From the NCBI GenBank assembly GCA_016195815.1, contig JACPYX010000006.1, positions 62,001 to 126,000 on the forward strand: a stretch of 64,000 nt of DNA, read 5' to 3'. This stretch comes from Chloroflexota bacterium (lineage in GTDB: Bacteria; Chloroflexota; Anaerolineae; Anaerolineales; Villigracilaceae). Below, piece by piece: positions 1 to 64,000 of the stretch. Below the pieces are notes generated by a model. It was given only the letters and a program-made list of their open reading frames with translations, was not told the origin of the DNA and ran no database searches. Positions within the stretch are counted from its first letter, which is position 1. Every line of letters begins with the position of its first letter. The position numbers and the translations under genes were made by a program.

Positions 1-1
1 A

Positions 2-763
2 TTTGTCGAGAATCAGAAGTCGGGGATTGGCGCGTCGGTTGCCAAACCTGCCGATTTGCAACCTGTAAACTTGACACCCATTCTTGACGATCAACTTATC
101 AAGCATACCGTCATCCGCAAACAGATCGCGGAGCATATGGTTATGTCCAAACACACATCGCCGCACGTGCTGACCGTGATGGAAGCGGACATGAGCAAGG
201 TCGCCGCTCATCGCGCCGCGAACAAGGACAACTTCGCCCGAGACAGCGTCAATCTCACATTCACGGCCTACTTTATGATGGCGATTGTGGCAGGATTAAA
301 AGCCCATCCATTGACAAACTCATCGTGGACAGACGAAGGCATTCGCGTTCACAAAGCCGTCAACCTGGGCATGGCAACTTCGCTCGGCGAGGAGGGCCTG
401 ATCGTGCCGGTCATCAAGAACGCGGACAATCTCTCGCTGTTAGCCATGGCGCGTTCGGTGAATGATTTGGCAAACCGGGCGCGCGCGAAAAAACTTCAGC
501 CCGATGAAGCGCGCGGCGGCACGTTCACGCTGACCAATCACGGCATCAGCGGCTCGCTGTTCGCCTTCCCGGTCATCAACCAGCCGCAATGCGGTATTCT
601 CGGCGTCGGTGCGATGCAGAAGCGCGTCGTGGTTATAAACGATGCAATTGCAATAAGGCCGATGGTATATTTGTCGTTCGTGTTCGATCATCGTATTTTA
701 GATGGGGCCAGCGCGGATGCCTTTCTGATGAAGGTCAAAGAGACACTGGAGAATTGGAGTTAA
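2..763 (+). CDS. 2-oxoacid dehydrogenase E2 acyltransferase, 5'-truncated
   Basis: C-terminal part of a dihydrolipoamide acyltransferase (E2), which moves the acyl group from lipoate to CoA in a pyruvate or branched-chain 2-oxoacid dehydrogenase complex. The frame is open to the left window edge, so the lipoyl and E1/E3-binding domains lie outside. A TTG at 56 exists, but upstream codons remain in frame and look coding, so I treat the gene as partial. The catalytic-domain signature DHRILDG is at about 685-705, with the usual His and Asp of the acyltransferase fold. It is followed 1 nt later by a methyltransferase gene and then by lipoamide dehydrogenase (E3), which fits a 2-oxoacid dehydrogenase operon. 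The substrate cannot be told from this fragment. Confidence 0.93.
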   Translation, partial: FVENQKSGIGASVAKPADLQPVNLTPILDDQLIKHTVIRKQIAEHMVMSKHTSPHVLTVMEADMSKVAAHRAANKDNFARDSVNLTFTAYFMMAIVAGLKAHPLTNSSWTDEGIRVHKAVNLGMATSLGEEGLIVPVIKNADNLSLLAMARSVNDLANRARAKKLQPDEARGGTFTLTNHGISGSLFAFPVINQPQCGILGVGAMQKRVVVINDAIAIRPMVYLSFVFDHRILDGASADAFLMKVKETLENWS

Positions 764-764
764 G

Positions 765-1232
765 ATGGCTGAACAAAAAGATCACGCGGATGTGAAGATT
801 CCCCCGCCCGTTTTGACGTTGATCCACATTGGAATTGCATATGCGGCGAAATGGCTCATTCCCATCCCGTTTGCGGTTCCGAATATTTTGCGAACCATCG
901 GCTTGCCGTTGGCCGCCGTCGGCTTTCTGCTGGCCATCGGCGCATTCCTGGAATTCAGGAAGGCAGGCACCACAGTAGACCCGCACGGTCCGGTGAAAAG
1001 CATCGTCATCTCGGGAGTTTATCGTTTTACGCGCAATCCAATCTATTTGGGCTTTCTGCTGGTGTTGATCGGTATTCCGCTCAACAGCGGCACATATTGG
1101 GGAATTCTCCTTGCGCCTGTTTTCATCGTCAGCATCAACAATCTTGTCATTCAGCACGAAGAGGCCTATCTGGAGAAAAAGTTTGGGGATGTTTACGCCG
1201 GTTATAAGTCCCGCGTGAGGCGCTGGATATAA
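765..1232 (+). CDS. Isoprenylcysteine carboxyl methyltransferase-like membrane protein
   Basis: 155-residue integral membrane protein of the ICMT/phospholipid methyltransferase superfamily. Hydrophobic segments lie at roughly residues 15-35, 45-65, 85-105 and 110-130. The C-terminal half has the family signature: RFTRNPIYLG in the middle, a later HEEAYLEKKFG motif, and a closing Y-x2-Y-x2-RVRRWI segment that contributes to SAM binding. GGAG lies 6 nt before the ATG. It sits between the E2 and E3 genes of a 2-oxoacid dehydrogenase cluster, but no functional link is obvious. The true substrate (lipid, prenyl-protein or small molecule) is unknown; bacterial members are mostly uncharacterised. 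Confidence 0.85.
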   Translation: MAEQKDHADVKIPPPVLTLIHIGIAYAAKWLIPIPFAVPNILRTIGLPLAAVGFLLAIGAFLEFRKAGTTVDPHGPVKSIVISGVYRFTRNPIYLGFLLVLIGIPLNSGTYWGILLAPVFIVSINNLVIQHEEAYLEKKFGDVYAGYKSRVRRWI

Positions 1233-1254
1233 AGTAAAATTGAAACAACACCAA

Positions 1255-1328
1255 ATGTCATTGCGAGGACGTTCTTCGCCCGAAGCAATCTCCGCTTTCA
1301 ATAATCATTGCTTCGCTCGCAACGACAT
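1255..1328. repeat. Nested palindromic intergenic repeat (GTCATTGCGAG family)
   Basis: Terminal inverted repeats of about 13 nt (ATGTCATTGCGAG and, at the right end, CTCGCAACGACAT) enclose a second inverted repeat (CGAAGCAAT / ATTGCTTCG). The whole element folds into a long hairpin. It fills the gap between the methyltransferase and lpd genes. Related, more degenerate copies lie at 26300-26352 and 29481-29520. This resembles the short non-coding interspersed palindromes known from many bacterial genomes. Confidence 0.75.
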
Positions 1329-1342
1329 CAATAGGAGAAATC

Positions 1343-2743
1343 ATGGCAGAAAATTTTGACGTCATCGTCATCGGCGCCGGGCCGGCCGGATACGTGGCCG
1401 CCATCCGCGCCGCGCAGTTGAAGCAAAAGGTCGCCATTGTGGACAAGCAGTGGCTGGGCGGCGTGTGTTTGAACGTCGGTTGTATTCCGTCCAAGTCATT
1501 GTTGAAGAATGCGGAAGTCGCTCATACTTTGCGCGAACGCGGCAAGGACTTTGGATTTTCATTCGACAATCTCAAACTCGATTATGGCGTGGCCGTCAAA
1601 CGCTCGCGGCAGAATTCGGACCGGCTGACCAAAGGCGTTGGATTTTTGATGAAGAAAAATAACATTGCGGTCTTCATGGGCGAAGCGCATCTTAGCGGAC
1701 CCAAAGCGGTCTCCGTCAAAGATAAGGATGGCAAGCTGACGGATCTCGCCGCTAAAAACATCATCGTGGCGACGGGCGCCAGCGCGGCTGTTCCCGCCGC
1801 GTGGAAAGTGGACGGTGAAAAAGTCGTCACATATCTCGAAGCCATTTTGCAGGAGAAACTCCCGAAATCGGTCATCGTAATCGGCTCTGGCGCGATCGGC
1901 GTGGAATTCGCGACAGTTTGGAGTTCCTACGGAGTGGACGTGACGGTCGTCGAGATGCTGCCGCGCATCGTTCCGCTGGAAGATGAAGAAGTCTCGAAAG
2001 AGTTGGAAAAGGAATTCAAGAAGCGCGGTATCAAATGTCTCGTTGGGAATAAAGTCGAATCGGTCGAAGCAACGAAATCGGGCGTGAAGGTAACGGTATC
2101 TGCCGATGGGAAGGCAACGCCGCTTGAGGCTGAGCAGGCTTTGGTCGCGATCGGGTTCCGTCCCAACTCGAAGGGCCTCGGACTCGAAGAAGTCGGCGTC
2201 AAGATCAGCGAGCGCGGCTTCGTTGAAGTCAACGAAAAGATGCAAACGAATGTGCCGAATATTTACGCCATCGGCGATGTGACTGGAAAATTGATGCTGG
2301 CGCATGTCGGCTCGGCGATGGGAATTGTCGCCGCCGAAAATATCGCCGGCGCGGAGACGATCACGCTCGATTACGAGATGATGCCGCGCGCCACGTATTG
2401 CCAGCCGCAGATTGCCTCGTTTGGCCTGACCGAAGCGCAGGCCAGGGAACGCGGCCACAATATCAAGATTGGGCGCTTTCCGTTCCAGGCAAATGGCAAA
2501 GCATTGGGGCTCGGCGATTACGCTGGCTGGGTCAAGATCGTGATGGATGAAAAATATGGCGAGATTCTCGGCGCGCACATGATCGGCCCCGAAGTGACCG
2601 AGTTGCTCCCCGAATTAACTTTGGCGCACATGATGGAACTCACGCCGCATGAGATCGCGCGCAACGTCCACGCGCACCCGACGCTATCGGAAGTTTTGAT
2701 GGAAGCCGCGCACGGCGCGGAAGGACAGGCGATACATATTTAG
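1343..2743 (+). CDS. lpdA: Dihydrolipoyl dehydrogenase (E3)
   Basis: Flavoprotein disulfide reductase that reoxidises dihydrolipoamide of 2-oxoacid dehydrogenase complexes with NAD+. Length 466 is normal for the family. The FAD-binding GAGPAG motif is at residues 11-16; the redox-active pair is Cys42 and Cys47 in CLNVGCIPSK; the NAD-binding GSGAIG motif is in the middle; the second FAD motif ends AIGDVTG; and the C-terminal dimer domain has the catalytic HAHPT His. An AGGAG site precedes the ATG. It follows an E2 gene on the same strand and is closed by a strong terminator at 2756-2792, so it is probably the last gene of that cluster. Confidence 0.97.
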   Translation: MAENFDVIVIGAGPAGYVAAIRAAQLKQKVAIVDKQWLGGVCLNVGCIPSKSLLKNAEVAHTLRERGKDFGFSFDNLKLDYGVAVKRSRQNSDRLTKGVGFLMKKNNIAVFMGEAHLSGPKAVSVKDKDGKLTDLAAKNIIVATGASAAVPAAWKVDGEKVVTYLEAILQEKLPKSVIVIGSGAIGVEFATVWSSYGVDVTVVEMLPRIVPLEDEEVSKELEKEFKKRGIKCLVGNKVESVEATKSGVKVTVSADGKATPLEAEQALVAIGFRPNSKGLGLEEVGVKISERGFVEVNEKMQTNVPNIYAIGDVTGKLMLAHVGSAMGIVAAENIAGAETITLDYEMMPRATYCQPQIASFGLTEAQARERGHNIKIGRFPFQANGKALGLGDYAGWVKIVMDEKYGEILGAHMIGPEVTELLPELTLAHMMELTPHEIARNVHAHPTLSEVLMEAAHGAEGQAIHI

Positions 2744-2755
2744 CGGTTGGCAATC

Positions 2756-2792
2756 AGCAAACAGCCCTGCGGAATTTGCAGGGCTGTTTGCT
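2756..2792 (+). terminator. Rho-independent terminator of lpdA
   Basis: Perfect 15-bp stem, AGCAAACAGCCCTGC at 2756-2770 and its complement at 2778-2792, with a 7-nt loop. It starts 12 nt after the lpdA stop. The U-tract is short and partly within the stem. Confidence 0.85.
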
Positions 2793-2822
2793 TTCATAGG
2801 CTTTATCGAATTGAACACAACG

Positions 2823-2828
2823 TATAAT
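2823..2828 (+). promoter_or_regulatory. -10 box (TATAAT) of the 2853 gene
   Basis: TATAAT, followed after about 13 nt by an AAAGGAG ribosome site and ATG at 2853. No convincing -35 box was seen. Confidence 0.55.
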
Positions 2829-2852
2829 AGATGAAGGCGAAAGGAGAATGTC

Positions 2853-3335
2853 ATGACCGAAGAAAAAACTTACACATTATCGCAGGCCCAGCTTTATTTC
2901 GCCGTGGACTTTCACGGTAAGACCTGGGAGATGCTCGAAAAGAAAGTCCGCACGCCGGATGAGAACGAGCGCATGTTGGATTACGCCCACGCTTCACTGG
3001 CGCATTGGCGCGCGGCGGGAACGGAAGTCCGCCACCAGCGCGGCGAGTGGACGCTGGCGCGCGTCTATGCGGTTTTGGGCGAGGGACAATTGGCTCTATA
3101 TCATGCCCAGCGCTGTCTTCAATTATTGGAAGGCGGCAGAGCGGAAATGGAAGATTTCGATTTTGCCTTTGCGTATGAAGCCCTGGCGCGCGCACACGCC
3201 GTCAATGGCAATCGGACCGAAGCAAGAAAGTTTATTGATATGGCGCAAAAAGCCGGGGAAGCGATCAAAGAAAAAGATGAGCGTGAAGTGTTCTTTGCAG
3301 AATTCAATGGCGGGGAATGGAAAGGGATGAAATGA
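2853..3335 (+). CDS. Hypothetical helical (TPR-like) protein
   Basis: 160-residue soluble protein with no signal peptide or membrane segment. Most of it is predicted to be paired amphipathic helices. Segments such as YAVLGEGQLALYHAQRCLQ and YEALARAHAVNGNRTEARKF have the small/large residue pattern of tetratricopeptide repeats, so two or three TPRs are likely. An AAAGGAG site lies 6-7 nt before the ATG and a TATAAT box lies upstream, so it appears to be its own transcription unit. I do not recognise a specific family; a protein-binding scaffold is the most that can be inferred. Confidence 0.8.
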   Translation: MTEEKTYTLSQAQLYFAVDFHGKTWEMLEKKVRTPDENERMLDYAHASLAHWRAAGTEVRHQRGEWTLARVYAVLGEGQLALYHAQRCLQLLEGGRAEMEDFDFAFAYEALARAHAVNGNRTEARKFIDMAQKAGEAIKEKDEREVFFAEFNGGEWKGMK

Positions 3336-3418
3336 TGGGGTTTCGAAAAGGGCGGGTGTATCCGCAATTTATCAAGCGGTGATAAAATAAAAAGAACTGT
3401 TTTTCACAGAGGGATCGG

Positions 3419-4186
3419 ATGAAAATGGGCGAAAAGAAAAAAGATCTGCCGAAAGTATATCCTTTTGTACAGCAGGAGCCAGCGCACAAGCCACAGCCCT
3501 CTGCGTCATTGCCCGTATCCAGGTCAAATAGTAAAGTCTCGGAACGCGGATTGTTGAGTGTGTTAACCCTGCTAATTAGCCTCGGTGCGCTCACGACCGC
3601 CCTGCTTGGCGGGGGCAAGCTTATTCTGGATATTTTCAACGACGGTTTGTTCAATAACCTCGACAAGATCGGGGCAAAAGCGATTGTCCTGGGCTTGGCA
3701 TACATTTTCGGCTGGCTGACAGCCGCGGTCAGCGTGCGCGTTTACAATAACCTGATCCTGCCGATTATCATCAAGATCTATACCTGGGCCTGCCTGGTTG
3801 CGGTTGACTTGTTATACCTAAAGATCATCCAAAAGTTATACGAGCAGAAATACGACATACCCCATTACTTCGCCTATCTCCTGATCATTGCGGCTGGCCT
3901 GGCGGCCCTGGTGGGACTTCACCTGATTCTCGAGGGCCATGATCTGCGGCCATACGCCATTCCGCTTTTGCTGGTTTGTCTTATTCAATTGGCCTTTATC
4001 GTTTTTCGCTATGTTTTCACTACGGATGCAAAATCATTATATCTTCCCGGCGATTTGATCTTCTTCGGAGCCATGACATTTTTTTCGATACTTATGATCG
4101 CCCACATGGGGATACTAACTCCCTTTCGCCGCAGGCTGACCGGTTTCTTCGATCGGAACAGTTTGGTCATCAGACCCGAAAGATGA
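3419..4186 (+). CDS. Hypothetical polytopic membrane protein
   Basis: 255 residues. The first 45 are Lys/Pro-rich and presumably cytoplasmic. Then come about six hydrophobic segments (near residues 45-65, 80-105, 115-135, 150-170, 180-200, 215-235), ending in a short basic tail (FRRRLTGFFDRNS). No catalytic motif is visible. It is flanked upstream by a GATAAAATA-like -10 sequence near 3380 and downstream by a strong hairpin terminator at 4196-4230, so it is probably monocistronic. Function unknown. Confidence 0.8.
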   Translation: MKMGEKKKDLPKVYPFVQQEPAHKPQPSASLPVSRSNSKVSERGLLSVLTLLISLGALTTALLGGGKLILDIFNDGLFNNLDKIGAKAIVLGLAYIFGWLTAAVSVRVYNNLILPIIIKIYTWACLVAVDLLYLKIIQKLYEQKYDIPHYFAYLLIIAAGLAALVGLHLILEGHDLRPYAIPLLLVCLIQLAFIVFRYVFTTDAKSLYLPGDLIFFGAMTFFSILMIAHMGILTPFRRRLTGFFDRNSLVIRPER

Positions 4187-4195
4187 TCTGAGACC

Positions 4196-4230
4196 AAAAT
4201 CCCGAAGCATTTGCTTCGGGATTTTTTATT
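4196..4230. terminator. Terminator between convergent genes
   Basis: Stem AATCCCGAAGC / GCTTCGGGATT with a 4-nt loop, followed on the plus strand by a T-rich run (ATTTTTTATT). It serves the membrane-protein gene. The minus-strand T-run is shorter, so use by the convergent cupin gene is possible but weaker. Confidence 0.85.
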
Positions 4231-4553
4231 TACGCCCTGATCATTGTCAACAACATTTTGAATTTCTTCGACGCTCGAACAGCGTGCGGCTCGTTGGCCG
4301 GCATTACAATCGCGTCGCCCGCGCTCAAAGCGTATGCTTTGCCTGAAATGCTGATCTCCGCCTCACCGTCCAGGACATGAGCAAGCGCATCGAAGGGCGC
4401 GGTATGTTCACTCAGTTCCTGTCCCGCGTCGAAAGCAAAAAGCGTCACATTGCCCGCTTCTGCTTTTGTGATCTGCCGGCTGACCACCGAGCCTTCTTGA
4501 TACACGGCCAGGTCGGCCATCTTGAGTACTTGCGATTTCGGTGCAGTTGACAT
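4230..4553 (-). CDS. Small single-domain cupin protein
   Basis: 107 residues, one cupin_2 barrel. The first cupin motif is modified: G-x5-HTAPFD-x3-VLDGEAEI replaces the usual G-x5-H-x-H pattern. The second motif is GDAIVMPANEPHAV with one metal-ligand His. So at most some of the canonical metal ligands are present. Such proteins act as small isomerases, dioxygenases or sensors, but none of these roles can be assigned here. A GGAG site precedes the ATG. It lies 7 nt downstream of the metalloprotease gene on the same strand and may be cotranscribed with its neighbours. Confidence 0.85.
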   Translation of the reverse strand: MSTAPKSQVLKMADLAVYQEGSVVSRQITKAEAGNVTLFAFDAGQELSEHTAPFDALAHVLDGEAEISISGKAYALSAGDAIVMPANEPHAVRASKKFKMLLTMIRA

Positions 4554-4560
4554 GTCTCCT

Positions 4561-6573
4561 CTACTTGATTTCGATTGTATATCCTGCAGGCAAACGCGTG
4601 AAGCGCTGTGTGCCTGTTACAACGAATACCGCTTCCTCGCCAGCCTTAAGCGAAAGCGGGATTTCAGCCGTCTGATCGGAGTTCAATGTAATGTATTGAA
4701 CATTGGTTTTGCCGCCATGAACGATCAACGCCAGGCGGAAGGTCTGCGGCAAAGCGTTTTGGATGCGCGCAAAGCCATTGGCTTGCCAGCCGCCGTTATC
4801 CGCTTCGAGATCGGACGAGTAGTTGGCCGCCGCTATGGACAGATCGTCCAGCAGGAGGCCTTCGCCGTTAACCGCCGCGTCGGTGACGTATTCGAATCGC
4901 AGTTGGATTTTCTTGCCCGCGTACGATGAAAGATCAACATTCTCATTGATCCATTTTGCAGTGTCGCCGCCCCCACTCTTGGCGTTGTAACCCCAACCGT
5001 ATGAGTTGCCTGAAGTGTCTTTGTCGGTGCCGCTGGGCGTTTTGAGGATGCTCCAGTTTTGGCCGTCTGTGGAGGCCTCAAGGTAAAGATAGTCATACCC
5101 ATCCTCGAGGTCGTACCACGTCCAATAAGAAAAAGCGACCGGGCCGCTGACGCTTGTCAGATCAAACTCGCGCGTGAGGGTCATATCTGATTCGTCGCCT
5201 TTGTTCGACCAGAAGGCATACTTGCCCGAATGCGGATCGGCGGGAAGAAGCCCGGCCAGGGTGGAGCCGCTGAAGGTCAGCGTGTAGTTGCCGGAACACG
5301 AGATCTTGATATAGTCCGCGCCGTATTGATTGACGGAACGCTCGAGCGCAGATTGGGGGCAGGTAGCGATCTTCTCGGTATCCGAGGCTTGCGGCGAATC
5401 CTTGTAGTTCTGGTAAACATAGCGTCCATCACCGACAGTGCCGTCTTTCAAATAATTTGCGAGCATCCAGTCTATGACCACATCATCGGCAGTGATGGGT
5501 TGGCCGGTCTGCTTATCGGTGATGTTCAGGGTCTTGAGCGTGTCGTCAACGCTGGTCAGGCCGTTGGCTTGATCTTTGACGAGAACCTGCGTGGCTTTAT
5601 CGCCGAAGCGGTTGAGGAAATAGTCCAGGAACAGGAAGGACTCTCCATAATGGGGGCCGTTCGAGCCGGGGTCGGAAAGCCAGTCCGTCAGATTGAGATC
5701 AGGATTGCGGATGTAATCGGAATCAAAATAGGCCGGATACCCGTTGAGATATTCCGCCAGCACCGAGAAGCCTTCGTTCATCCAGGACGATTCGTTGCGA
5801 TCGAGATTCCAATGGATCATGTGCTGGAATTCATGCGCCAGCGTGCCATAGGTGTACTGGTCGTTAAGCGCCACGTTATCGGCGTTGAACACGAACATCT
5901 CATGCCCGTTGGAATATTTGTGAACGAGCGGATTGTATTCATCGGGCGTGGAGAAATAACCGGCATTCGAAGCACCCGTGCCGCGCGCGTAAAGAACGTA
6001 GATACGCGGGTCGTTATCCACGCCCGGCGTCCACTCACTGCCGAAGAATTCGCGGTCGGTGGGATAGATTTTATTCTCGAAGGTATCCATTAATTTCTTC
6101 AAATCATCTTCGTTGACCTTGACTCCATCCTGCGCCCAGAAATAAGAATGGGGCGTGATGTATTTCAAGCTGGCGTCAACCTGGAAGTTCTCGTTGGTAT
6201 CAACATTGCTGACCCAGAACTTCTGCGTATCGCCCACTTTGTAAGGCGCGGCGGGCGCGGGCAAAGTGTTCGGGACGCTGCAAGTTTGCTTGAGGCGGCA
6301 TGCCAGATCGTATAAATCGTTATCAGGCACAATCGTCTTATTCAGCGTATCCATCGTATCCGAAGAGATTGATTCGACCGGCGGCCGCGTAACAGGCACG
6401 GGCGGCTGGGTCGCATCCGAGGGCACCGGCAGAGCAGGTGTGCTTGAATTGTTAATGAACACATAATAGGCGGCGCCGCCAAGCGCCAGGATCAGCGCGC
6501 AGAGAAAACAAAGTGTGATTGCAATGCCGATAATCAGGCCCCGATTGGACGGTTTGGGTTTAGGTTGTTCCAT
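4561..6573 (-). CDS. Membrane-anchored zinc metalloprotease (immune inhibitor A/M30-like)
   Basis: 670 residues. A cytoplasmic basic N-terminus and one hydrophobic anchor (about residues 11-36) are followed by a Pro/Thr-rich linker to about residue 75, so the protein is displayed outside the membrane. The catalytic zinc motif is HEFQHMIHW near residue 250, followed by NEGFSVLAEY, which supplies the third ligand region of clan MA peptidases. Residues of about 440-590 resemble the lectin-like beta domain of immune-inhibitor-A peptidases (aromatic FSYWTWYDLEDGYDY, then STDGQNW, then LRFEYVTD). This fits an extracellular protease for scavenging or surface turnover. AGGAG precedes the ATG. M6 versus M30 family membership is uncertain. 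Confidence 0.85.
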   Translation of the reverse strand: MEQPKPKPSNRGLIIGIAITLCFLCALILALGGAAYYVFINNSSTPALPVPSDATQPPVPVTRPPVESISSDTMDTLNKTIVPDNDLYDLACRLKQTCSVPNTLPAPAAPYKVGDTQKFWVSNVDTNENFQVDASLKYITPHSYFWAQDGVKVNEDDLKKLMDTFENKIYPTDREFFGSEWTPGVDNDPRIYVLYARGTGASNAGYFSTPDEYNPLVHKYSNGHEMFVFNADNVALNDQYTYGTLAHEFQHMIHWNLDRNESSWMNEGFSVLAEYLNGYPAYFDSDYIRNPDLNLTDWLSDPGSNGPHYGESFLFLDYFLNRFGDKATQVLVKDQANGLTSVDDTLKTLNITDKQTGQPITADDVVIDWMLANYLKDGTVGDGRYVYQNYKDSPQASDTEKIATCPQSALERSVNQYGADYIKISCSGNYTLTFSGSTLAGLLPADPHSGKYAFWSNKGDESDMTLTREFDLTSVSGPVAFSYWTWYDLEDGYDYLYLEASTDGQNWSILKTPSGTDKDTSGNSYGWGYNAKSGGGDTAKWINENVDLSSYAGKKIQLRFEYVTDAAVNGEGLLLDDLSIAAANYSSDLEADNGGWQANGFARIQNALPQTFRLALIVHGGKTNVQYITLNSDQTAEIPLSLKAGEEAVFVVTGTQRFTRLPAGYTIEIK

Positions 6574-6646
6574 AAATAGGCTCTCCTCTTTGAATTGCCT
6601 GATATTACTTGATTTCCATCAAAACAGCATGAGGAATTTTGGGTGA

Positions 6647-6674
6647 TAAAAAAGGCGGCAGTTCAACTGCCGCC
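6647..6674 (-). terminator. Terminator of clpC
   Basis: GGCGGCAGTTCAACTGCCGCC palindrome at 6654-6674, preceded on the plus strand by A6, so on the minus strand the stem ends in a U-run about 20 nt past the clpC stop codon. Confidence 0.88.
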
Positions 6675-6694
6675 CTTGTTGATCGTTCGACTGT

Positions 6695-9160
6695 CTACGC
6701 TGTGGCGTGCTGTTTTGTTTTCTTGACGGCCTGCGAAGTGTGGAAGATGATCTTGTTATCCTTTTCATCCGCTAACACGGTGGCGCCATCTTTGAATTTT
6801 CCGCTGAGCAATTCCACCGAGAGCGGACTCTCGATGTATTTTTGAATGGCCCGGCGCAGAGGCCGCGCTCCAAAGGCGGAATCATAACCTTCCTTGGCAA
6901 GCCACTTGCGAGCCGCCTCCGTCAACTCGATCTTGATCTGGTATTCGCCCAGCCGCTCATGGACCTCCTTCAATTGCAAGTCCACGATCTTTTCCATCTC
7001 CTCGATGGAAAGCGGCGAAAACATAATAATCTCGTCTATGCGGTTGAGGAACTCGGGACGGAACGTACCTTTGAGCGCCTTCTCGATCTTGTCGTGCGAC
7101 TCGCGTTCTTCATCATTGGTATTTTGCTGGAGGAAGCCGAGCGTGCCGCCTTTCTTCACATACTCGGTGCCCAGATTCGAGGTCATGATCAGAACCGTAT
7201 TGCGAAAATCCACCACGTTGCCCTGGCCGTCTGTCATGCGGCCATCGTCCAGAATTTGCAGGAGCGCGTTCCAAACTTCGGGATGGGCTTTCTCGATCTC
7301 ATCAAAAAGCAATACGCGATACGGCCGGCGGCGGACTGCTTCGGTGAGCTGGCCGCCTTCTTCGTATCCGACGTATCCGGGCGGCGCGCCGAACAAACGA
7401 CTGACGGTGTGCTGTTCGCGGTACTCGGACATGTCAATGCGAACGAGCGCGTCCTCGTCGTCGAACATGAACCAGGCCAGGGCTTTTGCCAATTCGGTCT
7501 TGCCCACGCCGGACGGGCCGATGAAAATGAACGAGCCGATGGGGCGCGACGGGTCTTTCAGCCCGGAGCGGGCGCGGCGGATGGCGTCTGAGATGGCGTG
7601 AATGGCCTCGTCCTGCCCAACGATGCGTTCATGCAAACGTTCTTCCATCTGCAACAATTTTGTCGCTTCGCTCTCCATCATTTGACTCATCGGAATGCCG
7701 GTCCACTGATGGACGACCTCGGCAATATCGTTTACATCCACTACCTCGTCGAGCTGGTGTTCCACTTCCCATTTCTCGCGCATCGAAATATATTCGCCCT
7801 CTTTGCGCAGGCGTTCGACCTTGATCTCGGCCGCGCGCTGATAATCGCGCGAGTTGGACGACGCATCTTCTTCGGCTTGCAAACGATCGATCTCGGCCTT
7901 CATATCTTTCAAATCGGCCGGCATGGAATAAAGCGCCACGCGCAATTTGGCGGCGGCCTCGTCCATCAGGTCAATCGCTTTATCGGGCAGGCGGCGGTCG
8001 GTGACGTACCGGTCAGCCAGCCTCGCCGCGGCGGCCAGCGCGTCGTCCGAGTAACGGACTTTGTGATGCGCTTCGTAGCGGTCGCGCAGGCCATGTAACA
8101 TTTTGATCGTATCGTCCACCGTCGGCTCTTCGACATAGATCGGAGCAAAGCGGCGTTCGAGCGCGGCGTCTTTTTCGATATATTTATGGAATTCATCCAG
8201 CGTGGTCGCGCCGATGGTTTGCAGTTCGCCGCGCGCCAACGCAGGCTTGAGCATGTTGCTCGCATCCATCGCGCCCTGGGCGGCTCCTGCTCCGACGACA
8301 GTGTGCAGCTCGTCAATCATCATGATGATCTCGCCCTGGGCGCGCTGGATTTCCTCAATGACCGCTTTCAGGCGTTCCTCGAACTCGCCGCGAAAACGCG
8401 AACCGGCGATCATCGCGCCCAGATCGAGCGCGACGACTTTTTTGCCCGAAAGAATCTCAGGTACATCATTGGTCGCGATCTTCTGTGCCAGTCCTTCGAC
8501 GATGGCAGTCTTGCCCACGCCGGCCTCACCGATCAGCACCGGGTTATTTTTCGTGCGGCGGGAAAGGATTTGAATCAGGCGCAAAATTTCTTTGTCGCGG
8601 CCAATAACCGGATCAAGTTTTCCTTCGCGTGCCAGTTGTGTCAAGTCGCGCGAGTATTTCTCGAGCGTGCGATAACGCGTCTCGGCCTGCGGATCAGTGA
8701 CACGCTGTCCGCCGCGCAGGTCCTGGATCGCATCGTAGACCCGGTCACGGGTCAGGCCCGCCGATTCAAGAATGCGCGCCGCAGGCGTGTTGCGCTCCGT
8801 CAAAATCGCAAGGAAAATATGCTCAGTCGAGATATATTCGTCCTTCAGACGATTGGCTTCTTCATTGGCAAGATCAATAATTCGTTTGACACGTGGCGTG
8901 ATGAAAATCTGCCCGGCGCCGCCGCCAAATATATTGGCCTTCGGGCTGGCGCGCAAAGTCGCATCGAGACGCTCCACCAGCGCCTCGGCGCTGACGCTCA
9001 ATTTCTCTAAAATTTGGGGAATTACCCCGCCGGGTTGTTCGATCAACGCCAGCAGGATGTGTTCGGTATCAATTTGGTTGTGGCCGTAGCGCTGGATGAT
9101 CTCAGCCGCCCGCTGGGCCGCTTCCTGCGCCCGCTCGGTAAAACGGTCAAATCGCATCAT
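6695..9160 (-). CDS. clpC: ATP-dependent Clp protease ATP-binding subunit ClpC
   Basis: 821-residue AAA+ unfoldase that feeds substrates to ClpP. Domain order: double Clp_N repeat (residues 1-145), first AAA+ module with Walker A GEAGVGKT at 211-218 and Walker B IDELH, a short middle region with a UVR-like stretch ([19 protein letters not shown]) around 430, then the second AAA+ module with GPSGVGKT and [10 protein letters not shown], and the C-terminal D2-small domain. The middle region is much shorter than in ClpB, so this is ClpC rather than the disaggregase. It starts ATGATG, and either Met could be used. It stands alone with its own terminator; heat-shock control was not visible as a CIRCE element. 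Confidence 0.95.
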
Positions 9161-9333
9161 AGGTAAAATCCTTTTCCGGGGGGAATCGTTACCGCCCCTT
9201 CAGATAAGGCATTATAACAAAGTCGCGTCGGCGAATTGTCGTCAGGGCATAAGAAAACCATAAGATTTTACGGTCCTTGTAATTTTTTGCGCTTGGCGCA
9301 CACTTACGCAGACTTTTCTAATCCAAATCGGGC

Positions 9334-9339
9334 TATAAT
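9334..9339 (+). promoter_or_regulatory. -10 box giving a predicted leaderless mRNA (GNAT gene)
   Basis: TATAAT with its last T exactly 7 nt before the GTG start at 9346, so the expected +1 is the G of the start codon. No ribosome site precedes the GTG. The -35 region is poor. Confidence 0.65.
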
Positions 9340-9345
9340 AACTGT

Positions 9346-10323
9346 GTGGCATCCATTCCCATTCCTGCCCGCACGGCTGAGACTCTTCCCGTCCGCCCGT
9401 TGAATATCCTGCGCGACCTGCCAGCCGTAGCCGATCTGATCGAAATGTGCTTTTCATCCACCCTGGATGATGAGGGACAATCCTACATTCAGCAAATGCG
9501 CCGGGCCAGCCGTGACGATAGATTCCTGCGCTGGGCGGGCCAGGTTGTAGACAGCGCATCCCTGCCGATGACCGGCTTCGTCTGGGAGGAAAACGGCAGG
9601 ATCGTCGGCAATGCCAGCCTGGTTTACAACCGTTACAAGCATAAAAAACTCGCCCTGATCGCCAATGTTGCCACCCACCCCGATTTCCGCAGGCGAGGCA
9701 TTGGCCGGACGCTGACCGAACGCGCCATGTCGCATGCCCGCCAAAAGAACATTGACGAAATATGGCTTCACGTGCGCGACGACAACGCGACCGCCATCAA
9801 AATTTATTCAGATCTCGGATTCACGCAACACGCCCACCGCACGACATACATCGCTAAACCAGATTCGCTTCTTCCCCAGACCTCTAACGGACTGACCGTT
9901 ACCAGGCCTCAACCGCGCGATTGGCCGCTTCAACGCGCCTGGCTCGAGCAGGCGCATCCCGATGAGCTTGGCTGGTATAACCGCTGGGACTGGAATCAAC
10001 TTGCGCCGGGTTTGTGGAACTGGCTTTATCGTTTCTTCATCGAATTCGATATCCGCCAGTGGGCCGTGCACAAAGAAAATGGCGAACTGCTTGCCACGCT
10101 GAGTTGGATGTCCACCGTGCGCGCATCCGACGCGCTTTGGGCGGCGGCAAAACCAGGTGATGGCAGCGCCGGTTTGAGGTACGCGCTGGAGGCGGCCAGG
10201 CGCGAACTGGGCCATCATCGCAAGTTGACGCTCGAGTATCCGGCTGACGAAATGGTCGAGGCCATTCAATCTGCCGGCTTTAGTGCGCTCCGCACTTTGG
10301 TCTGGATGCGCGCAACGGCTTGA
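9346..10323 (+). CDS. GNAT family N-acetyltransferase
   Basis: 325 residues, starting with GTG. The N-terminal half is a full GNAT fold: beta strand LIANVATHP, then the acetyl-CoA pyrophosphate loop RRRGIGRTL (about residues 110-118) and the closing NATAIKIYSDLGF motif. The C-terminal half (about 190-325) looks like a second, degenerate GNAT-like domain without a clear P-loop. It transfers an acetyl group to an unknown amine. The start is chosen because the TATAAT box 7 nt upstream predicts a leaderless transcript and the frame has no better codon. It is monocistronic. Confidence 0.88.
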   Translation: MASIPIPARTAETLPVRPLNILRDLPAVADLIEMCFSSTLDDEGQSYIQQMRRASRDDRFLRWAGQVVDSASLPMTGFVWEENGRIVGNASLVYNRYKHKKLALIANVATHPDFRRRGIGRTLTERAMSHARQKNIDEIWLHVRDDNATAIKIYSDLGFTQHAHRTTYIAKPDSLLPQTSNGLTVTRPQPRDWPLQRAWLEQAHPDELGWYNRWDWNQLAPGLWNWLYRFFIEFDIRQWAVHKENGELLATLSWMSTVRASDALWAAAKPGDGSAGLRYALEAARRELGHHRKLTLEYPADEMVEAIQSAGFSALRTLVWMRATA

Positions 10324-10361
10324 ATCGTTTTTCGTATTAATTCTTAACAAGGAGATCTGAT

Positions 10362-10745
10362 ATGACGAAATTCATTTTGCGCTGGGTCATCAACGCCATT
10401 GCAATTCTTCTGGCAGTAATATTCGTCCCCGGCATCTCGCTCGGCAGCGGATTGGTATCTGTGATCTGGCTGGCGCTGATCTTTGGCCTGGTCAATGCGT
10501 TTGTGCGTCCCTTGCTGAAATTGTTGACCTGCCCTTTGATCATATTGACGCTTGGACTGTTCACTTTGCTCATCAACACGTTCCTGTTCTGGTTGATGGG
10601 ACAGATCGGTCAATTCGTTGGAATCAGAATCGTCATCAATGGCTTCTGGCCTGCGTTCTTCGGCGGGCTGGTGGTAAGCGTGGTGAGCGTGTTGCTCACA
10701 TTGATCCTGAAGGATGAGCTAAAAGGAAGAAATCGCAGCAGTTAG
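10362..10745 (+). CDS. Small four-TM membrane protein, phage-holin superfamily IV type
   Basis: 127 residues with four hydrophobic segments (about 5-25, 30-50, 55-80, 95-120). The motif GLVNAFVRPLLKLLTCPLIILTLG-type pattern (N-x6-RP-x11-P-x5-T-x-G) is typical of the widespread family annotated as mycobacterial four-TMS phage holin/YvlD (PF04020). These are chromosomal housekeeping membrane proteins despite the name; no phage genes are nearby. AAGGAG lies 7-8 nt before the ATG. Confidence 0.88.
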   Translation: MTKFILRWVINAIAILLAVIFVPGISLGSGLVSVIWLALIFGLVNAFVRPLLKLLTCPLIILTLGLFTLLINTFLFWLMGQIGQFVGIRIVINGFWPAFFGGLVVSVVSVLLTLILKDELKGRNRSS

Positions 10746-10758
10746 TGTTCGACGGAAC

Positions 10759-10796
10759 GCAAAAGAGATGGCACATACAGGCCGTCTCTTTTTATT
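10759..10796. terminator. Bidirectional terminator
   Basis: Stem AAGAGATGGC / GCCGTCTCTT (one G-U pair) with an 8-nt loop, followed by TTTTTATTTT on the plus strand and A4 on the other side. It separates the holin-like gene from the convergent flippase gene. Confidence 0.75.
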
Positions 10797-10809
10797 TTAA
10801 TTCCGCGGT

Positions 10810-12132
10810 TCAGCCCAGGGATTCCTGACGATGCAATTCCTGCATCCCGCGCCACACGATGAAACTGACAGAGAGAATATAGTAGAACGACAGGAGGGCG
10901 GCTTCCATCACATAACCGTAGCGCGGCACCAAAAGGAAGCCGAGTATCGTCTTCAATACGCCTGCAATCAAAGTGATCCACAACGGAAACGTCGGCAAGC
11001 CGAACGAAAGCAGAAGCGGGCGATTCCAAAAAAGGGTGTAATTGAAAACCAATCCGATCAGTAACGCGATCAAAGCCGGATAGGCCGCGGCATAGCCGGG
11101 GCCATAAATGGATAAAATCCAGCGGCCAAAAAATACAAGCCCCAATGCAATCAGCATGTTGTAAGCAAAGGCCAGCGTGGTTACTTTGCGGAGGAAATCG
11201 CGCAAGCGCGGCCAGGCCTTTTGTGTGATGAGGCGGTTGAGTTCCGGGTAAACGGTCAGGATCAATGGATCGGCCGGTATGGCCAGCAGGCTGATGATTG
11301 CATAAGCATTCTTGTAGAGTCCAGCCGCAACCGGGGACAGAAAAAACACGATCCACAAAAGTTCGCTTTCGCGAAAGACCAGGATGACGGTGGCGCTGAG
11401 ATTGGAGCTAAAAGCAAATTTGAACATTTCGCGCGCGGACGGCAAAACGGACAGGGGCGCATTCATCCAGGCGCGGCCGAGAATGCGGCGAATTTGGGCT
11501 TGTGCGGCAAAGAAGAGTCCCAGGCCAAGAATAGCCTTGCCGGTCAAATAGGCAATCAGAACGATTGCAAGGCTTCCGTGCAAAAGAAAAGCGGCGATAA
11601 TCATCGAGACGCTGATCAGGTTTTGAAAGAGATTAATTGTGCCGCGTAGTTTTACTTTGTCGGTGATCTGTAAAATTCCGGTGGAGGTCTCGGCGTTGAA
11701 GTTCGCCAGCAGGCCGATACTAAAAGCGATCAGCAATCTTTCAGTGCCGGGCGTTTTGATAATGTAGCGTGCGGCCAGCCCGGCTGTCAGTGCAACGAAG
11801 ATAAAAGCGAACACAGAGACGGCTGTCTCAGCCAGGCTGGCGGCTTTGATCAGCGCGGCGGCTTTTTGTTTCTCGCCTTTTTCAAGATACATGCCGCCAT
11901 ATCGAACCACCAATTCGCTCATGCGAAATGAGAACAGGCCATTGACCGTCGAGGCATAAGCCATGACGGCCGCAGCCAATCCCCATCCAAAGACGCTCAA
12001 TAGACGCGCCGCCAGAATTCCCTGAACAACGCTGAGCGCAAGGCTGAAGGAGTTACTGCTGAACAGGTGGGCGCTGCTACGGATGACTTTTCCAAGCAAT
12101 TCATCGCCGCGCAATTTTTCAAGAAGGCTCAT
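10810..12132 (-). CDS. Polysaccharide flippase (Wzx/MATE-type)
   Basis: 440 residues with about 12-14 hydrophobic segments and no signal peptide, matching the polysaccharide-biosynthesis (Wzx/MurJ-like) exporter superfamily that flips undecaprenyl-linked oligosaccharides across the membrane. The start ATG at 12132 lies 6 nt after the stop of the membrane glycosyltransferase gene. It is the last gene of a minus-strand run with a nucleotide-sugar dehydrogenase and an epimerase, which supports a role in surface-polysaccharide export. The exact lipid-linked substrate is not predictable. Confidence 0.9.
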   Translation of the reverse strand: MSLLEKLRGDELLGKVIRSSAHLFSSNSFSLALSVVQGILAARLLSVFGWGLAAAVMAYASTVNGLFSFRMSELVVRYGGMYLEKGEKQKAAALIKAASLAETAVSVFAFIFVALTAGLAARYIIKTPGTERLLIAFSIGLLANFNAETSTGILQITDKVKLRGTINLFQNLISVSMIIAAFLLHGSLAIVLIAYLTGKAILGLGLFFAAQAQIRRILGRAWMNAPLSVLPSAREMFKFAFSSNLSATVILVFRESELLWIVFFLSPVAAGLYKNAYAIISLLAIPADPLILTVYPELNRLITQKAWPRLRDFLRKVTTLAFAYNMLIALGLVFFGRWILSIYGPGYAAAYPALIALLIGLVFNYTLFWNRPLLLSFGLPTFPLWITLIAGVLKTILGFLLVPRYGYVMEAALLSFYYILSVSFIVWRGMQELHRQESLG

Positions 12133-12138
12133 GGGGGG

Positions 12139-13989
12139 TTACGGCTTTATCCGCTGGTACACATCAATGACCGATTGCCACCGGCATTTTTCCAGCTTTG
12201 GAGTCGAGTCGAGCCTTTTATAGCCGGCCCCGGAAACAATCTGGATTTCCCAATCCTGCTCGAACTCCTTTTGAAGCAGGATGAAATCGGCCTCTCGAAT
12301 CCATTGACGCGCCAGCGCGTCATTCCAATGGCTGAAACGATAGAGAATGTCCGCGTTGCCGCCAGTGTAATAGCTATGTACGTGATTCAATTGTGGCGGG
12401 TACACAAACACGCCGGGAGTGTAGAGGAAGATGGCAGCGAGGCGGCCATCCCAGTAAATCTTCGAGCCGGGTGGGATGGCGCTGGCAAGATAATCTCCGG
12501 CTTCTTTGTAAGATTGCAAAACATTGGTGTTGCCGCAATCGAAAAAGTCATTGCCTTTGCCGAGAACGATGGTCGGCGAAAGGAGCAGGGCAGACGCCAG
12601 CAAAAGATTCAGCGCGGTCAAGCCGATTCGACGGCTGGCCGTTTTCCGGTCTGGTAAGCGGCGGGCGATGATGAAAAGGACAAGGGCAAACAGGGCAATC
12701 GTCAACAAACTGAGCAGAATCACAAATGTCTGACGGAAAAGCATCAGGGGTTGAATTTGAACGAAATGGCGGAGGACGTTCCAGGGATAGAAACGATCCA
12801 TGCGATCAATCATCGCGTTCGCAAAAGCGGAGTTGACGTCTTCATAGGTTGAAAACCCAACACTGAAAATAAGCAGGGCGCCCGCGCTGAACATCACAAG
12901 GCGCCGCCAGGCCGGAAGTTCACGCGCAAGAAACCGATATGAAACGACGATCAGCAGTAATCCCAGGAAATCGAAGTTGGCAGTATACAATTGGATGCAC
13001 GAAACACATGCGCTCGAGAAAGCATATTGCATGTGCGCGATAAACAGGACGAGCAATAGAACGGAAAGAAAAACTGAAGCGCGGATCCGTTCTGTGAGCG
13101 GGCGCGTGCGGCGGGGCCACAACAACCAGACGCCCAAGGCGGAAACCAGCGCAACAAAGTAAAGCCGAAAGACCAGGCTGATATAGAGAAAGATCGTGAA
13201 CGGGTTGGATGTTTCATCGGGCAGCGGCGCAATGCCAAACGCGGAGGCGGGGATTCGCCAGGGCGCAAGAAATGGCGTCAGGGATTTTGGCAGCCACCAC
13301 GCCCAGGCTTTTAGAATATTCGGCCAGAATGGAATATGAAAAATAATCAGCGCCGCGATTCCCAACAGGCCGGCCTGAATTCCGGTTTTCCAGCCATAGC
13401 GCCAAATGATAAAGAAAACCAGGATCGGCGGCACGAAAGCCAGGTTGACGCGCGTCATCATCATCACGACAGAAATCAATACCGCCAGCATGATCTGCCA
13501 GGTCGGCCGCTTCACACCGAGGATCAGCACGAGCATCCAGACCATCATCGGCGCGATCAGGCCTTCAGAGATGGCCAGCGTGTAGACTTTAATTTGAGCA
13601 GGGTTGAGGGCCAGGGCCCACACGATCGCGGCCGCCCACCAATTTCCGCCCCAGCGCCGCGCCAAAATCCACAGGCCGAGAGAAGTTGTCAGGCCAAGAA
13701 AAATCATGAACGTGCGGCCCGTTTCAAGTCCGGGGCCGAACCATTTTTGGATGTATCCGGGAATCAAAAATACAAAAGGCAGGTGGTTGGTCCACACGCC
13801 ATAATCCTGATAAGGCTGGTAAACGCCCGTTGCGAAAAGCCAGCCTTTGTAAAGATACAGGCCTTCATCGAGGAAGGATGTTTTCGTGCGCGCAACGAAA
13901 AACGCATTGGCCGCGTACACCAGGCCGCCAGCCAACGCGGCAAGATAAGCCACCCATGGGATGGATAAAATCCGCCGCACGCGACTCAT
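12139..13989 (-). CDS. Membrane glycosyltransferase, ArnT/PMT-like (GT39/GT83 fold)
   Basis: 616 residues with about 12 membrane spans. After the first span an acidic extracellular loop (FLDEGLYLYKGW, about residues 38-49) has the conserved Asp/Glu of GT-C enzymes that use polyprenyl-phosphate sugars. The start is set at the ATG at 13989 because it forms an ATGA overlap with the upstream epimerase stop; a codon at 14013 would add 8 residues. The C-terminal 120 residues are a soluble extracellular domain. In the operon it would add sugar to a lipid-linked glycan or protein. Donor and acceptor are unknown. Confidence 0.83.
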   Translation of the reverse strand: MSRVRRILSIPWVAYLAALAGGLVYAANAFFVARTKTSFLDEGLYLYKGWLFATGVYQPYQDYGVWTNHLPFVFLIPGYIQKWFGPGLETGRTFMIFLGLTTSLGLWILARRWGGNWWAAAIVWALALNPAQIKVYTLAISEGLIAPMMVWMLVLILGVKRPTWQIMLAVLISVVMMMTRVNLAFVPPILVFFIIWRYGWKTGIQAGLLGIAALIIFHIPFWPNILKAWAWWLPKSLTPFLAPWRIPASAFGIAPLPDETSNPFTIFLYISLVFRLYFVALVSALGVWLLWPRRTRPLTERIRASVFLSVLLLVLFIAHMQYAFSSACVSCIQLYTANFDFLGLLLIVVSYRFLARELPAWRRLVMFSAGALLIFSVGFSTYEDVNSAFANAMIDRMDRFYPWNVLRHFVQIQPLMLFRQTFVILLSLLTIALFALVLFIIARRLPDRKTASRRIGLTALNLLLASALLLSPTIVLGKGNDFFDCGNTNVLQSYKEAGDYLASAIPPGSKIYWDGRLAAIFLYTPGVFVYPPQLNHVHSYYTGGNADILYRFSHWNDALARQWIREADFILLQKEFEQDWEIQIVSGAGYKRLDSTPKLEKCRWQSVIDVYQRIKP

Positions 13990-14957
13990 GGAGTCAACAC
14001 CCCGTTCGCCCACGACCTTTCAGCGGCGTACCATTCGACGAGTTTTTTCACGCCCTCGGTCAATCCCACTTGCGGCTTCCAGCCGAGCATTTCTTTTGCT
14101 TTTGAAACGTCCGCCCAATTCGAAAACATGTCGGCCAGATTCGGCGGGCCATATTGCACGTCCGCTTTTTTCCCGATCAACTCTTCCAGCATTTTGACCA
14201 GGTCATTGATGGTGATGACGTCATGCCCGCCGAGATTGATGATCTCATATCCGAGCGGTTTGAGTGCCAGGATGGTGCCGCGCGCGATGTCGTCAACGTA
14301 TGTGAATCCGCGCGATTGATTCCCGTCGCCGTTGACGCGCACCGGGCGGCCTTCGTTGATCCACTGGCAGAAGCGGAACATCGCCAGGTCGGGACGCCCG
14401 GCCGGGCCGTAGACCGTGAAGTAGCGCACCACGCTGACGTCAATGCCGTGCAGATAATGATACGAGTGCGCCAAAACTTCCGCGCCTTTTTTGCTGGCCG
14501 CGTACGGTTGAAGCGGTTCACTGCTCGATGCAGACTCATTGGTCGGGTATGGCGGGTGTGCGCCGTAGATGCTGGAGGTCGAAGCCAGTAAAAATTTCTG
14601 CGTGCCAGTGGCGCGGCACAATTCGAGCATGTTCAATGTGCCGGTCAGGTTAGTTTCGTAGAATAGCCAGGGATTTTCAACGCTGTAACGAACGCCCGCG
14701 CGCGCGGCGAGATTAATGACCGCATCGAATTTTTGGTCATGCAAACTTTCCATGTCGGCGCGTTTGGAAATGTCAAGCTTATACAGCTTGAAGCCCTTCA
14801 AGCCGGATAAATGTTTGAGTCGAAATTCCTTCATGCTCGGATCGTAAGCGTCGTTCATGTTATCAATGCCGACGACGGTATGCCCCTGCTCGATGAGCAT
14901 TTCTGCCGTGCGCGCACCAATGAAACCTGCCGCGCCGGTGACCAGATAGTTTGCCAT
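13986..14957 (-). CDS. NAD-dependent nucleotide-sugar 4-epimerase (UDP-glucuronate 4-epimerase-like)
   Basis: 323-residue extended short-chain dehydrogenase. The NAD-binding motif is GAAGFIG at residues 8-14. The catalytic set is the Ser/Thr of STSSIYG and YAASK. The segment VVGIDNMNDAYDPSMKEFRL closely follows the consensus of UDP-glucuronate/UDP-GlcNAcA 4-epimerases. It follows a UDP-sugar 6-dehydrogenase gene by 34 nt, suggesting the pair makes a UDP-galacturonate-type or UDP-GalNAcA-type precursor. AAGG lies before the ATG. Which sugar is used depends on the dehydrogenase and is inferred only. Confidence 0.9.
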   Translation of the reverse strand: MANYLVTGAAGFIGARTAEMLIEQGHTVVGIDNMNDAYDPSMKEFRLKHLSGLKGFKLYKLDISKRADMESLHDQKFDAVINLAARAGVRYSVENPWLFYETNLTGTLNMLELCRATGTQKFLLASTSSIYGAHPPYPTNESASSSEPLQPYAASKKGAEVLAHSYHYLHGIDVSVVRYFTVYGPAGRPDLAMFRFCQWINEGRPVRVNGDGNQSRGFTYVDDIARGTILALKPLGYEIINLGGHDVITINDLVKMLEELIGKKADVQYGPPNLADMFSNWADVSKAKEMLGWKPQVGLTEGVKKLVEWYAAERSWANGVLTP

Positions 14958-14991
14958 GACTTTACCTTTTTACGTGCTATGTACTGCGTAA

Positions 14992-16314
14992 TTAGAGTCT
15001 CACGACCTTTTCGCTCTCCGCGCCGAGTTTGCCAAGCGCGTTGCGGCTGTCAAAAATAAATTTCGCTTCGGCCAGGATCGCGTTGTAATCATAAAATTTA
15101 TGATTGGTCACGATCACCACCGCGTCGGATTCCTTGACGGCCGGTATCACGTCTTCGACACTGTCCATCTTCCAGCCTTCTTTTTCGTGATGGATGTGAG
15201 CAATATGCGGATCGTGATACGAAACGTCCGCGCCTTTTTTTCTAAGCAGGGCGATCACATCCAGCGCCGGGGACTCGCGCACATCGTCAATATCGGGTTT
15301 GTAGGCCGCGCCCAGCACCAGCACTTTCGAGCCTTTGAGAACTTTGCCTCGGTCGTTCATCGCGTCCAGCACGCGCGCGACAACGTAACGCGGCATATTG
15401 GTGTTGATCTCGGAAGCCAGGTCAATGAATTTGGCGTTGTAATTTAATTCCTTCATCTTCCATGAAAGATAAAGCGGATCAATCGGAATGCAATGTCCGC
15501 CAAGCCCGGGGCCGGGCGTGAATTTCATAAAGCCGAACGGTTTGGTCGCGGCGGCATCAATGACCTCCCACACGTCCACGCCGAGACGTTCGCACATGAT
15601 TGCCAGCTCGTTGACCAGCCCAATGTTGATCATGCGGAAAGTGTTTTCCAAAAGTTTCGCCATCTCCGCCGCTTCGGCCGATGAAACCGGCACGACCGTT
15701 TTAATGGCTCTGCTGTACCAGGCCGTTGCGACTTCGGCGCAGGCGCGGGTAATGCCGCCCATCACTTTGGGCGTGTTTAACGTGGTCCAGTCTTTTCGTC
15801 CCGGATCGACGCGCTCAGGCGAGAAGCAGATGAAAATATCCTCGCCGATCTTGAGTCCGGATTTTTCGGTCAGCATCGGCCAGGTCAATTCACGCGTCGT
15901 ACCCGGATAAGTGGTGGACTCCAGCACGACGACCATTCCCGCGTGGACATATTTGGCGAGCTGCTCGGTGGCCGACAAAATGAACGACATGTCCGGGTCG
16001 CCGGTTTGACGAAGCGGCGTGGGCACGCAAATGCTGACTGCATCCATATCTTTGAGCGCCGCGAAATCCGCGGTCATGTTCAACTTACCGGCTTTCCGCA
16101 AACGCACTACTGTTTCCGTTGGCACATCTTGAATGTAGGAAACGCCTTTGTTGAATGTATCCACTTTGCGCTGATCGGGATCAATGCCCGTGACGTTGAA
16201 TCCGGCCTCGGCAAAGACGACTGCCAGCGGCATCCCCACATACCCCATTCCTAAAATACCGATCCTGGCGGTCTTGTCCTGCAATTTCCTGATGAGAGAT
16301 TCTTTGGTTGACAT
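14992..16314 (-). CDS. Nucleotide-sugar 6-dehydrogenase, WbpA-like (UDP-GlcNAc dehydrogenase)
   Basis: 440 residues, NAD-dependent four-electron oxidation of a UDP-hexose C6 to the uronic acid. The N-terminal Rossmann motif is GMGYVGMPLA (about 21-30); the central domain has the catalytic Cys in GPGLGGHCIPIDP (about residue 275); the C-terminal domain has VLGAAYKPDIDDVRESP. The ICVPTPLRQTGDPD segment resembles UDP-GlcNAc rather than UDP-glucose dehydrogenases. AAGGA precedes the ATG. It is the first gene of the polysaccharide operon that continues through 10810. The substrate call is by family resemblance only. Confidence 0.9.
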   Translation of the reverse strand: MSTKESLIRKLQDKTARIGILGMGYVGMPLAVVFAEAGFNVTGIDPDQRKVDTFNKGVSYIQDVPTETVVRLRKAGKLNMTADFAALKDMDAVSICVPTPLRQTGDPDMSFILSATEQLAKYVHAGMVVVLESTTYPGTTRELTWPMLTEKSGLKIGEDIFICFSPERVDPGRKDWTTLNTPKVMGGITRACAEVATAWYSRAIKTVVPVSSAEAAEMAKLLENTFRMINIGLVNELAIMCERLGVDVWEVIDAAATKPFGFMKFTPGPGLGGHCIPIDPLYLSWKMKELNYNAKFIDLASEINTNMPRYVVARVLDAMNDRGKVLKGSKVLVLGAAYKPDIDDVRESPALDVIALLRKKGADVSYHDPHIAHIHHEKEGWKMDSVEDVIPAVKESDAVVIVTNHKFYDYNAILAEAKFIFDSRNALGKLGAESEKVVRL

Positions 16315-16344
16315 GCTTTTTCCTTTTGAACCTAACTCCCCGTG

Positions 16345-16367
16345 CCCCTTTCCTAAAGGGAAGAGGG
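16345..16367. repeat. Small hairpin of the CCCTTTCC/GGGAAGAGGG repeat family
   Basis: CCCCTTTCC-TAAA-GGGAAGAGGG hairpin in the gap before the dehydrogenase gene. Similar purine/pyrimidine hairpins lie at 27294-27335 and 58199-58233. Confidence 0.5.
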
Positions 16368-16382
16368 TGTAGAGAGACAGGT

Positions 16383-17021
16383 TTAAAATAAATTCAATTG
16401 CTTCGGGTCTTCCTTCGGCGCTTCATTTTTTTTCGGCGCGGGCGTCGAGCGCCCTAATCCTGCGCGCGCTTCATTAAGTAGCTCGGGCAGTTTGGCAAAG
16501 TCTGCCAACAGCGCGGGCTTGAGCGCAGCCTGATGCAAAGCCGCCGCCGGGTGGAACATTGGGATCACAAAACGCTCCCCAACCTTGCGCATCTGCCCAT
16601 GTACCTGTGTAATCTTTGCACCCTGCATAAATTTGCCCATCGAGAATCGCCCAAGTGTGATGATGATGCTCGGATTGATGGTTTCAATTTGTCTGTCCAG
16701 ATATTCATTGCATGCCGACAATTCATCCGGCAGCGGGTCGCGGTTGGCGGGCGGGCGGCATTTAACCACATTGCAAATGAAAACTTCCTCGCGCTTCAAT
16801 CCCGCGCCCGCCAGCAGTTCGCTCAAAAATTTTCCAGACGCGCCCACGAACGGACGTCCCTGTTCATTTTCATAAAAGCCCGGGCCTTCGCCAATTAACA
16901 TGATCTCGGCATTGGCGGGGCCTTCGCCCGGCACCGACTTGTTGCGCGACTCGTGCAAAATGCACTTTTTGCACACGGCCACTTCTTTGGCGATCTGTGC
17001 TAACGTTTCTTCGGCGCTCAT
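16383..17021 (-). CDS. Uracil-DNA glycosylase, family 4 (Fe-S)
   Basis: 212 residues. Removes uracil from DNA in base excision repair. The four Fe-S cysteines are placed as in family 4: Cys17, Cys20, Cys88 and Cys104. The active-site motif GEGPG is at about 44-48 with the following GRPFVG, and the C-terminal HPAAAL (MFHPAA) motif supplies the conserved His. The Lys/Ala/Pro-rich C-terminal tail (about 185-212) is an extension of unknown role. The start at 17021 overlaps the rimI stop by ATGA, so the two genes are translationally coupled; this is the last gene of the tsaE-tsaB-rimI-udg unit. Confidence 0.94.
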   Translation of the reverse strand: MSAEETLAQIAKEVAVCKKCILHESRNKSVPGEGPANAEIMLIGEGPGFYENEQGRPFVGASGKFLSELLAGAGLKREEVFICNVVKCRPPANRDPLPDELSACNEYLDRQIETINPSIIITLGRFSMGKFMQGAKITQVHGQMRKVGERFVIPMFHPAAALHQAALKPALLADFAKLPELLNEARAGLGRSTPAPKKNEAPKEDPKQLNLF

Positions 17022-17476
17022 GCAAACTCCAAATTATGAAGTGTCATCAAAATGGCGTCTTCGCCATTGTCTCGATAATATTTTGGACGGCGGCCTGCGA
17101 CTTCGAATCCGAATTTTTTATACATGGCCTGCGCGGCCTCGTTCTTTTCGCGGACCTCGAGCAGGGCGCGCGTTGCCCCGGCCCTGGCCGCGTCTCTGAG
17201 CGCCGTCGTTAAAATCTGCGCCCCGATTCCCTGCCGCCGAAAATCGGGATGCGTTGCGAGCGTGGCAACATGTGCTTCATCAATAATCAGCCACAAGACC
17301 AGCATGGCCGCGATTCTTTTATCGTCGGTTTCGGCCACCCAGCAGCGCGCGGCGCGGTTCTCAGCCACTTCATAACGAAATGAATGTTCCGGCCACGGCA
17401 GGCTGAAAGACAGGCGGTCAATCTCGGCCACCGTGCGAACATCCTCACTGGTCATTTTGCGGATGATAAAGTTCAT
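17018..17476 (-). CDS. rimI: Ribosomal-protein-alanine N-acetyltransferase RimI
   Basis: 152-residue GNAT enzyme, family of RimI (acetylates ribosomal protein S18 N-terminus in E. coli). The acetyl-CoA loop is RRQGIGAQIL (about 80-89), and the C-terminal NEAAQAMYKKFGF motif with the final YYRDNGEDAILM segment is typical of RimI. It is flanked by ATGA overlaps with tsaB upstream and the uracil glycosylase downstream. The tsaB-rimI neighbourhood is common in bacteria and supports the assignment. Confidence 0.93.
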   Translation of the reverse strand: MNFIIRKMTSEDVRTVAEIDRLSFSLPWPEHSFRYEVAENRAARCWVAETDDKRIAAMLVLWLIIDEAHVATLATHPDFRRQGIGAQILTTALRDAARAGATRALLEVREKNEAAQAMYKKFGFEVAGRRPKYYRDNGEDAILMTLHNLEFA

Positions 17477-18144
17477 GCCTGAATTGGCCCGGCGAGATGC
17501 AAATAAATTGGCGCCAGCGAAGCAGGCTCATTCACTTTGCCGGCCTGCCAGCGTGCAAAGGCCAGTTCCGCCAAAACGGCAGGACGCCGCACACAAGACG
17601 AGGGCGCGGCCAACTGCACATTTACTTTCTTGCGCGCCAGCCGCTGACGTTCCTCGCCGCTCAATTCACCGGCCACCAGCGTCGGTTTGTCAATCGAATC
17701 GGCCAGCGCATCCACCGTCGTGACCTGCGGATCGCCATCTGCCTGCCACACATGTTTTTCAAACTTATACCAGCCCAGCGCAATGCGCCCGCGGCCGGCC
17801 TCCAACACTGCCGCCAGCGGTAACTTTGATGCAGGTTGTACAGCCGCGAGAATATCCAACGTTGGAATTCCGACAATTGGCAAACGGCGGGCCAGCGCCA
17901 GGCCTTTGATAAAAGATAACCCCACGCGCAAACTTGTAAAAGAACCCGGTCCAATCGCCACGCCGAGAGCCTGCACATCGTTCAGTGCTATGCCCGTGCG
18001 CTTCAACAATTCGGCCAGCGCGGGAGCCAGTTCAACAGTGTGATGCTGATGACTGTGCCATATCATCTCGGCGGCCACTTGCGCGTCATTGAATAAGGCC
18101 AGCCCGACTTGCGCGGTGGAAGTGTCCACGGCCAGCAGCATCAC
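17473..18144 (-). CDS. tsaB: tRNA t6A biosynthesis protein TsaB
   Basis: 223-residue member of the ASKHA fold, partner of TsaD, TsaC and TsaE in making N6-threonylcarbamoyladenosine at tRNA position 37. The N-terminal LAVDTSTAQVGLAL strand-loop and the GPGSFTSLRVGLSFIKGLA motif (about 70-88) are diagnostic. The C-terminal half is more divergent, as usual for TsaB. ATGA overlaps join it to tsaE upstream and rimI downstream. tsaD is not in the window. Confidence 0.94.
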   Translation of the reverse strand: MMLLAVDTSTAQVGLALFNDAQVAAEMIWHSHQHHTVELAPALAELLKRTGIALNDVQALGVAIGPGSFTSLRVGLSFIKGLALARRLPIVGIPTLDILAAVQPASKLPLAAVLEAGRGRIALGWYKFEKHVWQADGDPQVTTVDALADSIDKPTLVAGELSGEERQRLARKKVNVQLAAPSSCVRRPAVLAELAFARWQAGKVNEPASLAPIYLHLAGPIQA

Positions 18145-18674
18145 GGAACTCCGCCGTTCGCGCCGCTAGCACGACGGTGCGAGACGGCAAACAAAGTCTT
18201 TTGCAAATCAGATAAAACTTTATCGTAACGCTGGCCGCACGCCTTGAAGATGATTTGGCGATGTTCTTCCGCCATGTATTCAAGATGCAGCCACAATCGT
18301 TCGGGCGGCAAAATGGATTCCACGCGTTCAGGCCATTCGATGATCAACGCGCTATCAGCCAGCATAGAGTCGAGGTCCAGTTCAGCCGCTTCGGGCGCGG
18401 ACTCGAGGCGGTAGGCGTCCATGTGAAAAAGTTTTTCTTCGTCGGGACGTCCATATTCGTTGACCAGGACAAAGGTTGGGCTGGAAACTCCGTCAAGCGA
18501 ACCCCAACCTTGTGCGAGACCTTGCACGAAGGTTGTTTTTCCCGCGCCGAGATCGCCTTGTAAACAGATCAGATCGCCGGGTTGAAGCAAACCGCCGAGG
18601 CGAATTCCAATGCGGCGAGTCTGTTCGGGGCTTCGGCTGAAAAATTCAAATGTGTGGGCATCCAAAATGGGCAT
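18141..18674 (-). CDS. tsaE: tRNA t6A biosynthesis ATPase TsaE
   Basis: 177-residue P-loop ATPase of the t6A pathway. Walker A is GDLGAGKTTFVQGLA (about residues 40-54), followed by the SPTFVLVNEY switch region, DAYRLES, and the conserved IIEWPERV motif. The ATG at 18674 is preferred to a codon 38 residues upstream, because the longer form would run into the preceding glycosyltransferase gene and has no homologous N-terminus. TATAAT lies 8 nt before this ATG, so the message is nearly leaderless. First gene of the tsaE-tsaB-rimI-udg operon. Confidence 0.94.
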   Translation of the reverse strand: MPILDAHTFEFFSRSPEQTRRIGIRLGGLLQPGDLICLQGDLGAGKTTFVQGLAQGWGSLDGVSSPTFVLVNEYGRPDEEKLFHMDAYRLESAPEAAELDLDSMLADSALIIEWPERVESILPPERLWLHLEYMAEEHRQIIFKACGQRYDKVLSDLQKTLFAVSHRRASGANGGVP

Positions 18675-18681
18675 CGAAAGA

Positions 18682-18687
18682 ATTATA
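18682..18687 (-). promoter_or_regulatory. -10 box of tsaE operon (near-leaderless)
   Basis: TATAAT on the minus strand ends 8 nt before the tsaE ATG, overlapping the first bases after the upstream glycosyltransferase stop. The predicted leader is 0-1 nt. The -35 region is weak. Confidence 0.6.
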
Positions 18688-19824
18688 TCAGTTGAGGCCG
18701 AGCTTCTCAGCGAGCGCGCGCGCGATGTGACGGGCCGAATCGGGGCGCGCCGCGCGTTGGGCATTTTTCGCAACCTGCTCACGTTCACTTGGACGGGAGA
18801 GCCAGCGCGTCAAAGCCCGGACGACAAGCGGGGATGTCGGCGCCCAGACTCCCGCGCCCTCTGATTCAACGAAGGCAACGTTGCCATCTTCCTGTCCGGG
18901 AAGTTTCGCGTACAAAATGATCGGCAGGTTTGCGTTGAGCGCTTCGGATATCGTGCCTGGCCCGGCTTTGGTGACGATCACATCCACGGCGCGCATAAAA
19001 TCCGGCAGGTCGCGCGTAAAGCCATAAATGAAAACGGGGTTTTCCCATTTCTGCGATTCGAGATTCGCCTTCAATTTTTCATTGCGTCCGCAGACAATAA
19101 CCATCCCCAGGTCGAGACCCGATTCGTCAATCGCCCGCGCGGTACGACCCAGCGGTCCCATCCCATCGCCGCCACCGACCAGTAATGCGATCGGTTTGTC
19201 CAGGGGCCAGCCAAGTTTTTTGCGCATGGCATATTTATCACCGAGAGGCATACAGTAACGATCTGCGACGGGCAGGCCCACGACTTCGATTTTTTCAGAG
19301 GGGATGTGATAAGCCAGTGCGCGTTCACGCGCCGTCCCGGTCGGGACAAAAATATGATCGGCGCGCGAATCGAACCACAGGGCATGTGTCGTGACCATAT
19401 CGGTGACAACTGTATAAAATGGCGGACGGTTGCGTCCGAGGGCGCGGAGTGCGAACGTATTGGCAATTGGATGAACGGTTACGATCAAGTCGGCGGGATG
19501 ATCGCGAACCAGGCGGCGCGCGCCGAGTCGCGCCACCGGCCACAGCGAAGATGTGATCATGCGCGCCCGCGCCCGTCCGTTTGTGGCATAGAAGGATGCG
19601 CCCCACAGACGCGGCGCTTTGACCAGTTCCGGATACATTTCTGGCAATTTACTAAACGGAGGCGGCGCGTAATCCTTGAAGAAGTCCACCATTTCGGTGG
19701 TGACGGCGTTTGGGAATTCGAGTTCGAGGGCCTCGATGATGGCCTCAGCCGCGGAGCGATGTCCGCCGCCGGTATCGGAGAAATAGAAAACGATATGAGG
19801 TCTTTTATTCTGGTTGCTGTTCAT
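18688..19824 (-). CDS. MGDG synthase-like glycolipid glycosyltransferase (GT28)
   Basis: 378 residues. The N-terminal FYFSDTGGGHRSAAEAI motif (about 14-30) is the acceptor-side signature of the monogalactosyldiacylglycerol synthase/processive diacylglycerol glucosyltransferase family. The C-terminal donor-binding half has LVGGGDGMGPL and VDVIVTKAGPGTISEAL (about 285-300). It would transfer a hexose from a UDP-sugar to diacylglycerol at the inner membrane face, giving the glycolipids common in Chloroflexota. It overlaps the DUF951 gene by 20 nt and is probably cotranscribed with it. Galactose versus glucose specificity is not visible. Confidence 0.9.
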   Translation of the reverse strand: MNSNQNKRPHIVFYFSDTGGGHRSAAEAIIEALELEFPNAVTTEMVDFFKDYAPPPFSKLPEMYPELVKAPRLWGASFYATNGRARARMITSSLWPVARLGARRLVRDHPADLIVTVHPIANTFALRALGRNRPPFYTVVTDMVTTHALWFDSRADHIFVPTGTARERALAYHIPSEKIEVVGLPVADRYCMPLGDKYAMRKKLGWPLDKPIALLVGGGDGMGPLGRTARAIDESGLDLGMVIVCGRNEKLKANLESQKWENPVFIYGFTRDLPDFMRAVDVIVTKAGPGTISEALNANLPIILYAKLPGQEDGNVAFVESEGAGVWAPTSPLVVRALTRWLSRPSEREQVAKNAQRAARPDSARHIARALAEKLGLN

Positions 19825-20011
19825 CTTTTTTTGTCAGGTTCGTCTTCATGCGTTTTGATAGCTCGCGGCGGGTTAACATCACGCGATGCCCACAGCCTTT
19901 GCATTGGAGACCAATGTCCGCCCCAAGCCGGACAACCGTCCACTCATAAGAGCCACAGGGATGCGGTTTACGCAAACGAAGAAGGTCGTTGAGTTGAAGA
20001 TCGGGAAGCAT
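19805..20011 (-). CDS. DUF951 small zinc-ribbon-like protein
   Basis: 68 residues. It matches the DUF951 pattern: N-terminal LQLNDLLRLRKPHPCGSYEW, then RLGADIGLQCKGCGHRVMLTR. Three cysteines and two histidines could form a small metal site. These proteins are often found near translation or GTPase genes, but their function is unknown. The last 20 nt overlap the start of the MGDG-synthase-like gene, so the two are coupled. No clear ribosome site was seen upstream. Confidence 0.88.
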   Translation of the reverse strand: MLPDLQLNDLLRLRKPHPCGSYEWTVVRLGADIGLQCKGCGHRVMLTRRELSKRMKTNLTKKDEQQPE

Positions 20012-20121
20012 GTCAGTAAGCAGTGATCAGTATCCACTATCTGGTTGTGCCACGGATTATACCGCGTGCGGATTTATGATAAACTTCGAGCGTTCATTGA
20101 AATTCTTTGTGGAGCCATATT

Positions 20122-20673
20122 ATGTCCGCCCGCGAAACCTACTCGATTGAAATCGCCGGATTGAAACGCGACCTGCGCCTGTTCCAGATCAAACCTGGTT
20201 TGCGTATCGCCATTCTCAATATTTTGGGCGACACTGAGCTGGTTCAGGCCTGTGCGCGTGAGCTTGGTAAACTGCTCCAAAATATCGAATACGATGTGTT
20301 GGTGACGGCGGAGGCAAAATCCATTCCACTGGCGTATGCGCTTTCAGTCGAGATCGGCAAGCCATATGTCATTTTACGAAAATCATATAAAGCATACATG
20401 GGCGACGCCCTCACCGCCGAGACGCTTTCCATTACAACCGGCCAGCCGCAGGTTTTAGTTTTGGATGAGAAAGATCGCGCGATGCTGAAAGGCAAGAAAG
20501 TTGTCATCGTGGATGATGTGATCAGCACCGGCTCGACCCTTCAGGGCATGCGAATGGTCATCGAGAAAGCGGGCGGGATGGTCGCCAAAGAGGCGGCCAT
20601 TCTCACTGAAGGCGAACGCTCGATGTGGGAAAATATTATTTCGCTGGGCCACCTGCCGTTGTTCACCGATTGA
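20122..20673 (+). CDS. Purine/adenine phosphoribosyltransferase-like protein
   Basis: 183 residues, type I phosphoribosyltransferase fold. The PRPP-binding motif is VVIVDDVISTGSTL (about 136-149), preceded by a flexible loop (RKSYKAYMGDAL). The order and spacing resemble adenine phosphoribosyltransferase and its regulatory relatives. It would make a purine nucleotide from base and PRPP in the salvage pathway. The ATG at 20122 is chosen because GGAG lies 7 nt before it; a TTG at 20107 would overlap that site. Which base is used is uncertain. Confidence 0.85.
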   Translation: MSARETYSIEIAGLKRDLRLFQIKPGLRIAILNILGDTELVQACARELGKLLQNIEYDVLVTAEAKSIPLAYALSVEIGKPYVILRKSYKAYMGDALTAETLSITTGQPQVLVLDEKDRAMLKGKKVVIVDDVISTGSTLQGMRMVIEKAGGMVAKEAAILTEGERSMWENIISLGHLPLFTD

Positions 20674-20694
20674 AATCATAAATTGACGAACAAC

Positions 20695-20726
20695 AAAATG
20701 ACGTGAAAAAATTGCGTCATTTTTTA
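20695..20726 (+). terminator. Terminator of the phosphoribosyltransferase gene
   Basis: AAAATGACG / CGTCATTTT stem with an 11-nt A-rich loop, ending in T6. It overlaps the stop codon of the convergent GIY-YIG gene by 3 nt. Confidence 0.8.
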
Positions 20727-20978
20727 TTTCGACCCATTCGTAGTCGTCAGGTTTTGTTTTTGCCGGCGCGTCATCGTCTTGATGACGCGTTCCCGTTTCA
20801 GCGCGCTGACCTTGTCCGGCTGAGGCTCAAGATAAACCAATTTCACGGGCCGGCGAGCGCGCGTGTAACGCGCGCCCCGGCCGGCGTTGTGCGTTTTGAC
20901 GCGCCGTTCAGGGTCGGTCGTCCAGCCGGTGTAGAAAGTTCCATCCGAACATTCAACGATGTAACAGTAGCAAGGCAT
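20724..20978 (-). CDS. GIY-YIG nuclease domain protein (UPF0213/YhbQ-like)
   Basis: 84 residues, a stand-alone GIY-YIG domain. The signature is CYIVECSDGTFYTGWT near the N-terminus, followed by the R-x3-HNAGRGARYTRARRP segment typical of the YhbQ/SLX1 group, with the conserved catalytic Arg and the later Glu in ALKRERVIK. Proteins of this group are small structure-specific or DNA-damage-related nucleases, mostly untested. The ATG at 20978 is preferred over a TTG 7 codons upstream. No clear ribosome site was found. Confidence 0.9.
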   Translation of the reverse strand: MPCYCYIVECSDGTFYTGWTTDPERRVKTHNAGRGARYTRARRPVKLVYLEPQPDKVSALKRERVIKTMTRRQKQNLTTTNGSK

Positions 20979-21103
20979 GTTTTTTAAATGTTGCTGCAAG
21001 TCATGTCGCTTCGGCTTCGCCCGATCTCAAATGAGCAGAAGAATACCCGCCTTACGGGGCCGGCGCTCTGCCTGGTGCGATGCGGTCCACCAATAACCTG
21101 CGG

Positions 21104-22099
21104 CTATTTCTTCTTTTTCTTCCGGTCAATCAAACTGCTTCCCAAAAAGATTTGACGGAGCTGTGCGCCGGCATCTGGAAGTTCGATTGCATCACCGCCT
21201 TCCTTCAACCACTCGGCGGCGGTTCGCTCATCGAGCCAGCGTTTGCGCGACGCAAAGGCGTGATCTAAACGTTCAGCCACGCTTGCCTCATCGCCTTTCT
21301 CAATATCATCACGCAAACCTTTGAGCGAAGCCAGCATGATATCCAAAGCGTAGACCGCGCCGACTCGATGCGCCAATGCTGCGGCTCTTAATGAAGCCGG
21401 GTCATCATAATAGGCCAGTCCTCCCGTTACGCCCGCGTAGGGACGCCCTGCCAATTTGCGCGCCTCCGCCCAGCCAGGCTGGTCAACTGTCGCATCGAGC
21501 AGGGCTGCGGCGGTCAATTGCGGAAGCAGATGCACAGAGGCCATTAATCCATCCGATTCTGCCATGTCCGTCAACATCGCCTTGGCTCCAAGCAGACGAG
21601 TCACATCGAAAGCCAATTGCTCCACTTCGAGTGGTGTGCCGGCAGGCGCATCCACAACCATGACCGTGCGTTTGAAAAGGTCCGGGCGGGCGGCATTGAG
21701 TCCGGTTTCAGTTGAGGCAAAAGTTTCGGGATTGAGACTCGGCACAAGTCCGAGATAGAAGCGGCCTTGCGGAATAAATTCCTTCGTCCAGCCTAGCACT
21801 CCGCTCTTGACCGGCGCGGTGTCCATCACGACCGCATTTTCTTTCAAGTGCGGGCCGATGTATTTCAACGTTGCGCGCATTTCAGCCAGTGGCAAACAGA
21901 GCAGAACAACGTCCGCGTCTCGAACGGCCTCAGGCAATTTGCGAACATCATCCACCGCGCCAAGCGTCAACGCGGCTTTTTCAAGCCCCATATCTTTGTC
22001 GTGCCCGACGAGATGGATGGGAGATTTACTTTCCTTGAGCGCGAGCCCGATGGAAGCGCCGATCTGTCCAAGCCCGAGGATGGTAATTTGAATAGTCAT
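21104..22099 (-). CDS. TyrA-like (prephenate dehydrogenase family) oxidoreductase without HPMAG motif
   Basis: 331 residues. An N-terminal Rossmann fold (GLGQIGASIG, residues 9-18) and helical C-terminal dimer domain place it in the prephenate/arogenate dehydrogenase family. The normal active-site G-x-HPMAG motif is missing: FYLGLVPSLNPE occupies that place (about 114-125), so the catalytic His of TyrA is absent. A TyrA reaction is therefore doubtful, and a different 2-hydroxyacid or cyclohexadienyl substrate is possible. The C-terminus is a run of lysines. AGAGGT lies before the ATG and a TATAAT box lies further upstream near 22130. Confidence 0.8.
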   Translation of the reverse strand: MTIQITILGLGQIGASIGLALKESKSPIHLVGHDKDMGLEKAALTLGAVDDVRKLPEAVRDADVVLLCLPLAEMRATLKYIGPHLKENAVVMDTAPVKSGVLGWTKEFIPQGRFYLGLVPSLNPETFASTETGLNAARPDLFKRTVMVVDAPAGTPLEVEQLAFDVTRLLGAKAMLTDMAESDGLMASVHLLPQLTAAALLDATVDQPGWAEARKLAGRPYAGVTGGLAYYDDPASLRAAALAHRVGAVYALDIMLASLKGLRDDIEKGDEASVAERLDHAFASRKRWLDERTAAEWLKEGGDAIELPDAGAQLRQIFLGSSLIDRKKKKK

Positions 22100-22161
22100 G
22101 GGTGACCTCTTGTGGGATGGGTGGAATTATACGCCCCTTGCTTGGTGGATGATGATGTGTG

Positions 22162-22167
22162 TATAAT
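22162..22167 (+). promoter_or_regulatory. -10 box upstream of ogt
   Basis: TATAAT about 212 nt before the ogt start codon, so the ogt transcript would have a leader of roughly 205 nt. No clear -35 box. Confidence 0.5.
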
Positions 22168-22204
22168 CGAACGTATATTCTAAACCCTTCTTGCGTTAAA
22201 TTGC

Positions 22205-22249
22205 GAGAACCGCGGACGCCGACCGCGGTTCTCTCTTGAAAGGAGGAGA
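22205..22249 (+). promoter_or_regulatory. Leader hairpin and orphan ribosome-site-like sequence before ogt
   Basis: Perfect 11-bp stem GAGAACCGCGG / CCGCGGTTCTC (22205-22215 and 22223-22233, 7-nt loop), followed by AAAGGAGGAG with no gene start at a normal distance. It has no U-run, so it is not a standard terminator. The remaining leader to 22378 shows no ORF that I would call a gene. Confidence 0.45.
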
Positions 22250-22378
22250 AGAGAAATCACCTTACGACCCAATCCTATCATCTATACCCAAATCCTACTT
22301 GACGACAAACATACGTTTCCTCTACGATTGTCCGACAGCTTACCAACTTGTAATCGTTTTGGCCTTTTCAAGGAGAGA

Positions 22379-22897
22379 ATGTTCAAATATCCCATTATTA
22401 TCGGCAGTATCAAATCTACTCCGCTTGGAGAAGTATGGGCGGCCGTCTCCGAGCATGGATTGGTCACGGTTGAGTATGGCGTGTCACGGAAAGTTTTTGA
22501 AGCAAATGTCAGAAAGCAAACCAAACGCGATATCGAATATTCGCCGAAACAGGTTAGAACAATTGTGAAGCAAATCAAAGAATATTTGGACGGCAAACGC
22601 CGCGGCTTTGACCTGACCATTGACTGGCCGGTGCTTGCCTCGGACTTTCAGCGGGATGTGCTTCGAGTTGTCTTTTCCATTCCCTACGGCCAGACTCTCA
22701 CTTACGCTGGCATCGCTGCGCAGATTGGGCATCCGCTCGCGTTTCGCGCTGTTGGCCGCGCCAACGCCGCCAACCCGATGCCGCTCATCATTCCCTGCCA
22801 CCGCGTCGTCGGCAGCGACGGAAAACTTCACGGCTACGGCGGCAAAGGCGGAATCAAAACAAAGGCATGGCTGTTGAAGATGGAAGGCGCGCGGTGA
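22379..22897 (+). CDS. ogt: Methylated-DNA-protein-cysteine methyltransferase
   Basis: 172 residues. Repairs O6-alkylguanine by irreversible transfer to its own cysteine. The active-site motif PCHRV has the acceptor Cys140; the helix-turn-helix with the arginine finger (RAVGRANAANP) lies just before it, and the C-terminal GYGGKGGIKTKAWLL is typical. ATG at 22379 follows AGGAGAGA directly, a short spacing; codons further upstream extend into the leader and are unlikely. Another alkyltransferase-fold gene at 44371 lacks the cysteine. Confidence 0.94.
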   Translation: MFKYPIIIGSIKSTPLGEVWAAVSEHGLVTVEYGVSRKVFEANVRKQTKRDIEYSPKQVRTIVKQIKEYLDGKRRGFDLTIDWPVLASDFQRDVLRVVFSIPYGQTLTYAGIAAQIGHPLAFRAVGRANAANPMPLIIPCHRVVGSDGKLHGYGGKGGIKTKAWLLKMEGAR

Positions 22898-22949
22898 AGC
22901 CATCACGCTTTTCTTCTGTGATAAACTCTTTTATTCATTCTGGAGAGAT

Positions 22950-23831
22950 ATGAAACCCAAACACTGGTTCGTTTTCATTTTACTCGGCGCAATCTGGAGC
23001 TCGTCCTTTCTATGGATCAAGATCGCCGTGCAGGAAATCGGCCCGATCACGCTGGTCGCCTTCCGCGTCCTGTTCGGACTTTTATTCAGCCTTGTTGTCA
23101 TTCTTATTCGACGCACAAAAATCCCGCGTGATTTTAAAAGCTGGGTTCCATTTTTGATTCTCGGCATTAGCAATGTGGCCATTCCCTTCTTTCTCATCTC
23201 GTGGGGCGAACAGGCCATCGACTCAGGCGTAGCCGCCATCCTGGATGCCACCGTGCCTTTGTTTACCATCGTCGTTGCACACTACCTGCTCCATGACGAC
23301 AAAATGACCTGGCCCAAAGTGATCGGTTTGCTGATGGGTTTCGCAGGTGTCATTGTGCTGATGAGCAAAGACATCGGCGGATCGCCAGGTTCTGTGTTTG
23401 GACAGATCGCTGTTGTAGTGGCTTCTATGTTCTACGCGGGCAGTTCAGTGTACGCACGCAAAAGCACGCAGGAAGCCTCCGGCTTGATTCGCGGTGCGGG
23501 TCCGCTTGTGTCGTCCACCGCAGTGATGTGGGTCGCGGCTCTCACAGTTGAACAACCTTTTAAAATTCCACAGATTCCGATCACATGGATCGCGCTATTG
23601 TGGCTCGGAGTGCTCGGCTCCGGCTTCGCTTTCATTTTGAATTATTACTTGATCCACGAGATCGGCCCAACACGCACCACAATGGTCACTTATATTTTCC
23701 CACTCGGCGGCGTGATCCTCGGCGTACTCTTCCTCAACGAACAACTCTCGTGGCAATTGCTGGCCGGGGCGGTGTTGATCGTTGCAAGCCTGGCCGTCGC
23801 AAATCGGAATCCACAAAAAACAAATGACTGA
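22950..23831 (+). CDS. EamA/DMT-family transporter
   Basis: 293 residues with ten hydrophobic segments in two homologous halves, the layout of the drug/metabolite transporter superfamily. Each half contains an EamA-type repeat; the second includes ALLWLGVLGSGFAFIL. It probably exports a small metabolite or amino acid, substrate unknown. GGAG lies before the ATG. Its last 8 nt overlap the start of era, so the two genes are probably cotranscribed. Confidence 0.9.
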   Translation: MKPKHWFVFILLGAIWSSSFLWIKIAVQEIGPITLVAFRVLFGLLFSLVVILIRRTKIPRDFKSWVPFLILGISNVAIPFFLISWGEQAIDSGVAAILDATVPLFTIVVAHYLLHDDKMTWPKVIGLLMGFAGVIVLMSKDIGGSPGSVFGQIAVVVASMFYAGSSVYARKSTQEASGLIRGAGPLVSSTAVMWVAALTVEQPFKIPQIPITWIALLWLGVLGSGFAFILNYYLIHEIGPTRTTMVTYIFPLGGVILGVLFLNEQLSWQLLAGAVLIVASLAVANRNPQKTND

Positions 23832-24732
23832 AAATTTCCGCTCCGGTTTTATCGCCATCATCGGACGCCCCAACGCCGGCAAGTCCACGCTGGTCAATGC
23901 CCTGCTTGGTCAAAAGATCGCGGCCGTTTCGCCGCGCCCTCAGACCACGCGCCGCCGCCAGCTTGGCATTCTCACGCGCCCAGATTCGCAACTCATTTTT
24001 GTAGACACGCCGGGCATTCACAACCCGCGCCATAAACTTGGCGAATATTTAAATCAGGAAGCCGAAGAAGCCCTCGACGGCGTGGATGTGATTCTCTACA
24101 TTGTGGACGCCTCCACTGAACCGACCGAGGATGACGCCCGAATCGTGTCCCTGCTCAAAGGGGCTGCGCGGCGGACTCCGCTCGTGCTGGCCGCCAACAA
24201 AATTGACCTGGTCCCGGCTGAGGCTTTGACCCCGCGTCTCGAAGCGTATCAGGCTTTGGTCCGGAATGATGCGAGAGTCATCGCCATTTCTGCCGCGCGC
24301 GGGAATCATCTCGACGATCTGCTCAGCCTGCTGGTTTCACTTTGCCCCGTCCGCCCGCCGGAATATGAAGAAGATCAAATCACGGATTTATATGAACGCG
24401 AGATCGCCGCGGATTTGATCCGCGAGGTCGCGTTGTTGAAACTGCGTGATGAAGTCCCGCACGGCATCGCGGTGCGCGTGGACGAGTTCACGGAACGCGA
24501 CAACGGCATGGTTTATCTGGCCGCGACCATTTTCGTCGAGCGCGATTCGCAAAAAGGAATCGTGATCGGCGAGGGCGGGAAAATGTTGAAGGCCATCGGC
24601 AGCGCGGCGCGCAAAGAGATCGAAGCGATGGGCGGGCGAAAAATATTTCTGGAGTTGCGCGTGAAGGTGGAAAAAGACTGGCGCAATAATGAAAATGTTT
24701 TGAAACGATTGGGATACAAAATAAAAAAATGA
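23824..24732 (+). CDS. era: GTPase Era
   Basis: 302 residues. GTP-binding protein that acts in 30S ribosome maturation by binding the 3' end of 16S rRNA. G1 is GRPNAGKST, G2 includes the TTRRR segment, G3 is DTPG, G4 is NKID and G5 is SAARG. The C-terminal KH domain has the GEGGKMLKAIGSAARKEIE motif (GXXG loop). ATG at 23824 is chosen over an upstream codon at 23782 because it gives the normal short N-terminus before the G1 loop and overlaps the previous stop by 8 nt. Confidence 0.97.
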   Translation: MTENFRSGFIAIIGRPNAGKSTLVNALLGQKIAAVSPRPQTTRRRQLGILTRPDSQLIFVDTPGIHNPRHKLGEYLNQEAEEALDGVDVILYIVDASTEPTEDDARIVSLLKGAARRTPLVLAANKIDLVPAEALTPRLEAYQALVRNDARVIAISAARGNHLDDLLSLLVSLCPVRPPEYEEDQITDLYEREIAADLIREVALLKLRDEVPHGIAVRVDEFTERDNGMVYLAATIFVERDSQKGIVIGEGGKMLKAIGSAARKEIEAMGGRKIFLELRVKVEKDWRNNENVLKRLGYKIKK

Positions 24733-24744
24733 ACGGGAGGAACG

Positions 24745-25437
24745 ATGGAACTCGCTTTGCTTGTCTTGGCGCTGGCTGCGGCCGCGGCTGATTGGGCCGC
24801 AGTCGCAAAGGGATGGAAACGAACCGAGTATTTTGCAAAACCCGCCGTGATGGTCTTTCTGTTTGTATGGCTTTATGCGGGCACGCGCCTGCAGGGCGGC
24901 CTGTTATGGTTTGGGCTTGGCATTCTGTTCTCGCTGGCGGGCGACGCGCTGTTGATGGCACAGGAGCGTTTCTTCCTGGCGGGTTTGATCGCTTTTCTGC
25001 TGGCGCATATCGCTTATATCATCGGCTTCAGTTACAACGCCGCCCCGCTCGGTTTCTGGGATATCGCGCTGGGATTTATCCTGGCTTTGGCCGCCACTCG
25101 AATCTTGGGACGTCTGGTCTCGGCGCTGAAATCCAAAGGGGCGCCTCAACTGATTCTCCCGGTGCGAATATACGGCCTGATCATCAGCGTCATGCTGTTC
25201 ATGGCCATGCGGACTCTCGCTCAACCAACATGGGAAGCAGGCGCCTCCATTCTGGTCAGCGCCGGCGCGTTCCTGTTCTACATCTCAGATCTGATATTGG
25301 CCTGGAACAAGTTTGTGTCCCCCATAAAAAACGGACGGCTGTTGAACATCACGGCCTATCATCTTGGGCAAATCGCACTGATCGTCGGCGTGGCCATGCA
25401 ATTTGGGTGGACTCTCAAGTCCTTCTCAGCGGTTTGA
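24745..25437 (+). CDS. YhhN/lysoplasmalogenase-family membrane protein
   Basis: 230 residues, eight hydrophobic segments. It matches the YhhN (TMEM86) family: GDALLMAQ in the third segment, AHIAYIIGF, and the C-terminal SDLILAWNKFV motif with the conserved Asp and the later TAYHLGQIALIVG. Animal members hydrolyse the vinyl-ether bond of lysoplasmalogens, but bacterial substrates are untested. It lies 12 nt after era on the same strand. Its last 23 nt overlap the end of the convergent YitT gene. Confidence 0.9.
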   Translation: MELALLVLALAAAAADWAAVAKGWKRTEYFAKPAVMVFLFVWLYAGTRLQGGLLWFGLGILFSLAGDALLMAQERFFLAGLIAFLLAHIAYIIGFSYNAAPLGFWDIALGFILALAATRILGRLVSALKSKGAPQLILPVRIYGLIISVMLFMAMRTLAQPTWEAGASILVSAGAFLFYISDLILAWNKFVSPIKNGRLLNITAYHLGQIALIVGVAMQFGWTLKSFSAV

Positions 25438-26290
25438 ATCCTTCGCCTAAAGCCTCATGCGCCTGGCCGATCACGATAAATGCCTGTTGGTCAATTTCCT
25501 GAACAATCGCCTTGAGTTGAGATACTTCGGAGCGCGTGATGACGCAATACAGCACGGGACGATCCGCGCCCGTGTACGCGCCCGTGCCTTGTAAAATGGT
25601 CACACCGCGTTGCAATTCGTCGAGCACGCGTTGCGAAACCAGCGCGGGCTGGGAAGTAATGATCAACGCCGTGCGGACGGTGCCCGCGCCTTCGAGGGTC
25701 GTTTCTGAAACAAGCCCGCTGACATATAAAGTGATAATTGCATACAGCGCCTGCTTCCAGCCGAAGACAAATCCCGCCGCAAGAATGACCGCCGAATCAA
25801 CCATTAGATAACTCTGCGTCATCGGCACGCCGCGATAAAAGTTGAGAATGCGCGCCAAAATGTCCGAGCCGCCGCTGGTGCCGCGCGCCCGATAGACCAG
25901 CCCGTAGCCCACGCCGCTGATGACCGCGCCGTATAACGAGTTGAGGAAGATGTCATCGGTAATGCCATTGGTGGGAAAAATGTTGAGGCGCGGCAGTAAG
26001 TCTGTGGCGAGGGAGTAAACCACAATTGCCAGCGCGGTGCGGAGCGCGAAGCGCCGTCCGCCGAGGAAGCGCAAGCCGAGCAGAAATAATGGAATGTTGC
26101 CAATCAATACCATCAAGCCAATCGGCCAGCCCGTATAGTGATTGATCAATTGCGAAATTCCGCTCACGCCGCCGCTGGCCAGATTTGCCGGGACGAGGAA
26201 CAGGCGCAGCGCAACAGCCTGAGTCGCCGCGCCGAGCGCGATCAGAAAATAATCGAAGAACTGCGGCCAGAAGCGTTTGAGGGAACTCAT
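25415..26290 (-). CDS. YitT family membrane protein (DUF161 + DUF2179)
   Basis: 291 residues. Five or six N-terminal membrane spans (to about residue 190) carry the YitT signature FLVPANLASGGVSGISQLI and later RARGTSGGSDILARIL. The C-terminal soluble domain of about 85 residues (GVTILQGTGAYTG... VLYCVITRSEVSQLK) is DUF2179. Members are widespread and of unknown function, perhaps transport. The end overlaps the YhhN gene by 23 nt in convergent orientation. Just upstream lies the palindromic repeat at 26300-26352. Confidence 0.92.
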   Translation of the reverse strand: MSSLKRFWPQFFDYFLIALGAATQAVALRLFLVPANLASGGVSGISQLINHYTGWPIGLMVLIGNIPLFLLGLRFLGGRRFALRTALAIVVYSLATDLLPRLNIFPTNGITDDIFLNSLYGAVISGVGYGLVYRARGTSGGSDILARILNFYRGVPMTQSYLMVDSAVILAAGFVFGWKQALYAIITLYVSGLVSETTLEGAGTVRTALIITSQPALVSQRVLDELQRGVTILQGTGAYTGADRPVLYCVITRSEVSQLKAIVQEIDQQAFIVIGQAHEALGEGFKPLRRT

Positions 26291-26299
26291 AATAATCTC

Positions 26300-26352
26300 A
26301 CGTCATCGCTTCGCTTGGTCTCGATACGCAAAGAACGCGGCTCGCGATGACA
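26300..26352. repeat. Palindromic intergenic repeat copy (GTCATCGC/GCGATGAC)
   Basis: Inverted repeat GTCATCGC at 26302-26309 and GCGATGAC at 26344-26351, with a TTCGCTTGG-type inner part. A degenerate member of the repeat at 1255-1328, ending one base before the stop codon of the downstream dehydrogenase gene. Confidence 0.55.
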
Positions 26353-27240
26353 TCAATCCATTAAACTCACGCCGGCCAGTCTTTCGATCACGCCGACCAC
26401 CGCGGAATTATCCAACTCACCCATGCCCATCTCGATCATCTGCTGGAATAATTTTGTATTCTCAGCCGCGCATGAAAGCGGCATTCCAAATTCGTGCGCC
26501 GTCTCCAATACGATCTTCATATCCTTCAATTGCATGCGCGCCTTGAAACCGGGATTGCGATTTCCGACAAACAAACGCGGCGGCTTGACGTCCAGAGTCC
26601 AGCATTGCGCCGCGCCGCCTTTGATGGCCTCCACCACTTTTTGTGGATCAACGCCCGCCTTGCGCGCGAAGATCAGCAGTTCGCCCATCGCTGCCATTTG
26701 CGCTGCGACCATGATTTGATTAGCCGCCTTCGCCACCTGTCCTGCGCCCGCCTCGCCAACGTGCGTGACCGTTTTGCCCATCGCCAGAAAAACAGGCATG
26801 ACTTTTTCCAAGGCGGACGCATCGCCGCCGACCATGATGGTCAGCGTGCCGTTCTTCGCACCGATGTCCCCGCCGGAAACGGGCGCGTCCAGCGACAGGA
26901 TGCCCTTCGCTGATAATTTCTCCGCGATCTTGCGCGCCGAGGCCGGCTTGATCGTGGAGTTGTCAACGAAGATCAATCCGGGATGTGCGCCTTCGAGGAC
27001 GCCTTTTTTCCCAAGCGCCACTAATTCGACATCCGGGGAATCTGGCAGGTTGGTAAAGACTACGTCAACTTGCGCGGCCACTACCGCCGGAGATGAAGCG
27101 GATATGGCGCCTTCAGCGACAAGTTCATCCACTGCCGCGCGCGAACGATTGTGAACAACAACGGGGAATCCCGCTTTGAGAATATTCCGGGCAATTGATT
27201 TGCCCATCAGTCCGAGGCCGATGTATCCGACTTTGAGCAT
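26353..27240 (-). CDS. NAD(P)-dependent beta-hydroxyacid dehydrogenase
   Basis: 295 residues, family of 3-hydroxyisobutyrate/tartronate-semialdehyde/6-phosphogluconate-like dehydrogenases. The Rossmann motif GLGLMG is at residues 7-12, the substrate-binding LDAPVSGGDIGAKNGTLTIMVGG segment is near 120, and the catalytic Lys is in AANQIMVAAQ-type motif region (KAANQ). The ATG at 27240 is chosen because AAGGAG lies 7 nt upstream; an upstream start would add 17 residues without resemblance. The specific substrate is not identifiable. Confidence 0.93.
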   Translation of the reverse strand: MLKVGYIGLGLMGKSIARNILKAGFPVVVHNRSRAAVDELVAEGAISASSPAVVAAQVDVVFTNLPDSPDVELVALGKKGVLEGAHPGLIFVDNSTIKPASARKIAEKLSAKGILSLDAPVSGGDIGAKNGTLTIMVGGDASALEKVMPVFLAMGKTVTHVGEAGAGQVAKAANQIMVAAQMAAMGELLIFARKAGVDPQKVVEAIKGGAAQCWTLDVKPPRLFVGNRNPGFKARMQLKDMKIVLETAHEFGMPLSCAAENTKLFQQMIEMGMGELDNSAVVGVIERLAGVSLMD

Positions 27241-27293
27241 ATAAAGCTCCTTGTTTTTGCGTGAGGAATTTCGGAGATTATACCAATGCAATT

Positions 27294-27335
27294 CTCTCCC
27301 AATGGGAGAGGCTGTCCGCAGCAGGAGTGAGGGGA
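27294..27335. repeat. CTCTCCC/GGGAGAG hairpin repeat
   Basis: CTCTCCCAATGGGAGAG hairpin followed by GGAGTGAGGGG. Same type of element as at 16345-16367 and 58199-58233. Confidence 0.5.
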
Positions 27336-27349
27336 AATATAAAACAAAG

Positions 27350-27377
27350 AACCCGCCTCTTATAATGGAAGCGGGTT
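27350..27377 (-). terminator. Terminator of the SIMPL-domain gene
   Basis: AACCCGC / GCGGGTT stem with a 14-nt loop, followed on the minus strand by CTTTGTTTTAT, about 20 nt after the stop codon of the 27398 gene. Confidence 0.65.
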
Positions 27378-27397
27378 TGAGGTCGAGAACGAAGCGA

Positions 27398-28126
27398 TTA
27401 CTTGATCTCGTAAGTCATATTGACCGTGACAGTGATTGTTAACTGACCGGGATTGACTGGCACGGAGGCCGCCACAGCGTTGCCGCCACCGCCTTTGCCG
27501 TAGGCTTCCACCATTGGCGTGGGAATGCTGTCGTAAAAACTGATCGTTTGCAGATCCCCGAGTGAAACGCCCGCGGCGGACGCCAATTCTTCTGCCTGTG
27601 TGCGGGCATCCTTGACTGCCGCGTCTCGGGCCTGCTTGATGGCCGAACTCTTATCGTCAACATCGAACTGCACGCTGTTGATGTTGTTCGCGCCGGCTTT
27701 GACGGTCGCATCCAGCAATTCGCCCAATTGGCTGAGCTTTCGCACGGTGACATTCACCGTGTTATTCACAACATAGGTCGTGCCGATCTTCTGGTTTGTC
27801 TGCGGGTCGTATTGCGTGTTTGGATAGATGCTGAAATTCGTGGTCTGAATATCCTTGGCATCCACACCCGCCGCTTTGAGGGCATCAATTACCTGCTGAG
27901 TCTGTGTATTGTTCTCAGCCACAGCTTCAGCCGCAGTCGGTTTTTCCGTGTAAACTCCGATATTGATGTAGGCAATATCCGGCGCCAGATTGACCGTGCC
28001 AGTGCCGTTGACATTCATGGTGCGCTGGGGAGGCTGGGCGGCTTGATTGACGGTGGTTGCGCCGCAGGCGCTCAAGGCAAACGCGGCAAGTAAAACGACG
28101 AAAACAATCAGGATTTTGGTTTTCAT
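27398..28126 (-). CDS. SIMPL-domain (DUF541) lipoprotein
   Basis: 242 residues. Lipoprotein signal peptide with lipobox LSAC (Cys21), so anchored on the outer face of the membrane. The mature part is one DUF541/SIMPL domain: NVNGTGTVNLAPDIAYINIGVYTE at the N-terminus, then TTNFSIYPNTQYDP and the repeated beta-alpha units to the C-terminus. Family members form oligomeric periplasmic or surface rings of unclear function, some related to oxidative stress. AGGAG precedes the ATG. Confidence 0.92.
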   Translation of the reverse strand: MKTKILIVFVVLLAAFALSACGATTVNQAAQPPQRTMNVNGTGTVNLAPDIAYINIGVYTEKPTAAEAVAENNTQTQQVIDALKAAGVDAKDIQTTNFSIYPNTQYDPQTNQKIGTTYVVNNTVNVTVRKLSQLGELLDATVKAGANNINSVQFDVDDKSSAIKQARDAAVKDARTQAEELASAAGVSLGDLQTISFYDSIPTPMVEAYGKGGGGNAVAASVPVNPGQLTITVTVNMTYEIK

Positions 28127-28254
28127 TTTCTCTCCTTTTGAAGTATCACAAACAAGACGCAGGGCGCTTAAAAAAGTTCCTCGCAGGCGGCTTGTATTTT
28201 ATCCAATTTGCCTGTAAAATCTTTGTACATTTGTTCTATTCCTAAAGGGATGAT

Positions 28255-29439
28255 ATGCCCATTGATTACCAGCAAATCTACGTTCGCATCAAAGAGATCG
28301 GCGCGGGCGCGCGTGAGAGACGAAAGACTCTGGATGAAAGAAGAAAGAAGGCGCGCGGCCTGCTCGATGCTTACGCGTCTGAATTGGATTTCCTGCGCGC
28401 CAAAGTGGATTCCGCCAAACAGGCCGACGCCAACCTCCGCTGCGCCCTGCCGCTTAATGAGTCGCTTGCTTCATCCTACCCGCCAGCGGCCTCCGTTAAA
28501 GATGCGACTCTCATCGCCGCTGACGGCTCGCAGATCAACCCAGACAGGCACGCGGCTGTCCAATTTGGTTTGATCAATGTCGGCGCAATCATCATGAAAT
28601 TGAGTTCAGGCGAAGCTCCAGAGATTTTTACCGAGAGTGAATTGCTCTACGGCGACGACCTCCTGCCAAACGGAATCCCGATGTCTGAGGGCATGGTGGC
28701 ACTCAAGCGAGATTTGAGCGAGCGGACAAAACTCGATGAATTGTCAAAGGGCATCAAAGGCCCCATCGTCACATTCACCGATGGCCCAATCGAATTGTGG
28801 GGAGCAAAGGGTGAAGATGCGCAATCTTATGCGGAATTTGTTGATAAATATCTGACCATTCTCTCGCGCCTGCAAACGCGCGGCGTCGTCACAGCGGGCT
28901 ACGTAGACAAACCCTCTGCCGATTTGGTCATTCGCCTGCTCGAAATTGCAATGGCCGATAATGAACAAATAAAGAAATTGCGCGAGTATCATCCCTTGCG
29001 CGGCGTGAGCGATCGCTGGCTCTTCGGCGAAAAGGAAAAGCCATTGCTCCCGCCGGGTCATCGCTCGGCAGTGTTTGGGATTCAATCCAGTTCAGAGAAA
29101 AATTATAAAGGCGCGCTGTCGTTACATTTCTTTTACTTGAACGTCGGCGCGGATGGACATCCCTGGCCGGTGCGCGTGGAAATTCCCAAATGGGTCGCGG
29201 ATGATAAAGAGAAACTGGATTTGCTTCACGCGGTTCTGGTCAGTCAGTGCCGTATGATGGGAAGCAAGCCGTATCCATATTTACTTCATCGCGCCCATGA
29301 AACCGCGATGGTGAAGCATGAGGAGAAGGAACAGATCGAGCAGATGCTAACGCAGGAACTTCGCAATCAAAACGAAGAAGTTGACGAAGGCTCCTACAAG
29401 CAATCCGCGAAGGATTTGAAGGGCAGAACACGAATTTAG
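28255..29439 (+). CDS. nurA: DNA double-strand-break repair nuclease NurA
   Basis: 394 residues. NurA is a 5'-3' nuclease that works with the HerA hexameric translocase to resect DNA ends in archaea and some bacteria. The RNase H-like active site begins with ATLIAADGSQI (catalytic Asp near residue 92), and a second acidic region is TFTDGPIELWG (about 171-181). The C-terminal HRAHETAMV motif is conserved in the family. The N-terminal 60 residues form a coiled coil. It is followed by a probable HAS-barrel protein and, after a DUF6056 gene, by HerA. Confidence 0.88.
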   Translation: MPIDYQQIYVRIKEIGAGARERRKTLDERRKKARGLLDAYASELDFLRAKVDSAKQADANLRCALPLNESLASSYPPAASVKDATLIAADGSQINPDRHAAVQFGLINVGAIIMKLSSGEAPEIFTESELLYGDDLLPNGIPMSEGMVALKRDLSERTKLDELSKGIKGPIVTFTDGPIELWGAKGEDAQSYAEFVDKYLTILSRLQTRGVVTAGYVDKPSADLVIRLLEIAMADNEQIKKLREYHPLRGVSDRWLFGEKEKPLLPPGHRSAVFGIQSSSEKNYKGALSLHFFYLNVGADGHPWPVRVEIPKWVADDKEKLDLLHAVLVSQCRMMGSKPYPYLLHRAHETAMVKHEEKEQIEQMLTQELRNQNEEVDEGSYKQSAKDLKGRTRI

Positions 29440-29480
29440 TGTTAGTGCGAGCCTGGTAATCTTCAGTGATCGCCAAGTGC

Positions 29481-29520
29481 AAGATTGCCGCGTCGGCCTT
29501 CGGGCTCCTCGCAATGACAT
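29481..29520. repeat. Half copy of the GTCATTGCGAG repeat family
   Basis: On the minus strand this reads ATGTCATTGCGAGGAGCC, then CGAAGG and a GCGGCAATCTT end. It lies between nurA and the next gene. The other arm is missing. Confidence 0.55.
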
Positions 29521-29531
29521 GAGGAGAATTT

Positions 29532-30134
29532 ATGACAGCACAAATCGAAATCGGACGTTTACTGCGCGCAGGCACAACCGGCTTCATCGCCGGATGCCGC
29601 GTCAATCAATTGGACGCGCCCGCCTTTGGCGCGTTGGTGCGCGCGCCGCTGAGCGAAGGCTATCAAGTCTACGGCCTGATCCACGACATTCACATTGACG
29701 ATGACGGGCTGGTGCGCCAACTCGCCACCGCCGACAACGTCAGCGAGGCAGTGATGCGTGATAACCGCGAACGGCGCATCGTGCCGGTCGAGATGTCCGT
29801 GCTGGCGGTGGGATACGAGCAGGATGGGAAGATATATCATCTGCTTCCGCCGCGTCCGCCGTTGAGTTTGGATGTGATCTATTTGTGCGACGAGAAGGAT
29901 GTGGTGAAATTTACGTCGGCAGGTCATTTGGGATATTTCCGTCATATTTTACGCGCGGAAGATGTACCAGTTGGTGAAGTGTTGGCGGCGCATGTTCAGC
30001 AAACAGACAAAGCACATGGCAAAGAAAGTGGAAAGTGGAAAGAACAGGCCGTGCAAGAGTTGATTACGTTGCTGAGAGATGATTATCCAACATTGATGTC
30101 CGTCCTGAACGCGTTAAGCGATATTGCCGCCTAA
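29532..30134 (+). CDS. Probable HAS-barrel partner protein of NurA-HerA
   Basis: 200 residues, soluble. The first 120 residues are predicted beta-rich: IGRLLRAGTTGFIAGCRVNQ, then FGALVRAPLSEGYQVYGLIHDIHID, then RIVPVEMSVLAVGYEQDG. This pattern resembles the HAS barrel (the N-terminal barrel of HerA and ATP synthase) and the N-terminus of the HerA gene at 31627 (FYGLVTDLQLG). The C-terminal 60 residues are helical. AGGAG lies before the ATG. Position between nurA and herA suggests a role in the same complex, which is inference. No database family can be confirmed here. Confidence 0.7.
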   Translation: MTAQIEIGRLLRAGTTGFIAGCRVNQLDAPAFGALVRAPLSEGYQVYGLIHDIHIDDDGLVRQLATADNVSEAVMRDNRERRIVPVEMSVLAVGYEQDGKIYHLLPPRPPLSLDVIYLCDEKDVVKFTSAGHLGYFRHILRAEDVPVGEVLAAHVQQTDKAHGKESGKWKEQAVQELITLLRDDYPTLMSVLNALSDIAA

Positions 30135-31600
30135 TGTCATTACCGTTGACCATTGCGATACAATCCCAATCTGATACGAATACCATGTCTGAACGAAAAC
30201 GCTTCTGGGCTTCGCTCCCAACAATTACATTTGCAACTCTCGCCTTGGCGGGTTTTGCATATCTTGGTAATTACACACGTTTCATGGCAGACGATTACTG
30301 CTCTGCCTATTACGCCGAAAGATTCGGGTTGCTGCGCTCCGTTTGGTACTGGTATATTACCTGGAGCGGACGTTACACAGCCTTTATCTTCGATTGGCTG
30401 ATATTGACCAAAATCCTGGGGCCCTATGGCGCTCATTTCGTTCCTCCAATCGCCATAGCGGCCTGGATAGCAGCAACTGTTGCCGCCATCTATACCAGCC
30501 TGAAAATGATCGCCTCTCGTTCTATAGTTTTGTGGGTCGCGATTGCAACAGGTACAAGCCTTCTACTTGCACAAATTGTATTGAGTCCCGACATTGCACA
30601 GTCGTATTTCTGGTTGAACGGCATGCGCTCCTATTCATTGCCTTTGGTGATCTTGAGCATCTATGCCTTCCTTTTTCAATGGATTCTGCCGCGTTTGAAG
30701 TCGGACAAAGCTGTTTTCTGGGTGTCCATCATTGCCTTTTGGCTGACCTTTGCCAACGGTGGTTTTAGTGAAACCTATGCAGTCCTCCAGCTTGTCATGT
30801 TGGCGTTTCTAACCGGACTCCGATGGTTTGCAAATGGCAGGAAGCTGGATACGCCGTTCAAGCTCCTTGCCTCGGCGACCCTGGGAGCAATTGCATCAAT
30901 GATTGTCATTGCTCTGTCGCCGGGCAATGCTCTCCGAAAAGCCGCTTTTCCTCCATCTCCCGGCTTAATCAAACTGCTTGAAGTTTCCATGGATGCCTAT
31001 CTTTCTTTCATTCAGGAGATTCTCTTCTCTCCGCAAAAAATCACCGCTTTCATGGGCGCGATATTGGTAAGCGCGTGGGCCGGAGCGGGATATAAAAACG
31101 AAATTGCCCTTCACTGGTGGACGATTCCAACTCAAGTGCTCGGCGGGCTGGCGCTCTCTTTTATCTCTATTCCTCTTGCAGTGTACGGCTACGTTGAACC
31201 GCCGCCGGCGCGCATTCTGAGCATTGCAGTCTTTGCGCTTGTAACCTTTTGGATGAATGCAGGCTTCCTCACTGGGAGTTGGCTCGCGGGCCTTGTGCGT
31301 TCGCCTGCCCGCCTGGAGATTGGGTTGATCGTGCCAGCCAGCCTGCTTATTGGAACCGCGGCCATATTGACTCTGAGTTATGTTTCTGGCAACCAGCAAG
31401 CCTACATGGATTTTGCCCGGAAATGGGATACCGTTGACGCGCAGATACTGCAGGCCCGGGCGCAACGTCAGCCATTTGTGAACATTCCAAAGATGAGCAA
31501 TTGGGCTGGCCTTGACCGCCCGAACGATAATCCGAAATTTTGGGCAACGGCTTGTTATTCGAAATACTATGATATTCAGGTTTTTGGTCCTCCATATTAA
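30134..31600 (+). CDS. DUF6056 family polytopic membrane protein
   Basis: 488 residues with about 10-11 hydrophobic spans. The first extracellular loop has the family pattern MADDYCSAYYAERFG and, further on, WYWYITWSGRYT; a later YFWLNGMRSY motif is also typical. Such proteins resemble GT-C glycosyltransferases, but activity is unproven. The stop of the previous gene (TAATG) overlaps its ATG by 1 nt; an alternative start is the ATG at 30185. It splits the nurA, HAS-barrel and herA series, and its sequence looks more AT-rich than its flanks, suggesting insertion. Confidence 0.8.
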   Translation: MSLPLTIAIQSQSDTNTMSERKRFWASLPTITFATLALAGFAYLGNYTRFMADDYCSAYYAERFGLLRSVWYWYITWSGRYTAFIFDWLILTKILGPYGAHFVPPIAIAAWIAATVAAIYTSLKMIASRSIVLWVAIATGTSLLLAQIVLSPDIAQSYFWLNGMRSYSLPLVILSIYAFLFQWILPRLKSDKAVFWVSIIAFWLTFANGGFSETYAVLQLVMLAFLTGLRWFANGRKLDTPFKLLASATLGAIASMIVIALSPGNALRKAAFPPSPGLIKLLEVSMDAYLSFIQEILFSPQKITAFMGAILVSAWAGAGYKNEIALHWWTIPTQVLGGLALSFISIPLAVYGYVEPPPARILSIAVFALVTFWMNAGFLTGSWLAGLVRSPARLEIGLIVPASLLIGTAAILTLSYVSGNQQAYMDFARKWDTVDAQILQARAQRQPFVNIPKMSNWAGLDRPNDNPKFWATACYSKYYDIQVFGPPY

Positions 31601-31626
31601 TACTCTCTTGCGGGCAGGTGAAAATT

Positions 31627-33315
31627 ATGATTGAAAATAAAGATCAAATCGGCTATCTCGTCGGCGGCGGACTCAAAGAGTCGTTCAGTGTCCGTTTAAC
31701 GGTTGACCCGCTCACGGTCCAGGAAGGCGCGTTCGTGGTCATCGAGAGCGGAGACTTTCAGTTCTACGGCCTCGTCACCGATTTGCAGCTCGGCGCGACG
31801 GATGATCGTTTTGCCGATGAAAAATCAGATCGTTTGCTCCCCGCGCTGGCGAAGGCTTTGCATGGACAAACGCTTTATACAAATCTTGAAGTGTTACCCG
31901 CGTTGATGTTGGAGCGCGGCCCGGAGCCGGGTTCGCGCGAATATGATCAGTGGTTGAAAAACTTAAATGGTCAGCAACCGCGGCCGGGTCCGGTAAAGAC
32001 CGTACCGCCCCATCATGCCGCGGCGCGCATGGCGGGCGAGGGCGACATCGCTGAGATATTCGGCAAAGCAGGCGATCGCGAAGCAGGCAATTTCGTCATC
32101 GGTTACACGCGCGAGCAGGGACATCCCGTTTGTATTGATTTGGAAAAATTCGTCCAGCGCTCGTCGGGAATTTTTGGCGCGACCGGAACGGGCAAGTCGT
32201 TTCTTACGCGCGTCGTGCTGGCCGGGCTGATGCGCTATAACAAAGCGTCGGTGCTGGTGTTCGACATGCACAACGAATATGGTTACGACGACACGGCCTC
32301 AGACACCGGCCTGCGCGTGACAGGATTGAAGACCAAGTTCGCCTCGAAGGTGCGCGTGATCGGGCTGGGAGGCGGCGCAAAGATCCGCGGCTCTGCGCCG
32401 GACTTCAACCTTGAGATCGCGGAAAGCGACATCTCCACCGCTGACATCGAACTGCTGAGCCGCGAACTCGATTTAAAAGAGACGACTGCCACCACGCTCG
32501 ACGCGCTGTGGAATTCGTTCAAGCGCGATTGGTTCGGCGAATTCAGGAACATGACCCAGGAAATTATTACAACTGAAGATGGAAAGAAAGTTCCCGCGAA
32601 TGGAAGTGTGGCCGCCTGGGCCAATGCCAACGGAGTCAATGTGATGGCGGCGGAAGCTTTGCACAACAAACTGCGACGGTTGTTCAACAAGGAATACATC
32701 GCCACCAGGCCCGCGGCAGACTCGATCAAGGAGATCATCTCGTCGCTCGAAAACGGGCAACACATCGTGCTGTCGTTCGGCGAATTCGAGACCGATTTGG
32801 ATTATCTGCTTGTCTCGAATCTTCTGACGCGGCGCATCCGCGAAGCGTGGGAGAAGAAGACCAACGCGTTTAGAACGTCGGGCAAAGAAGAGCCGCGCCA
32901 ACTGGTGATCGTGATCGAGGAGGCGCACAAACTTTTGAATCGCGAGATGGCGGCGCAGACCACCTTCGCCACCATCGCGCGCGAATTGAGAAAATATTAT
33001 GTGACCCTGCTGGTCATCGACCAGCGCCCATCGCAAATCTATGACGAAGTCATGTCGCAATTGGGGACGCGCATCTCCGGCTGGCTGGGGGACGATGACG
33101 ACATCCATGCCGTGCTCTCGGGCCTGGCGGGACGCGAGGCCCTGCGCGGTATGCTGGCGCGACTGCAACCGAAGGAGGAAGTTTTGCTCTTGGGCTGGGG
33201 AGTGCCGATGCCGTTACCGGTCAAGTCACGCAGATACGATGATGAGTTTTGGAAGGATTTGCTCGGCAGCGCGAAGCGGAGCAAGGATCAGAATTTGAAG
33301 GAGCTGGGCTTCTAA
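31627..33315 (+). CDS. herA: HerA-type DNA translocase ATPase
   Basis: 562 residues. Hexameric AAA+/FtsK-related ATPase that drives DNA through the NurA nuclease. Residues 1-75 form the N-terminal HAS barrel; Walker A is GATGTGKS at 184-191; Walker B is LVIVIEEAHKLLN (about 432-444), followed by the arginine-finger-like region IARELRKYYVTLLVIDQRPSQIYDEV typical of HerA. The DUF87 domain covers the central part. ATG at 31627 has AGGTGA 6-7 nt upstream; a GTG at 31618 is less likely. Completes the nurA module from 28255. Confidence 0.9.
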   Translation: MIENKDQIGYLVGGGLKESFSVRLTVDPLTVQEGAFVVIESGDFQFYGLVTDLQLGATDDRFADEKSDRLLPALAKALHGQTLYTNLEVLPALMLERGPEPGSREYDQWLKNLNGQQPRPGPVKTVPPHHAAARMAGEGDIAEIFGKAGDREAGNFVIGYTREQGHPVCIDLEKFVQRSSGIFGATGTGKSFLTRVVLAGLMRYNKASVLVFDMHNEYGYDDTASDTGLRVTGLKTKFASKVRVIGLGGGAKIRGSAPDFNLEIAESDISTADIELLSRELDLKETTATTLDALWNSFKRDWFGEFRNMTQEIITTEDGKKVPANGSVAAWANANGVNVMAAEALHNKLRRLFNKEYIATRPAADSIKEIISSLENGQHIVLSFGEFETDLDYLLVSNLLTRRIREAWEKKTNAFRTSGKEEPRQLVIVIEEAHKLLNREMAAQTTFATIARELRKYYVTLLVIDQRPSQIYDEVMSQLGTRISGWLGDDDDIHAVLSGLAGREALRGMLARLQPKEEVLLLGWGVPMPLPVKSRRYDDEFWKDLLGSAKRSKDQNLKELGF

Positions 33316-33396
33316 AACAAACAAGATATAGAGAAAATTTACAGTTCCCAACGCAGTTTGGCCAAAAATTGGCGGCTTGTTTTAGCAACCTGCAAA

Positions 33397-33437
33397 AGCA
33401 AAAAGACCAGTCCACTGGAAGGCTGGTCTCTTTGCTT
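33397..33437. terminator. Bidirectional terminator between herA and the small basic gene
   Basis: AAGCAAAAAGACCAG and its near-complement CTGGTCTCTTTGCTT form a 15-bp stem with one mismatch and a 12-nt loop. The stem contains the A/T-rich ends needed in both directions. Confidence 0.7.
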
Positions 33438-33465
33438 CTTAGTTCATATTGTCAATTGCAACTCC

Positions 33466-33627
33466 CTATGCTGGCGGAGTCTCTTTTTTCTCCGCAGGCT
33501 GCGTCAGGGTCTCCTGGGGCAGTTGGGAGTTCTTCTTGATCTCCTTGCGTCTTAGTTTTTGCTCTTTCTTCTTTTTCTTTTCCAGTTCTTTCTGACGTTT
33601 TTCGTGTTGATAATTTATTTTGACCAA
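33466..33627 (-). CDS. Small lysine-rich hypothetical protein
   Basis: 53 residues starting at a TTG codon (MVKINYQHEKRQKEL...). AAGGAT lies 7 nt upstream of the TTG and no ATG fits. A strongly charged Lys/Glu helix occupies residues 8-35, followed by a short Pro/Thr/Glu tail ending ETPPA. Similar short basic proteins occur in other bacteria, but I do not recognise a function; nucleic-acid or ribosome association is possible. The longer reading to 33816 overlaps rsmI and is not supported. Confidence 0.6.
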   Translation of the reverse strand: MVKINYQHEKRQKELEKKKKKEQKLRRKEIKKNSQLPQETLTQPAEKKETPPA

Positions 33628-33697
33628 TTTGGCATCCTTTTTGTGGGCATGAGAGTATGCAGGTTTGTTGAAAACATTATAGCACCCTGCAAGATGA

Positions 33698-33703
33698 TAA
33701 AAT
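33698..33703 (+). promoter_or_regulatory. -10 box giving a predicted leaderless rsmI mRNA
   Basis: TAAAAT with its last T exactly 7 nt before the rsmI ATG at 33710. No ribosome site in between. Confidence 0.65.
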
Positions 33704-33709
33704 ACATTT

Positions 33710-34537
33710 ATGGGTACGCTGTATCTCGTCGCAACTCCCATCGGCAATCTTGAAGATATGTCCCCGCGCGCCGTCCGCATTTTGCGCGAAGCGCGTCTCA
33801 TCGCGGCCGAGGACACGCGTCACACCGGCATTCTGCTCAGGCATTTCAATATTTCCACGCCCATCACAAGTTATTTTGAACATAACAAATTAACCAAACT
33901 GGATTCGATCCTCGCTAAACTAAGCGAAGGCGACGTGGCGCTTGTATCGGATGCAGGGACTCCTGCGATCAATGACCCCGGCTACGAACTGGTCAAAGCC
34001 GCCCTCGCTTCAAACTTCGACGTCAGGCCGGTCCCCGGTCCCTCGGCGCCTGTCGCCGCCCTGACCGTTTCCGGCCTGCCGACAGACTCGTTTCTCTATC
34101 TTGGCTATCTTCCGCACAAAGCCGGCGAACGCCGCAAGTTTGTTGAGCAAGTTGCAGGTCTATCTTACACGCTCATCTTTCTCGAATCGCCATATCGCAT
34201 CCTCGAAGCGCTGGAAGATATTCTATCCGCGCTCGGCGACCGCCGTATCTGCGTGGCGCGCGAGATGACCAAGATGTTCGAAGAATACTGGCGCGGACAA
34301 GTCAGCGGCGCGATTGAACATTTCAAGTTACAGCCTGCGCGCGGGGAATTCACGCTGGTGGTGGAAGGCAAGACGAAGACAGAAAGTGAAAAGTGGTCGG
34401 AAGAGCAATTATTGAAAGCGATCAAGAAAGGGTTGAAAAGTAAAAAACCTGCGAAAGAGATTTCCGTTGAACTGGCAAAAGAATCGGGCTGGTCCAAAAG
34501 AGAAGTGTATAAAAGAGTCACCGAGAGTCATTCTTAG
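33710..34537 (+). CDS. rsmI: 16S rRNA 2'-O-ribose C1402 methyltransferase RsmI
   Basis: 275 residues, SPOUT-unrelated tetrapyrrole-methylase fold. It uses SAM to methylate the ribose of C1402 in the 16S decoding centre. The N-terminal LYLVATPIGNLEDMSPRAVRIL, the AEDTRHTGILL motif (about 33-43), and the SAM loop ALVSDAGTPAINDPG (about 79-93) with PGPSAP are diagnostic. The C-terminal 55 residues are Lys-rich and vary in the family. A TAAAAT box 7 nt before the ATG predicts a leaderless transcript. Confidence 0.96.
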   Translation: MGTLYLVATPIGNLEDMSPRAVRILREARLIAAEDTRHTGILLRHFNISTPITSYFEHNKLTKLDSILAKLSEGDVALVSDAGTPAINDPGYELVKAALASNFDVRPVPGPSAPVAALTVSGLPTDSFLYLGYLPHKAGERRKFVEQVAGLSYTLIFLESPYRILEALEDILSALGDRRICVAREMTKMFEEYWRGQVSGAIEHFKLQPARGEFTLVVEGKTKTESEKWSEEQLLKAIKKGLKSKKPAKEISVELAKESGWSKREVYKRVTESHS

Positions 34538-34542
34538 TTTGC

Positions 34543-34548
34543 TATAAT
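34543..34548 (+). promoter_or_regulatory. -10 box giving a predicted leaderless mntA mRNA
   Basis: TATAAT with its last T 7 nt before the ATG at 34555. It lies in the short gap after rsmI. A -35 box is not evident. Confidence 0.65.
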
Positions 34549-34554
34549 CAACTT

Positions 34555-34857
34555 ATGAGCAAGCTCAAAATCAAAGTACCGCGCAAGGAATTGGTGGAGT
34601 TTTGCCGAAGGAATCACATCCGAAAACTGGCGTTTTTCGGCTCAGTCCTGCGCGACGATTTTGGCCCGAACAGCGATATTGATATTCTGGTGGAATTCGA
34701 ACCAGGGCAAACGCCGGGGTTTGCGTTTTTTGCGATGCAGGAAGAACTGGGCAAAATCCTTGGGCGCAAGGTGGATTTGAACACGGTTGGCTTCCTGAGT
34801 AAGTATTTTCGCGACGAGGTCGTTCGTGAGTCAGAGGTGGAGTATGTCCAGGCATGA
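34555..34857 (+). CDS. mntA: Minimal nucleotidyltransferase (MntA-type antitoxin)
   Basis: 100 residues, nucleotidyltransferase fold with the full G-S-x10-D-x-D active site: Gly29-Ser30 and Asp41/Asp43 in SDIDILVEF. In MNT/HEPN systems this protein AMPylates a tyrosine on the HEPN toxin and thus blocks it. The neighbour at 34844 is the HEPN partner and overlaps it by 14 nt. A TATAAT box 7 nt upstream predicts a leaderless transcript. Confidence 0.9.
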   Translation: MSKLKIKVPRKELVEFCRRNHIRKLAFFGSVLRDDFGPNSDIDILVEFEPGQTPGFAFFAMQEELGKILGRKVDLNTVGFLSKYFRDEVVRESEVEYVQA

Positions 34858-35176
34858 GGTAAAGGTTTTCTTACAACACATGCTCGAACATTCTCAAAAG
34901 GCTATTGCACTTTCAAGGAATAGAAAAAGAAGCGACCTTGACGAAGACCTATCTTTCAATCTCGCTCTTACTCGCCTAATCGAAATCATCGGAGAAGCCG
35001 CCAATCGCGTCCCCAAAGAGTTTCAAGAAAATCACCCTGAGATTCCATGGCCGCAAATCATTGGAATGCGAAACCGACTAATCCATGGATACGATGAAGT
35101 GGATTTCGATTTTCTCTGGAGTGTCGTTAAAAACGACCTGCCAAAATTAATCGCGCAATTGGAAAATATTCTTTAA
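34844..35176 (+). CDS. hepT: HepT-like HEPN toxin (DUF86)
   Basis: 110 residues, helical HEPN domain of the DUF86/HepT group. The RNase motif R-x4-H is intact: Arg76 and His81 in GMRNRLIHGYDEVD. The tyrosine AMPylated by MntA in the known system would be Tyr83 in HGY. ATG at 34844 is taken over a GTG at 34826, since GAGGTGG lies before it and the start fits the family's usual length. It overlaps mntA by 14 nt and is the effector of this type VII toxin-antitoxin pair. Confidence 0.9.
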   Translation: MSRHEVKVFLQHMLEHSQKAIALSRNRKRSDLDEDLSFNLALTRLIEIIGEAANRVPKEFQENHPEIPWPQIIGMRNRLIHGYDEVDFDFLWSVVKNDLPKLIAQLENIL

Positions 35177-35192
35177 TTCACTGGAGTCTTTC

Positions 35193-36740
35193 ATGACCGA
35201 AACAACCGAACCCGGGAAGCCCGAAGAAGAAAAGCCTGCCCTGCCTGCGCCAGTGCCGCAGGCACAGGTGAGCAAAGGCGAAGGGAAAGACGAGAAAAAG
35301 GAAGAGAAACCCAAGCCGAAAGATAATCTGGTCGAGACGAAACACGCGGTCACGATCAACGGCAGGGAGATCAAATACACTGTCATCACCGGCACTATGG
35401 TGTTGAAGGAGGAAACCCCCGACCGCGAAAAAGAATCGGAGGGTGAAAAGCCGCGCGCCCAAATCTTTTTCGTGGCCTACACCAAAGATGACGTGGGAGA
35501 TAAAGCCAAACGCCCGCTGACATTTTCGTTCAATGGCGGCCCTGGTTCTTCATCCGTGTGGCTGCATCTTGGCCTGCTGGGGCCGCGCCGCGTAGTGTTG
35601 GAAGATGACGGCAGTCTTCCCAAGCCTCCGTTCAAACTAACAGACAGTGAATATTCGCTCCTCGACGAAACCGATCTGGTCTTCATTGACCCGATGAACA
35701 CCGGCTACAGCCGCCCGGTGGAAGGCGAAAAGCCGAAAGAATGGCACGGCTTCAAAAAGGACATCACCTCTGTCGGCGATTTCATTCGACTTTACACCAC
35801 GCGCTATAATCGCTGGCTCTCGCCCAAGTTTTTGATCGGCGAAAGTTACGGCACGACGCGCGCCTCGGGCCTCTCCGGTTATTTGCAGGAACGGCACGGC
35901 ATGTATCTCAACGGCATTATGCTCATTTCAGCCGCGTTGGATTTTTCCACGATTGACTTTACGATCAATAACGAATTGCCTTATGTGATGTTTCTTCCGG
36001 CTTACGCCGCGACGGCCTGGTATCATCACAAACTCAAAGTCCGCAAGCCGTTGCAGACTCTATTGAAGGAAGTGGAAAAGTTCGCGCAGGGCGAGTACGC
36101 CGCGGCCCTGCTCAAAGGCGATACTTTGACCAAACGCGAACGCGCCCAGATCATCGAGAAGATGTCGCGCTACACTGGTCTCTCGCCGGAGTTCATTGAC
36201 CGCAGTAATCTGCGCATCAACGACCAGCATTTCTTCAAGGAACTCCTGCGCGAGCGCGGTCAAACTGTCGGCCGCCTCGACAGCCGCTTCATTGGCCGCG
36301 ACCGCCTCGGCGTCACGGAAAGACCCGAATACGATCCGCTGCTGACGAACGTCATGGGCCCGTATACCGCCACGTTCTATGATTACATCCGTTCGGAACT
36401 CAAATTTGAATCCGATCTGCCTTACGAGATCCTCAGCGATAAAGTCTGGCCGTGGTCCTATGCGGAATTCGAGAATCAATTCGTCAACGTGGGCGAGACT
36501 CTGCGCGCCGCGATGACATACAACCCTTATCTCAAGGTCTTCGTTGCCAACGGCTATTTCGATCTTGGCACGCCGTATTTCGCCACCGAATACACATTCA
36601 ATCATCTTGGCCTGCACGAGTCGGCGCGTAAGAATGTGAGCATGGGTTATTACGAAGCCGGGCATATGATGTACATCCATCTCCCGTCGCTGGCCGAACT
36701 CAAAAAAGATCTGGCTGAATTCATTCAGGGCGCGATGTAA
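35193..36740 (+). CDS. Serine carboxypeptidase-like (S10) protein
   Basis: 515 residues with an alpha/beta-hydrolase core. The S10 signature is FNGGPGSSSVWLHLG (oxyanion region, about 113-127), the nucleophile is Ser218 in GESYG, and the C-terminal acid and His lie in NGYFDLGTP and AGHMMYIH. Unlike secreted family members it has no signal peptide; residues 1-50 are Glu/Lys/Pro-rich and probably disordered. A cytoplasmic peptidase role or an unusual export route is possible. GGAG precedes the ATG. The next gene starts 2 nt after its stop. Confidence 0.88.
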   Translation: MTETTEPGKPEEEKPALPAPVPQAQVSKGEGKDEKKEEKPKPKDNLVETKHAVTINGREIKYTVITGTMVLKEETPDREKESEGEKPRAQIFFVAYTKDDVGDKAKRPLTFSFNGGPGSSSVWLHLGLLGPRRVVLEDDGSLPKPPFKLTDSEYSLLDETDLVFIDPMNTGYSRPVEGEKPKEWHGFKKDITSVGDFIRLYTTRYNRWLSPKFLIGESYGTTRASGLSGYLQERHGMYLNGIMLISAALDFSTIDFTINNELPYVMFLPAYAATAWYHHKLKVRKPLQTLLKEVEKFAQGEYAAALLKGDTLTKRERAQIIEKMSRYTGLSPEFIDRSNLRINDQHFFKELLRERGQTVGRLDSRFIGRDRLGVTERPEYDPLLTNVMGPYTATFYDYIRSELKFESDLPYEILSDKVWPWSYAEFENQFVNVGETLRAAMTYNPYLKVFVANGYFDLGTPYFATEYTFNHLGLHESARKNVSMGYYEAGHMMYIHLPSLAELKKDLAEFIQGAM

Positions 36741-36741
36741 A

Positions 36742-37800
36742 ATGAACCTCGACGATCTCGATCGCTTCAAACAACTCGACACACAAAACATGCTGGCCGA
36801 AATTGACGGCCTGCCCGATCAATTGAAATCCGCATGGGATTTGGGACAGACTCACGCGCTGCCAAATGTGAAAGACGTTCAACGCGTGATCGTTGCGGGC
36901 ATGGGCGGTTCAGCGATCGGCGCGGACCTGGCAGCGGCCTTCGTTTCATCAAGTTGTTCCGCGCCTGTCATCGTCCACCGTGACTACGGCCTGCCGGCCT
37001 TCGCGCGCGGCAAACAGACTCTGGTCGTGGCTTCGTCTCACTCCGGCAACACCGAAGAGACTCTCGAAGCTTTCGAGGCCGCACTCAAGAACGACTGTGC
37101 CATCGTTGTGATCTCAACCGGCGGCGAACTTGCAAAGCGCGCCAAAGAAAAAAATATCCCGGTGTGGACGTTTAGCCACGCCGGCCAGCCGCGCTCCGCG
37201 GTTGGATTCTCTTTTGGCCTGCTGTTGGCTTTGCTCGCGCGATTGAATCTGATCCCCGATCCGTCGAAGGATGTGGCCGAGGCAGTGGAAGCAATGAAGA
37301 AAACACAGGCATACCTGCGCCCGGATGTTCCCGCCGTGAAAAATCCCGCCAAACGTTACGCCGGTCAATTGATGGGACGCTGGGTGACAGTTTTCGGCGC
37401 AGGCATTCTCGCTCCGGTGGCGCGCCGCTTCAAAGGACAGATGAATGAAGTGGCAAAGGCCGCCGCCAATTTCGAATACCTGCCCGAAGCGGATCACAAT
37501 ACATTGGCCGGGACGGTGAATCCCGTCGAAGTGCTGGAGCCGCATACGATGAACCTGTTCCTGCGCGCGCCGTCCGATCATCCGCGCAACCGCAAGCGGC
37601 TCGACTTAACAAAGGAAGCCTTCATGCTCGAAGGCCTCAATACGGATTTCCTGGATGCGCGCGGCGACTCTCCCCTGGCCCACATGTGGACGATGATTTT
37701 GTTCGGCGATTACATGGCGTATTATCTGGCGATAGCCTACGGCGTTGACCCGACCCCCATTCAGGCACTGGTCAATTTCAAGGAAGCGATGAAGAAATAG
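36742..37800 (+). CDS. Bifunctional phosphoglucose/phosphomannose isomerase
   Basis: 352 residues, two SIS domains. The motif GMGGSAIGADL (about 53-63) and the SSHSGNTEET loop (about 98-107) bind the sugar phosphate, and the C-terminal part has the catalytic Glu/His as in the archaeal-type PGI/PMI family. It interconverts glucose-6-P, fructose-6-P and mannose-6-P, feeding glycolysis and cell-surface sugar synthesis. It starts 2 nt after the peptidase stop, so it is likely cotranscribed with it. No glycolytic neighbours were found. Confidence 0.92.
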   Translation: MNLDDLDRFKQLDTQNMLAEIDGLPDQLKSAWDLGQTHALPNVKDVQRVIVAGMGGSAIGADLAAAFVSSSCSAPVIVHRDYGLPAFARGKQTLVVASSHSGNTEETLEAFEAALKNDCAIVVISTGGELAKRAKEKNIPVWTFSHAGQPRSAVGFSFGLLLALLARLNLIPDPSKDVAEAVEAMKKTQAYLRPDVPAVKNPAKRYAGQLMGRWVTVFGAGILAPVARRFKGQMNEVAKAAANFEYLPEADHNTLAGTVNPVEVLEPHTMNLFLRAPSDHPRNRKRLDLTKEAFMLEGLNTDFLDARGDSPLAHMWTMILFGDYMAYYLAIAYGVDPTPIQALVNFKEAMKK

Positions 37801-37819
37801 ACGACGGACGAAAGATGAA

Positions 37820-37850
37820 AGACCGCGGGTATTTATCATGCTCGCGGTCT
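37820..37850. terminator. Bidirectional terminator
   Basis: AGACCGCG at 37820-37827 and CGCGGTCT at 37843-37850 form an 8-bp stem between the convergent isomerase and M23 peptidase genes, with a T-rich flank on the plus strand (ATTTCTTTTATA). Confidence 0.65.
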
Positions 37851-37894
37851 ATTTCTTTTATAGTCTATGGCCTGCCGTCTATTTACGATCCGAT

Positions 37895-40420
37895 TCACGG
37901 TTCCAAACACGCGGGGATGGAATCGTTCTGCCCGTCGGGGTCTTGTGTCGTCCCGTTCTGGTCGTAAATCTTCACATACTGGATATAACTGAACTGCTTC
38001 AAATTAAGCTTTAGCAGATCGGCAATCGTATACGCCGCGCCCTGGCTGTTGCATTGGCCGGTTAGATACGCGCGCGCGATGCCATCTTTGATCTCAAGTT
38101 TGCTGTAGCCGGTCACGCCGTTGTAGAGCGCAATCCAGCCATAAGTATATTTTTCGGTGTAGCCGGGACCTTTGAAATATTCGTTCAGGATTGTGCCCGG
38201 CACATTGTTGCTCGGCGCCCAACGCTGACCTGCCACCTCATAAGGCGGCGTGCCGGCATTGAAACGTTTTTTGTCCACGAAGAAAACATAGCTCAACGTG
38301 TACTGCGGCGTGGCAGTCGGACGCGGCGTGAGAGTCGCGGGCGGGGTGCGGGAGGGCGTCGGCGTTTTGGTGGGCGTGCGCGAAGGCGGAGGCGTCCTCG
38401 TCACCGTCGGTGAGACGGTGGGCGTGGGACTCGGCACGAAGGACGGGTTCAGACAGAAAGGTTCAGAATCGCCCGCGCCGTCTGGGTTTTGAGTCTGCCC
38501 GAACTGATCGTAAATCTTCACGGCCTGAACGGACGAGAATTGTTTCAGATTCAATGTGATGAGATCGGCAATCGTAAATTCTTTTCCGTTTGGCGCGCAG
38601 GCGCCTTTGAGATACACGCGCGCCACGCCGTTGGTCACATCGAAGCGCTCCACGCCGGTGAAGCCGTTATAGATGGCAACGTAGCCGTATAACTTTTCGG
38701 TCGAGCCGGGACCTTTGAAATATTCGGTCAAGGCGGCCAGCGGCAGGTTAACAGATGAAGTTTCCCAACGCACACCGTTCACTTCAAACGGCGGTGTGTT
38801 ACCCGCCAGCCTGAAGCGATCCGCAAAATAGACTTTGATCTTCATATACAACGGCGTGGCCGTCGGCAGTGGCGTGCGCGATGGGGTGGGCGTGCGCGAG
38901 GGTGTGCTGGTCTTGGTGGGTGTGCGCGTTGGCGTAGGTGTTCTTGTGATCGTGGAAGTAAATGTCGGCGTTGGCGTGCGCGTTCGCGAAGGCGTAGCCG
39001 TAGCAGTCGGCGTCCTGGTAATGGTTGGCGTGTTGGTAATCGTCGGCGTGTTGGTGATGGTGGCAGTCCGCGAGGGGGTGGGCGTAAACGTCGCTGTAAG
39101 AGTGACCGGCTGAGGCGGAGTTGGAGTCGGGAGTCCCAAATTGACGAAACGCACCGCGTCCGCCCCGACTTCCAGCGTGCTCACCGCCGACGATTCGTCC
39201 TGCGTCTGATTCGTGAGTTGAACAAATTCCGAACTGACGCCGTCGAAATTATATTTGCCGGCGTAGACCCAGCCGTCTTTGACGTAAGAACTGTTGGGAA
39301 AAACTTCCTGGTCGATGACGATCCTATCCGTCAGCCCGGCATGTTGAATGGAATAGATCGCGCCGGCGGTGGTTGCGCGCACGGCAGGGATGCGAATGTA
39401 CACGGCGTAGGTACCCGGCGTCGAGCCTTGCGGGAATTGCCATTGACCTGTGCAGGTCGGCGCGGTGAGGCGCGGCTTGGAATAACTCATGTTGTCGTTC
39501 TGCGCCTGGCCGGCGGATACGTTGATGTCGTTCCAGCATTGATCTGGGTTTTGAACAAACCCCGCGCTGGAATCGTCCACGAGAATTCCGGCCGCGGCGG
39601 CGGGTGGATAAGCAAGCGCCGTGTTGCCGGAGGGCAGGGCGCGAATCCCATAATAAACCAGCGGCGGATACATTACCCACAGCGACTCAGGCTGGTTGTA
39701 CGGCCACGGATCTGCGCCGCTGCCGGCCCAGCCGTAAGGATCAACCGGTTTGCCGTTGGGCGCGATCACCATGAAATGTACATGCGGGCCGGTGGAGTTG
39801 CCGGTGTTGCCGCTGATGCCGAGCATCTCGCCCTGCGGCAGGAAGACACAGCCATCCGCCGGGCAGGCCTGCACTGCGACGGTGCTCATGTGTCCGTATA
39901 ATGTGATGTAGCCGTTTGGATGATGAAGCCTGACGTAGATGCCGAACGCAGTGCTGTGATTTTGCGGATCCCACCAGCCGGAATACATCACGCGGTCCGC
40001 ATCCGCCGCGGCGTAGATTGGGCGGTAACTGATGCCGTAATCAATCCCATCGTGGCCGTTGTACGCCATCCAGCCGCCGAGATCATACGACCAGTAAATG
40101 CCGTAGCCCGCGTCGCACACGCCGGGTTGCGGCGGCTTTTTTCCCGCCGGTTCGGGCGAGGGACAGTTCTTGCGCGTTTCGTTTCCGCCGTACGAGATGA
40201 TGCGCTGATCCGTTTGAGAATAGTTGGGACTGGTGTGATCGAAAATCGATTCTTGAGAAGCGCTGCCCGGAAACGGCGGATACAAGAACGGCGTGATGGC
40301 CTGCGGTTGTGCGGCGGAGGCGCCGTCCCATTGCGCACTCACTGCGAAGGTGAGTCCGCCTAATAAAAATAATGCGATGATGAGTCTGGGCAATGAGCGG
40401 GTCAAGGACATTCCCTTCAA
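37895..40420 (-). CDS. Secreted M23 metallopeptidase with tandem GerMN-like domains
   Basis: 841 residues. Signal peptide at residues 1-30. The peptidase domain (about 80-300) has the M23 zinc ligands in HDGIDYG and HVHFMV. A carbohydrate-binding-like beta domain follows (about 300-435). Then Thr/Pro-rich linkers (for example TPTPTRTPTKTS) separate two homologous domains of about 110 residues; both contain EYFKGPG-x-TEK, which matches GerMN domains. It probably cleaves peptidoglycan cross-links or acts at the envelope. The two copies and linkers make the 3' half of the gene repetitive. The first of three surface-protein genes on this strand. Confidence 0.88.
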   Translation of the reverse strand: MKGMSLTRSLPRLIIALFLLGGLTFAVSAQWDGASAAQPQAITPFLYPPFPGSASQESIFDHTSPNYSQTDQRIISYGGNETRKNCPSPEPAGKKPPQPGVCDAGYGIYWSYDLGGWMAYNGHDGIDYGISYRPIYAAADADRVMYSGWWDPQNHSTAFGIYVRLHHPNGYITLYGHMSTVAVQACPADGCVFLPQGEMLGISGNTGNSTGPHVHFMVIAPNGKPVDPYGWAGSGADPWPYNQPESLWVMYPPLVYYGIRALPSGNTALAYPPAAAAGILVDDSSAGFVQNPDQCWNDINVSAGQAQNDNMSYSKPRLTAPTCTGQWQFPQGSTPGTYAVYIRIPAVRATTAGAIYSIQHAGLTDRIVIDQEVFPNSSYVKDGWVYAGKYNFDGVSSEFVQLTNQTQDESSAVSTLEVGADAVRFVNLGLPTPTPPQPVTLTATFTPTPSRTATITNTPTITNTPTITRTPTATATPSRTRTPTPTFTSTITRTPTPTRTPTKTSTPSRTPTPSRTPLPTATPLYMKIKVYFADRFRLAGNTPPFEVNGVRWETSSVNLPLAALTEYFKGPGSTEKLYGYVAIYNGFTGVERFDVTNGVARVYLKGACAPNGKEFTIADLITLNLKQFSSVQAVKIYDQFGQTQNPDGAGDSEPFCLNPSFVPSPTPTVSPTVTRTPPPSRTPTKTPTPSRTPPATLTPRPTATPQYTLSYVFFVDKKRFNAGTPPYEVAGQRWAPSNNVPGTILNEYFKGPGYTEKYTYGWIALYNGVTGYSKLEIKDGIARAYLTGQCNSQGAAYTIADLLKLNLKQFSYIQYVKIYDQNGTTQDPDGQNDSIPACLEP
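38300..39115. repeat. Low-complexity Thr/Pro linker-coding repeats
   Basis: Two tracts (about 38320-38440 and 38850-39115) made of GGCGTG/GTGCGC-type units on the plus strand, coding TPTPTRTP-type linkers on the minus strand. They produce spurious Val/Gly-rich ORFs on the plus strand. Confidence 0.7.
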
Positions 40421-40426
40421 TGAAGG

Positions 40427-41107
40427 TTATGGCGTCGGCACAGGCGTGGCCTGCGAAGCGGGCACGGACGTCAGCGCGGCCAGAACGGTCTCTGCGTCCT
40501 TCAGGCATTGATCCGCCTGGTCGGTAAAAGCGACTACAAAGGCGGTGTAAATGTTCGCGTCGCCGCCCGCGTAATTGACGAATTGCTTCACATCGTTCAC
40601 ATAAGCGGTGTTGATATCGTAATTGACCGGGCCGAGCCTGCGAACATCATGTTCAACCGTCGCATTGAGCGGCAGGCCGCGCCCGGCGGCAGGCGATACG
40701 ACACAACTTGGAATCGCGCGATGACCGAGGGCAGGAAAGCCAAAATTGTCGGTGGTCAAAGCCCACACGTCCGGGTCGAAGCGCAGGCGAAAATAAAAGT
40801 CCGGTTTTGATTCGGCGAGATACGTTGGCAGTCCGTCCCAAATTTGCAAGGCGGGTGGGAAACGCACCTCCGTCGGCAGTTCGAGCGCGGGCAGGGGCGT
40901 TTCAGTCGGGACAGGCGTAAATTGCAGGGCGAACGGCTCGGACGTAAATGTTGCGGTCGGTGTTTGAGTGGACTCTTCTGTTGGAGTGGAAAGCGCTTGG
41001 GGCGCGGCGGCGCGCTGAGACACTTCGGGCGTCGCCGCAAAGAACGGCGCCTGTGTTCCGCATCCGGCAAGAAAAAGAGCGATCAACAAAAGGGCAGCGC
41101 GTTTCAT
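40427..41107 (-). CDS. Hypothetical lipoprotein with Thr/Pro linker
   Basis: 226 residues. Lipobox LAGC gives an acylated Cys16. A Thr/Pro/Glu-rich linker (about 20-80) precedes a folded domain (80-210) with cysteines at CVVSPAAG and CLKDAE. The C-terminus is again Pro-rich. No family recognised. It starts 7 nt after the stop of the beta-propeller lipoprotein and ends 7 nt before the M23 gene, so the three are probably one operon for envelope proteins. Confidence 0.8.
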   Translation of the reverse strand: MKRAALLLIALFLAGCGTQAPFFAATPEVSQRAAAPQALSTPTEESTQTPTATFTSEPFALQFTPVPTETPLPALELPTEVRFPPALQIWDGLPTYLAESKPDFYFRLRFDPDVWALTTDNFGFPALGHRAIPSCVVSPAAGRGLPLNATVEHDVRRLGPVNYDINTAYVNDVKQFVNYAGGDANIYTAFVVAFTDQADQCLKDAETVLAALTSVPASQATPVPTP

Positions 41108-41113
41108 TTCGAT

Positions 41114-42190
41114 TCACTTCCGCATCCACGCGGGACAGCAGGCGGACTCCGTTATGATTAACTTTGTCTCGCCTGATTTTACCTCCGCGCGATACACGTT
41201 GATTTTATCATTTAAGACGACCGTGAATACGATTGTGTTTCCGTCCGCCGACCAGAACGGGGCTTCGACGCGCGCCTTTTCAAAGCGCGTGAGTTGAGTC
41301 AATTTTCCGCTTGCAACATCCACAAGATAAATATTACTGATGAGCGCGCCCGCGTTTTGGTCGGCATTCGTATCCTGCGGATTTTCGCGCGCCACAAACG
41401 CGATGCTCTTTCCATCCGGCGACCAGCTCGCCGCGTAACCATGTCCCGCGTCGGCCTCCGCCAGTTTGCGCCCATTCGAACCATCTGCATTTACGATCCA
41501 CAATTGGCCCACCGTGAACGGAATCGGCGAATCGGGAATCTTGATGAACGCAATTTGCTTTCCATCCGGCGACCAGCGCGCGAAAGATAAATAATTGTTT
41601 TTGTCTGCCGCGATCTGCTTGACGATATTTCCATCCTTTTGAGCCAGCCACATCTCACTGCCCAAGCTCATGCCGCGCGAAAAAGTAAAAGTGAAATCCA
41701 GATTGTCTGGCGCGGGAGAAAGATCATAAGTCAGTTCGGTGATCGGAATGGAAGCCTGCTTCCCGTTGGTATAAACGCGGACGATGCGCGGATTGGCCGC
41801 CGAATCAACTCTGAGATACACGGCCTGCCCGTCCGAAGCCCACGCCAAAAAATGACTGTCAGACTCAGTGAAGGCCTGCTTCACTTCGTCTGTGTCCGTG
41901 TTCGCCCACACAACGGTCTGGCCGAACGCGCAACTCAATTCCACAGCGAGATATGCGCTGCGCGGCGACGGATAGATATTATTCAGCGCGCATCCACCCG
42001 GCGCGAAAAACGGAATCTCGCGAAGCGGTTTGTCGTCAGGCGAAAGTTCGACCAGCGCGGGAGGCTCGAGACGAAAAACGTAAAGAACCGGGACGGATTG
42101 GACAGGAGTTGATGGAGAAAGGGAAGAAGGAGCGCAGGAAAGTAGGAAGAAGAAAGAGAGAAGGGAGAAGTAAAGAGGGCGGCGGCGCAT
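41114..42190 (-). CDS. TolB-like beta-propeller lipoprotein (PD40 repeats)
   Basis: 358 residues. Signal peptide with lipobox LLSC (Cys19) and a Ser/Pro linker. The mature part is a propeller of WD40-like PD40 blades: repeated W-SPDGKQIAFIK and SWSPDGKSIAFVA motifs, with the last blade PFWSADGNTIVFT. Such proteins may bind partners or ligands at the cell surface. ATG at 42190 is used: TATAAT ends exactly 7 nt upstream, predicting a leaderless mRNA; the longer start at 42205 is a TTG inside this promoter. First gene of the operon running to 37895. Confidence 0.9.
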   Translation of the reverse strand: MRRRPLYFSLLSFFFLLSCAPSSLSPSTPVQSVPVLYVFRLEPPALVELSPDDKPLREIPFFAPGGCALNNIYPSPRSAYLAVELSCAFGQTVVWANTDTDEVKQAFTESDSHFLAWASDGQAVYLRVDSAANPRIVRVYTNGKQASIPITELTYDLSPAPDNLDFTFTFSRGMSLGSEMWLAQKDGNIVKQIAADKNNYLSFARWSPDGKQIAFIKIPDSPIPFTVGQLWIVNADGSNGRKLAEADAGHGYAASWSPDGKSIAFVARENPQDTNADQNAGALISNIYLVDVASGKLTQLTRFEKARVEAPFWSADGNTIVFTVVLNDKINVYRAEVKSGETKLIITESACCPAWMRK

Positions 42191-42196
42191 AAAGAT

Positions 42197-42202
42197 ATTA
42201 TA
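42197..42202 (-). promoter_or_regulatory. -10 box giving a predicted leaderless mRNA (propeller lipoprotein)
   Basis: TATAAT on the minus strand with its last T 7 nt before the ATG at 42190. It faces the divergent -10 box at 42216-42221. Confidence 0.7.
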
Positions 42203-42215
42203 CAATCAGGCGCGT

Positions 42216-42221
42216 TATAAT
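42216..42221 (+). promoter_or_regulatory. -10 box of surE
   Basis: TATAAT about 45 nt before the surE ATG, so surE has a leader of roughly 38 nt. Only 13 nt separate it from the divergent -10 box. Confidence 0.55.
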
Positions 42222-42265
42222 CACCGGGCAAGCGTAAATCAAAAATCTGAAATCGGAAATCAGTC

Positions 42266-43030
42266 ATGCACATTCTGGTCACTAACGATGACGGCGTTCA
42301 GGCGCCCGGGCTTTTGGCTCTGGCCGTCGCCATGCGCCCGCTCGGCAAAGTAACTGTCTTCGCGCCCGACCGCAACTGGTCGGCTTCGGGACACGTCAAA
42401 ACCATGGAGCGGCCCTTGCGTGTTCGCGAGACTACTCTTGCCGATGGCTCGTCCGCGTTCATATCCGACGGCGCGCCATCTGACTGTGTGGCCCTCCCTT
42501 TGCTTGGATTGGTTGAAGAGCAAATAGACATGGTCGTTTCGGGAATTAATCCCAACGCCAATCTCGGACACGATGTCACATATTCCGGCACGGTCACTGC
42601 CGCGATGGAGGCCGTGATCAGCGGAGTCAAAGGCGTGGCCGTTTCTCTCGATTCGCCCGAAGGCTTCAAAGGCCAACTCGATTACAGCGCCGCCGCGAAC
42701 GTCGGACGGCGCGTGGTGGAAAAAGTCATGGCAGATGGCTTGCCCGAGGGCGTGGTATTAAATGTCAATGTGCCGTATCGCAAAGAGAACGAACTCAAAG
42801 GATATATGATCACGCGCCAGGGACTGCGCGTCTACCGCGACGCGCTCGATTCGCGCCTGGACCCGCGCGGGCGTCCGTATTATTGGATCGGCGGCCAGTC
42901 CCCGACCGGTGTGGCCGAGGAAGGCACCGACTTCGGCGCGCTGGCCGAAGGCTATGTTTCCATCACGCCCCTGCAATTGGATTTGACCTATTACAAGGCA
43001 ATGGATGTACTGAAGAAGTGGGAGTTCTAA
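42266..43030 (+). CDS. surE: 5'/3'-nucleotidase SurE
   Basis: 254 residues. Metal-dependent nucleoside-monophosphate phosphatase, a survival protein. The active-site acids are Asp8 and Asp9 in VTNDDGVQAPGLLALA; further conserved elements are SDGAPSDCV and SGINPNANLGHDVTYSGTVTAAMEA (about 92-116). Length and order are normal. It is transcribed divergently from the propeller lipoprotein gene. A pseudogene remnant follows. Confidence 0.96.
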   Translation: MHILVTNDDGVQAPGLLALAVAMRPLGKVTVFAPDRNWSASGHVKTMERPLRVRETTLADGSSAFISDGAPSDCVALPLLGLVEEQIDMVVSGINPNANLGHDVTYSGTVTAAMEAVISGVKGVAVSLDSPEGFKGQLDYSAAANVGRRVVEKVMADGLPEGVVLNVNVPYRKENELKGYMITRQGLRVYRDALDSRLDPRGRPYYWIGGQSPTGVAEEGTDFGALAEGYVSITPLQLDLTYYKAMDVLKKWEF

Positions 43031-43066
43031 ATAATGCTTCAGCCTGTTGGACGCGGACGAGCGCAG

Positions 43067-43329
43067 ATGAACGCGGAGGATTTGAACATGATTGGCGGAC
43101 AAATGAAACTCAAACATGGCGAGATCACCGTTCAAATTCTGCACGCATTTTACAAAGTAGTTTACCCACAACTGGGGTACGGATTTCTTGAGAAGGTGTA
43201 TGAAAACGCGTTAGCCATAGCGTTGAATGGAATGGGGAGGTCGGGCTACTGCTTAACTTTGGACCCAAGCCCCAATTCGTCCGCAAAGCCTTTGACAATT
43301 CTCGCAAGACTGTAACTTGGAATCAATAA
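43067..43329 (+). pseudogene. GxxExxY-family gene with internal deletion and frameshift
   Basis: The first part (from the ATG at 43067, or a codon at 43034) encodes the family N-terminus HGEITVQILHAFYKVVYPQL, then GFLEKVYENALA. The expected C-terminus is present in another frame at 43240-43329: VGLLLNFGPKP, then QFVRKAF, ending in a TAA. The middle third of the protein (the KLDLVVE and QLLNYL-type region) is missing, so about 60 codons are lost at the junction near 43235. The remaining frame could give a truncated 90-residue product, but it is unlikely to work. Confidence 0.75.
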
Positions 43330-43364
43330 AAAGAATCCGCGTCTCATTCTAAAAGGAAATCAAA

Positions 43365-44357
43365 ATGCCCTACCTTGCCTCTCAAACCCGCTACGACAAA
43401 ATGATCTACAACCGCGTCGGCCAAAGCGGACTGAAACTGCCGGCCATCTCGCTTGGCTGGTGGTACAACTTCGGCGGCGTGGATGTGTTCGAGAACGGCC
43501 GCGCCATCGCACGCCGCGCCTTCGACATGGGCGTCACGCACTTCGACCTCGCCAACAATTACGGCCCGCCGCCCGGCTCGGCCGAAGAAAATTTCGGCAG
43601 GCTCTTCGCGCAGGATTTCCATCCATACCGCGATGAACTTATCGTTTCCACCAAAGCCGGTTACGACATGTGGCCTGGTCCATACGGCGAGTGGGGCTCG
43701 CGCAAATATTTGCTCGCCAGCCTCAATGCCTCCCTCAAGCGCATGAAGCTCGATTACGTTGATATTTTTTACAGCCATCGTCCCGATCCCGACACGCCGC
43801 TCGAAGAAACTATGGGCGCACTTGATTCTGCCGTCAGGCAGGGCAAAGCTTTATATGTCGGCATCTCATCTTACAGTCCCGAACAGACCGAGGACGCAAT
43901 CAAAATTCTGAACGGTCTCGGCACGCCGTGTCTCATCCACCAGCCATCGTACAACATGTTCAATCGTTGGATCGAAGACAGGCTGCTGGATGTACTGACC
44001 GAGGAGGGCGTGGGTTGCATCGTCTTCTCGCCTCTCGCGCAGGGACAGCTTACTGACCGTTACCTGAACGGGATCCCGGCTGGCGCGCGCGCCACCAAAA
44101 CCGAACGCGTCTGGCTCACGCCCGAAACCGTGAACAAGAATTTGCCAAAAGCGAAAAAGTTAAATGAACTCGCCAAACAGCGCGGACAATCTCTGGCGCA
44201 AATGGCGCTGGCCTGGGTGCTTCGCAAACCCGCGGTCACATCTGCATTGATCGGCGCGAGCAGTGTCCAGCAACTGGAAGACAACCTCGCCGCGTTGAAC
44301 AACTTGAAGTTCAGCGACGATGAATTACAAAAGATTGAGATGATACTTAGAGAGTGA
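43365..44357 (+). CDS. Aldo/keto reductase (YghZ/GPR-like)
   Basis: 330 residues, TIM-barrel NADPH-dependent oxidoreductase. The pattern THFDLANNYGPPPGSAEENFGR and the catalytic tetrad (Asp, Tyr, Lys, His: FYSHRPDPDTP) match the glyceraldehyde-3-phosphate-reductase-like AKR14 group (E. coli YghZ). It would reduce aldehydes such as methylglyoxal. The C-terminal cofactor segment is ALIGASSVQQLEDNL. AAGGA lies before the ATG. It is followed 13 nt later by the alkyltransferase-like gene. Confidence 0.92.
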   Translation: MPYLASQTRYDKMIYNRVGQSGLKLPAISLGWWYNFGGVDVFENGRAIARRAFDMGVTHFDLANNYGPPPGSAEENFGRLFAQDFHPYRDELIVSTKAGYDMWPGPYGEWGSRKYLLASLNASLKRMKLDYVDIFYSHRPDPDTPLEETMGALDSAVRQGKALYVGISSYSPEQTEDAIKILNGLGTPCLIHQPSYNMFNRWIEDRLLDVLTEEGVGCIVFSPLAQGQLTDRYLNGIPAGARATKTERVWLTPETVNKNLPKAKKLNELAKQRGQSLAQMALAWVLRKPAVTSALIGASSVQQLEDNLAALNNLKFSDDELQKIEMILRE

Positions 44358-44370
44358 CGACGGAGAATTT

Positions 44371-44754
44371 ATGCAATTCACCTCCCCTCCCAACCCGCAG
44401 GAATTCAACCAACGCGTCTGGGCGCTCGTGCGACAAGTGCCGCGCGGCAAAGTCGCCACGTACGGACAGATCGCGCTGATGCTGCCTCCGCCGAACGGCG
44501 CGGACTTTGAATCGTACAAAGCTTTCGGCGCGCGCTGGGTGGGCGGCGCGATGGCGGCCTGCCCCGACGATGTTCCGTGGCAACGCGTCATCAACTCGCA
44601 AGGCAAGATCAGCGAACGTCCCGGCGCGCAGAAGCAACGTCAATTGCTGGAGGAAGAGGGAATTATTTTTATGAAAGATAAAGTTGACTTGAAAAAATAC
44701 GGCTGGCGCGGACTCGATGAAGCCGACAAGCCGAAGCAGGAGAAACTCTTTTAA
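44371..44754 (+). CDS. Alkyltransferase-like protein (ATL), Cys replaced by Trp
   Basis: 127 residues with the C-terminal DNA-binding domain of O6-alkylguanine alkyltransferases. The active-site motif PCHRV is PWQRV here, Trp70 at the acceptor-cysteine position. This is the hallmark of ATL proteins, which bind O6-alkylguanine, flip it and pass the lesion to nucleotide excision repair instead of repairing it. The helix-turn-helix RGKVATYGQIA is intact. GGAG lies before the ATG. A catalytic Ogt is encoded at 22379, so this genome has both. Confidence 0.9.
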   Translation: MQFTSPPNPQEFNQRVWALVRQVPRGKVATYGQIALMLPPPNGADFESYKAFGARWVGGAMAACPDDVPWQRVINSQGKISERPGAQKQRQLLEEEGIIFMKDKVDLKKYGWRGLDEADKPKQEKLF

Positions 44755-44755
44755 C

Positions 44756-44820
44756 CACAAAGGACACGAAGGAAGAAGCCTTGAATCTTTTTCCTTCGTG
44801 CTCCTTGGCGGCCTTTGTAT
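44756..44820. repeat. ACAAAGGACACGAAGGAA hairpin
   Basis: AAGGACACGAAGGAA (44760-44774) pairs with TTCCTTCGTGCTCCTT (44791-44806) with one bulge. It lies between the ATL and homocysteine methyltransferase genes, with CACAAAGG and CCTTTGTA as outer arms. It may act as a terminator or be a mobile repeat of the kind common in this group. Confidence 0.55.
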
Positions 44821-44847
44821 TTAAAAAAAGGATGCAAATGCAGAATC

Positions 44848-45783
44848 ATGAACCCAATTGAAACCATCCTCGAAAAATATCCCGCGGTGATTCTCGACGG
44901 CGCGCTGGCGACCGAACTCGAGCGGCGCGGCGCAGACTTGAAGGATAAACTTTGGTCGGCGAAATTGCTGATCGAAAATCCCGAAATGATCCGTCAGCTT
45001 CACATGGATTATTTTCTGGCGGGCGCGGACTGCGCCATCACGGCCAGTTATCAGGCCACCGTCGAAGGTTTTATGCGGCGCGGATTGAGCGAAAATGAAG
45101 CCATTGCGCTGATTCAGAAATCGGTAAAGATTGCCATCGAAGCGCGGGATGATTTCTGGAAGAATGGATCGAATCGAATCGGCAGGCCGCGCCCGTTCGT
45201 GGCCGCCTCGGTCGGACCGTACGGCGCGTATCTGGCCGACGGCTCGGAGTATCGCGGGGAGTATGGGTTAAGCCAATCGGAACTGGAAAAGTTCCATCGT
45301 CCAAGAATAGAAGCGTTGATCGCGGCGGGCGCGGACATTTTGGCGTGCGAGACCATCCCATGTTTGATCGAGGCGCAGGCCATTGTCAATGTATTGAAAG
45401 AGTTTCCGAACGCCAGCGCGTGGATCAGCTTCAGCGCGAAGGACAATGTCCACATCAGCGGCGGTGAAAAGATTTCCGATTGCGCCGCGCGGCTGGATCA
45501 ATTTCCGCAGGTCGCGGCGCTGGGCGTCAACTGCACATCGCCGAAATTTATTTCGTCGCTGATCCGCGCAGTGAAGAGCAAAACATCCAAGCCGATTCTG
45601 GTCTATCCGAATTCAGGTGAGACCTATAACGCCGAGAAGCACGATTGGAACGGCGACGCATTTTGTACAGCCTTTGGAGAAGAAGCGCGTCATTGGTTTG
45701 CCGACGGCGCGCAGATCATCGGCGGTTGCTGCCGCACCACGCCCGACGACATCCGCGCCATTGCAGGCTGGGCAAGAACGTAA
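44848..45783 (+). CDS. mmuM: Homocysteine S-methyltransferase
   Basis: 311 residues, betaine-homocysteine-methyltransferase fold. It uses S-methylmethionine (or another methyl donor) to convert homocysteine to methionine. Zinc is held by cysteines in GVNCTSP (about 230) and in the C-terminal GGCCRT motif. The N-terminal LDGALATELERRG matches MmuM. The ATG at 44848 is chosen over codons further upstream, which lie in the hairpin region. Methyl donor not determined. Confidence 0.9.
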   Translation: MNPIETILEKYPAVILDGALATELERRGADLKDKLWSAKLLIENPEMIRQLHMDYFLAGADCAITASYQATVEGFMRRGLSENEAIALIQKSVKIAIEARDDFWKNGSNRIGRPRPFVAASVGPYGAYLADGSEYRGEYGLSQSELEKFHRPRIEALIAAGADILACETIPCLIEAQAIVNVLKEFPNASAWISFSAKDNVHISGGEKISDCAARLDQFPQVAALGVNCTSPKFISSLIRAVKSKTSKPILVYPNSGETYNAEKHDWNGDAFCTAFGEEARHWFADGAQIIGGCCRTTPDDIRAIAGWART

Positions 45784-45797
45784 AACCGAACTTCGCC

Positions 45798-46766
45798 CTA
45801 TTGAGTCAATTCCACCACAAGTGTTTCCATCGCCAGGTCCAATGCGACCTGGCTTGTTTTTGCCGCTTCATCAATTTCCAAAAGTTTGTGATAGATCTTC
45901 TCCAGCGCGGCCAGCGAGAATCGTTTGGCCTGTCCTGCGACCTTCTCGGCCACGAACGGATGCGCGCCCAATGCGCTCGTCACTTCGTTCACTCCGCCGT
46001 GCGCGTCCAAAACTTCGCGCGCCTGCAACAGCAAGCGGAACTGCCGCACAACCATGCCCCACACGCTGAACGGGTCGTCGTTTTCCAAAAGCCGGTGCAA
46101 CAATTTTTGAGCCGAATGACCATTGCCGGATGCCAGCGCATCAACCATTGCAAAGATATCCGGCTCGGCGGTGACGATGCTGACCGCTTCCACATCCGCG
46201 ACTTCGAGCGGGCGCGCCCAATTGACGTAAGCCAACAACTTGGCAATTTCCTGCGCGGCCTGGCGCGTATCCGCGCCGACCATCTCGGCCAGTTTGGCGG
46301 CCGCGGCGGGTTCGATCTGTCCGCCCTGATGTTTTGTCTCGTTGACGATCCAGCCGCTCATGTCTTTGAGACGCGGCATCATAAAGGCCTGTGTCTTCAT
46401 ATTTCCATTTTGTTTCTCAGCCAGCTTGTTCAGCCAATGTTTATCGGCTTCCTTCGGCTCGACAGATTCGTACAGCACCAGCCGCGTGGACTCTGGAATT
46501 TTTTCAATGAACTCAACGAACTTTTTTCTGGCAGATGGGTTGTTATATTTTGCAGATGGATTCGCCAGCAACACCAGCCGGTGCTTCGATAAAAACGGCA
46601 TGGCGTTCAGCGCGTTATTTAAATCATTTTCGCTGACGGAGCGCGCTTCGAGACGCGCCGTGTTCATGTCCGCGCTGGTGGCATCGGGAAAGTCTGCGGC
46701 AAATTCAGCGAGTTTGCGCGAGATGGCGAATTCATCGTTGCCAAAGAGGAAGAATATGTTAGGCAT
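45798..46766 (-). CDS. holA: DNA polymerase III subunit delta
   Basis: 322 residues. Clamp-loader subunit that opens the beta clamp. It has the AAA+-like N-terminal domain (FLFGNDEFAISRKL, then a DMNTARLEARSVSENDLNNALNAMPFLSKHRLVLL segment), and the central and C-terminal helical domains of HolA (ADTRQAAQEIAKLLAYV, then WGMVVRQFRLLLQAREV). No Walker A, as usual. The stop lies 15 nt past the mmuM stop on the opposite strand. Confidence 0.9.
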   Translation of the reverse strand: MPNIFFLFGNDEFAISRKLAEFAADFPDATSADMNTARLEARSVSENDLNNALNAMPFLSKHRLVLLANPSAKYNNPSARKKFVEFIEKIPESTRLVLYESVEPKEADKHWLNKLAEKQNGNMKTQAFMMPRLKDMSGWIVNETKHQGGQIEPAAAAKLAEMVGADTRQAAQEIAKLLAYVNWARPLEVADVEAVSIVTAEPDIFAMVDALASGNGHSAQKLLHRLLENDDPFSVWGMVVRQFRLLLQAREVLDAHGGVNEVTSALGAHPFVAEKVAGQAKRFSLAALEKIYHKLLEIDEAAKTSQVALDLAMETLVVELTQ

Positions 46767-46772
46767 AAATTG

Positions 46773-46802
46773 TGTAGGGGCACAGCATGCTGCGCCCCTA
46801 CA
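46773..46802. repeat. 30-nt palindrome over the DUF6391 stop codon
   Basis: TGTAGGGGCACAGCATGCTG continuing as CGCCCCTACA, a near-perfect palindrome with one mismatched pair. It overlaps the last codon and stop of the DUF6391 gene and lies 6 nt before holA. It may act as a hairpin between the two genes or be an interspersed repeat. Confidence 0.65.
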
Positions 46803-47307
46803 TGTTTGTGATCACACGATGCGCGGTGACGCGTCCGCGCAAAGATGGCCGCACCTCGACCAGTTGCAGGTTGCCCATTTGGGCGTCGGTGGTGATCTTC
46901 TGCTGGATGACGGGTCCCAGCGGCTGGCTGAGCGCGAAGCCCACCAGCGCAAACGCGACTGCGAAAGGCAGGCGCAGAATCCGCCCGAGGAGAGACTTGG
47001 CTCCTCGAAGCGCGAACCAGGCCAAAGTCCCGGTGAGAAGCGCAGTGGTGGCGAGGTTGGTGCCGCATCCGGCGTGGATGGCAAGTTCGTGTTCACCGGC
47101 GCGCAGTCGAGTCAGAGCCTGGATCACAGCCGATTCAACGTCTGCCGCGGAAAAGTTACCGAGAATGAAAAAGCCGGTCGGGTTGGAATGTCCGGCCATG
47201 TGTTGGTTCGGATGTTTCGCGGCAAGCACGTGCAGCGTGGCGTGTTCGAGGGCGTGATTGCGGCGGGTTTCGAGGATGAAGGGGAGATCGAGAATTGTAT
47301 TAGCCAT
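46798..47307 (-). CDS. DUF6391 family membrane protein
   Basis: 169 residues. The N-terminal RRNHALEHATLHVLAAKHP, then HMAGHSNPTGFFILG pattern is characteristic, with several His residues that may bind metal. Two hydrophobic segments (about 85-105, 115-135) suggest membrane attachment. No function is known. TATAAT ends exactly 7 nt before the ATG, so the mRNA is predicted to be leaderless. The stop codon lies in the palindrome at 46773-46802. Confidence 0.85.
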   Translation of the reverse strand: MANTILDLPFILETRRNHALEHATLHVLAAKHPNQHMAGHSNPTGFFILGNFSAADVESAVIQALTRLRAGEHELAIHAGCGTNLATTALLTGTLAWFALRGAKSLLGRILRLPFAVAFALVGFALSQPLGPVIQQKITTDAQMGNLQLVEVRPSLRGRVTAHRVITNM

Positions 47308-47313
47308 GCGGTG

Positions 47314-47319
47314 ATTATA
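47314..47319 (-). promoter_or_regulatory. -10 box giving a predicted leaderless DUF6391 mRNA
   Basis: TATAAT on the minus strand, last T 7 nt before the ATG at 47307. It sits between the terminator of the preceding operon and the gene. Confidence 0.7.
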
Positions 47320-47325
47320 CCAATC

Positions 47326-47357
47326 AAAAAAAGACAGCCACTTCGAAGTGGCTGTCT
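47326..47357 (-). terminator. Terminator of the PucC-type transporter operon
   Basis: Perfect palindrome AGACAGCCACTTCG continuing as AAGTGGCTGTCT (47332-47357) with T7 on the minus strand. It starts 10 nt past the stop of the 47368 gene. Confidence 0.9.
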
Positions 47358-47367
47358 CGAAGAAATT

Positions 47368-48057
47368 CTATTCCTGCGTTGCGGGTTTTCCCGATGTTGC
47401 CAGCATGAAGCCGATGAACATCAAGATAGCGCCGATAAATTCACTGGCATAGAGCGCGTCGGCCAGGCCGGCTTTCAGGAATGTTCCGCCAGCGGCCGGC
47501 GAAAGCGCGCCCGCCGCGATGAGAATATTTCCGAACATGCGGTTGACGAGAATCTTTTTACGCCAGAAGAGGATGGCCGAATAAATCGCACCGCCGACCA
47601 AAGTCAGTGTGCCGTAAATGTTCAGTAAAATGGTCAAAGCAATCGTGAGGCCGCTGCGGGCAAAAATTTCTTTATATTGCCCCGAGGCTGGAAGCGCAGT
47701 ATTGTACGCGGTCGAAACAGTCGGCGCGGCAAGCACGATGACGAGGGCCAGCGCCGAAACGGCGGCCAGCACCCAGGTCAGGATTTGAGCGGTGCGGCCT
47801 TTGCGGATCAGCAAATGGACGGTTCCCATTCCAAGCCAGGCGGCGGTCAGCATGGCGCCGGCCACGTACCAGATTTTCACGAGAAAAATGTTGAAGGTCA
47901 GGCTGAGAAGAACTTCGCCGAGAGTCCCGAGGCCATAAAAAAGCAGGCCGACCGACCACAGCAAAAGGTGCATGCCGCCGCGCTGGCGGTAGCGGGTGAA
48001 CACTGCGGCAACAAAAGCAAAAGTGATGATGGTGGAAAGATAAGGTATATAAGTCAC
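47368..48057 (-). CDS. Hypothetical seven-TM membrane protein
   Basis: 229 residues with seven hydrophobic spans and little soluble sequence. The GTG at 48057 is used because GGAG lies 8-9 nt upstream; a longer reading would cross the small TM gene at 48081. Segments include LLLWSVGLLFYGLGTLGEVLL and AGALSPAAGGTFLKAG. No family recognised. It is the last gene of a four-gene run with a PucC-type transporter, a MerR-type regulator and a small TM protein, all on the minus strand, closed by a strong terminator. Confidence 0.8.
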   Translation of the reverse strand: MTYIPYLSTIITFAFVAAVFTRYRQRGGMHLLLWSVGLLFYGLGTLGEVLLSLTFNIFLVKIWYVAGAMLTAAWLGMGTVHLLIRKGRTAQILTWVLAAVSALALVIVLAAPTVSTAYNTALPASGQYKEIFARSGLTIALTILLNIYGTLTLVGGAIYSAILFWRKKILVNRMFGNILIAAGALSPAAGGTFLKAGLADALYASEFIGAILMFIGFMLATSGKPATQE

Positions 48058-48080
48058 GTTTTTTTTCTCCGGAAGGAAAT

Positions 48081-48230
48081 TTATGCGCCGGTTGTTAAAC
48101 CCAGCAGCGACAGCCCAAGGACGACGAACACAGCCAGCAACACAAGAACCAGAAGAATGAGCAGGGCCGGAATCGTTTTTTCCATCCAGCCTGCTGGCGA
48201 AAATCGCGAGGAATATTTCGAGTTTTTCAT
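48081..48230 (-). CDS. Small single-TM hypothetical protein
   Basis: 49 residues. The ATG at 48230 overlaps the regulator stop as ATGA, so the two are coupled. The N-terminal 19 residues are polar, and residues 22-45 (AllILLVLVLLAVFVVLGLSLLG-like) form one membrane helix. The size and position suggest a membrane-embedded accessory peptide. No homologue recognised. The longer reading to 48314 would lie inside the regulator gene. Confidence 0.65.
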   Translation of the reverse strand: MKNSKYSSRFSPAGWMEKTIPALLILLVLVLLAVFVVLGLSLLGLTTGA

Positions 48231-48841
48231 GAGGCATCCAGTTTTTGATAAGTTTCGATCATATTCAACAGGACGAGATCGGTAAAAGCATGTGCCCGGC
48301 TGAGCATACCCCATGCCTGTCCCAATGGCACATTCGCTTCCTGATACACTTGAATGATGGATTCGAGCAGGACTCTTCTGAAAAAGATGAAGGCTTTGGT
48401 TGCATCGGTACTATTGAGATCATAGCGGCGGGCGCGGGACGCATATTCATAACCTATCGCATGGGCTTCTGAAGTCTCATCGTTCCCGTTCGCGGCCAGA
48501 TAAGACATTAATCCCTGAAAAAGCAGGTGAGCACTGCGGCGGTATTGCCCGCGCGCTTCCCCGTCAAGTTTCTGATACCAGGATTCGGCTTCCAGTTGTC
48601 CGTCCGTAATGCGCATTCGCACGTTGCGCACGGCAGATTGCATCATCGCCTCGGGCGCGACATCGCTTCGATTGCGGGCATGTTCAACCCATAACTCTAC
48701 TTCGCTGCGCTTGTAGCGGCGATGTCCGCCGCTGGTGACCTGCACGGGCAGTAAACCTTTGTTCGACCACAAGCGTACTGTGCTGGGATGAACGCCGAGC
48801 AACTTTGCCGCGCTGCTCAACGAAAGCCAATCTTTGCTCAT
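48227..48841 (-). CDS. MerR/excisionase-type HTH regulator
   Basis: 204 residues. The N-terminal 50 residues are a winged-helix/HTH of the MerR or excisionase type (AAKLLGVHPSTVRLWSNKGLL, then TSGGHRRYKRSEVELW). The remainder is an all-helical domain (about 65-200) with no recognised ligand motif. CGGAG lies before the ATG. It starts 5 nt after the PucC-type gene ends and overlaps the next small ORF, so it may control this operon, possibly by sensing a signal related to the transporter. Confidence 0.85.
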   Translation of the reverse strand: MSKDWLSLSSAAKLLGVHPSTVRLWSNKGLLPVQVTSGGHRRYKRSEVELWVEHARNRSDVAPEAMMQSAVRNVRMRITDGQLEAESWYQKLDGEARGQYRRSAHLLFQGLMSYLAANGNDETSEAHAIGYEYASRARRYDLNSTDATKAFIFFRRVLLESIIQVYQEANVPLGQAWGMLSRAHAFTDLVLLNMIETYQKLDAS

Positions 48842-48845
48842 GAGA

Positions 48846-50150
48846 TTACTCCGAGGTCATTGCGACCTTTTCTACAAATGACGGTTCGCTGGTCTGCTTG
48901 CGGAAGGCGGACACATCAATGCGCGAAAGCATCAGGGCCGCGCCTGCCAACATCAATGCTTCAATGCCGAACACGATGAGATACCCGTTCAGGGCAACGC
49001 CTGTAAGCTGGGCGACCGCATCGCGCATCGCGCCGCCGAGAACGGATCCCGCCAAACGCGACATTGCGTTCGATACGCCCCAGGCTCCGATATAAAGGCC
49101 GACGTTTCCCGCGGTGGTCAGGTCAAACATCAACGAGAGATTTGCGACGGTGGAGAATCCGGTCCCGAGGCCGAGCAAAGTCACGCCTGTATAAAAGATG
49201 GATGAACTGCGCGTGAAGCCGCTAAGCACAATGACTACAAATCCGGCGAGCGCGCCGAGGTTGCCAATTTGCGCCATGATTCGCTTGGCAATGCGTCCCT
49301 CGAGCAGGCCCGCAATAATGATCGCGGCCAACACGAACGTGCCCCAAATGGAAGTGATACGCGTGGTCTGTGTCACCGTCAGGCCGAATGCTTCAGCGCC
49401 GAACGGTTCGAGCAGTATGTCCTGTCCAAGAATTGCGGCGAGCAGAAGGAAGAGATAGATAAAGAACGTCTTTCCGACAGGGTTACCCGTAATGGCGAAA
49501 ACCATTTGTTTGATGGAATAGGTTTCAGACGAAGCCCGGGCCGAATCAGTTTTGGAACGGGGCTCAAGCCAGATGAGGCCGAGCAGGCCCAGGGTCAGGG
49601 CAGCCGCGCCGACGTAAGTAAAAGCGCGTATCATCGCCTGCGGCGTGTAAGGGTCCACCATCCGGCTGAGTGCGATGGCTGTTGCGATGATGCCGACGAT
49701 CATCATGAACCACATGGTTGCAATTGTTTTGCCGCGTTCATCCTCGCTTGAAAGTTCGGAGGCGAGCGAAAGATACGAAACACTCGAGAGGTTATAGCCC
49801 ATGCCCCACGCGCCGAAGGCGACCAGGCCTGCTAAAATACCGAGGCCGGGATTTTGTCCCATCAGGAACGCGACCTGCGGCGAAACAACCACACCGATCA
49901 CGCACAAAATTAATCCGGCCAGAATGTAAGGCGTACGGCGGAATCCGAAAACGGGGTGGCGGTCTGAATAAGAACCGATGGCAACCTGGATGGGCGAAAA
50001 TAAATAGGGAAGGGAAGCAAGGATGGCAACAAGTGTGGCTGAAATGGAAAGCTCTTTGATCATGACGCGGTTGAGGGTGCTGTTGATGGGGACAAGCGTC
50101 ATGGCGACGGCGACGTGGATGAGTCCGAGTTGAAAGCGTTTGCGAAACAT
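48846..50150 (-). CDS. PucC/BCD-family MFS transporter
   Basis: 434 residues, 12 hydrophobic spans. Residues 60-80 contain SYSDRHPVFGFRRTPYILAG, which is the characteristic loop of the PucC/LhaA family (PUCC). In phototrophs these proteins deliver bacteriochlorophyll or assemble light-harvesting complexes. No photosynthesis gene is visible nearby. The gene heads a four-gene run to 47368. The upstream gap carries a TACAAT-like -10 near 50200 and AAGAGGT before the ATG. Its substrate in a non-phototroph is unknown. Confidence 0.85.
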   Translation of the reverse strand: MFRKRFQLGLIHVAVAMTLVPINSTLNRVMIKELSISATLVAILASLPYLFSPIQVAIGSYSDRHPVFGFRRTPYILAGLILCVIGVVVSPQVAFLMGQNPGLGILAGLVAFGAWGMGYNLSSVSYLSLASELSSEDERGKTIATMWFMMIVGIIATAIALSRMVDPYTPQAMIRAFTYVGAAALTLGLLGLIWLEPRSKTDSARASSETYSIKQMVFAITGNPVGKTFFIYLFLLLAAILGQDILLEPFGAEAFGLTVTQTTRITSIWGTFVLAAIIIAGLLEGRIAKRIMAQIGNLGALAGFVVIVLSGFTRSSSIFYTGVTLLGLGTGFSTVANLSLMFDLTTAGNVGLYIGAWGVSNAMSRLAGSVLGGAMRDAVAQLTGVALNGYLIVFGIEALMLAGAALMLSRIDVSAFRKQTSEPSFVEKVAMTSE

Positions 50151-50271
50151 TACACCTCTTAAAATAATAAAGGCTCGAGGCCTTTGCTTTGATAAGCAAA
50201 TTGTACTTTTCAGGGCGCAAGCGTCAATGTAGATTTATATAGATTTTACAAGATGAGGATGAGAGCAAAAT

Positions 50272-50308
50272 AATAAAAGCCGCCAGACAAAATTTTGTCT
50301 GGCGGCTT
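50272..50308 (-). terminator. Terminator of recN
   Basis: Near-perfect palindrome AAGCCGCCAGACAAAA continuing as TTTTGTCTGGCGGCTT (50277-50308), followed on the minus strand by TTATTATTTT. It starts 12 nt after the recN stop. Confidence 0.88.
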
Positions 50309-50319
50309 GGGATTGAAAG

Positions 50320-52053
50320 TTATTTCGCGTTTTTGGTCATCTGTCTGGCTGTCTGCATCAACTCGTGTGCGGAGCGCAGCGTGCCTTCGCCGACGCCGCC
50401 GAGCATTTGCGAGAGTTCGATCAGCTGCGGTTCGCCGGTCAGCCGTTCGACGCGCGTCAGCGTGCGGTTGCCTTGAATCAATTTCTGCACCTGATAATGT
50501 TCGTCGCCAAAGGCGGCCAATTGTGGAAGATGAGTCACACAAAAGACTTGGTGATTGCGTCCCAGGTGCCAGAGTTTGTATCCGACCACCAGGCCGACGC
50601 GCCCGCCAATGCCCTGGTCAATTTCGTCGAAGATGAGCGAGGGAATTTCATCGGCCCTGGCCAGAATATTCTTCAGGGCCAGCATCAGCCGCGAGGTCTC
50701 ACCGCCGGAAGCGATGCGCGCCAGCGGTTTGAGTCCTTCGCCGGGATTGGGCGCGACCAAGAATTCCACGCGGTCATAACCGTTTTGATCGAAGGCCAGG
50801 CGCGCACCGTCAGCTACTGGAATTCCATTTGGGTCGGGCTTGGTTTGAAAGTCCACGCCGAAGCGGGCGGCGGCCATCTTGAGATCGTCCAATTCGATCT
50901 CGATGCCTTTGCCAAGTTTTTCGGCGGACGATTTGCGTTTGTCTGAAAGAGTCTGGGCCTGCTTCGATAAAACCTGGAGCAGTTTGCTTTCTTCGGCTTC
51001 GAGCACACTGATGCGTTCACCGGCGTTGGAAATATTTTCCAACTGCTTGCGCGCATCCGCGCCGAAAGCGATGACCGAAGGAATATTTCCGCCATATTTG
51101 CGCGTCAGGTTATGAATCAAATTCAAACGTTCTTCAACTTCATCCAACCGCTTCGGGTTGAATTCGATCTCATCGAGATAATCGCGCAGAGAACGAACAA
51201 CGTCCGCGACTGTATCTTCCAAAACCGATGCCTGGTTTGCAAGGTCTTCCTGCGCCCTGTCAATTTTTGCAAGCGCGGCCAAGGCTTGCGCGGCCTGGCT
51301 GATCAAATCGCTGGCCGCGACAGATTCCTGCGAGCCTTCATCCAAAACTTCAAGCGCATGTTGCGCGTATTGCGCCAAAGATTCTGCATTGGCCAGGCGG
51401 TCACGTTCCTTGCGCAAGTCATCTTCTTCGCCCGGCTTGAGTTTGGCCGATTCGATTTCGCCGATTTGAAAGGTCAGCATTTCGAGACGGCGGTCGGCAT
51501 CCGCTTGCGCGGCGCGCAGGTCGTTCAACTCGCGGCGGAAGATCGACAACTTTTGATAAAGCTGACGATATTCACTGAGCGGCTTTGAAATGTCAGCGTA
51601 ACGATCCAGCAGGCCGAGATGCGCGCGCGGGTCGAGCAAAGATAGATGTTCGGATTGGCCGTGGATATCTATCAGCGCCGCGCCAATTTCTTTGAGCAGT
51701 GACACGCCCGCCGTCCGGCCATTGACGCGGGCCGTGCTTCGTCCCTCGCGGCGAATCTCGCGCGTCAAGGTCACATAATTGGGGTCGTCCAGCAGGTCTT
51801 CGCGTTTCAGGATGAGTTGCACCGCTTCTTTTTCCGGACCTTTGAGCTGGAACACGCCTTCAACGAATGCATTCTCTGCCTCAGCCCTGACCATTGCCGC
51901 ATCGGCGCGGCCGCCCACCAGCATCTCGACTGCATCAAGGATGATGGATTTGCCCGCGCCGGTCTCGCCGGTGAGAATGATGAGGCCCGGGCCGAGTTTG
52001 AGATTGAGTTTGTCTATAATCGCAAAATTCTGAATGTGAAGTTCGTTCAGCAT
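50320..52053 (-). CDS. recN: DNA repair protein RecN
   Basis: 577 residues, SMC-like ATPase of recombinational repair. N-terminal Walker A is GETGAGKS (about 31-38) and the C-terminal half has the ABC signature LARIASGGETSRLMLAL and Walker B LIFDEIDQGIGG. The central 300 residues are coiled coil. Start and stop touch the upstream zinc-ribbon gene (TAAATG), so the two are adjacent without overlap and likely cotranscribed. Terminated at 50272-50308. Confidence 0.96.
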   Translation of the reverse strand: MLNELHIQNFAIIDKLNLKLGPGLIILTGETGAGKSIILDAVEMLVGGRADAAMVRAEAENAFVEGVFQLKGPEKEAVQLILKREDLLDDPNYVTLTREIRREGRSTARVNGRTAGVSLLKEIGAALIDIHGQSEHLSLLDPRAHLGLLDRYADISKPLSEYRQLYQKLSIFRRELNDLRAAQADADRRLEMLTFQIGEIESAKLKPGEEDDLRKERDRLANAESLAQYAQHALEVLDEGSQESVAASDLISQAAQALAALAKIDRAQEDLANQASVLEDTVADVVRSLRDYLDEIEFNPKRLDEVEERLNLIHNLTRKYGGNIPSVIAFGADARKQLENISNAGERISVLEAEESKLLQVLSKQAQTLSDKRKSSAEKLGKGIEIELDDLKMAAARFGVDFQTKPDPNGIPVADGARLAFDQNGYDRVEFLVAPNPGEGLKPLARIASGGETSRLMLALKNILARADEIPSLIFDEIDQGIGGRVGLVVGYKLWHLGRNHQVFCVTHLPQLAAFGDEHYQVQKLIQGNRTLTRVERLTGEPQLIELSQMLGGVGEGTLRSAHELMQTARQMTKNAK

Positions 52054-52608
52054 TTAGCCACCAATGCGAATCCCGGAAATCTGTGTGTATGCGGCTGGCA
52101 CGGCCAGGAAAAGATAAACCACCTGCCAGACGGCGGGCAGAAGAGCGCCAATGCCCTGGAAGCCGCCGGATAAAATCATGAGCAGGGCCGGAAGGCTATA
52201 TATAAGCAAAGCGGGCAGCCCGCCGATCACCATGCCAATTGCGGATGTCAGGAAGAGTGCGCGCGAGCGTCTGTTTTTGATAAATCGAAGAATGAGATTT
52301 CCGATGACCGCGCCTGCGCCCGGCGCGAGGAATAAAACTAGAAGCCCAAAGAAGAAACCACTGACAATTAAAACCAGAAAGCTTGCAATCGCCGAGCCAA
52401 TGGCGGCGGCGATGAAGGCAACCAGGTAATCGTACCAGACCGCGGTATCAAATTTTTTCTGTTGGGAACGGACACACTCCCTGCAGCGATAGCCGGTTGG
52501 TGTGCGGACCGCGCATTGTGCGCAGATCGGGCGCTCGCAACGATTGCAGCGCAAAGTCGTCGGGCGATCGGGGTGAACATAACAGAATAAAGTATCAGAG
52601 TTCGTCAT
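52054..52608 (-). CDS. B-box-type zinc-ribbon membrane protein
   Basis: 184 residues. The N-terminal 45 residues form a treble-clef/zinc-ribbon with four paired cysteines: CYVHPDRPTTLRCNRC, then CAQCAVRTPTGYRCREC. Four hydrophobic segments follow (about 60-85, 90-115, 120-145, 150-175). This arrangement is a common hypothetical membrane protein in Chloroflexota and Actinobacteria. Function unknown. AGGGA lies before the ATG. It is followed directly by recN. Confidence 0.85.
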   Translation of the reverse strand: MTNSDTLFCYVHPDRPTTLRCNRCERPICAQCAVRTPTGYRCRECVRSQQKKFDTAVWYDYLVAFIAAAIGSAIASFLVLIVSGFFFGLLVLFLAPGAGAVIGNLILRFIKNRRSRALFLTSAIGMVIGGLPALLIYSLPALLMILSGGFQGIGALLPAVWQVVYLFLAVPAAYTQISGIRIGG

Positions 52609-52618
52609 TGCATCGTCC

Positions 52619-53470
52619 CTATAAGTGAGGTTGATTCATGTGGGCGTTGATGTTGCGATAGAAATAACCCGGGTCCCCAAAGCGGACAAATTGTGCGGCG
52701 TATTCGGCGGCGCGCACATCCACATGATCGTCTTCGGCGAGCGGAAGAGGCGGCTGTCCATCCACGCTGACAACGGAGTTTTCACTCTTCACGATGATAC
52801 TAATTGACGAACCTTCTGAAAGCACCACCGCGCGGTCCACCGATAAATGCGGCGCAATCGGGACGATCAAAATGTTTCGCAGATCGGGCGGCAGGATCGG
52901 ACCGCCCGCGGCCAGCGCGTACGCGGTGGAGCCGGTCGGCGTGGAGGCGATGAGTCCGTCGCACACATAAGTCGTGAGCAAACGTCCGTCCACGCTGGCG
53001 GCCAGGCGCACCGGTCGCAGGTTCTGACCGCGGCTGACCACGGCTTCGTTCAGCGCGTGCCAGCGTCCCAGCACTTCGCCGGCCCGAACATGTTCGGCGC
53101 GTATCATCATGCGGTGTTCGATCCATGCTTCGCCATTGAAAAGCCGTTCCAGCATCGGGCGCCATTCATCGCGCTCGATTTGGATGAGGAAGCCAAGCCG
53201 TCCGAGATTGACGCCCAGGATCGGGACGCCGCACGGAGCGCACAAATGACCCGCCCGCAGCATCGTGCCGTCTCCGCCAACCGCGATCAGCATGTCGAAT
53301 TCCCCATCCTTTATGCGCTTTCGCAAATCTTCATCGTATAACGAACCCTGCGGTACGTTGAAACCTTTCTCCTTCAGAAACTTCACGATCAAATCTGCTT
53401 CTGCAAAGGCGTCAGGCATCTTTGGGTAGGAAACGACAACGGGTTTTCTTGCGATGAATGTGCCGGGCAT
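52619..53470 (-). CDS. nadK: NAD kinase
   Basis: 283 residues. Phosphorylates NAD to NADP with ATP or polyphosphate. The GGDGTMLRAGH motif (65-75), the ALNEAVVSRG region with the NE pair (about 150), and the TPTGSTAYALAAGGPILPP motif (about 187-203) are conserved. It is preceded by TATAAT with a 2-nt leader and by a strong inverted repeat over the -35 area. The zinc-ribbon gene starts 10 nt after its stop, so nadK may lead a short operon with recN. Confidence 0.95.
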   Translation of the reverse strand: MPGTFIARKPVVVSYPKMPDAFAEADLIVKFLKEKGFNVPQGSLYDEDLRKRIKDGEFDMLIAVGGDGTMLRAGHLCAPCGVPILGVNLGRLGFLIQIERDEWRPMLERLFNGEAWIEHRMMIRAEHVRAGEVLGRWHALNEAVVSRGQNLRPVRLAASVDGRLLTTYVCDGLIASTPTGSTAYALAAGGPILPPDLRNILIVPIAPHLSVDRAVVLSEGSSISIIVKSENSVVSVDGQPPLPLAEDDHVDVRAAEYAAQFVRFGDPGYFYRNINAHMNQPHL

Positions 53471-53478
53471 AATGAAAT

Positions 53479-53484
53479 ATTATA
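53479..53484 (-). promoter_or_regulatory. -10 box of nadK (leader about 2 nt)
   Basis: TATAAT on the minus strand, last T 9 nt before the nadK ATG at 53470. Confidence 0.6.
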
Positions 53485-53488
53485 CATT

Positions 53489-53516
53489 GAGTTCATCGTA
53501 GAGATACGATGAACTC
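53489..53516. promoter_or_regulatory. 12-bp inverted repeat upstream of nadK
   Basis: GAGTTCATCGTA and its exact complement separated by GAGA. It covers the spacer and -35 area of the nadK promoter, so it may be an operator. No T-run follows on either strand that would make it a terminator. Confidence 0.55.
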
Positions 53517-53618
53517 TTGCGGCGGAGCGGCTAAAACCTTTAATTGCGCGTCTTTGCGGTAAAGAAAAAGCGCGATTTATGACCGTGCTCAGTATAAATG
53601 CGGAAAACGACTTAAGAA

Positions 53619-53863
53619 CTAAGACACGCGGCTGCCGCGCGCGATCTTTTTTAGAATAGTATGGTCTTCCCCGAACTTACACAGCGCCTCGCAATGATCG
53701 CGTAAATCGTCGAAAGGGACGAATGCCAGCGCGATGTCGGCCAGGTCGCCGCGAAATGCAGGTCGGGCAAATTGGGCCATCACTTCCTTCTCGCGCCGAT
53801 TCGGGGCCACCAGGTAAAAGGGACAGGCGCAATAACGAGATCAATGAGGGTGGTCTTGTCCAT
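53619..53863 (-). pseudogene. Frameshifted small gene of unknown family
   Basis: From the ATG at 53863 the frame reads MDKTTLIDLVIAPVPF and stops after 27 codons, while the frame that reads FYLVAPNRREKEVMAQFARP and continues to the stop at 53619 joins it after residue 16. One missing base in the C-run at 53820-53822 would give an 81-residue protein ending KKIARGSRVS. A TATAAT box at 53885-53890 and AAGGA at the normal distance precede the ATG. Either a real pseudogene or a sequence error. It looks like the C-terminus of a larger nuclease-like protein, but I cannot name it. Confidence 0.5.
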
Positions 53864-53884
53864 CACAAATTCCTTCGTCTTTCG

Positions 53885-53890
53885 ATTATA
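53885..53890 (-). promoter_or_regulatory. -10 box of the frameshifted gene
   Basis: TATAAT on the minus strand, 21 nt before the ATG at 53863, with AAGGA in between. The intergenic stretch 53517-53618 shows no gene; 53891-53974 holds only the LuxR-type gene's GGAAG site and AT-rich sequence. Confidence 0.5.
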
Positions 53891-53974
53891 GGCTAAAATG
53901 CGTATTGTTGGATGCATACTCTGTCAATGGAATGCAAGTATCATACTCGGTAACAAAATGAATGTAATTGGAAG

Positions 53975-54613
53975 ATGAAGCATCACGAAATCACGGTCTC
54001 TGTTGGCGGCGGATTTGAAATGGATCGGGCCGGCCTGGCGGCGTTGATCGCCAGCCTGCCGGGCCTGCGCGTCGTTGCGCGCGAGGCCTCTCCGCCGCCG
54101 CAGGTTTTGGTCTGGCAGGCGCGGGCAGGCAGTGATGACCTGCCGCGCGTTTCAGCTGATACATTCATCCTGTTGCTCGTCGAAGGCGCGGGCGCTGAGT
54201 CGCTGCCAGAAACGGTAACCGGCCTCTTGTCCAGGGATGAACCGCCCGCCGCGCTCGGCATCGCCATTCGCCAGGTGGCGCGCGGCGAACAGTATCTCAG
54301 TCTTTCGCTGGCAACGACCATCCTGCGAAAGCATCAGACAAAACCAACTCTTACGACATCCCAGAAATCAGTCATTGAGTCGCTGACCGACCGCGAACGC
54401 GAAATCCTTGAATTGCTCGCGCAGGGTTTGAGCAACAAGGCGATTGCGGCGCGGCTGTATCTTAGCATCCGCACTGTGGAGGGGCATCTGGCAAATATCT
54501 ACGCGCGGCTGGGCGTGCACTCGCGCACTGAAGCCATGCTGGTCGCCGTCAAAATCCCGAAGAGCGTTGGGACTATCCTTGCACCGCCCGCAAAGGCGGA
54601 TGTAGTCAGGTAG
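53975..54613 (+). CDS. LuxR-type regulator with degenerate N-terminal domain
   Basis: 212 residues. The C-terminal 65 residues are a standard LuxR/FixJ HTH: LTDREREILELLAQGLSNKAIAARLYLSIRTVEGHLANIYARLGVHSRTE-type (about 135-185). The N-terminal 110 residues have the size of a receiver domain, but the usual acidic pocket and phospho-acceptor Asp are not evident, so it may be phosphorylation-independent. GGAAG lies before the ATG. No sensor kinase is nearby. Target unknown; it may act on the gene at 54682. Confidence 0.88.
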   Translation: MKHHEITVSVGGGFEMDRAGLAALIASLPGLRVVAREASPPPQVLVWQARAGSDDLPRVSADTFILLLVEGAGAESLPETVTGLLSRDEPPAALGIAIRQVARGEQYLSLSLATTILRKHQTKPTLTTSQKSVIESLTDREREILELLAQGLSNKAIAARLYLSIRTVEGHLANIYARLGVHSRTEAMLVAVKIPKSVGTILAPPAKADVVR

Positions 54614-54681
54614 TTTTACGCGATGCCTTCGAGCGGATTTGCGCTTACAATCGCCCGGATTTAGCGTTATCCTTTTTGAAA

Positions 54682-55296
54682 ATGAATCCTTCTCCTCGAA
54701 CCCGCCTTGCCATCCTCGGTACGATGTCTGACCTGCACAGCCAGCCGATCGCTTATGATCTTGCCTGCCTGCGAAAGGTCGTTGCGGACATGGCGCCCGA
54801 CTTGCTGTGCGCCGAAATCACAATGGACGCGTGGGAGCGCGAGGATTTTTCGCGCGCCTCAATCGAAATCCGTGAAGCGCTGGCCCCGATCATTGCGTCA
54901 ACCGACATCGTTCTGATTCCAGTCGCGCCGACCCCAAAGCAGTATGCCGATTTCGCGCCGGACTCGGGCTGGAAGCGCCGCCTCGTGCGGACCTTTGAGC
55001 GGCTTCTGCAATGGGGCCAGATCCAGGCTGACGATGTGGAGTCCGTCAACGGCGCGTGGTTTGGCGCGTTCTGTCATACGGTTTGCTGGATGACCGAATC
55101 GCTGTGGAGCGCAAAGGATCGCGCCGCGTGGGAAAAACAAAACGAGGAACTGGCTGAGAACATCCTGCGCGCGGTCGAGCGTGATGGTGGACGCCGAATG
55201 CTGGTGGCTGTACAATGTCAGCGCCTGCATCGCTTGATTCCTCTCTTGCATACTCATGAGGATTTGTTCACGATTGTGGCATATCAAAATTTATAG
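54682..55296 (+). CDS. Hypothetical protein
   Basis: 204 residues, soluble. The N-terminal RLAILGTMSDLHSQPIAYDL is followed by a DLLCAEITMDAWE segment (about 40-52), which weakly recalls the Tiki/TraB-like or ChaN superfamilies. No clear active-site set is visible. The ATG at 54682 is used in place of a TTG at 54676. It follows the LuxR-type gene on the same strand and precedes the LysM/M23 gene by 11 nt. Function unknown. Confidence 0.75.
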   Translation: MNPSPRTRLAILGTMSDLHSQPIAYDLACLRKVVADMAPDLLCAEITMDAWEREDFSRASIEIREALAPIIASTDIVLIPVAPTPKQYADFAPDSGWKRRLVRTFERLLQWGQIQADDVESVNGAWFGAFCHTVCWMTESLWSAKDRAAWEKQNEELAENILRAVERDGGRRMLVAVQCQRLHRLIPLLHTHEDLFTIVAYQNL

Positions 55297-55307
55297 AGTT
55301 AATCACA

Positions 55308-56711
55308 ATGAGACCATCCAGACTCTTTTTTATTTCACTTGCCCTCATTCTTTCGCTGATTTTTTATTCGCCGGTCACAGCCCAGGACGGGGGACAGGAT
55401 CAACCGTACTATATCGTTCAAGAGGGCGATTCACTTTGGCAGATTGCGGCGCGCTTTGGGGTACCTGTGACTGAATTACAGCAGGCGAATAACATTAGCG
55501 ATGCCAGCCAGGTATTTACCGGTGCGCGCCTGGTGATTCCCGGCTTGAGTGGAGTAAGCGGGCAGCTCGATACTGTGACGGTTGCATATGGAGAAACGCT
55601 TCGCACTTTGAGCCGCCGTTATGGACTTTCAGAAGCAACCATGGCCCGGCTGAATCGCCTGGTCAACCCGGCTGAGTTATATGCCGGCGCGCGTCTCATC
55701 GTTCCAGTGGCCGAAAACAAAAATTCATCTTTAGCCGGACGCGCCGATTTGACATCCGGCCAGTCTTTGCTGGAATTGGCGGTCCTGCGCGGCGAAGACC
55801 CGTGGTCGCTGATTATGGAGAATAATTTACAGGATACCTGGTCGGCTGTGCCGGGCGATGTTCTGCGTGTTGCCGGCAGTTCTTCAGCGGATGCGCCGGC
55901 CGGTTTACCGGAGGCAATTACAAAGATCGAAGTGGACCCGCTGCTCATGCTCCAGGGCGGGACAACGGTGGTCAAAGTCTATGCGCCGCCGGGTATTAAG
56001 CTGAGCGGTTTGCTGGCTGATCGAACGCTGAACTTTTTCCCGCAGGAGTATGGTTACGTTGCCCTGCAGGGCATCTATGCCATGACGCCGCCCGGCCTTT
56101 ATCCTTTGACATTGCAGGGCGAACTATCAAATGGAGAGCGCTTCGCCTTTTCACAGGATGTGCTCGTGGAGGATGCGAAATTTCCATATGACCCCAGCCT
56201 GAACGTGGACCCGGCCACTTTAGACCCGGCTGTGACAGGGCCTGAAAGCAAATTGTGGGCTTCGCTGGGTGCGCCTGTTTCACCTGAGAAAATGTGGAAC
56301 AGCCAATTCGTCAGCCCTGTGCCAAAAGAATTCACGAATTGCTGGACTTCGCTGTTCGGCAACCGCCGCTCATACAACGGCGGCACATATGATTCCTTTC
56401 ACAGCGGGCTGGATTTCTGCGGCCAGGTTGGGACTGAACTTTACGCGGTTGCCCCGGGCAAAGTCGTGTACACCAACTTCCTGACCGTGCGCGGCGGAGT
56501 AATTGTCATTGATCATGGCTGGGGAGTGTACACGGCGTACGATCATCTGTCCAAGATACTTGTCCAGCCTGGCGACGCGGTTCAACCCGGACAATTGGTC
56601 GGGCTGGGCGGCGCGACAGGCCGCACGACCGGCCCGCACCTGCATTGGGAAGTTTGGGTGGGCGGTGTGCAGGTCAACCCGGTGGACTGGATGCAGAGGG
56701 TTTATCCGTAG
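55308..56711 (+). CDS. LysM and M23 domain peptidoglycan hydrolase
   Basis: 467 residues. Signal peptide (1-25). Two clear LysM domains (about 32-75: YIVQEGDSLWQIAARFGVP; 85-130: VTVAYGETLRTLSRRYGLS) and a third degenerate one (about 145-190). A beta domain follows, then the M23 metallopeptidase (about 345-465) with zinc ligands in HSGLDFCG and HLHWEVW. It would cut peptidoglycan peptides during growth or division. A Cys pair may form a disulfide near the active site. It starts 11 nt after the previous gene. Confidence 0.93.
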   Translation: MRPSRLFFISLALILSLIFYSPVTAQDGGQDQPYYIVQEGDSLWQIAARFGVPVTELQQANNISDASQVFTGARLVIPGLSGVSGQLDTVTVAYGETLRTLSRRYGLSEATMARLNRLVNPAELYAGARLIVPVAENKNSSLAGRADLTSGQSLLELAVLRGEDPWSLIMENNLQDTWSAVPGDVLRVAGSSSADAPAGLPEAITKIEVDPLLMLQGGTTVVKVYAPPGIKLSGLLADRTLNFFPQEYGYVALQGIYAMTPPGLYPLTLQGELSNGERFAFSQDVLVEDAKFPYDPSLNVDPATLDPAVTGPESKLWASLGAPVSPEKMWNSQFVSPVPKEFTNCWTSLFGNRRSYNGGTYDSFHSGLDFCGQVGTELYAVAPGKVVYTNFLTVRGGVIVIDHGWGVYTAYDHLSKILVQPGDAVQPGQLVGLGGATGRTTGPHLHWEVWVGGVQVNPVDWMQRVYP

Positions 56712-56785
56712 CGCCGGTAATTTCATCTTCCAATTTCTATTACTACGTTACTATTTTTCCAGTAACTAATTTCCATTTTAAAAGA

Positions 56786-58015
56786 TTAAGAAAAATAGGC
56801 CAGCCAGATGAGGTTTTGAAGCTGTAAGGGCAGTGGAGCCGTATACTCTGCCTGCCATAAATTTTGATCTGCATTAGGATCATTACGCATTGCATATATA
56901 ACTCCTGCAATAAAATCATTATAGGCCGGATCATTGCCCGGGACTTGTTTGAGGACAAGGACCGAGGGCTGGTCTACCAAACTGTCTGAGCCAAGAGTCT
57001 CTGCATTAATCGACGATGAAACTACCAATGTTGGTTCGGCATTTAGGTTATATACAAAATTAAGATATGCCAGGTTTTGTTCTTTAGTTTGTCTTTCTTT
57101 TCCCATACCCACAGTCGCAATTAGTATTTGGGATTTATCGGGTTTTGCCACATCGGCCGGATTCAAGACCTGGTATGGTCTTAAAGCAATGCCGTCGACG
57201 ACGCCGCCAACAATCACTCCAAAAATATCAATCGGTTTTTTATCGGAAGTATATAGTAGATTTAAATTACCAAAGTCCGAATCATTAGAATCATGAAACA
57301 AAGCATTACCGGTGAATTTCGTATCTTTAGACGGTTTGAGATATCCGCTCAAAAGGACCGACGCCGCCCAGTCGCCGTTTTGCACCTGTTCAAGGGAAAC
57401 TTTAATCGGATCGTTGATGGCGATTTCCCTTTGCTTCATTTTTTCCGCTGGAGAAGCATTCTGGTCAACCGGGTGATTGGTTTGGATGACTTCAAACCAG
57501 TGGGCGGGAAATGTTTTTGTTTCTCCTTTATCATTAAGTTTGATAGTAGTTGCCTGGGCAAAGGCAAAGACTTTTCCTTCGTTTTCTCCAATACCGCGGA
57601 TGGTGATGGGCTTTGCCAAAAGACCGGTGTCTTCTACCAAAAGCGGCTTGCCATTGACGTCAACGTTGATGGCGCCGGATGAAGGATCAACCTCAACTTT
57701 TTGATCGCCGAAGGAAAGATAGGTCTTGCCGTCTTCGACGGAGAAATTTTCTGAAGCCTGTTTGTCCTGGGCTGATAAAGCCGTATAAAATTCCTGGTTT
57801 GTCTTGAATATTTCACTGACCGGCACCGGCGTAGGACGGGGAGTGGGAGTAGGTTCTGGAGTTGCGGTGGGAGCGAGAGTTGGAATGAGAGTGGGGGTGG
57901 GCGTTCCGTCCTCCGCAGGGAGAGGGGCTGGCGCGGCACAGGCGGAGAGGATGAACACAATTGCCAGCGATAGGATAGCCAACAGCCATCGGTTTCCGGG
58001 GAAATCCTTTTTCAT
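56786..58015 (-). CDS. Hypothetical lipoprotein with Thr/Pro linker, AT-richer than neighbours
   Basis: 409 residues. Signal peptide with lipobox LSAC (Cys25) and a TPTPTLIPTL-type linker to about residue 65, then a globular domain of about 340 residues with mainly beta sequence (for example KTYLSFGDQKVEVDPSSGAINV). No family recognised. The ATG at 58015 is clear: AAGGAGG lies 8 nt upstream, and an upstream start would add 36 unlikely residues. Codon use looks more A/T-rich than in neighbouring genes, which suggests recent transfer. It is flanked by an AT-rich gap (56712-56785). Confidence 0.82.
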   Translation of the reverse strand: MKKDFPGNRWLLAILSLAIVFILSACAAPAPLPAEDGTPTPTLIPTLAPTATPEPTPTPRPTPVPVSEIFKTNQEFYTALSAQDKQASENFSVEDGKTYLSFGDQKVEVDPSSGAINVDVNGKPLLVEDTGLLAKPITIRGIGENEGKVFAFAQATTIKLNDKGETKTFPAHWFEVIQTNHPVDQNASPAEKMKQREIAINDPIKVSLEQVQNGDWAASVLLSGYLKPSKDTKFTGNALFHDSNDSDFGNLNLLYTSDKKPIDIFGVIVGGVVDGIALRPYQVLNPADVAKPDKSQILIATVGMGKERQTKEQNLAYLNFVYNLNAEPTLVVSSSINAETLGSDSLVDQPSVLVLKQVPGNDPAYNDFIAGVIYAMRNDPNADQNLWQAEYTAPLPLQLQNLIWLAYFS

Positions 58016-58198
58016 GATCAATGCCTCCTTATTGGCAACTGCATCCCGCATACAGGAAGACATGTCCGACCTTTCCGATTTGCGGCGGCCATTTCCGTCA
58101 GCGCCGATTTGTCCATCCTGCACTCCTGAATTGTTTTCGCAGATTATATCTCCCCCTTCGAGATGCGGATGGAGTGATGACCTTGCGCGCCCGCTCTT

Positions 58199-58233
58199 CC
58201 CTCACCCTGTCCCTTTTGGGAGGAAGGGTTGGG
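58199..58233. repeat. CCCTCACCCTGTCCC/GGGAGGAAGGG hairpin repeat
   Basis: Pyrimidine-rich arm CCCTCACCCTGTCCC and purine-rich arm GGGAGGAAGGGTTGGG with a TTTT loop. Same type as the elements at 16345 and 27294. The gap 58016-58265 holds no gene. Confidence 0.5.
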
Positions 58234-58265
58234 ATGATGGCAACGATGTATCTGCTCACGCCAAT

Positions 58266-59162
58266 TCAAAACTTCGCTTCGTCCTTGACGCGTTCCGCCG
58301 CTTCGATTTGAATCGTGGTGTGTTCAATCCCAAATTTTTCCTTCAATTGAACATTGAGCGTCTCCAGTATTTTCTGCCCCGCCTGCAAGGAGACGCCCTC
58401 CGCAAGCACGATGTGCGCGCTGAGTGATTCCATCCCCGATGTGATCGTCCACACATGCAGGTCGTGAACCGCCGCGACGTTTGGCGCGGCGCGCATCGTC
58501 TCCTCGACCGCTTTCAGGTTGATGTGCGCGGGCGTGCCTTCCAGCAGCACATTGACCGCCTGGGTCATCAAACCCCACGTCCGAGGCAGGATGAACAGAC
58601 CGATCAGCACGCTGAAAATCGGATCCGCGTAATACCAGCCTGTGAAATACATGATCAGACCGGCAACGATCACACCCAGCGACCCGAGCGTGTCGCTGAC
58701 CACTTCCAGGAATGCGCCCTGCACGTTCAGGCTCTCTTTGGAGCCGCGCCGCAAGTTGTAGATGCCGGTCAAATTGATGGCGAGTCCCACGACCGCAACG
58801 ATCATCATCGGCAAACTGTTCACTTCGGGCGGTTCCTGGAAACGACGATACGCCTCGTACAGGATATAGAACGACACTCCAAAAAGCACCAGCGCGTTGG
58901 CGAGCGCCGCCAGAATTTCGACGCGGTAATAACCGTACGTTTTGGCGGCATTGGTGGAACGCTGTGAGATCCAAATGGCGAAGAGCGCAAGGCCCAGCCC
59001 AAAGACATCGGTGAGCATGTGCGCCGCGTCCGCCAGCAGCGCCAGGCTGTTAGTGAGAAGGCCGCCCACAACTTCAACGATGAAGTAGGTAAATGTAAGC
59101 GCAAAAGTGATCTTCAACGCGCGCCGGTGCTGTGCGCCCGCGGAAAGTTTGTTCTGCATCAT
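58266..59162 (-). CDS. Cation diffusion facilitator (CzcD/ZitB-like)
   Basis: 298 residues. Six membrane spans and a C-terminal ferredoxin-like domain (HDLHVWTITSGMESLSAHI). The metal-site motif HMLTD in the second span (AALLADAAHMLTDVFG) and the D-x3-D of the fifth span are as in zinc exporters. It has an extended cytoplasmic His/Glu tail at neither end. It exports Zn2+ or similar ions against protons. Part of a metal-homeostasis block with the P-type ATPase and the ArsR-type regulator. Metal specificity cannot be fixed. Confidence 0.92.
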   Translation of the reverse strand: MMQNKLSAGAQHRRALKITFALTFTYFIVEVVGGLLTNSLALLADAAHMLTDVFGLGLALFAIWISQRSTNAAKTYGYYRVEILAALANALVLFGVSFYILYEAYRRFQEPPEVNSLPMMIVAVVGLAINLTGIYNLRRGSKESLNVQGAFLEVVSDTLGSLGVIVAGLIMYFTGWYYADPIFSVLIGLFILPRTWGLMTQAVNVLLEGTPAHINLKAVEETMRAAPNVAAVHDLHVWTITSGMESLSAHIVLAEGVSLQAGQKILETLNVQLKEKFGIEHTTIQIEAAERVKDEAKF

Positions 59163-59198
59163 GTTGTTTTCTCAAATCCGATTACGCGGCTTTCTGTT

Positions 59199-59552
59199 TT
59201 ATCGAAACAACAGCCGTCCCCACATAATGATGAAGACGCCGATGAGCGCAATCGCCGCGCCGATTAGATCAAAGCGATCGGGCCGCCAGCCATCGAAGAC
59301 CATCCCCCACAGGATCGAAAGCGCGATGAAGATTCCTCCATACGCCGCATAAACGCGTCCGAAGGCTGGCTCTGTTTGCAGGGTGGGGATTACCCCGTAG
59401 AGAATCAGCACAACGCCGCCGACGATCCCGATCCACAGCGCTTTGCCTTCCCGAAGCCATTGCCACACCAAATATCCGCCGCCGATCTCTGCAAGTCCAG
59501 CCAGCCCGAACAGGAAGAGTGACCTCAGGATGGCGATGAAATTAACTGTCAT
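59199..59552 (-). CDS. YnfA/UPF0060 family membrane protein
   Basis: 117 residues, four hydrophobic spans. The motif [22 protein letters not shown] and the later [20 protein letters not shown] match UPF0060/YnfA, small multidrug-resistance-like transporters. The ATG at 59552 has AAGGAG 8 nt upstream and overlaps the stop of the ICMT-like gene by ATGA, so the two are coupled. It may export a toxic cation. Confidence 0.9.
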
Positions 59553-60184
59553 TGATTGGACTCCTTCGATTTCTTTTTCCAACGCGGAAGGAACATCGGC
59601 ACGTTCGCCGCGTAGGCTTGCCACTCTTCGCCGAACTCGGCAGCCAAAGCCTGCTCTTCACGCCGGGCGCGGCGGAGGATGAACGGCGCGAAAAAGGCAA
59701 ATAGGACTGTCGTCCACGTCTGATAGATCAGCAGACTGCCGAATGCCGCGGCGATCAAGCCGAGATACATCGGGTGGCGCACAATCGCGAATGGTCCGTG
59801 TGTCACCAACTGGTGACTGGCAAACAACTGCGCGCCAAAACCGGTCGAGACAAAGTACATTTTCCCAAGCGCCAGCCTTCCCCATAAGAAGAAAGCCAAA
59901 CCGGGGAAATACGCCAGTGATCCCAGCGCCAGCATCCATGCTCGCGCCTGTATCGAAAGCACCAGCGGCAATGGTCGCCATAACGCGACAGACGAACCGA
60001 CAAAGAGCGCCGTAGCGCACAGGTAAAACAAAGGCGAGCGCAGCCAGCCTGCGGCGCGCCCGGTCGTTCTGCCCGCCGGGCGGCGCGTCCCGCGCCAGAT
60101 ACCGTAGAGGACGACGCCCAGCGTTGCCCAGGCCGTCAGTCCGCCAAACCAGTGGAGTGAAGTTTCGATTGTCTCCGGGTTCAT
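59549..60184 (-). CDS. ICMT/phospholipid methyltransferase-like membrane protein
   Basis: 211 residues with five or six hydrophobic spans. The C-terminal signature is [14 protein letters not shown], then RRAREEEQAL-type helix and [10 protein letters not shown], matching the SAM-binding part of the isoprenylcysteine methyltransferase family. Its C-terminal tail is Lys-rich. It starts 2 nt after the ATPase stop and overlaps ynfA. Such genes often sit next to CDF or P-type ATPase genes, but why is not known. It is a second ICMT-like gene of the window. Confidence 0.85.
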
Positions 60185-60185
60185 T

Positions 60186-62534
60186 TCACGACGACTGCTT
60201 ATATCCCAGCAGCCTCAACGCATTTGCCACAACGACCAGCGTGCTGCCTTCGTGGAAGATGATGGCAATGCCGATGCTGACGAAGCCCATCAGCGAGGTG
60301 ACGACGAGAAAGGCGATCACGCCGAGTGAAATGAAAAGATTTTGCATGATGATGGCGCGCGTGGCGCGGCCCAATCCAACTGCAAACGGCAGTTTGGACA
60401 GGTCATCGCCCATCAAAGCCACGTCGGCAGTTTCCAATGCAACATCTGTGCCTGCGCCGCCCATTGCGATTCCCACCGTTGCGTTGGCAAGCGCGGGCGC
60501 ATCATTCACGCCGTCGCCGATCATGGCGACTTGTCCGTATTGCTCGACAAGTTCGCGAACGACGGTCAGTTTATCTTCGGGCATGAGGTCGGCGCGGAAT
60601 TCGGTCAGACCAACTTCAGATGCAATCGCGGATGCAGAGCGCACGTTGTCGCCCGTCAGCATGATGGTGTGAGCCATGCCCGCTCGTTTCAAGGCTTTCA
60701 TGGTCGGCGCGGCTTCGCGGCGCAGGGTGTCTGCCAGCGCGATCAATCCGATGGCGTTTTTGTCAGCCGCAACCCACATCAGCGTCTTTCCCATTTGTTG
60801 CAGGGACTCTGCGCGTGAAACGGATTCGGCGGATAGCGTCACGCCCGCTTCGTCCATCAGTTTTTGGTTGCCGACCCAAATCGTTTTGCCGTTCGAGATT
60901 GCGCGCAAGCCGCGTCCCGTCAGCGACTCGACTTCGTCCATGACGGAAACAGGCAGACCCTGAGTCTGAGCCGAGCGGACGACCGCGCGCGCAAGCGGGT
61001 GCGCGGAGCGTGATTCCGCGCCTGCCGCGAGAGACAATAAATCCGCTTCTTTCCACCCCGAAGTTGGGAACACGACAATATCTGTCACCTCAGGCTGACC
61101 GTGAGTCACGGTGCCGGTTTTGTCGAAGGCAATGGCTTTGAGGCGGCCAAGATTTTCGAGATGCACGCCGCCCTTGATGAGAACGCCGTTGCGCGCGGCT
61201 TGCGCGACGCCCGCGAGAATGGAGGCGGGTGTGCCAAGCGCGAGGGCGCAGGGCGAGGCGGCGACAAGCAGGGTCATTGCGCGCAGGAACGATTCGCGGA
61301 ATGGAAAGCCAAACAGCGGCGGCACAATGATGATCAGCGCGGTGAGAATCAACACGGCGGGGACAAAGACGCGCTCGAACTTTTCAACCGTTTGTTGGGT
61401 GGGCGATTTTTGCGCCTGCGCTTCCTCCACCATTTTCATCACGCGGGCAAGCGTGGAATCTTTTGCCAGGCGCGTCACTTTCACTTCCAACGCGCCCTCG
61501 CCATTGACCGTGCTGGCGAATACCTGATCGCCGGGAACTTTATCAATGGGAAGCGATTCGCCTGTGACCGATGACTGGTCTATTCCAGAGTTTCCCGTGA
61601 GGATGACGCCATCCACCGGGATGCGCACGCCGGGACGGACGATGACGACATCATCGAGGTGCAGCGATTCAACGGGAAATTCCTGCTCTTTACCATCGCG
61701 GCGGACGAGGGCGATCTTTGGCGCGAGGTCCGCCAGCGCGCGCACTGCGGCGCGGGCGCGATCCAACGCGCGTTCCTCCAGCGCGTGACCGAGACTAAAG
61801 AGGAAGAGAAGCAGCGCGCCTTCGGCAAATTGACCGAGCGCCACCGCACCGAACGCGGCCATCACCATCAACAGGTCGGTATCGAAATGCTTCTCTTTGA
61901 TCGCGTGCCAGGCGTGTTGTGAAATGTCCCAGCCGCCGAAGACGTACGCGGCAACATACAAAACCATCGCGGCGATGACCGGCAATCCAAAAAATGTTTC
62001 ACCCAGCCAGCCGATCAGCACGAGCAATCCCGCCGTGAGGCTGAACACAAGTTTGCGATTCTCTTTATACCAGCTTCGCAGACCCTCCACTGGGATTTCA
62101 TATCCCAGCGAACGGACGCGCTTTTCGATGGAGGCGCGGTTGATCTTTTGATTGTCGTACTCGATCCACATTTTTTCAGCGGGATAATTGACGTTGACCG
62201 ACAGCACGCCGTCCATGCGCCCAACGCTGTGTTCGATGACGGTCACGCAGTCCGAGCAGTCCATGCCCTCGATGGGAGTGGAAAGATGATGGTAGCGGTT
62301 GGCAATTCCCGCTCCCGCGCGTTCCGCCATGCGGCGCACCTGTTCGATGCCGAGCAGATTCGGGTCGTAGTGCATGCACAGGCAAACGGGGGATTTATCG
62401 CGTTCGAGGTGTGCGCGCAGAATCCCTTTCTGGTTTTGCACAGAGGTTTCGAGTCGGTTGAGACATTCATCCTGCTCGTTCTGCACGTTGGGCAGGAGCA
62501 GGGGGATTTCCAATTCAATTGTTTTTTCAGACAT
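60186..62534 (-). CDS. Heavy-metal P1B-type ATPase with SPC motif (IB-4-like)
   Basis: 782 residues. An N-terminal metal-binding region of about 150 residues holds Cys51-Leu-Cys53, then a HMA-like domain with GMDCSDC (Cys93, Cys96). After eight predicted spans the phosphorylation motif is DKTGT (Asp471). The ion-path motif is SPC (427-429), not the CPC of Cu/Zn/Cd pumps, and the last span ends HEGSTLVVVANALRLL; SPC and HEG-type motifs mark the IB-4 group (Co, Fe or broad-range). ATG at 62534 is used, although a TTG at 62540 has better spacing from GGAG. It follows the ArsR-type regulator gene directly. Confidence 0.93.
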   Translation of the reverse strand: MSEKTIELEIPLLLPNVQNEQDECLNRLETSVQNQKGILRAHLERDKSPVCLCMHYDPNLLGIEQVRRMAERAGAGIANRYHHLSTPIEGMDCSDCVTVIEHSVGRMDGVLSVNVNYPAEKMWIEYDNQKINRASIEKRVRSLGYEIPVEGLRSWYKENRKLVFSLTAGLLVLIGWLGETFFGLPVIAAMVLYVAAYVFGGWDISQHAWHAIKEKHFDTDLLMVMAAFGAVALGQFAEGALLLFLFSLGHALEERALDRARAAVRALADLAPKIALVRRDGKEQEFPVESLHLDDVVIVRPGVRIPVDGVILTGNSGIDQSSVTGESLPIDKVPGDQVFASTVNGEGALEVKVTRLAKDSTLARVMKMVEEAQAQKSPTQQTVEKFERVFVPAVLILTALIIIVPPLFGFPFRESFLRAMTLLVAASPCALALGTPASILAGVAQAARNGVLIKGGVHLENLGRLKAIAFDKTGTVTHGQPEVTDIVVFPTSGWKEADLLSLAAGAESRSAHPLARAVVRSAQTQGLPVSVMDEVESLTGRGLRAISNGKTIWVGNQKLMDEAGVTLSAESVSRAESLQQMGKTLMWVAADKNAIGLIALADTLRREAAPTMKALKRAGMAHTIMLTGDNVRSASAIASEVGLTEFRADLMPEDKLTVVRELVEQYGQVAMIGDGVNDAPALANATVGIAMGGAGTDVALETADVALMGDDLSKLPFAVGLGRATRAIIMQNLFISLGVIAFLVVTSLMGFVSIGIAIIFHEGSTLVVVANALRLLGYKQSS

Positions 62535-62536
62535 GA

Positions 62537-62827
62537 TCAACTATGCTCCATGTGTTCGAGTCCCCGTCGGAACAATTCGGCGACATGTTCATCGTCGAGA
62601 GAATAGAACACCTGCCGCCCGTCCTTGCGGGCGCGCACGATGCGCCGCAGGCGCAGTCCGCGCAGTTGGTGCGAGACGGCGGAGGCGCTCATCTTGAGTC
62701 TCTTTGCCAGCGCGCCGACGCTCATTTCGTTTTCGACAAGTGCGGAAATGATCCGCACACGGCTGGCATCGCTGAGCGCGCTGAACAGGTCGGAGAGTCG
62801 GGTGGCTTTAAGTTCGGTCAGAGGCAT
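62537..62827 (-). CDS. ArsR/SmtB-family metal-sensing repressor
   Basis: 96 residues, winged helix. Recognition helix: MSASAVSHQLRGLRLRRIV. The C-terminal helix has the SmtB-type alpha-5 metal site D-x-H-x10-H-x2-H (DEHVAELFRRGLEHMEH), as in zinc sensors, while the alpha-3 cysteine site is absent. It would repress the operon until Zn, Co or a similar metal binds. The stop overlaps the TTG of the ATPase gene. An imperfect operator lies at 62841-62860 over the promoter. Confidence 0.93.
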   Translation of the reverse strand: MPLTELKATRLSDLFSALSDASRVRIISALVENEMSVGALAKRLKMSASAVSHQLRGLRLRRIVRARKDGRQVFYSLDDEHVAELFRRGLEHMEHS

Positions 62828-62840
62828 GATATTTTTGAAT

Positions 62841-62860
62841 ATATGAACAAACGCTCATAT
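62841..62860. promoter_or_regulatory. Likely ArsR/SmtB operator
   Basis: Inverted repeat ATATGA-N8-TCATAT, matching the ATATGAACA / TCATAT style of SmtB-type operators. It overlaps the region of a TATATT-type -10 box upstream of the regulator ATG at 62827, so binding would block transcription of regulator and ATPase. The rest of the gap 62861-62990 shows no gene. Confidence 0.7.
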
Positions 62861-62990
62861 AATATCTTTGAGTTGAAAAAGCGTCAAGGGAGGCCGTTGT
62901 ATCAAATCAATTTTTGATTTCAGGGTAATTTTTGGCAACAGTCTCGCGGGCAGATGGAGAGAAAAGGATGGGATAAATAGCGCAGGGAAT

Positions 62991-63398
62991 TTATTTGATT
63001 GTCAAATCAGCCATTTGGAGAGCAAACATTGCGTCATCAATTGCGCGTTGAGCATCGTCTCTCGAGTATTGTTCTGAAGGAATGAAATCTATATCCCCGT
63101 AAAACGAAAACTCGCGCTCTTTGCGAAGCCAGGCAGAAATTCCTGCCAACTTCTCCGCCTGTGATGAGACTTCGTCGGGGAACCGCGTTTTATATTCCAG
63201 TATCAATTGCCCCACATCGTGCCATTTTGGCGGTTCGATGCCGATTTGGCGCAACATCCCTTTGAGCGCCAATTCGACGATTTCCTGCGCTTCACGAACG
63301 ACATCCGAATAATCATCTTCGTTCAAAAGAAGGGGCAGGATTTTCAGCCGCTTGTGGGCTTTATCCAGATAGCTCTTTGCAAGAGAAAGATTTTTCAT
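62991..63398 (-). CDS. HEPN-domain protein of an MNT/HEPN pair
   Basis: 135 residues, helical HEPN domain. The region YSDVVREAQEIVELALKGMLRQIGI, with the later FSFYGDIDFIPSEQYSRDDAQRAIDDAM end, fits the PF05168-type HEPN. A canonical R-x4-6-H RNase motif was not found, so it may not be an active toxin. The start overlaps the nucleotidyltransferase stop as ATGA. It follows that gene on the same strand, the second such pair in the window. Confidence 0.85.
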   Translation of the reverse strand: MKNLSLAKSYLDKAHKRLKILPLLLNEDDYSDVVREAQEIVELALKGMLRQIGIEPPKWHDVGQLILEYKTRFPDEVSSQAEKLAGISAWLRKEREFSFYGDIDFIPSEQYSRDDAQRAIDDAMFALQMADLTIK

Positions 63399-63886
63399 AT
63401 TTCAAATATCTCCCCTTGCTTGTAGTCGGGCTTCAAATCCCAATACCAGGCATCCCCTTGCCAGATGCGCCGCGCGCCCAATCTTTGCAGTCGTTCTTTC
63501 AAGTTTTTCAAAACACTTTTTAAGAAGTCGTCGCGGTCAAACAACATACTGACATCTTCGACCATATCCAGAAATAAAGGACTGCCATTCGCTATTTCTT
63601 CAGGAGTCTTGAAAACAGGCGAAAGTTCAATGCGGCCTTTTGCTGCCATGCCAAGCGCGGTTTCAATTGCCGCAAATTCTTTCACGCGGGCAATGCGTCC
63701 GCTTGGCAGGTTTTTGATGACCAGCAATAAATCAATGTCAGAATCCGGGCGCGATGTGCCGCGTCCAACCGATCCGAACACAGCCAGCGAAATCAATCTT
63801 TCCCTGTAATGCTCTTTGCACAGGTTGGTCAATTGGTTTAGCAATTTTGTTGTATCAATCAACACTATTTGTTTCGGAATTGCCAT
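63395..63886 (-). CDS. MNT-type nucleotidyltransferase
   Basis: 163 residues. The active site is complete: Gly38-Ser39 and Asp50/Asp52 in SDIDLLLVI, with ten residues between. The C-terminal part is longer than in MntA (about 65 more residues). TATAAT ends exactly 7 nt before the ATG, predicting a leaderless mRNA. Overlap with the HEPN gene suggests a toxin-antitoxin-like or regulatory pair. The partner's lack of the RNase motif makes its role uncertain. Confidence 0.88.
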   Translation of the reverse strand: MAIPKQIVLIDTTKLLNQLTNLCKEHYRERLISLAVFGSVGRGTSRPDSDIDLLLVIKNLPSGRIARVKEFAAIETALGMAAKGRIELSPVFKTPEEIANGSPLFLDMVEDVSMLFDRDDFLKSVLKNLKERLQRLGARRIWQGDAWYWDLKPDYKQGEIFEI

Positions 63887-63892
63887 GATTTG

Positions 63893-63898
63893 ATTATA
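63893..63898 (-). promoter_or_regulatory. -10 box giving a predicted leaderless MNT/HEPN mRNA
   Basis: TATAAT on the minus strand, last T 7 nt before the ATG at 63886. Confidence 0.7.
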
Positions 63899-63949
63899 CA
63901 GGATACTACGATTCGGCGCGCGGGGAGATGCGTGTGTACCATCAGCGAA

Positions 63950-64000
63950 TTAATTTTCTTTTTGCCGTAGCAGCCGCGCCGAGTTAGAAAGGATTCCCAG
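63950..64000 (-). CDS. C-terminal end of a possible P-type ATPase, cut by the window edge
   Basis: Last 16 codons, LGILSNSARLLRQKEN and a stop, enter from the right edge. The S-N-S-A-R-L-L-R pattern resembles the final segment of P1B ATPases, such as NALRLLGYK in the pump at 60186. Too short to be certain; no other clue. Confidence 0.35.
   Translation of the reverse strand: MGILSNSARLLRQKEN

Follow-up and report, generated by a model that had tools for sequence, protein, structure and literature searches.

Between the genes for the nuclease NurA and the translocase HerA, the window analysed here (a 64,000-nucleotide stretch of a Chloroflexota genome) carries a gene for a 200-residue protein, which we refer to as HASx and which, by its predicted fold, is a HAS barrel standing on its own. 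We propose that the NurA-HerA DNA-end-processing machine has a dedicated third subunit in HASx, a reading to which we give a probability of roughly 0.6; that HASx is a functional partner of NurA-HerA in one way or another we consider highly likely. The first-pass annotation of this DNA had put forward a three-component bacterial machine. Gene order and co-occurrence both supported the three components in the Chloroflexota, but "bacterial" proved too narrow, because the gene was also found in archaeal mre11-rad50-nurA-X-herA clusters of haloarchaea. NurA-HerA is known as a two-protein machine, and a stand-alone HAS partner is new relative to the accounts that we found, as the open-licence literature yielded no account of a stand-alone HAS protein as a partner of NurA-HerA. 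A treatment of the FtsK-HerA superfamily by Iyer et al. in 2004 may have mentioned such a protein. The abbreviation HAS stands for HerA-ATP synthase, after the barrels of HerA and F1.

The nurA-HASx-herA Locus

The source genome was assembled into 23 contigs totalling 3.16 Mb, and its nearest named relatives are Anaerolineae/Chloroflexi MAGs. On the plus strand of the window the gene order is nurA, HASx, a membrane protein gene and herA. The nurA gene (28255..29439) encodes a NurA nuclease of 394 aa (PF09376, E 1.7e-19) whose residues D90 (in ADGSQ), D176 and H325 were invariant in 10/10 aligned NurAs; such acidic residues of NurA we take to be the active site. A ribosome-binding-site-like AGGAG, read from the sequence, lies at 29522..29526, 5' of the HASx gene (29532..30134), whose product has no ATPase domain. 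This gene overlaps by one base (TAATG) a gene for a polytopic membrane protein of 488 aa with seven hydrophobic segments (30134..31600), which is followed by herA (31618..33315; PF01935, E 1e-30), encoding a HerA-type translocase with a HAS domain of its own. The ATG at 31627 is the likelier start of herA than the alternative GTG at 31618, since an AGGTGA can be read five bases 5' of that ATG. The Walker A residues of HerA (G187, G190, G192, K193 and S194) and its EEAHK motif (E434-K438) were invariant in 50/50 aligned sequences. With a NurA domain protein and a HerA ATPase whose motifs are conserved, the locus has the make-up of a NurA-HerA system.

All three genes named at first pass were therefore present, with matches to PF09376, PF09378 (below its cut-off) and PF01935, and a 200-aa gene does lie between nurA and herA. 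The trio is not contiguous, however, as the 488-aa membrane protein gene, which had gone unmentioned, precedes herA. No Pfam, NCBIfam or PADLOC family matched the membrane protein at E<=1. A look-alike gene was present in 3/80 named relatives' loci (L052, L053 and L110), and for this reason we regard it as probably a bystander, outside the machine. A PADLOC scan of the four locus proteins (the products of nurA, HASx, the membrane gene and herA) matched the window HerA to HerA models (best 5.1e-32). Family scans found neither a SIR2 nor a DUF4297 partner among nurA, HASx, the membrane gene, herA and the next gene. Downstream of herA, at a distance of 1.2 kb, is a nucleotidyltransferase/HepT-like pair arranged like a toxin-antitoxin system.

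Predicted Fold of HASx

In the comparison with PF09378 that had been proposed at first pass, residues 23-66 of HASx did match (E 0.019), but at 15.5 bits they did not reach the gathering score of 25.2; the window HerA was also below that score (20.7 bits, residues 11-68). PF09378 was identified at E<=1 in 13/17 aligned HASx family members, the window included, with a best value of 0.0049. PDB sequence searches with HASx returned nothing convincing (best E 1.2, 0.95 and 1.8).

The AlphaFold2 model of HASx, computed from 64 sequences (the window and 63 of 80 named loci), had a mean pLDDT of 84.4 and a pTM of 0.80. It placed a barrel at residues 5-118 and helices at 121-199. The modelled elements are four strands, helices 60-66 and 72-81, strands 83-97 and 115-118, and a helix at 121-128, with a tail of helices (136-140, 147-180 and 185-199) where HerA has its motor. 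In the AlphaFold2 model of the window HerA (pLDDT 76.7, with residues 60-64 and 77-86 below 50) the HAS domain extends over about residues 10-148 and consists of four strands, helix 75-83, strand 88-99, an extra helix at 107-115, strand 135-138 and helix 141-148, after which the RecA part begins. The first-pass annotation was thus correct in assigning HerA its own HAS barrel, but not in its extent, which had been given as residues 1-75. The order of elements in HASx is that of the HAS domain of the window HerA, including the helix between strands 4 and 5, in both models.

With the HASx model, Foldseek yielded 56 PDB matches (E<=0.001), of which the 50 listed were all HerA or HerA-like translocases, alone, with NurA, SIR2 or DUF4297, or in TdpAB, and the entries titled "a bacterial protein" were HerA central-domain proteins. 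VIA-align, whose matches barely cover the HASx tail past residue 162, had HerA-family chains in all of its top 24 rows (Z 12.9 to 10.8). The best was 8yhx_A (Z 12.9, rmsd 3.8, 114 residues), and HerA chains from Deinococcus (7wrx_E), Thermococcus (9x1m_A) and Sulfolobus (4d2i_A) gave Z scores of 11.7, 11.2 and 11.0, respectively; the rows after the HerA family were mainly F1-ATPase barrels, at Z 10.2 and below. Because of this structure match, a chance likeness of a 200-aa protein to HAS barrels was ruled out. By its predicted fold, then, HASx is a HAS barrel, which bears out the claim that the first-pass annotation had beforehand made the test of its hypothesis. Judged by its length (200 aa) and the absence of any ATPase family match, HASx is not itself a HerA helicase.

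Based on the order of elements in the models, a helical hairpin of HASx (residues 57-82), in which D57, D58, Q63, R79 and R82 were invariant in 17/17 sequences, would occupy the place at which HerA binds NurA, the matching helix of the window HerA being modelled at low confidence. The HASx segment at that place has six acidic and five basic residues and no acidic patch, which counts against an adaptor. A docking-ring or adaptor role, both of which had been raised at first pass, is nevertheless plausible, because the models give HASx the same order of elements as the HerA HAS domain and a helix at the NurA-binding place.

Type-A HASx, NurA and HerA across the Chloroflexota

Searches of 41 close relatives, the source genome included, identified one HASx match each in 35. 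In the loci of 20 relatives, nurA was 5' of HASx in 20/20 and herA was found in 16, with some stretches ending at contig ends. In the best 80 of 291 relatives (these 80 are by name all Chloroflexota, and some are the same genomes as in that set of 20), nurA lay upstream in 78 (one locus was cut by a contig end and one showed no nurA), and herA was identified downstream in 64 (nine were cut by a contig end and in seven it was not found in the stretch).

We then surveyed 301 genomes spread over the phylum, the source genome included. The profile of the HASx type found in the window (type A) identified HASx in 115 genomes, and PF09376 identified NurA in 187. NurA was present in 114/115 of the type-A HASx genomes, and in the sole exception, G176, herA is interrupted by stops, a sign of decay. 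Type-A HerA, counted in 118 genomes after the six weakest of 124 had been dropped, was also present in 114/115, the exception being G326. Type-A HASx was missing from 4/118 type-A HerA genomes (G063, G171, G211 and G265), which counts against a dedicated third subunit; G063 and G265 were also without NurA. A 98% complete genome of the window's genus (G005) had no HASx, NurA or type-A HerA, indicating joint loss.

In 76/89 genomes with a listed NurA position, nurA was upstream of type-A HASx, on the same strand and within 4 kb. Where all three positions were listed (88 genomes), HASx was within 8 kb of both NurA and HerA in 46; by the same measure it was near NurA only in 30 of the other 42, near HerA only in six and near neither in six. 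The last six genomes hold all three genes, one of them with HASx near a contig end (G050) and one as a single contig (G200), and the keeping of all three although they are apart argues against mere operon inertia. Distance correlations over 49 triples and the window were weak (HASx-NurA r 0.23, HASx-HerA r 0.37) and were not used as support.

A Second Type of HASx

Of the 73 genomes that had NurA but no type-A HASx, 20 NurA loci were inspected. Eight of these had a gene of ~197 aa, which we termed type-B HASx, with nurA on one side and a diverged herA on the other; in a ninth the type-B gene adjoins nurA, and the stretch contains no herA. In the other 11 loci neither HASx nor herA was found near nurA; an SMC/Rad50-like ATPase gene was near or next to nurA in six of the eight of these 11 that were inspected. 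A type-B profile (A5), built from seven sequences, aligned with the type-A profile over 154 columns (E 1.1e-9, probability 96%) and identified type-B HASx in 58/301 genomes, with both types occurring together only in G082. The notion that HASx is missing from NurA-only genomes was consequently rejected, as all but 18 of the 73 genomes with NurA and without type A have type B.

In 20 further type-B loci, mostly picked from genomes in which nurA is elsewhere, HASx preceded herA on the same strand in 20/20, by no more than about 215 bases in 19 and by 585 bases in L239. The stretch at L239 was also the only one of the 20 to contain nurA. In this group HASx therefore accompanies the motor where nurA lies elsewhere, and the 30 genomes in which, by listed positions, it was near NurA only present the converse, with HASx beside nurA and herA elsewhere. 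Thus, in the gene-order survey proposed at first pass, HASx remained with nurA, herA or both across the Chloroflexota, and also on haloarchaeal plasmids.

With both types pooled over the 301 genomes, HASx was present in 172, NurA in 187, both in 169 and neither in 111. HASx occurred without NurA in three genomes (G048, G176 and G289) and NurA without HASx in 18, which counts against a dedicated third subunit. That no third protein is kept with the pair does not hold, since HASx is in 169/187 NurA genomes. By taxonomic family, HASx was in 56, all 56 of which had NurA, and NurA only was in seven. Fisher's test of the co-occurrence gave 1.5e-58, a value that treats kin genomes as independent, which these related genomes are not, and so is not to be taken as a probability.

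Comparison of the HASx profiles with the N-terminus of the neighbouring HerA gave weak matches (E 0.008 and 0.09), and a recent HerA duplicate as the origin of HASx found no support from it. Hhalign also gave no link between two sets of HerA N-termini (E 0.016), from which we conclude that its power is low for this question. Candidate NurA-HASx fusions in G042, G054 and G218 (stop-to-stop frames of 468-548 aa) were rejected as overlapping ORFs in different frames.

HASx on Haloarchaeal Plasmids

A tblastn search of 72,556 plasmids with a type-B protein identified four records, all from Halobacteria (E 1e-19 to 2e-10, 30-34% identity); the window HASx had no match in the same plasmids. Three of the plasmids carry, in one direction, genes for a metallophosphoesterase, an SMC family ATPase, NurA, HASx and an ATP-binding/DUF87 protein, with HASx annotated as "hypothetical protein". 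In the fourth, HASx is followed by an ATP-binding protein, and the start of the record cuts off the rest. Pfam searches of one cluster (L242) identified Metallophos, SMC/SbcC-type domains, NurA and the HerA central domain, with the Rad50 zinc-hook below its cut-off, and from these domains we infer that the first two genes encode Mre11 and Rad50. None of the four haloarchaeal HASx proteins matched a Pfam family. Residues G33, G94 and F127 of the window HASx were kept in 15/15 aligned type-A, type-B and haloarchaeal sequences. The available text of PMC7776575 describes Haloferax volcanii as without HerA and NurA, which conflicts with the PF09376 match that we obtained in the control genome of this species.

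Proposed Role of HASx

HASx would be a HAS domain of the HerA kind that has no RecA-like motor and carries a two-helix tail in the motor's place. In the mechanism that we propose, the HerA hexamer would thread duplex DNA through its ring with ATP, HASx would sit at the ring's HAS face, where it would join or align the NurA dimer, and the duplex would be fed into NurA and cut. Both the binding of HASx to NurA-HerA and its place at the HAS face are inferences. For a motor-less HAS protein that is kept with a HAS-bearing motor and a HAS-bound nuclease, the simplest place of work would be the HerA-NurA interface. We somewhat favor the role of an adaptor between HerA and NurA, because HASx co-occurs nearly as strictly with NurA as with HerA and because the NurA dimer is two-fold and the ring that it would have to meet is six-fold.

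Two alternatives would, like the adaptor, place HASx at that interface. It may act as a brake or loading regulator that caps the HAS face of HerA, competing with NurA and giving way only when displaced by a DNA end or by Mre11-Rad50, whereby intact DNA is spared. A HerA-like HAS fold with a helix at HerA's NurA-binding place would permit such competition, HASx is paired with herA where nurA is elsewhere, and an SMC/Rad50-like gene is near nurA in the six of eight inspected loci described above; but the nearly equal strictness of co-occurrence with NurA and HerA fits a subunit at least as well, and no inhibitor precedent is known to us. We consider this role rather unlikely. HAS barrels pack side by side in the rings of HerA and F1, and the fold common to these proteins and HASx would also suit a barrel that takes up places in HerA's HAS ring, giving a mixed ring in the manner of F1 alpha/beta, or doubles that ring, and so sets its stoichiometry or opening. 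However, HASx has no RecA part with which to fill a place in the ring, and types A and B are closer to each other (E 1e-9) than either is to the HAS domain of its neighboring HerA, which argues against simple domain exchange, though the method is weak here; we regard a ring subunit as improbable.

An anti-phage HerA-nuclease system, with HASx as its sensor or adaptor, seems to us more doubtful still. HerA is a common motor of defence systems, as the PADLOC matches illustrate, a toxin-antitoxin-like pair lies past herA, and the destruction of foreign DNA is suggested as a possible role of HerA-NurA in the accessible part of PMC12977600. Yet the presence of HASx in most close relatives is less patchy than expected of defence, it is linked to mre11-rad50 in haloarchaea, and it had no match in 50,697 phage records; PHROGs, too, gave no match for type-A HASx, type-B HASx or NurA. 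The weak Pfam score is what would be expected of an ordinary beta-barrel gene that is only a chance or historical neighbor within a conserved operon. This we find scarcely credible given the fold, the two diverged types, the co-occurrence even when unlinked, the joint loss and the haloarchaeal clusters.

HASx is therefore probably an overlooked working part of NurA-HerA. More tentatively, and at less than even odds, we speculate that the stand-alone HAS protein builds a collar of its own, set between the ring of HerA and the NurA dimer and controlling loading on DNA ends, such that three-subunit machines would exist in Chloroflexota, haloarchaea and perhaps others, and the two-protein complexes would be simplified forms. 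If HASx is obligate, reconstitutions with two proteins would be incomplete for the lineages that have it, and HASx would become a new testable variable in the dispute over NurA-HerA function: the sections available of PMC9960219 propose 5'-strand resection, whereas those of PMC12977600 describe cutting of both strands and doubt resection. For the genetics of DNA-end repair, a direct target is the "hypothetical" gene of haloarchaea that have been cultured pure (the L242 record).

Comparison with Known Systems

HASx shares the predicted fold of the PF09378 HAS barrels with a weak profile match, but the barrels otherwise met are N-terminal parts of HerA-family or F1-ATPase chains, whereas HASx stands alone and has a helical tail. 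A possible lead towards HASx in cyanobacteria comes from the visible portion of a family table for the UCYN-A1 group, in which a "HAS barrel domain protein" appears to be listed beside a NurA domain protein (PMC12234771); this entry could be HerA itself.

In the solved complexes, as described in the excerpts available of PMC12977600 and PMC9960219, a NurA dimer sits on the HAS face of a HerA hexamer. In Thermococcus, six HerA and two NurA make up a hetero-octamer, in which NurA binds the HAS domain of HerA at helix alpha1 and the preceding loop (PMC12977600, in part). Deinococcus radiodurans, like the locus described here, has NurA and a HerA with a NurA-docking HAS domain, the very HerA that HASx matched at Z 11.7. 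There, as PMC9960219 describes it, HerA contacts NurA through three acidic residues of the HAS domain (78, 80 and 81) in a two-protein complex of six HerA and two NurA with no third protein, to which the locus here adds HASx. That the Deinococcus and Thermococcus pairs assemble from two proteins counts against HASx as a dedicated subunit. In most Thermus, namely the strains with a complete nurA, the nurA stop overlaps the start of hepA (PMC5448004, as far as its available text extends), so that nurA is directly 5' of the herA homologue with no intervening gene, whereas here HASx intervenes. The archaeal mre11-rad50-nurA-herA operon has the same parts, and to these the haloarchaeal plasmids add HASx between nurA and herA.

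Variation among HASx, nurA and herA loci

Among the 49 triples in loci of named relatives (L052-L131), identity to the window's proteins ranged from 48 to 84% for NurA, whereas that of HASx, the stand-alone HAS-barrel protein, was 72-85%. Judged from these sequence comparisons, the wider NurA range may reflect either faster divergence of NurA or its replacement. The polytopic membrane protein gene located between HASx and herA in the window (30134-31600; 488 residues, no Pfam match) had counterparts at the same position in L052 (61%), L053 (68%), and L110 (43%).

A single genome, G082, had both diverged HASx types, on separate contigs (G082:C142 and G082:C275, the latter locus L233). On one contig a weak and partial match to type-A HASx was identified 96 bases upstream of the type-A HerA, and the other carried type-B HASx and HerA. 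Another genome, G176 (L217; G176:C12), retained the HASx gene together with a herA containing internal stops, and the scan of this genome with the NurA profile (PF09376) identified no match. The module may have decayed in this genome, or errors in the sequence may account for the combination.

In six loci (L183-L186, L190, and L193), an SMC/Rad50-like ATPase gene adjoined or was near a diverged nurA, and neither HASx nor herA was found in the surrounding stretch.

Additional observations

The PF09376 scan also produced a match in the control genome, Haloferax volcanii, which conflicts with the statement that NurA, as well as HerA, is absent from this species (PMC7776575). Within the window, a gene pair at 34555-35176 encoding a nucleotidyltransferase (PF01909) and a HepT-like protein (PF01934) has the arrangement of an MNT-HEPN toxin-antitoxin module.
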